Below, piece after piece: positions 1 through 11,335 of a DNA stretch of 11,335 nucleotides. The notes under the pieces were generated by a model. That model was not told where the DNA came from. It searched no databases and saw only the letters and a list, made by a program, of their open reading frames with translations. The position numbers and the translations under genes are program-made. Positions within the stretch are counted from its first letter, which is position 1; every line of letters begins with the position of its first letter. Origin of the DNA: a bacterium (Candidatus Gribaldobacteria) CG10_big_fil_rev_8_21_14_0_10_41_12 (GTDB lineage Bacteria; Patescibacteriota; Minisyncoccia; Minisyncoccales; CG1-02-41-26); NCBI GenBank assembly GCA_002773545.1, contig PFAV01000013.1, positions 1,630 through 12,964 on the forward strand, written 5' to 3'.

Positions 1-17
1 AAAACACTTTTTAGTTT

Positions 18-3000
18 ATGGAAAATAATTTTGTCGTAAACGAACATAAAACTTTGAAGTTTTGGGAGGGGATGGGGTTGTTGGGTAAGATAAAAGAAAA
101 AAATAAAAACGGTCAGCCGTGGAGTTTTTTAGATGGGCCGATTACCGCCAATAATCCCATGGGTGCGCACCACGCTTGGGGCAGGACATTGAAGGATTTG
201 TTTCAACGCTTTAAGGCCATGCAGGGCTATAAGCAAAGATTACAGAACGGCTTTGATTGCCAAGGGCTTTGGGTAGAGGTAGAGGTGGAAAAAGAGCTGG
301 GTTTTAAGAGCAAAAAAGATATTGAAACATACGGCATTGAGAAGTTTGTCAATAAATGCAAAGAACGGGCGCACAAATACTCTAAAATTCAAACCCAGCA
401 GTCCATTCGGCTGGGTATGTTGCGTGATTGGGGTAACTGGCAAACCGAGTTTGACGAAAAGGGTGAGTGGATTAAACAGAGCCATTCTTACTATACTTTG
501 TCAGACGAGAACAACTACGCAATTTGGCATTTTTTGAAAATTTGCCATGAAAAAAGTTTTTTGTATAAAGGCCACGATGTGGTGGCTTGGTGTCCAAGGT
601 GCGGCACAGCCATTAGTCAGCACGAAATTTTAACCGAAGAATACAAGGAGATAACCCACCAAGCCATTTATTTTAAGTTGCCGGTGGTGGGCGAAGATAA
701 AACATATTTTTTGGCCTGGACAACCACACCCTGGACTTTGCCTGGTAATGTTTTTCTATCGGCGCACCCAGACCTGATTTATGCCAAAGTTAAAGCTAAC
801 AATGGCGATATTTATATTTTATTAAAAGACAAAGCCGATTTAATTGAAGGGGGCGAAATTATTGAAACATTTGAGGGCAAGGCGCTGGAAAATAAAACTT
901 ACACTGGCCTTTTTGGCGACTTGCCAAGTGTTGCAAGATGTGAACGATCGCTCACAGAATGCAACAGGGTGGTTTTGTGGAAAGAAGTGACCGCGGAAGA
1001 GGGCACGGGTATTGTGCATTCAGCGCCGGGGTGCGGGGCTGAAGATTTTCAGCTGGCTAAAGAAAATAAAATGCCGGTGATTGATTTAACCGACAACGAA
1101 AGCAATTACAGGGAGGGGTTTGGCGAGTTATCGGGAAAATTTGTCGGAACAGAACAGGTGAGGCAATATATTTTTAGTAATTTAGAGAGCAGGGGTTTGG
1201 TTTATAAAATTGAGGATTATCAGCACAGGTATCCAACTTGCTGGCGGTGCAAGAGCGAGCTGATTTTTCGTTTGGTTGATGAATGGTATATTTCTATGGA
1301 TAAATTGCGAGAGCCCTTGATGAAAGCGGTAGAAAAAATAAACTGGTTGCCTGGTTTTTGCAAAGAAAGAGAGGCCGACTGGTTAAAAAATATGCGCGAC
1401 TGGCTGATTTCCAAAAAGCGCTATTGGGGCTTGGCCTTGCCGATTTTTGAGTGCGAGTGTGGCAGTTTTGAGGTGATTGGGTCGTTGGAAGAATTGCAAA
1501 AGCGAGCCATTGAGGGCTGGCAGGATTTTGAGGGCCACTCGCCCCATCGGCCTTGGCTGGACGCGGTGAAAATAAAATGCGCCAAGTGCGAAAAAATTAT
1601 TTCTCGCATCATGGATGTAGGCACGCCTTGGCTGGACGCCGGGATTGTGCCGTTTTCTACTATTAGTAATGATAATCGCTCGGCAAACATTCCTTATTTT
1701 CACAACAATAAAAAAGAATGGCAAAAATGGTTTCCAGCTGAATTGGTTTGCGAGGGCTTTCCCGGCCAGTTTAAGAATTGGTTTTATGTTTTATTGGTGA
1801 TGAGCCAGGTTTTAGAGAACGAGCCGCCGTTTAAGAATTTGCTGGGCTTTGCCAATGTGGTTGATGAAAAAGGCGAGGAAATGCACAAGTCCAAGGGCAA
1901 TGCCATTTGGTTTGATGAGGCAGTAGAGAAAATTGGCGCTGATGTGATGAGGTGGATGTATGCTCTGGCTAACCCGGCCAATAACTTGAGGTTTGGCTAT
2001 GGTGTAGCCAAAGAAGTTGAAAGAAAAATCCTTACTTTAACGAATTGCTTTACTTTTTATCAGACCTATGTTTCTAATCCTGTCATTCTGAGCCAGCAGG
2101 CGAAGAATCCCGAACAAGAGACCCCTCGCTTCGCTCAGGGTGACGGGGGAAATGTTTTAGATAAATGGATTTTGAGCAGGTTAAATAATATTATTAAAGA
2201 AGTAACCGAAAGTTTGGAAAAGTTTGATTCAGTTAAGGCCAGCCAGGCGATTGAGGATTTTTGGATAAATGATTTATCCTTGTGGTATGTGCGTCGGTCC
2301 AGAAAAAGGTTTGAAGAGGCCGAGCCGACCTTTCATGATGTTTTAATAACTATTGCCAAGCTCATCGCGCCGTTTATGCCGTTTTTAGCCGAGCGAATGT
2401 ACCAAGAGTTAGCGCCCCGAGGTCTGACCCCGGGGGACTGTCGGTCTGTGCATTTATGCGATTGGCCGTTAGCTAATAAAAAAGCGATTGATGAAAAATT
2501 AGAACAAGATATGCAAGTCGTGAGAGATATTGTTTCTCTGGCGTTGGCTAAGAGAATGGATTTGAAAATCGGGGTGAGGCAAGCGTTACAAAAGTTAAAA
2601 GTTAAACCAGCCCGCATTGCTATGCAAAGCATTGCTGGCGGGAGCGCAAAGTTAAAAGTTAAAGAAGAATTATTGGATTTGATAAAAGATGAAGTTAATG
2701 TTAAAGAAGTTGTTTTTGATGAAGGCCTTGATAGCGAGGTTGAGCTGGACACTGCGATGACTGATGAATTAAAAGAAGAGGGACTTGTTCGGGAGATTAT
2801 TCGCCACATCCAGGATTTGCGCAAGAAGGCAGGGTTAACGCCGCAAGGTAAAGTGGATATTTATTTTGCCACCCAAGAAAGCTTAGCCGAAGTTATCGCT
2901 AAAAACCAAAAGCAAATTTTAGCAATCACCAAATCGCAAGCCATTCAAGAAAACTCGTCCAAGCAACCTGCCCGCAACGCTTCGCTTAGCGATGCTGTCG

Positions 3001-3104
3001 GGCCCGCCCGCAACGCTTCGCGTAGCGATGCGGGCGGGGGCGAATTTTTAGCGCAAAAAGAAGTCAAAATCAATGAAGAAACCATTTGGCTGGGTATAAA
3101 ATGA
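18..3104 (+). CDS. ileS: Isoleucine--tRNA ligase (class Ia, archaeal/eukaryal-like type), carrying in-frame repeat insertions
   Basis: Cytosolic enzyme that activates isoleucine with ATP and charges tRNA-Ile. The class I signature is the variant PMGAHHAWGR (residues 47-56), with Met-Gly-Ala-His in place of HIGH. The KMSKS equivalent is MHKSKGN (622-628). Cys pairs typical of zinc sites occur at 192/195, 408/411, 479/481 and 521/524. The editing domain lies between the two signatures, with the conserved stretch GTGIVHSAPGCGAEDF near 330. The anticodon-binding domain follows LDKWILSRL (about 711-720). At 1028 aa the length is normal to slightly long, and part of it comes from repeat-derived inserts at about residues 304-317, 688-711, 864-882 and 984-1008. 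The C-terminus (EVKINEETIWLGIK) is intact after the last insert. The ATG at 18 has no visible Shine-Dalgarno. The gene ends in TGA. A separate promoter follows, so it is probably not cotranscribed with rpoB. Confidence 0.97.
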   Translation: MENNFVVNEHKTLKFWEGMGLLGKIKEKNKNGQPWSFLDGPITANNPMGAHHAWGRTLKDLFQRFKAMQGYKQRLQNGFDCQGLWVEVEVEKELGFKSKKDIETYGIEKFVNKCKERAHKYSKIQTQQSIRLGMLRDWGNWQTEFDEKGEWIKQSHSYYTLSDENNYAIWHFLKICHEKSFLYKGHDVVAWCPRCGTAISQHEILTEEYKEITHQAIYFKLPVVGEDKTYFLAWTTTPWTLPGNVFLSAHPDLIYAKVKANNGDIYILLKDKADLIEGGEIIETFEGKALENKTYTGLFGDLPSVARCERSLTECNRVVLWKEVTAEEGTGIVHSAPGCGAEDFQLAKENKMPVIDLTDNESNYREGFGELSGKFVGTEQVRQYIFSNLESRGLVYKIEDYQHRYPTCWRCKSELIFRLVDEWYISMDKLREPLMKAVEKINWLPGFCKEREADWLKNMRDWLISKKRYWGLALPIFECECGSFEVIGSLEELQKRAIEGWQDFEGHSPHRPWLDAVKIKCAKCEKIISRIMDVGTPWLDAGIVPFSTISNDNRSANIPYFHNNKKEWQKWFPAELVCEGFPGQFKNWFYVLLVMSQVLENEPPFKNLLGFANVVDEKGEEMHKSKGNAIWFDEAVEKIGADVMRWMYALANPANNLRFGYGVAKEVERKILTLTNCFTFYQTYVSNPVILSQQAKNPEQETPRFAQGDGGNVLDKWILSRLNNIIKEVTESLEKFDSVKASQAIEDFWINDLSLWYVRRSRKRFEEAEPTFHDVLITIAKLIAPFMPFLAERMYQELAPRGLTPGDCRSVHLCDWPLANKKAIDEKLEQDMQVVRDIVSLALAKRMDLKIGVRQALQKLKVKPARIAMQSIAGGSAKLKVKEELLDLIKDEVNVKEVVFDEGLDSEVELDTAMTDELKEEGLVREIIRHIQDLRKKAGLTPQGKVDIYFATQESLAEVIAKNQKQILAITKSQAIQENSSKQPARNASLSDAVGPARNASRSDAGGGEFLAQKEVKINEETIWLGIK
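929..966. repeat. 38-bp palindrome inside ileS
   Basis: By hand count 15 of 19 positions pair. The outer arms TGTTGCA/TGCAACA are perfect, TGTGA/TCACA forms an inner block, and the centre is CGATCG. It is translated in frame as VARCERSLTECNR between DLPS and VVLWKEV, a loop where IleRS homologues as I know them are usually shorter. It is probably an inserted palindromic element of a different family from those further downstream. No clear target duplication is visible, so a chance palindrome is not excluded. Confidence 0.55.
2079..2150. repeat. 72-bp inverted-repeat element inserted in frame in ileS
   Basis: The arms at 2082-2093 (GTCATTCTGAGC) and 2133-2144 (GCTCAGGGTGAC) pair over 12 positions, counting two T-G pairs. 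GAAGAATCCC and CCCCTCGCTTC lie inside. The trinucleotide AAT stands on both sides (2076-2078 and 2151-2153), consistent with a 3-bp target duplication. Removing 75 bp gives YVSN-VLDKWILSRL, the usual junction before the anticodon-binding domain. The element is translated as about 24 residues from PVILSQQAKNPE to AQGDGG. The motif CATTCTGAGC...GAAGAATC resembles a dispersed intergenic repeat common in several bacterial phyla. Confidence 0.75.
2419..2448. repeat. Possible 30-bp GC-rich repeat insert in ileS
   Basis: This stretch is GC-rich compared with its surroundings. It is centred on CCCCGGGG, with GGTCTG repeated directly at 2421-2426 and 2443-2448. It encodes about ten residues (RGLTPGDCRS) between MYQELAP and VHLCDWP, where family members usually go almost directly into the VHL-DWP motif. 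It looks like another repeat-derived insert, but pairing is poor and no duplication is visible. Confidence 0.35.
2591..2663. repeat. 36-bp palindromic element flanked by 16-bp direct repeats, in frame in ileS
   Basis: The palindrome at 2607-2642 has a 15-bp arm, a 6-nt loop and a 15-bp arm, with 12 of 15 positions pairing. It reads PARIAMQSIAGG. An exact 16-bp direct repeat (AAAGTTAAAAGTTAAA) lies at 2591-2606 and 2648-2663, so KLKVK is duplicated on either side. Deleting 57 bp (19 codons) restores QKLKVKEELLDLIKDEVNVKEV, which fits the IleRS C-terminal region. It belongs to the same family as the two copies at 2967-3038. Confidence 0.8.
2967..3038. repeat. Two tandem copies of a 36-bp palindromic element near the 3' end of ileS
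   Basis: Copy A is 2967-3002 and copy B is 3003-3038, directly abutting. Each has a 15-bp arm, a 6-nt loop and a 15-bp arm. Pairing is 11 of 15 in A and 14 of 15 in B. Both start on a codon boundary and encode PARNASLSDAVG and PARNASRSDAGG. They lie between AIQENSSKQ and EFLAQKEVKINEETIWLGIK, in a surface-type C-terminal extension. Copy B, with the best arms, is probably the younger or least decayed one. Confidence 0.85.
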
Positions 3105-3113
3105 TAGAAGGTG

Positions 3114-3141
3114 TTGACAAATTTGTTTAGATAAGTATAAT
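3114..3141 (+). promoter_or_regulatory. Consensus sigma70-type promoter for rpoBC
   Basis: TTGACA at 3114-3119 and TATAAT at 3136-3141 both match consensus exactly, separated by 16 nt. The promoter begins 10 bp after the ileS stop. The predicted transcription start is near 3148, giving an AT-rich leader of about 160 nt before the rpoB ATG. This makes rpoBC an independent unit, unlike the common rplJL-rpoBC arrangement. Confidence 0.85.
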
Positions 3142-3230
3142 TAGAATTGTTTTTAGCAAACTATATTAACTTTGCTTCTTTTGTTAACTTTTTTAAAACT
3201 ATTTTCTCGTTAAACATATAAAATTATAGG

Positions 3231-3253
3231 CCCTTCCCAAGAGGGGGATTTTT
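3231..3253 (+). terminator. Possible attenuator hairpin in the rpoBC leader
   Basis: CCCTTC (3231-3236), loop CCAA and GAGGGG (3241-3246) form a 6-bp stem, including one G-T pair, followed by GA and five T residues. It lies about 85 nt downstream of the predicted start and 56 nt before the rpoB ATG. It is a weak intrinsic terminator shape and could tune rpoBC expression, but the U tract is short and no antiterminator was worked out. Confidence 0.35.
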
Positions 3254-3308
3254 CTTGTATTAGAAGGTCTGTTTATTGGTTCAGGTTTTTGCAGTCATCT
3301 CAAAAACT

Positions 3309-6300
3309 ATGAAAGTCAAAAATTTTGCTAAGTCGCAGCTTTCTTTTCCTTTGCCTTATCTCTTGCAGTTGCAAAAAAATGGCTGGGGCCAACTTTGGGA
3401 AAGAGACATCAAAGATCTTTTCCAAGAAATGTATCCAGTGCGGGATTATACCGGCAAGCAATTTGAGTTAGATTTTGTGGACTTTATTTTGGGCAAGCCC
3501 AAATATCAAGACGGCTATCAGGCCAAAGAAGAGGAGGACTCTTATAGCGCGCCTTTGCGATTAAGGTTTGCCTTAAAAAATCTCAAGACAAAAGAAATTA
3601 AAGAGCAGGAAGTGTTTTTGGCTGATTTCCCGTTGATGATGGACAACGGCGTTTTTATTATCAATGGCGTAGAAAGAGTGGTTATTCCGCAGTTGATTCG
3701 TTCCTCGGGTATTTTTTTCACGGTGAAAAATTTCAAAGGCAAACGATATTTTGGCGCTAAAATTATCCCGGCCCGGGGCGCTTGGTTGGAATTTTCCACT
3801 GACACCTCTGGCTTCTTGGGCGTTAAAATCAATCGCCAACGAAAAGTGGCCGCCTCTACTTTATTGAGGGTTTTTGGCTTGGAAAGCACTAAAGAAATCA
3901 AAGAGGCCTTCAAAGACATTGATAAGGGCGAGGTTAAATATCTAGAAAAGACCTTATCGCGCGACCCCGCCAACAATGCTGGGGAGGCCTTTGTGGAAGT
4001 TTATCGCAAATTGCGGCCAGGCGATTTGGTTAGCCCGGACGCGGCCAAAGAATTGATTTGGAATATGTTTTGCAATTTTCAACGATATGATTTAAGCCGG
4101 GTTGGTCGTTGGAAGGTCTGGGAGCGGCTTCCCCAGCTTAATACTAAGAATAAAACAACAGAAATTGAGAAAGATGAAAGGGTCTTAAATTTAGGCGATA
4201 TTTTAGAAACAATTAAAGAAATTATAAAGTTAAATAATGACCCCGAAGCCATTCCCGATCAAATTGATCATTTGGGCAACCGCCGCATTAAAAATCTTTC
4301 CGAGTTGTGCGTGGCTCGCGTTCGGGTTGGCTTAATGCGTATGGAAAGAATTATTAAAGACCGCATGTCAACTTTAGACACAGCTACCTTAACACCTTCG
4401 CAGTTAATCAATTCGCGGCCGGTGATGGCGGTTATTCAAGAATTTTTCGCTTCCTCGCAGTTTTCCCAGTTTATGGACGCGGAAAATCCTTTGTCCGAGT
4501 TGGAACATAAACGCCGTTTAACCGCTACTGGCCCGGGCGGGCTGACTCGCGAACGAGCTGGCTTTGAAGTGCGCGATGTTCAGCCCTCGCATTATGGCCG
4601 AATTTGCCCTATTCAAACGCCGGAAGGCCAAAATGTTGGTTTAATCAATCATTTGGCCACTTATGCTTCGGTTAATCCTTTTGGCTTTTTACAAACTCCT
4701 TATTTTGAAGCCAAACATGGCCGAGTGGCTGATAAAATTCAATACCTCACCGCCTCGCAGGAAGAAAATCATTTTATAGCCACCAGCAATACTATCGTAG
4801 ACGACAAAGGCAATATCCTTAATGACGAAGTTGAAGTGCGCCGGCGAGGCGATCCAGTGGTGGTGTCTAAAAAAGAAGTGGATTTTATGGATGTTTCGCC
4901 CAATCAGCCATTGAGCGTGGCTACTTCGTTGATTCCTTTTTTACAAAACGATGACGCCAATAGGGCCTTAATGGGCTCTAATATGCAACGCCAAGCCGTG
5001 CCCTTGCTAAAACCCCAAGCTCCTTTGGTGGGCACGGGCTTGGAAGTAAAAGTGGCCTATGATTCAGGCGAAGTCCTTTTGGCGCCTGAAGACGGCGAAA
5101 TTAAAGAAGTAGACGCGGGCGAGATTAAAATAAAAACAAAAGACAATAAAATCATCGCTCTTAAATTGCGTATTTTTAAGCGACGCAATCAATACACCGC
5201 TACTCATCAAAGACCGATAGTTCATAAGGGTGATAAAGTGAAAAAAGGTGATATCTTAACTGATGGAGCGGCCGTGGACAAAGGCCGCTTGGCTTTGGGC
5301 CGCAACATCTTTGTGGCTTTTATGCCTTTCCGCGGCGGCAATTACGAAGACGCCATAGTTGTTTCGCAAAGATTATTGCGGGAAGATTGTTTTTCATCGG
5401 TGCATATTGAAGATTTTACTTGCGATGTGAGAGAAACCAAATTGGGGCCGGAAATGACCACTTGCGACATTCCTAATGTGTCTGAAGAAAAGCTCAAGGA
5501 TTTGGACGAAGAAGGCATCGTGCGAATTGGAGCTGAAGCCGGGCCCAATGATATTTTAGTGGGTAAAATTTCACCCAAAGGAGAAAAAGCTCTCACCGCG
5601 GAGGAACGGTTGCTTAAAGCTATTTTTGGCGAGAAAGCTAAAGATGTTAAAGACACTTCTTTGCGGATGGAGCATGGCAAATATGGCCGCGTCATAGATG
5701 TTAAAGTGTTTTCCCGCGAGCAAGGCGATCGGTTAGAGCCGGGCGTTTTAAAAAGAATTCGCGTGGAAGTGGCCCAGTTGCGCCGCGTTAGAGTAGGCGA
5801 TAAATTGGCTGGCCGACACGGCAATAAAGGGATTGTTTCTATGATTTTACCCGAAGAAGAAATGCCTTATATGGAAGATGGTCGTCCGGTTGATATTGTC
5901 TTGAATCCTTTGGGCGTGGTTTCCCGTATGAACATTGGCCAGATTTTGGAAACACATTTGGGTTGGGCGGCTCATGAATTAGGTTATTTGGCGGAAACTC
6001 CTTCTCTATTTGGCGCCAAAGAAGAAGATATTAAAGAAGAATTAAAAAAAGCTGGTTTGCCCGAGTCCGGTCAGGTCATTTTATATGACGGGCGAACTGG
6101 CTTGCCTTTTCCTAAAAAGATTACGGTGGGCTATATGTATATGATGAAGCTTATTCATATGGTGGAAGATAAAATCCATATGCGCTCTATCGGCCCTTAT
6201 TCTTTGATTACTCAACAGCCCTTGGGAGGCAAGGCGCAATTTGGCGGCCAACGATTTGGCGAAATGGAGGTCTGGGCCTTGGAGGCCTACGGCGCCGCCC

Positions 6301-6542
6301 ACACTTTGCAAGAGATTTTAACCATTAAATCAGATGATGTGGCTGGCCGAGCGGCCGCTTATGAATCAATCTTAAAGGGTTTGCCGGTGAAAAAGCCCAA
6401 TATCCCGGCTTCGTTTAACTTGTTAGTGGCGGAATTAAAATCATTGGGTTTGAACATTGAGGTTAAGGGTTTAGTGCGAGACGAAGAAACCGAGGCCTTG
6501 GAAAACAGCTTACCCGTAGCTACCGAAGAAAATGTAGAATAA
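3309..6542 (+). CDS. rpoB: DNA-directed RNA polymerase subunit beta
   Basis: Forms half of the RNA polymerase active-site cleft with beta'. Signatures in order are SQLSFPLPYLLQLQKNGW at the N-terminus, GVERVVIPQLIRSSG, the rifampicin-pocket segment SQFSQFMDAENPL...HKRRLTATGPGG (about residues 385-410), and TRERAGFEVRDVQPSHYGRICP. GDKLAGRHGNKG follows, with Lys832 and Lys840 matching the two conserved active-site lysines, and the C-terminal anchor is GGKAQFGGQRFGEMEVWALEAYGA. At about 1077 aa it is compact, without the large insertions of the Proteobacterial subunit. The ATG at 3309 is chosen because MKVKNFAKSQLSF fits family N-termini. An in-frame TTG at 3276, preceded by AGAAGG with 8-nt spacing, would add 11 residues and cannot be excluded. 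rpoC follows after 37 bp, almost certainly in the same operon. Confidence 0.98.
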   Translation: MKVKNFAKSQLSFPLPYLLQLQKNGWGQLWERDIKDLFQEMYPVRDYTGKQFELDFVDFILGKPKYQDGYQAKEEEDSYSAPLRLRFALKNLKTKEIKEQEVFLADFPLMMDNGVFIINGVERVVIPQLIRSSGIFFTVKNFKGKRYFGAKIIPARGAWLEFSTDTSGFLGVKINRQRKVAASTLLRVFGLESTKEIKEAFKDIDKGEVKYLEKTLSRDPANNAGEAFVEVYRKLRPGDLVSPDAAKELIWNMFCNFQRYDLSRVGRWKVWERLPQLNTKNKTTEIEKDERVLNLGDILETIKEIIKLNNDPEAIPDQIDHLGNRRIKNLSELCVARVRVGLMRMERIIKDRMSTLDTATLTPSQLINSRPVMAVIQEFFASSQFSQFMDAENPLSELEHKRRLTATGPGGLTRERAGFEVRDVQPSHYGRICPIQTPEGQNVGLINHLATYASVNPFGFLQTPYFEAKHGRVADKIQYLTASQEENHFIATSNTIVDDKGNILNDEVEVRRRGDPVVVSKKEVDFMDVSPNQPLSVATSLIPFLQNDDANRALMGSNMQRQAVPLLKPQAPLVGTGLEVKVAYDSGEVLLAPEDGEIKEVDAGEIKIKTKDNKIIALKLRIFKRRNQYTATHQRPIVHKGDKVKKGDILTDGAAVDKGRLALGRNIFVAFMPFRGGNYEDAIVVSQRLLREDCFSSVHIEDFTCDVRETKLGPEMTTCDIPNVSEEKLKDLDEEGIVRIGAEAGPNDILVGKISPKGEKALTAEERLLKAIFGEKAKDVKDTSLRMEHGKYGRVIDVKVFSREQGDRLEPGVLKRIRVEVAQLRRVRVGDKLAGRHGNKGIVSMILPEEEMPYMEDGRPVDIVLNPLGVVSRMNIGQILETHLGWAAHELGYLAETPSLFGAKEEDIKEELKKAGLPESGQVILYDGRTGLPFPKKITVGYMYMMKLIHMVEDKIHMRSIGPYSLITQQPLGGKAQFGGQRFGEMEVWALEAYGAAHTLQEILTIKSDDVAGRAAAYESILKGLPVKKPNIPASFNLLVAELKSLGLNIEVKGLVRDEETEALENSLPVATEENVE

Positions 6543-6543
6543 A

Positions 6544-6575
6544 ACTACTAACTACTAACTACTAACTACTAACTA
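6544..6575. repeat. 7-bp tandem repeat (ACTACTA, about 4.6 copies) between rpoB and rpoC
   Basis: Four perfect ACTACTA units (6544-6571) plus a partial ACTA fill nearly the whole 37-bp gap from the rpoB stop to the rpoC start. Because the unit length is not a multiple of three, TAA occurs in all three forward frames. No Shine-Dalgarno is present. Repeat number could change by slippage and alter the rpoB-rpoC spacing. Confidence 0.9.
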
Positions 6576-6579
6576 ATTT

Positions 6580-9500
6580 ATGCGTGCCGCTGATTTACAA
6601 GCTTTAAGAATAAAAATCGTTTCGCCCGAGGATATTTTGAGTTGGTCGCACGGCGAGGTTAGAAAACCGGAAACCATTAATTATCGTACCCAACGGCCGG
6701 AAAAAGATGGTCTTTTTTGCGAAAAGATTTTTGGCCCAACTAAGGACTTTGAGTGCTATTGCAGTAAGTATAAAGGCATTCGCTTTAAGGGCATTATTTG
6801 CGATCGATGCGGCGTTGAGATCACTAAAAGCTCGGTGCGCCGGGAAAGAATGGGGCATATAAAATTAGCTACGCCAGTTTCGCATATTTGGTTTTTACGG
6901 GGCGTGCCTTCCAGAATTGGCATGGTCTTGGGTTTGTCTTCGCAAAAATTGGAAAAAGTTATTTATTTTGCCGCCTATATTATCACCAAGGTTGATGAAT
7001 CAGCCCGGTCGCTTTTGCTTAAAGAATTGGACCAGGAATTTAAGAACAAAAGCCAAAACCTTAAAAAGCCCAGCGAGAAAATTACTGGCAAAAAAACAAA
7101 AACAGCCGACTCTGAACAAAACAACCTTAAAGAGACCTACCTGGCTCGCAAGCAAGAAATTTTGTCGTTAGAAAAGCTGACCATTCTTTCTGAAGCCCAA
7201 TACCGTGAATATCTGTCCCGCTACGGTGAAATTTTTTCAGCCGGCACCGGAGCTGAAGTGGTTAGGGAAATTTTTGAAAAAATTGACTTAAAAAAAGAAG
7301 TCCTTGCTTTGCGCGAGAGATTAGAAAAAGAAATTGGCATGCAACGCAAGAAATCGTTGTCGGGCTTGCGTTTGTTTGAAGGTATGCAAAAAGCTGGTTT
7401 ACGGCCGGAATGGATGATTATCAAGGTTTTGCCGGTTTTACCGTCGGATTTGCGGCCCATGGTGCAATTAGACGGAGGCCGTTACGCTTCTTCTGATTTG
7501 AACGACCTTTATCGCAGGGTCATCAATCGCAACAATCGCTTAAAATATCTTTTAGAAATTGCCGCCCCGGATGTCATTGTGCGAAACGAAAAACGAATGT
7601 TGCAGGAAGCGGTTGACGCTTTGCTGGATAATAAAATGCGCAAGAGTCAAATGGTTACCGCCACTACCGGGGGCAAACGGGTTTTGAAATCGCTGGCCGA
7701 TATTTTGAGCGGCAAGCAAGGCCGGTTTCGCAAAAATTTATTGGGCAAAAGAGTTGACTACTCGGCGCGTTCCGTAATCGCGCCAGGCCCGGAGTTTCAG
7801 CTATTTCAATGCGGCATTCCTAAAACCATGGCCTTAGAATTGTTTAGGCCCTTTGTCATTAAACGGCTTTTGGAAAAAGAATTGGCTTTTAATATCCGAG
7901 GAGCCGCTCACTTGATTGAAGAAGGTTTAGACGAGGTTTGGGCTTCCCTGGAAGAGGCGGTTGAAGGCAAGTTGGTTTTATTGAACAGAGCTCCTACTCT
8001 GCATCGCTTGGGCATTCAGGCCTTTGAACCAAAACTAATTGAAGGCGAGGCTATTAAATTGCACCCCATGTCTTGCCCGGCTTTTAACGCGGATTTTGAC
8101 GGCGACCAAATGGCTGTGCATTTGCCTTTATCAGAAGACGCCCAGCAAGAAGCGCGCAACTTAATGCTTTCAGCCAGAAATATCTTAAGGCCAGCCGATG
8201 GATTGCCCATTGTCACGCCAGTCAAAGATATGATTTTGGGCTGTTATTATCTAACTGGTCTGGACGAAGGCGCTCTGGGCGAGGGGACTAATTTTCCTTC
8301 AATAGACGAGGCCATTTTGGCTTATCAGATGGGTGTTTTGGGCTTGCGCTCTAAAATTAAGGTTTTGATGGCGTCTAAGGAGAGTTTGCTCCAAGACAAA
8401 AAAGGTAAACTCGGCAAGGCCAGCAAAGGCGAAAAGTTAGAACTAATAGAAACCACTTGCGGCCGTTTGATTTTTAATCAAGCCCTGCCCGAGACCTTTG
8501 CTTTTTTCAACGAGCAGGCCACTTCTAAAAAGATTTCTAAAATGTTGAGCCGCATTGTTGAAGATTATACCTTGGAAGAAACCCAGCAAACTCTGGATAA
8601 AATTAAAGATGTGGGCTTTGAATTTGCCACTTTATCGGGTGTGAGCTGGGGTATGGATGATTTGAATGTGCCCAAGGAAAAAGCCACTCTTATTGCTGAA
8701 GCGGAAAAAGAAGTGGAAAAAATTGAGGAACATTATAAAAAGGGCTATCTAACCCGTACTGAACGGAGCTCTAAATTGGTGGAGATTTGGCAGAAAGTTA
8801 AATTGCAGATTGAAAAGCTGATACCCGAAACCTTGGTCAAAGACGGCTCGGTCTATTCTATGATTAGCTCTGGCGCTCGCGGCTCTTGGGCCCAGCCCGT
8901 GCAGATGGCTGGTATGAAGGGCTTGGTTACTTCTCCTTCCGGACGCATTATTGAATTGCCGGTAAAAAGTTCTTTTAAGGAGGGCTTTAGTATTTTGGAA
9001 TATTTTATTTCTACGCACGGCGCCAGAAAAGGCACTTCTGATACTGCTTTGCGCACCTCGGCTTCTGGTTATCTTACTCGCCGTTTGGTGGATGTGGTGC
9101 ATGAAATGATTATCTCTGATAAAGATTGCGGGTGTCAGGAGGGCTTGGACGCTTTGAGAAAAGAGGCCAGCGATATTGGCCAAGATTTTCGCTTTAAGAT
9201 TGTTGGTCGGGTGGCTATGGAGAACATTGAAGATGCCGCCGCTAAAAAAATCATTACAGCCAAGGGCGAGTTGATTAGCTGGCAAGCGGCTAACAAAATT
9301 GACGAATTAAAAATTGAAAAGGTGAAAGTGCGCTCGCCCTTAACTTGCAAAAACCGCCGTCGAGTCTGCCAGTTGTGTTATGGCTGGGATATGGGCCGCA
9401 ACGCTTTGGTGAACTTGGGCGAGGCCGTGGGCATAGTGGCCGCGCAGTCAATCGGCGAACCAGGCACCCAATTAACAATGCGCACCTTTCATACTGGTGG

Positions 9501-10248
9501 TGTCTCTGGAGCCAGCGACATTACGCGTGGTCTGCCGCGGGTGGAAGAAATTTTTGAGTCGCGAATTCCCAAGGGCGAAGGCACTCTATCATTGACTAAA
9601 GGCAGGATTGAAGAAGTTGACTTAGAAAAAGGCATTATTAAATTAAGAGTTATTGATAAAAAAGTTGCCACTGGCGTTAAGAAAAAAAGCAAAGATGGCG
9701 AGATAGTAGAATATCGCATTCCTTTAGAGACCGATGTTTATGTGAAGAAAGGCGATTTGGTTGAGCCCGGCCAGGCCTTTTGCCAAGGTAGTTTGGATCT
9801 TAAGAAACTTTTCAAAACCACTGGCCTTCTCAATACCCAACGCTATATCGTCAGAGAGGTGCAAAAGATTTATACTTCCGAGGGCATTAACATTCACGAC
9901 AAACACATTGAAATAGTGGTTAGACAAATGTTTTCTCGGTTGCGTATCGTTGACCCGGGCGACGGGCCATGGGTAACTGGACAAATTGTTTCTTTAGTTG
10001 AGTTTGAAGAAATTCAAAAGGACTTGATTAAAACTAAAAAGAAGCCAGGCAAAGGCAAGCGCACTATTTTGGGCATCTCGCGAGTGGCTTTAACTTCGGA
10101 CAGCTTTTTGTCGGCCGCCTCTTTCCAAGAAACCTCGCGCGTTTTGATTAAAGCCGCCTTGGAAGGCAGAGATGACCACTTGTTAGGCCTTAAGGAAAAT
10201 GTCATCTTGGGCCGCCTCATCCCAGCTGGCACCGGCTTTAGAAAATAA
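6580..10248 (+). CDS. rpoC: DNA-directed RNA polymerase subunit beta'
   Basis: Largest polymerase subunit, which holds the catalytic magnesium. The absolutely conserved NADFDGD is at residues 503-509, with Asp505, Asp507 and Asp509 as metal ligands. The N-terminal zinc ribbon uses Cys59, Cys61, Cys74 and Cys77. The second zinc site uses a Cys around 850-852 with Cys923, Cys930 and Cys933. The trigger-loop region GEAVGIVAAQSIGEPGTQLT starts near 948 and continues into MRTFHTGG. A lysine-rich low-complexity segment (about 150-185) sits in the clamp region. Length 1222 aa is typical of compact bacterial beta' subunits. The ATG at 6580 follows the tandem repeat without a ribosome-binding site. 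MRAADLQALRIKIVSPEDI is a normal start for the family. It ends in TAA, 15 bp before the terminator. Confidence 0.98.
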   Translation: MRAADLQALRIKIVSPEDILSWSHGEVRKPETINYRTQRPEKDGLFCEKIFGPTKDFECYCSKYKGIRFKGIICDRCGVEITKSSVRRERMGHIKLATPVSHIWFLRGVPSRIGMVLGLSSQKLEKVIYFAAYIITKVDESARSLLLKELDQEFKNKSQNLKKPSEKITGKKTKTADSEQNNLKETYLARKQEILSLEKLTILSEAQYREYLSRYGEIFSAGTGAEVVREIFEKIDLKKEVLALRERLEKEIGMQRKKSLSGLRLFEGMQKAGLRPEWMIIKVLPVLPSDLRPMVQLDGGRYASSDLNDLYRRVINRNNRLKYLLEIAAPDVIVRNEKRMLQEAVDALLDNKMRKSQMVTATTGGKRVLKSLADILSGKQGRFRKNLLGKRVDYSARSVIAPGPEFQLFQCGIPKTMALELFRPFVIKRLLEKELAFNIRGAAHLIEEGLDEVWASLEEAVEGKLVLLNRAPTLHRLGIQAFEPKLIEGEAIKLHPMSCPAFNADFDGDQMAVHLPLSEDAQQEARNLMLSARNILRPADGLPIVTPVKDMILGCYYLTGLDEGALGEGTNFPSIDEAILAYQMGVLGLRSKIKVLMASKESLLQDKKGKLGKASKGEKLELIETTCGRLIFNQALPETFAFFNEQATSKKISKMLSRIVEDYTLEETQQTLDKIKDVGFEFATLSGVSWGMDDLNVPKEKATLIAEAEKEVEKIEEHYKKGYLTRTERSSKLVEIWQKVKLQIEKLIPETLVKDGSVYSMISSGARGSWAQPVQMAGMKGLVTSPSGRIIELPVKSSFKEGFSILEYFISTHGARKGTSDTALRTSASGYLTRRLVDVVHEMIISDKDCGCQEGLDALRKEASDIGQDFRFKIVGRVAMENIEDAAAKKIITAKGELISWQAANKIDELKIEKVKVRSPLTCKNRRRVCQLCYGWDMGRNALVNLGEAVGIVAAQSIGEPGTQLTMRTFHTGGVSGASDITRGLPRVEEIFESRIPKGEGTLSLTKGRIEEVDLEKGIIKLRVIDKKVATGVKKKSKDGEIVEYRIPLETDVYVKKGDLVEPGQAFCQGSLDLKKLFKTTGLLNTQRYIVREVQKIYTSEGINIHDKHIEIVVRQMFSRLRIVDPGDGPWVTGQIVSLVEFEEIQKDLIKTKKKPGKGKRTILGISRVALTSDSFLSAASFQETSRVLIKAALEGRDDHLLGLKENVILGRLIPAGTGFRK

Positions 10249-10262
10249 TTAAGTAAAAAAAC

Positions 10263-10290
10263 AAAAAACCCTTCATTTGAAGGGTTTTTT
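10263..10290. terminator. Bidirectional intrinsic terminator between rpoC and the convergent tRNA-like gene
   Basis: AAAAAACCCTTCA (10263-10275) pairs perfectly with TGAAGGGTTTTTT (10278-10290) around a 2-nt centre. It has a T tract on each strand. On the plus strand it ends the rpoBC transcript. On the minus strand it lies directly after the encoded CCA of the tRNA-like gene, so one hairpin can serve both convergent units. Confidence 0.9.
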
Positions 10291-10392
10291 GGTGCGGAGG
10301 TCGGTGGAGTCGAACCACAACCCGCAAAGCGGGACCAATCGGTTATCAGTCGATGATCAGAACCGTCTGATTTCGGCCTCCCATACCTCCGC
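10290..10392 (-). tRNA. Unusual tRNA or tRNA-like gene with long variable arm, tentative anticodon GAU (Ile)
   Basis: Read on the minus strand (1 = base 10392), GCGGAGGT (1-8) pairs with ACCTCCGC (92-99), followed by discriminator A and CCA. A T loop TTCGACT (79-85) sits on a GTGG/CCAC stem. CCCGC-TTT-GCGGG (60-72) forms a long variable arm. CTGATAA (44-50), on a stem ATCGA/CCGAT with one A-C mismatch, looks exactly like a tRNA-Ile GAU anticodon loop. ATCAGA-CGGT-TCTGAT (22-37) could be a D arm of 6 bp with a 4-nt loop. Odd points: 103 nt total, 13 unassigned bases between acceptor and D arm, two unpaired bases between the T stem and acceptor, and a type II variable arm with an Ile anticodon. 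It could be a divergent functional tRNA, a tRNA-like regulatory RNA or a decayed gene. The anticodon is tentative. Confidence 0.6.
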
Positions 10393-10417
10393 AATTTTAT
10401 TTTATCGCAATTCAAAT

Positions 10418-10455
10418 CAAAAGCAGCATCTTCATTTCTGCAGATGTTGCTTTTG
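10418..10455. repeat. Hairpin in the leader of the minus-strand tRNA-like transcript
   Basis: CAAAAGCAGCATCT (10418-10431) and AGATGTTGCTTTTG (10442-10455) pair at 13 of 14 positions plus one G-T pair, around a 10-nt loop. On the minus strand it lies 26 bp before the tRNA-like gene and is followed by TTTTGATTT-like sequence. It might be a processing or attenuation structure. It could also be a weak terminator for either strand. Confidence 0.5.
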
Positions 10456-10497
10456 GTTCCGTTAACGGGTATGTGACACCGACTGATAACCATTTAT

Positions 10498-10525
10498 AGT
10501 GTAGCAAAAATATCAGTTATGTCAA
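10498..10525 (-). promoter_or_regulatory. Minus-strand promoter for the tRNA-like gene
   Basis: On the minus strand, TTGACA (10520-10525) and TACACT (10498-10503) are separated by 16 nt, the same spacing as the rpoB promoter. The predicted start is near 10490, giving a leader of about 100 nt containing the 10418-10455 hairpin before the tRNA-like gene. An alternative weak -10 (TAAAAT) lies just upstream of the gene, near 10400. Confidence 0.5.
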
Positions 10526-10533
10526 GGTGTCGC

Positions 10534-10542
10534 TGTGGATAA
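10534..10542 (-). promoter_or_regulatory. Perfect DnaA box 1
   Basis: TGTGGATAA on the plus strand, which is TTATCCACA on the minus strand: the exact consensus 9-mer bound by DnaA. It is one of a pair 65 bp apart in the same orientation, in an otherwise gene-free AT-rich stretch. Confidence 0.55.
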
Positions 10543-10598
10543 AACCCTTAGCCACTAAATATAACCCCTGGTTACCTTTGCGGATTTTTATTTTCACC

Positions 10599-10607
10599 TG
10601 TGGATAA
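10599..10607 (-). promoter_or_regulatory. Perfect DnaA box 2
   Basis: Second exact TTATCCACA on the minus strand. The 56 bp between the boxes are AT-rich and hold no obvious gene. The pair could regulate a neighbouring promoter, titrate DnaA, or mark part of an origin. No dnaA gene is in the window to support an origin call. Confidence 0.55.
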
Positions 10608-10615
10608 CTCGTGTC

Positions 10616-10643
10616 TTGTTTTCTAATTCTGTTCTATTACAAT
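10616..10643 (+). promoter_or_regulatory. Candidate promoter for the GIY-YIG gene (and possibly lexA)
   Basis: TTGTTT (10616-10621), 16-nt spacer, TACAAT (10638-10643). The predicted start near 10650 would place the palindrome at 10652-10691 at the very 5' end of the transcript, about 85 nt before the original GIY-YIG ATG at 10736. Moderate match only. Confidence 0.4.
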
Positions 10644-10651
10644 AAATGAGA

Positions 10652-10691
10652 GCTTAACGAAAACGAGCCGAAGGCGAAGTTTGAGTTTAGC
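10652..10691. repeat. Imperfect palindrome upstream of the GIY-YIG gene
   Basis: GCTTAACGAAAAC and GTTTGAGTTTAGC form imperfect outer arms (10 of 13 pair), with GCC-GAA-GGC at the centre. It is a further intergenic palindromic repeat, possibly another dispersed family. Pairing is too loose for a confident hairpin and no target duplication was found. Confidence 0.4.
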
Positions 10692-10745
10692 ACGAATTTA
10701 CCCCATGAAGTAATTTTAAATTTTCAGCAAAGATTATGTTTTATT

Positions 10746-11183
10746 ATGTCTGAGATGGTTGCAAAACTATTCCTGCTGCAATTTTATCTTTTCGGCTGCG
10801 TCATCGTCAGACTTCGCAAAATGCTTTTCGCCGTAGCTGGGCTACGGCCTCAAAACATTTTGCTCGTCTTCCTCGCCTCGCTCGAAAATCTAAAATTTCG
10901 CTACGAAATAGTTTTGCAACCATCTCTCTATGTTCTGCTTTCTGAAAAAGACAAAAAGCTCTATGTTGGCTATACTGAAAATTTAAAATTAAGATTTGAG
11001 GCGCGCCAGAAGGAACGCATAACTTCGACTAAGGATAGAAGACCGTTTCAGCTAATTTATTCTGAAGTTTGTCTTGACCGCAAAGACGCTATGCATAGAG
11101 AAAAATATCTAAAAACATCTTATGGCAAAGCATTTTTAAGAAGCCGCCTCAAATCTTACTTCACGGGGTGTAAGAACTCGTAA
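10746..11183 (+). CDS. GIY-YIG nuclease-domain protein with N-terminus disrupted by a palindromic element
   Basis: Residues 62-145 of this frame are a small single-domain GIY-YIG protein of the UPF0213-like kind. They show YVLLSEKDKKLYVGYT (the GIY and YIG strands), the following Arg (LKLRF), STKDRRPFQLIYSE and the catalytic-type Glu in HREKYLK. Residues 1-61 are translation of the inserted palindrome and have no relation to the family. The ancestral gene probably started at the ATG at 10736 (MFYYV), which now runs into TGA at 10751. The ATG at 10746 happens to be in frame with the rest, so a 145-aa chimera is possible. Otherwise this is a pseudogene. The usual EH after LKxRF is AR here, a missing conserved His. 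Small GIY-YIG proteins are often of unknown role; DNA cleavage or repair is inferred from the fold only. Confidence 0.75.
   Translation: MSEMVAKLFLLQFYLFGCVIVRLRKMLFAVAGLRPQNILLVFLASLENLKFRYEIVLQPSLYVLLSEKDKKLYVGYTENLKLRFEARQKERITSTKDRRPFQLIYSEVCLDRKDAMHREKYLKTSYGKAFLRSRLKSYFTGCKNS
10752..10926. mobile_element. 175-bp palindromic, MITE-like element inserted at the start of the GIY-YIG gene
   Basis: The ends at 10752-10771 and 10907-10926 are perfect 20-bp inverted repeats (outer bases GAGATGGTTGCAAAACTATT). The middle is a perfect GCCGTAG-CTGGG-CTACGGC hairpin (10830-10848), and the arms between are imperfectly complementary, so the whole element is one palindrome centred on 10839. TCT stands on both sides (10749-10751 and 10927-10929) as a 3-bp target duplication. 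Excising 178 bp joins ATG-TTT-TAT-TAT-GTC to TAT-GTT-CTG, restoring MFYYVYVLLSEKD, a normal GIY-YIG N-terminus. It encodes no transposase, so if mobile it would need one in trans. Confidence 0.8.
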
Positions 11184-11187
11184 GTTC
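11174..11187. promoter_or_regulatory. Candidate LexA operator upstream of lexA
   Basis: GAACT-CGTA-AGTTC, a perfect 5-bp inverted repeat with 4-nt spacer. It overlaps the GIY-YIG stop codon and ends 25 bp before the lexA ATG. It recalls Gram-positive LexA sites built from GAAC/GTTC half-sites, but the GAAC to GTTC spacing is 6 rather than 4. It may instead belong to another dispersed repeat, since the sequence around it (11167-11200) is also partly self-complementary. Confidence 0.4.
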
Positions 11188-11212
11188 GCTTCACTCACTA
11201 ACGATTTCTAAC

Positions 11213-11335
11213 ATGTCTACACTAACATTAAAACAAAAAAAGATTTTGGATTACCTCCAGGCCTACTCGCAAAAAAACGGCTATAGCCCTTCACACGAAG
11301 AGATGAGAAAGCATTTTAAGCTGGCTTCGGTTTCT
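11213..11335 (+). CDS. lexA: LexA repressor, N-terminal part (truncated by window end)
   Basis: SOS-response repressor that binds operator DNA as a dimer and is inactivated by RecA-stimulated self-cleavage. Only 41 codons are visible. LTLKQKKILDYLQAY, then NGYSPSHEEMRKHFKLASVS, match the LexA winged-helix DNA-binding domain (the L-T-x-x-Q-x-x-I-L pattern, then G-x-x-P-S-x-x-E). The Ser/Lys peptidase domain lies beyond the window. The ATG at 11213 has no Shine-Dalgarno. The inverted repeat at 11174-11187 may allow self-repression. It starts 29 bp after the GIY-YIG stop on the same strand. Confidence 0.88.
   Translation, partial: MSTLTLKQKKILDYLQAYSQKNGYSPSHEEMRKHFKLASVS

Follow-up and report, generated by a model that had tools for sequence, protein, structure and literature searches.

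Several palindromic repeats described in bacteria invite comparison with the present locus. A review names AT-rich targets and stem-loop transcripts as typical features of bacterial MITEs, and describes the Rickettsia palindromic elements (RPEs) as ~150-bp palindromes that can lie within protein genes and the Correia and ERIC elements as palindromes with hairpin-forming transcripts, with RNase III cleavage reported for Correia (PMC10969869). The 175-bp element studied here is a MITE, i.e. a short mobile element lacking a transposase gene, and its family is a new member of this already known type. It resembles the IS5-related bacterial MITEs in being short and palindromic and in having terminal inverted repeats, short target duplications and many copies; it departs from them in that the searches described below revealed no parent IS sharing its ends, that its stem covaries along the length across genera, and that its host is an uncultured member of the Patescibacteria with a small genome. 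With Correia and ERIC it shares the palindromic build, a likeness at the level of described features. Unlike the RPEs, which insert in frame and join the protein, it lengthens the gene by 178 bp and thereby causes a frameshift, and its family was shown inside genes in 3 of the 21 copies readable on both sides. A literature search, with most subscription journals outside its scope, returned no report of MITEs in Patescibacteria among the matches listed.

The window, i.e. the whole analysed stretch of 11,335 nucleotides, covers positions 1630–12964 of contig C56 in the Candidatus Gribaldobacteria genome G000 and carries ileS-like, rpoB-like and rpoC-like genes followed by a small GIY-YIG gene and a LexA-like gene (the ileS, rpoB, rpoC and LexA names come from reading the translations). 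An earlier note, made from the sequence alone, had described an insertion with perfect 20-bp ends and a TCT duplication at the start of the GIY-YIG gene, and both features were confirmed (Table 1). The 20-nt arms, with ends GAGATGGTTGCAAAACTA and first bases GAGAT, are 100% complementary; of the 25 longest among the 68 inverted repeats shown for the window, no other pair is perfect. Folded alone, the element gave a single long imperfect hairpin with z = −9.6 under DNA and −9.3 under RNA parameters, and 0 of 200 shuffles were as good in each case. Terminal inverted repeats, a target-site duplication, a short body without a transposase gene and multiple dispersed copies are thus all present, as in a MITE. 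The element had no match in phage and plasmid collections, and no terminator-like site was detected in 10500–11335. Elsewhere in the window, two adjacent 36-bp units, 89% alike and partly inverted relative to each other, were observed at 2967–3038, towards the 3′-end of the ileS-like gene, and a third unit, 72% alike, at 2607–2642.

Table 1. Coordinates of the inserted element and of the gene that it interrupts, given in positions of the window
Feature	Positions	Strand	Basis or remark
MITE, 175 bp, non-autonomous and palindromic	10752..10926	+	perfect arms, genome copies, conserved hairpin
Left 20-bp terminal inverted repeat	10752..10771	+	first 18 bp have 81 exact occurrences in own genome G000
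Right 20-bp terminal inverted repeat	10907..10926	-	inverted-repeat listing
Target-site duplication TCT, left copy	10749..10751	.	read from sequence
Target-site duplication TCT, right copy	10927..10929	.	read from sequence
Central hairpin of element, 8-bp stem and 3-nt loop in window copy	10830..10848	+	fold; helix 7, both-side changes in 5 of 7 pairs
5′ piece of interrupted GIY-YIG gene	10736..10751	+	now reads MFYYV-stop
3′ piece of interrupted GIY-YIG gene, PF01541	10930..11183	+	E 1.4e-12, profile search on 145-aa ORF
145-aa ORF running through element (mechanical ORF)	10746..11183	+	ORF listing, codon tests

At present, the frame of ATG 10736 holds five codons and then a stop. When the flanks were joined by script with one TCT kept, an 89-aa ORF starting MFYYVYVLLSEKD was obtained, and homologues in relatives carry this uninterrupted form: those in G022, G023 and G003 start with MFYYI or MYFYI, continue with YVLLSEKD or a closely similar sequence and have no insert, the G005 homologue reads MFHYVYILQSKRD at its N-terminus, and a third G023 copy (L188) is without an N-terminus of the MFYYI/MYFYI type altogether. 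The earlier view that excision restores the family N-terminus was thereby upheld, and the extension made by the insertion, which in relatives would have spoken against it, was found in none of the homologues read. A GIY-YIG homologue was matched at E ≤ 1e-5 in 10 of 24 family genomes, G000 counted; in G003 a LexA-like gene also lies downstream of it, with a different upstream neighbour. No homologue was detected at this threshold in G001 and G002, the other two genomes of the genus, so the empty site of the GIY-YIG locus is unseen within the genus. As a separate observation, the gene itself (10640–11212; L174, L175, L184, L176) looks like a dispersed cassette, namely with conserved 5′ leader and 3′ tail and differing neighbours; leader and tail hold the inverted stretches ACCCCRTGAAGTAA / TTACTTCACRGGGT, G022 has a pair of almost identical copies next to each other, and G023 has three matches.

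The exact 18-bp end occurred 81 times in G000, compared with none for the backward control pattern, and hence the absence of other copies of the ends, which the earlier note had named as possible counter-evidence, did not come up. The 81 ends comprise 14 two-ended copies, 36 ends on elements truncated by the end of a contig and 17 single ends in contig interiors. They correspond to 49 to 67 exact-ended copies, a range given because a pair of contig-end halves may derive from one and the same copy; diverged copies that lack exact ends come on top. Among the full-length matches, eight (the window copy counted) were 99–100% identical to the window copy and the others 86–92%, some lowered by N gaps, and these identity classes suggest, as judged from the sequences, at least two waves. 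A 3-bp duplication, for which the earlier note had proposed to search in other copies, flanks 16 of the 21 copies readable on both sides, while ~2.3% is expected for each copy by chance and shifted positions gave 0 to 3 of 21. Of the five copies without a duplication, L024, L025 and L026 are diverged, L016 contains an N gap, and L013 is almost identical to the window copy. ATT or AAT was read at 50 of the 81 ends, two-ended copies being counted on both sides; the TCT target of the window copy lies off this preference.

Insertion inside a gene was demonstrable for the GIY-YIG gene, L045 and L014, and the L011 copy may sit in the end of another ORF. At L045 (403–1243) an MvaI/BcnI-type restriction endonuclease gene of G000 is split, both pieces matching PF15515; this copy holds an N gap, so the frame of the insertion is unreadable. 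The L014 copy, in the opposite orientation to the window copy, interrupts a gene without a Pfam match; G002 has an uninterrupted relative of this gene, with 95% identity across 119 aa. The joined flanks of L014 also aligned to the same-genus G002 in one block with 27 mismatches in 210 bp, which is a precise empty site. The empty site looked for in sister genomes was therefore found at L014 and not at the GIY-YIG locus.

The conservation of the hairpin was assessed on elements of 170–180 bp that were N-free and had recognisable ends (28 of 30 occurrences, 25 distinct sequences), identical copies being counted once and two 163-bp elements omitted. Across the 25 distinct copies of 174–176 bp, 96.8% of cells were pairing versus 91.8 (sd 0.3) after shuffling, and both-side changes were found in 28 of 58 hairpin pairs versus 9.2 (sd 1.9), with 0 of 500 shuffles as high and only 3–6 such pairs for slid partners; these controls are not clean probabilities, because descent and transposition link the copies to one another and the structure was itself derived from this alignment. 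On these alignments, either the folded strand would matter or the palindromes would correct themselves, and the covariation fits both. Template-directed correction of imperfect palindromes alters both arms together, and the covariation that it leaves would look identical to that observed; it is possible, if somewhat unlikely, that such correction during replication of the MITE, and not selection on the folded strand, produced the paired changes, since internal-loop columns such as 21–28 opposite 152–160 are conserved yet non-complementary and correction alone would tend to erase them. This alternative concerns the hairpin alone. Selection has its own, unlikely but worth stating, version, namely that the element is a long-lived mobile hairpin and more than decayed IS debris, whose fold would have been maintained in Patescibacteria of several genera and families, perhaps for transposition or for a host role of the folded single strand or its RNA, before a recent burst to ~1 copy per 11–15 kb in a small genome. 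Strong folding and covariation would also suit a palindrome that is not mobile at all and instead belongs to the GIY-YIG cassette itself or acts as an ancestral regulatory RNA, a reading we regard as extremely improbable given the many other sites with 3-bp duplications, the lack of the palindrome in the GIY-YIG homologues read, the empty site of L014 in G002, and the absence of any match to Rfam covariance models up to E = 1 in 10500–11335.

The earlier note had further stated that the element is open in one frame with the host ATG at 10746, and had supposed a new 61-residue N-terminal extension. The 145-aa ORF does exist, replacing the first 5 residues by 61, and its openness is modestly unusual: when the bases were shuffled, frame 0 stayed open in 6.7% of cases and one or more forward frames in 20%, and the window copy has two open forward frames, a state reached by 0.9% of shuffles. 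A useful extension was not supported. For frame 0 the nonsynonymous/synonymous ratio came to 1.0 among the 18 copies whose length is exactly 175 bp and to 1.03 in the alignment of 25 copies, in which the changes at codon positions 1, 2 and 3 numbered 200, 160 and 115, the fewest at position 3 and thus the opposite of a coding frame, and a coding meaning of frame 0 was rejected on these codon counts. Frame 0 is open in 15 of the 25 distinct copies and has stops in 10. The ratio was lower in frame 1 (0.5 in the 18 copies and 0.43 in the alignment), which is not taken as coding because it has three stops in the window copy; the low value is perhaps an effect of the hairpin pairing. That the insertion, as with the RPEs, gave rise to a functional GIY-YIG protein with an extended N-terminus is very unlikely: the frame is open from an in-frame ATG through the element and the GIY-YIG domain still scores over profile positions 3–74 of 78, whereas the 175 bp plus the 3-bp duplication shift the reading frame, frame 0 is without codon constraint and stopped in many copies, and the L014 copy leaves no fused ORF. 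An RPE-like in-frame insertion was rejected on two of these grounds, the 178 bp added at the GIY-YIG gene and the interruption at L014. With a codon ratio of ~1.0 and an open frame in 15 of 25 copies, the 145-aa ORF, which depends on a chance ATG and one orientation, is probably a by-product, an accident rather than a new function.

Beyond the host genome, copies of 174–176 bp were found in other genera and in at least one other family. The element end, with one mismatch allowed, was present in 9 of 247 genomes of the order, and in named genomes 17 stretches matched it exactly, some of them in unrelated bacteria and without a second end. Both ends lay 175–176 bp apart in 8 of the 17, all Patescibacteria records, i.e. 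two Ca. Gribaldobacteria LacPavin_0419 bins (five stretches), GW2011_GWA2_38_13b, NC_groundwater_405 and RA.bin35. Viral contigs yielded one match to the end, with the second end absent. Very short versions were also seen, a 34-bp back-to-back pair of ends in a named bacterial bin (L158:2308–2341) and one of 49 bp in G001 (L117:475–523). Another family of the order (G185, G186) holds related elements with ends GAGATGGTTGCAAAACTC, of which L131 and L132 are 163 bp long with 3-bp duplications, and L140 has a wider pair of these ends.

A transposase with ends matching the 20-bp terminus, for which the earlier note had proposed to look, was not found among three transposase families, PF01609, PF13359 and PF13586 (DDE_Tnp_1, DDE_Tnp_4 and DDE_Tnp_1_2), or by end searches. 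No element combining the exact MITE ends with a transposase was detected by end spacing in G000, the 17 named stretches and the fetched transposase loci, where a MITE near one locus was the sole exact-end occurrence, and no partner with the same ends emerged from end searches of family, order, viral and genome collections together with flank checks; a full-length partner could have been lost because the assembly breaks within repeats. The C65 transposase of G000 was rejected as a partner, its nearest model being IS701, below the cut-off, and MITE ends being absent. G000 also has an IS5-like copy on C53, which begins AGACCTGTTGCATAATAAC and is truncated by a gap and by the end of the contig.

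IS5-like transposases (HTH_Tnp_4, DDE_Tnp_4) are present in some related genomes, with DDE_Tnp_4 matches in 7 of 246 order genomes and 14 of 383 class genomes; they match NCBIfam IS5 models below the cut-offs of these, and we presume them to be of the ISL2 group. A script over 35 transposase loci, some representing the same place, listed six distinct IS5-like elements of 0.8–1.1 kb with AGAC-type ends and the duplications AAT, ATT, ATT, ACT, TAT and ATA; paired ends and an identical 3-bp flank were required, so the listing shows that such elements exist and not how many lack a duplication. The 9-bp core GTTGCAAAA is the best part seen in common between the MITE and IS5-like ends, and its offset is equal in the two: it is contained in both ends of the G003 element (AGACCTGTTGCAAAATAA) and in one end of that of G089. 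A 3-bp duplication with an ANT-type target is a feature of the IS5 (ISL2-like) group, and the MITE shares both (ATT/AAT at 50 of 81 ends). End identity with an IS5-family element was not observed, as the first bases differ, AGAC in the IS5-like ends and GAGAT in the MITE. Shared core and target preference are, at the level of sequence, suggestive of a link between the MITE and IS5-like elements, not proof of it.

Taken together, the insertion reading is well supported by the other copies with 3-bp duplications, the uninterrupted homologues and the one empty site elsewhere. Very probably, a MITE of a Patescibacteria family (Ca. Gribaldobacteria and relatives), moved in trans by an IS5-family transposase, went through a burst and hit the GIY-YIG gene, leaving the long ORF as a by-product. 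In this scheme a DDE transposase of the HTH_Tnp_4 plus DDE_Tnp_4, ISL2-like type, supplied in trans, would bind the inverted ends and insert the 175-bp unit at AT-rich targets of 3 bp, ATT/AAT in most cases; the host lineage would recently have undergone a burst that produced about 50–70 copies. One of these would have landed in the first codons of the small GIY-YIG gene, with inactivation or weakening of the gene as the most likely result, and the 145-aa frame would follow from orientation and a chance ATG. The covarying hairpin poses the question of whether a folded strand is selected in a MITE or palindromes are self-correcting. Patescibacteria are usually regarded as streamlined. The burst of the element, with 36 contig-end halves at assembly break points, accounts for part of the assembly fragmentation and points to active mobile DNA in a small Patescibacteria genome.
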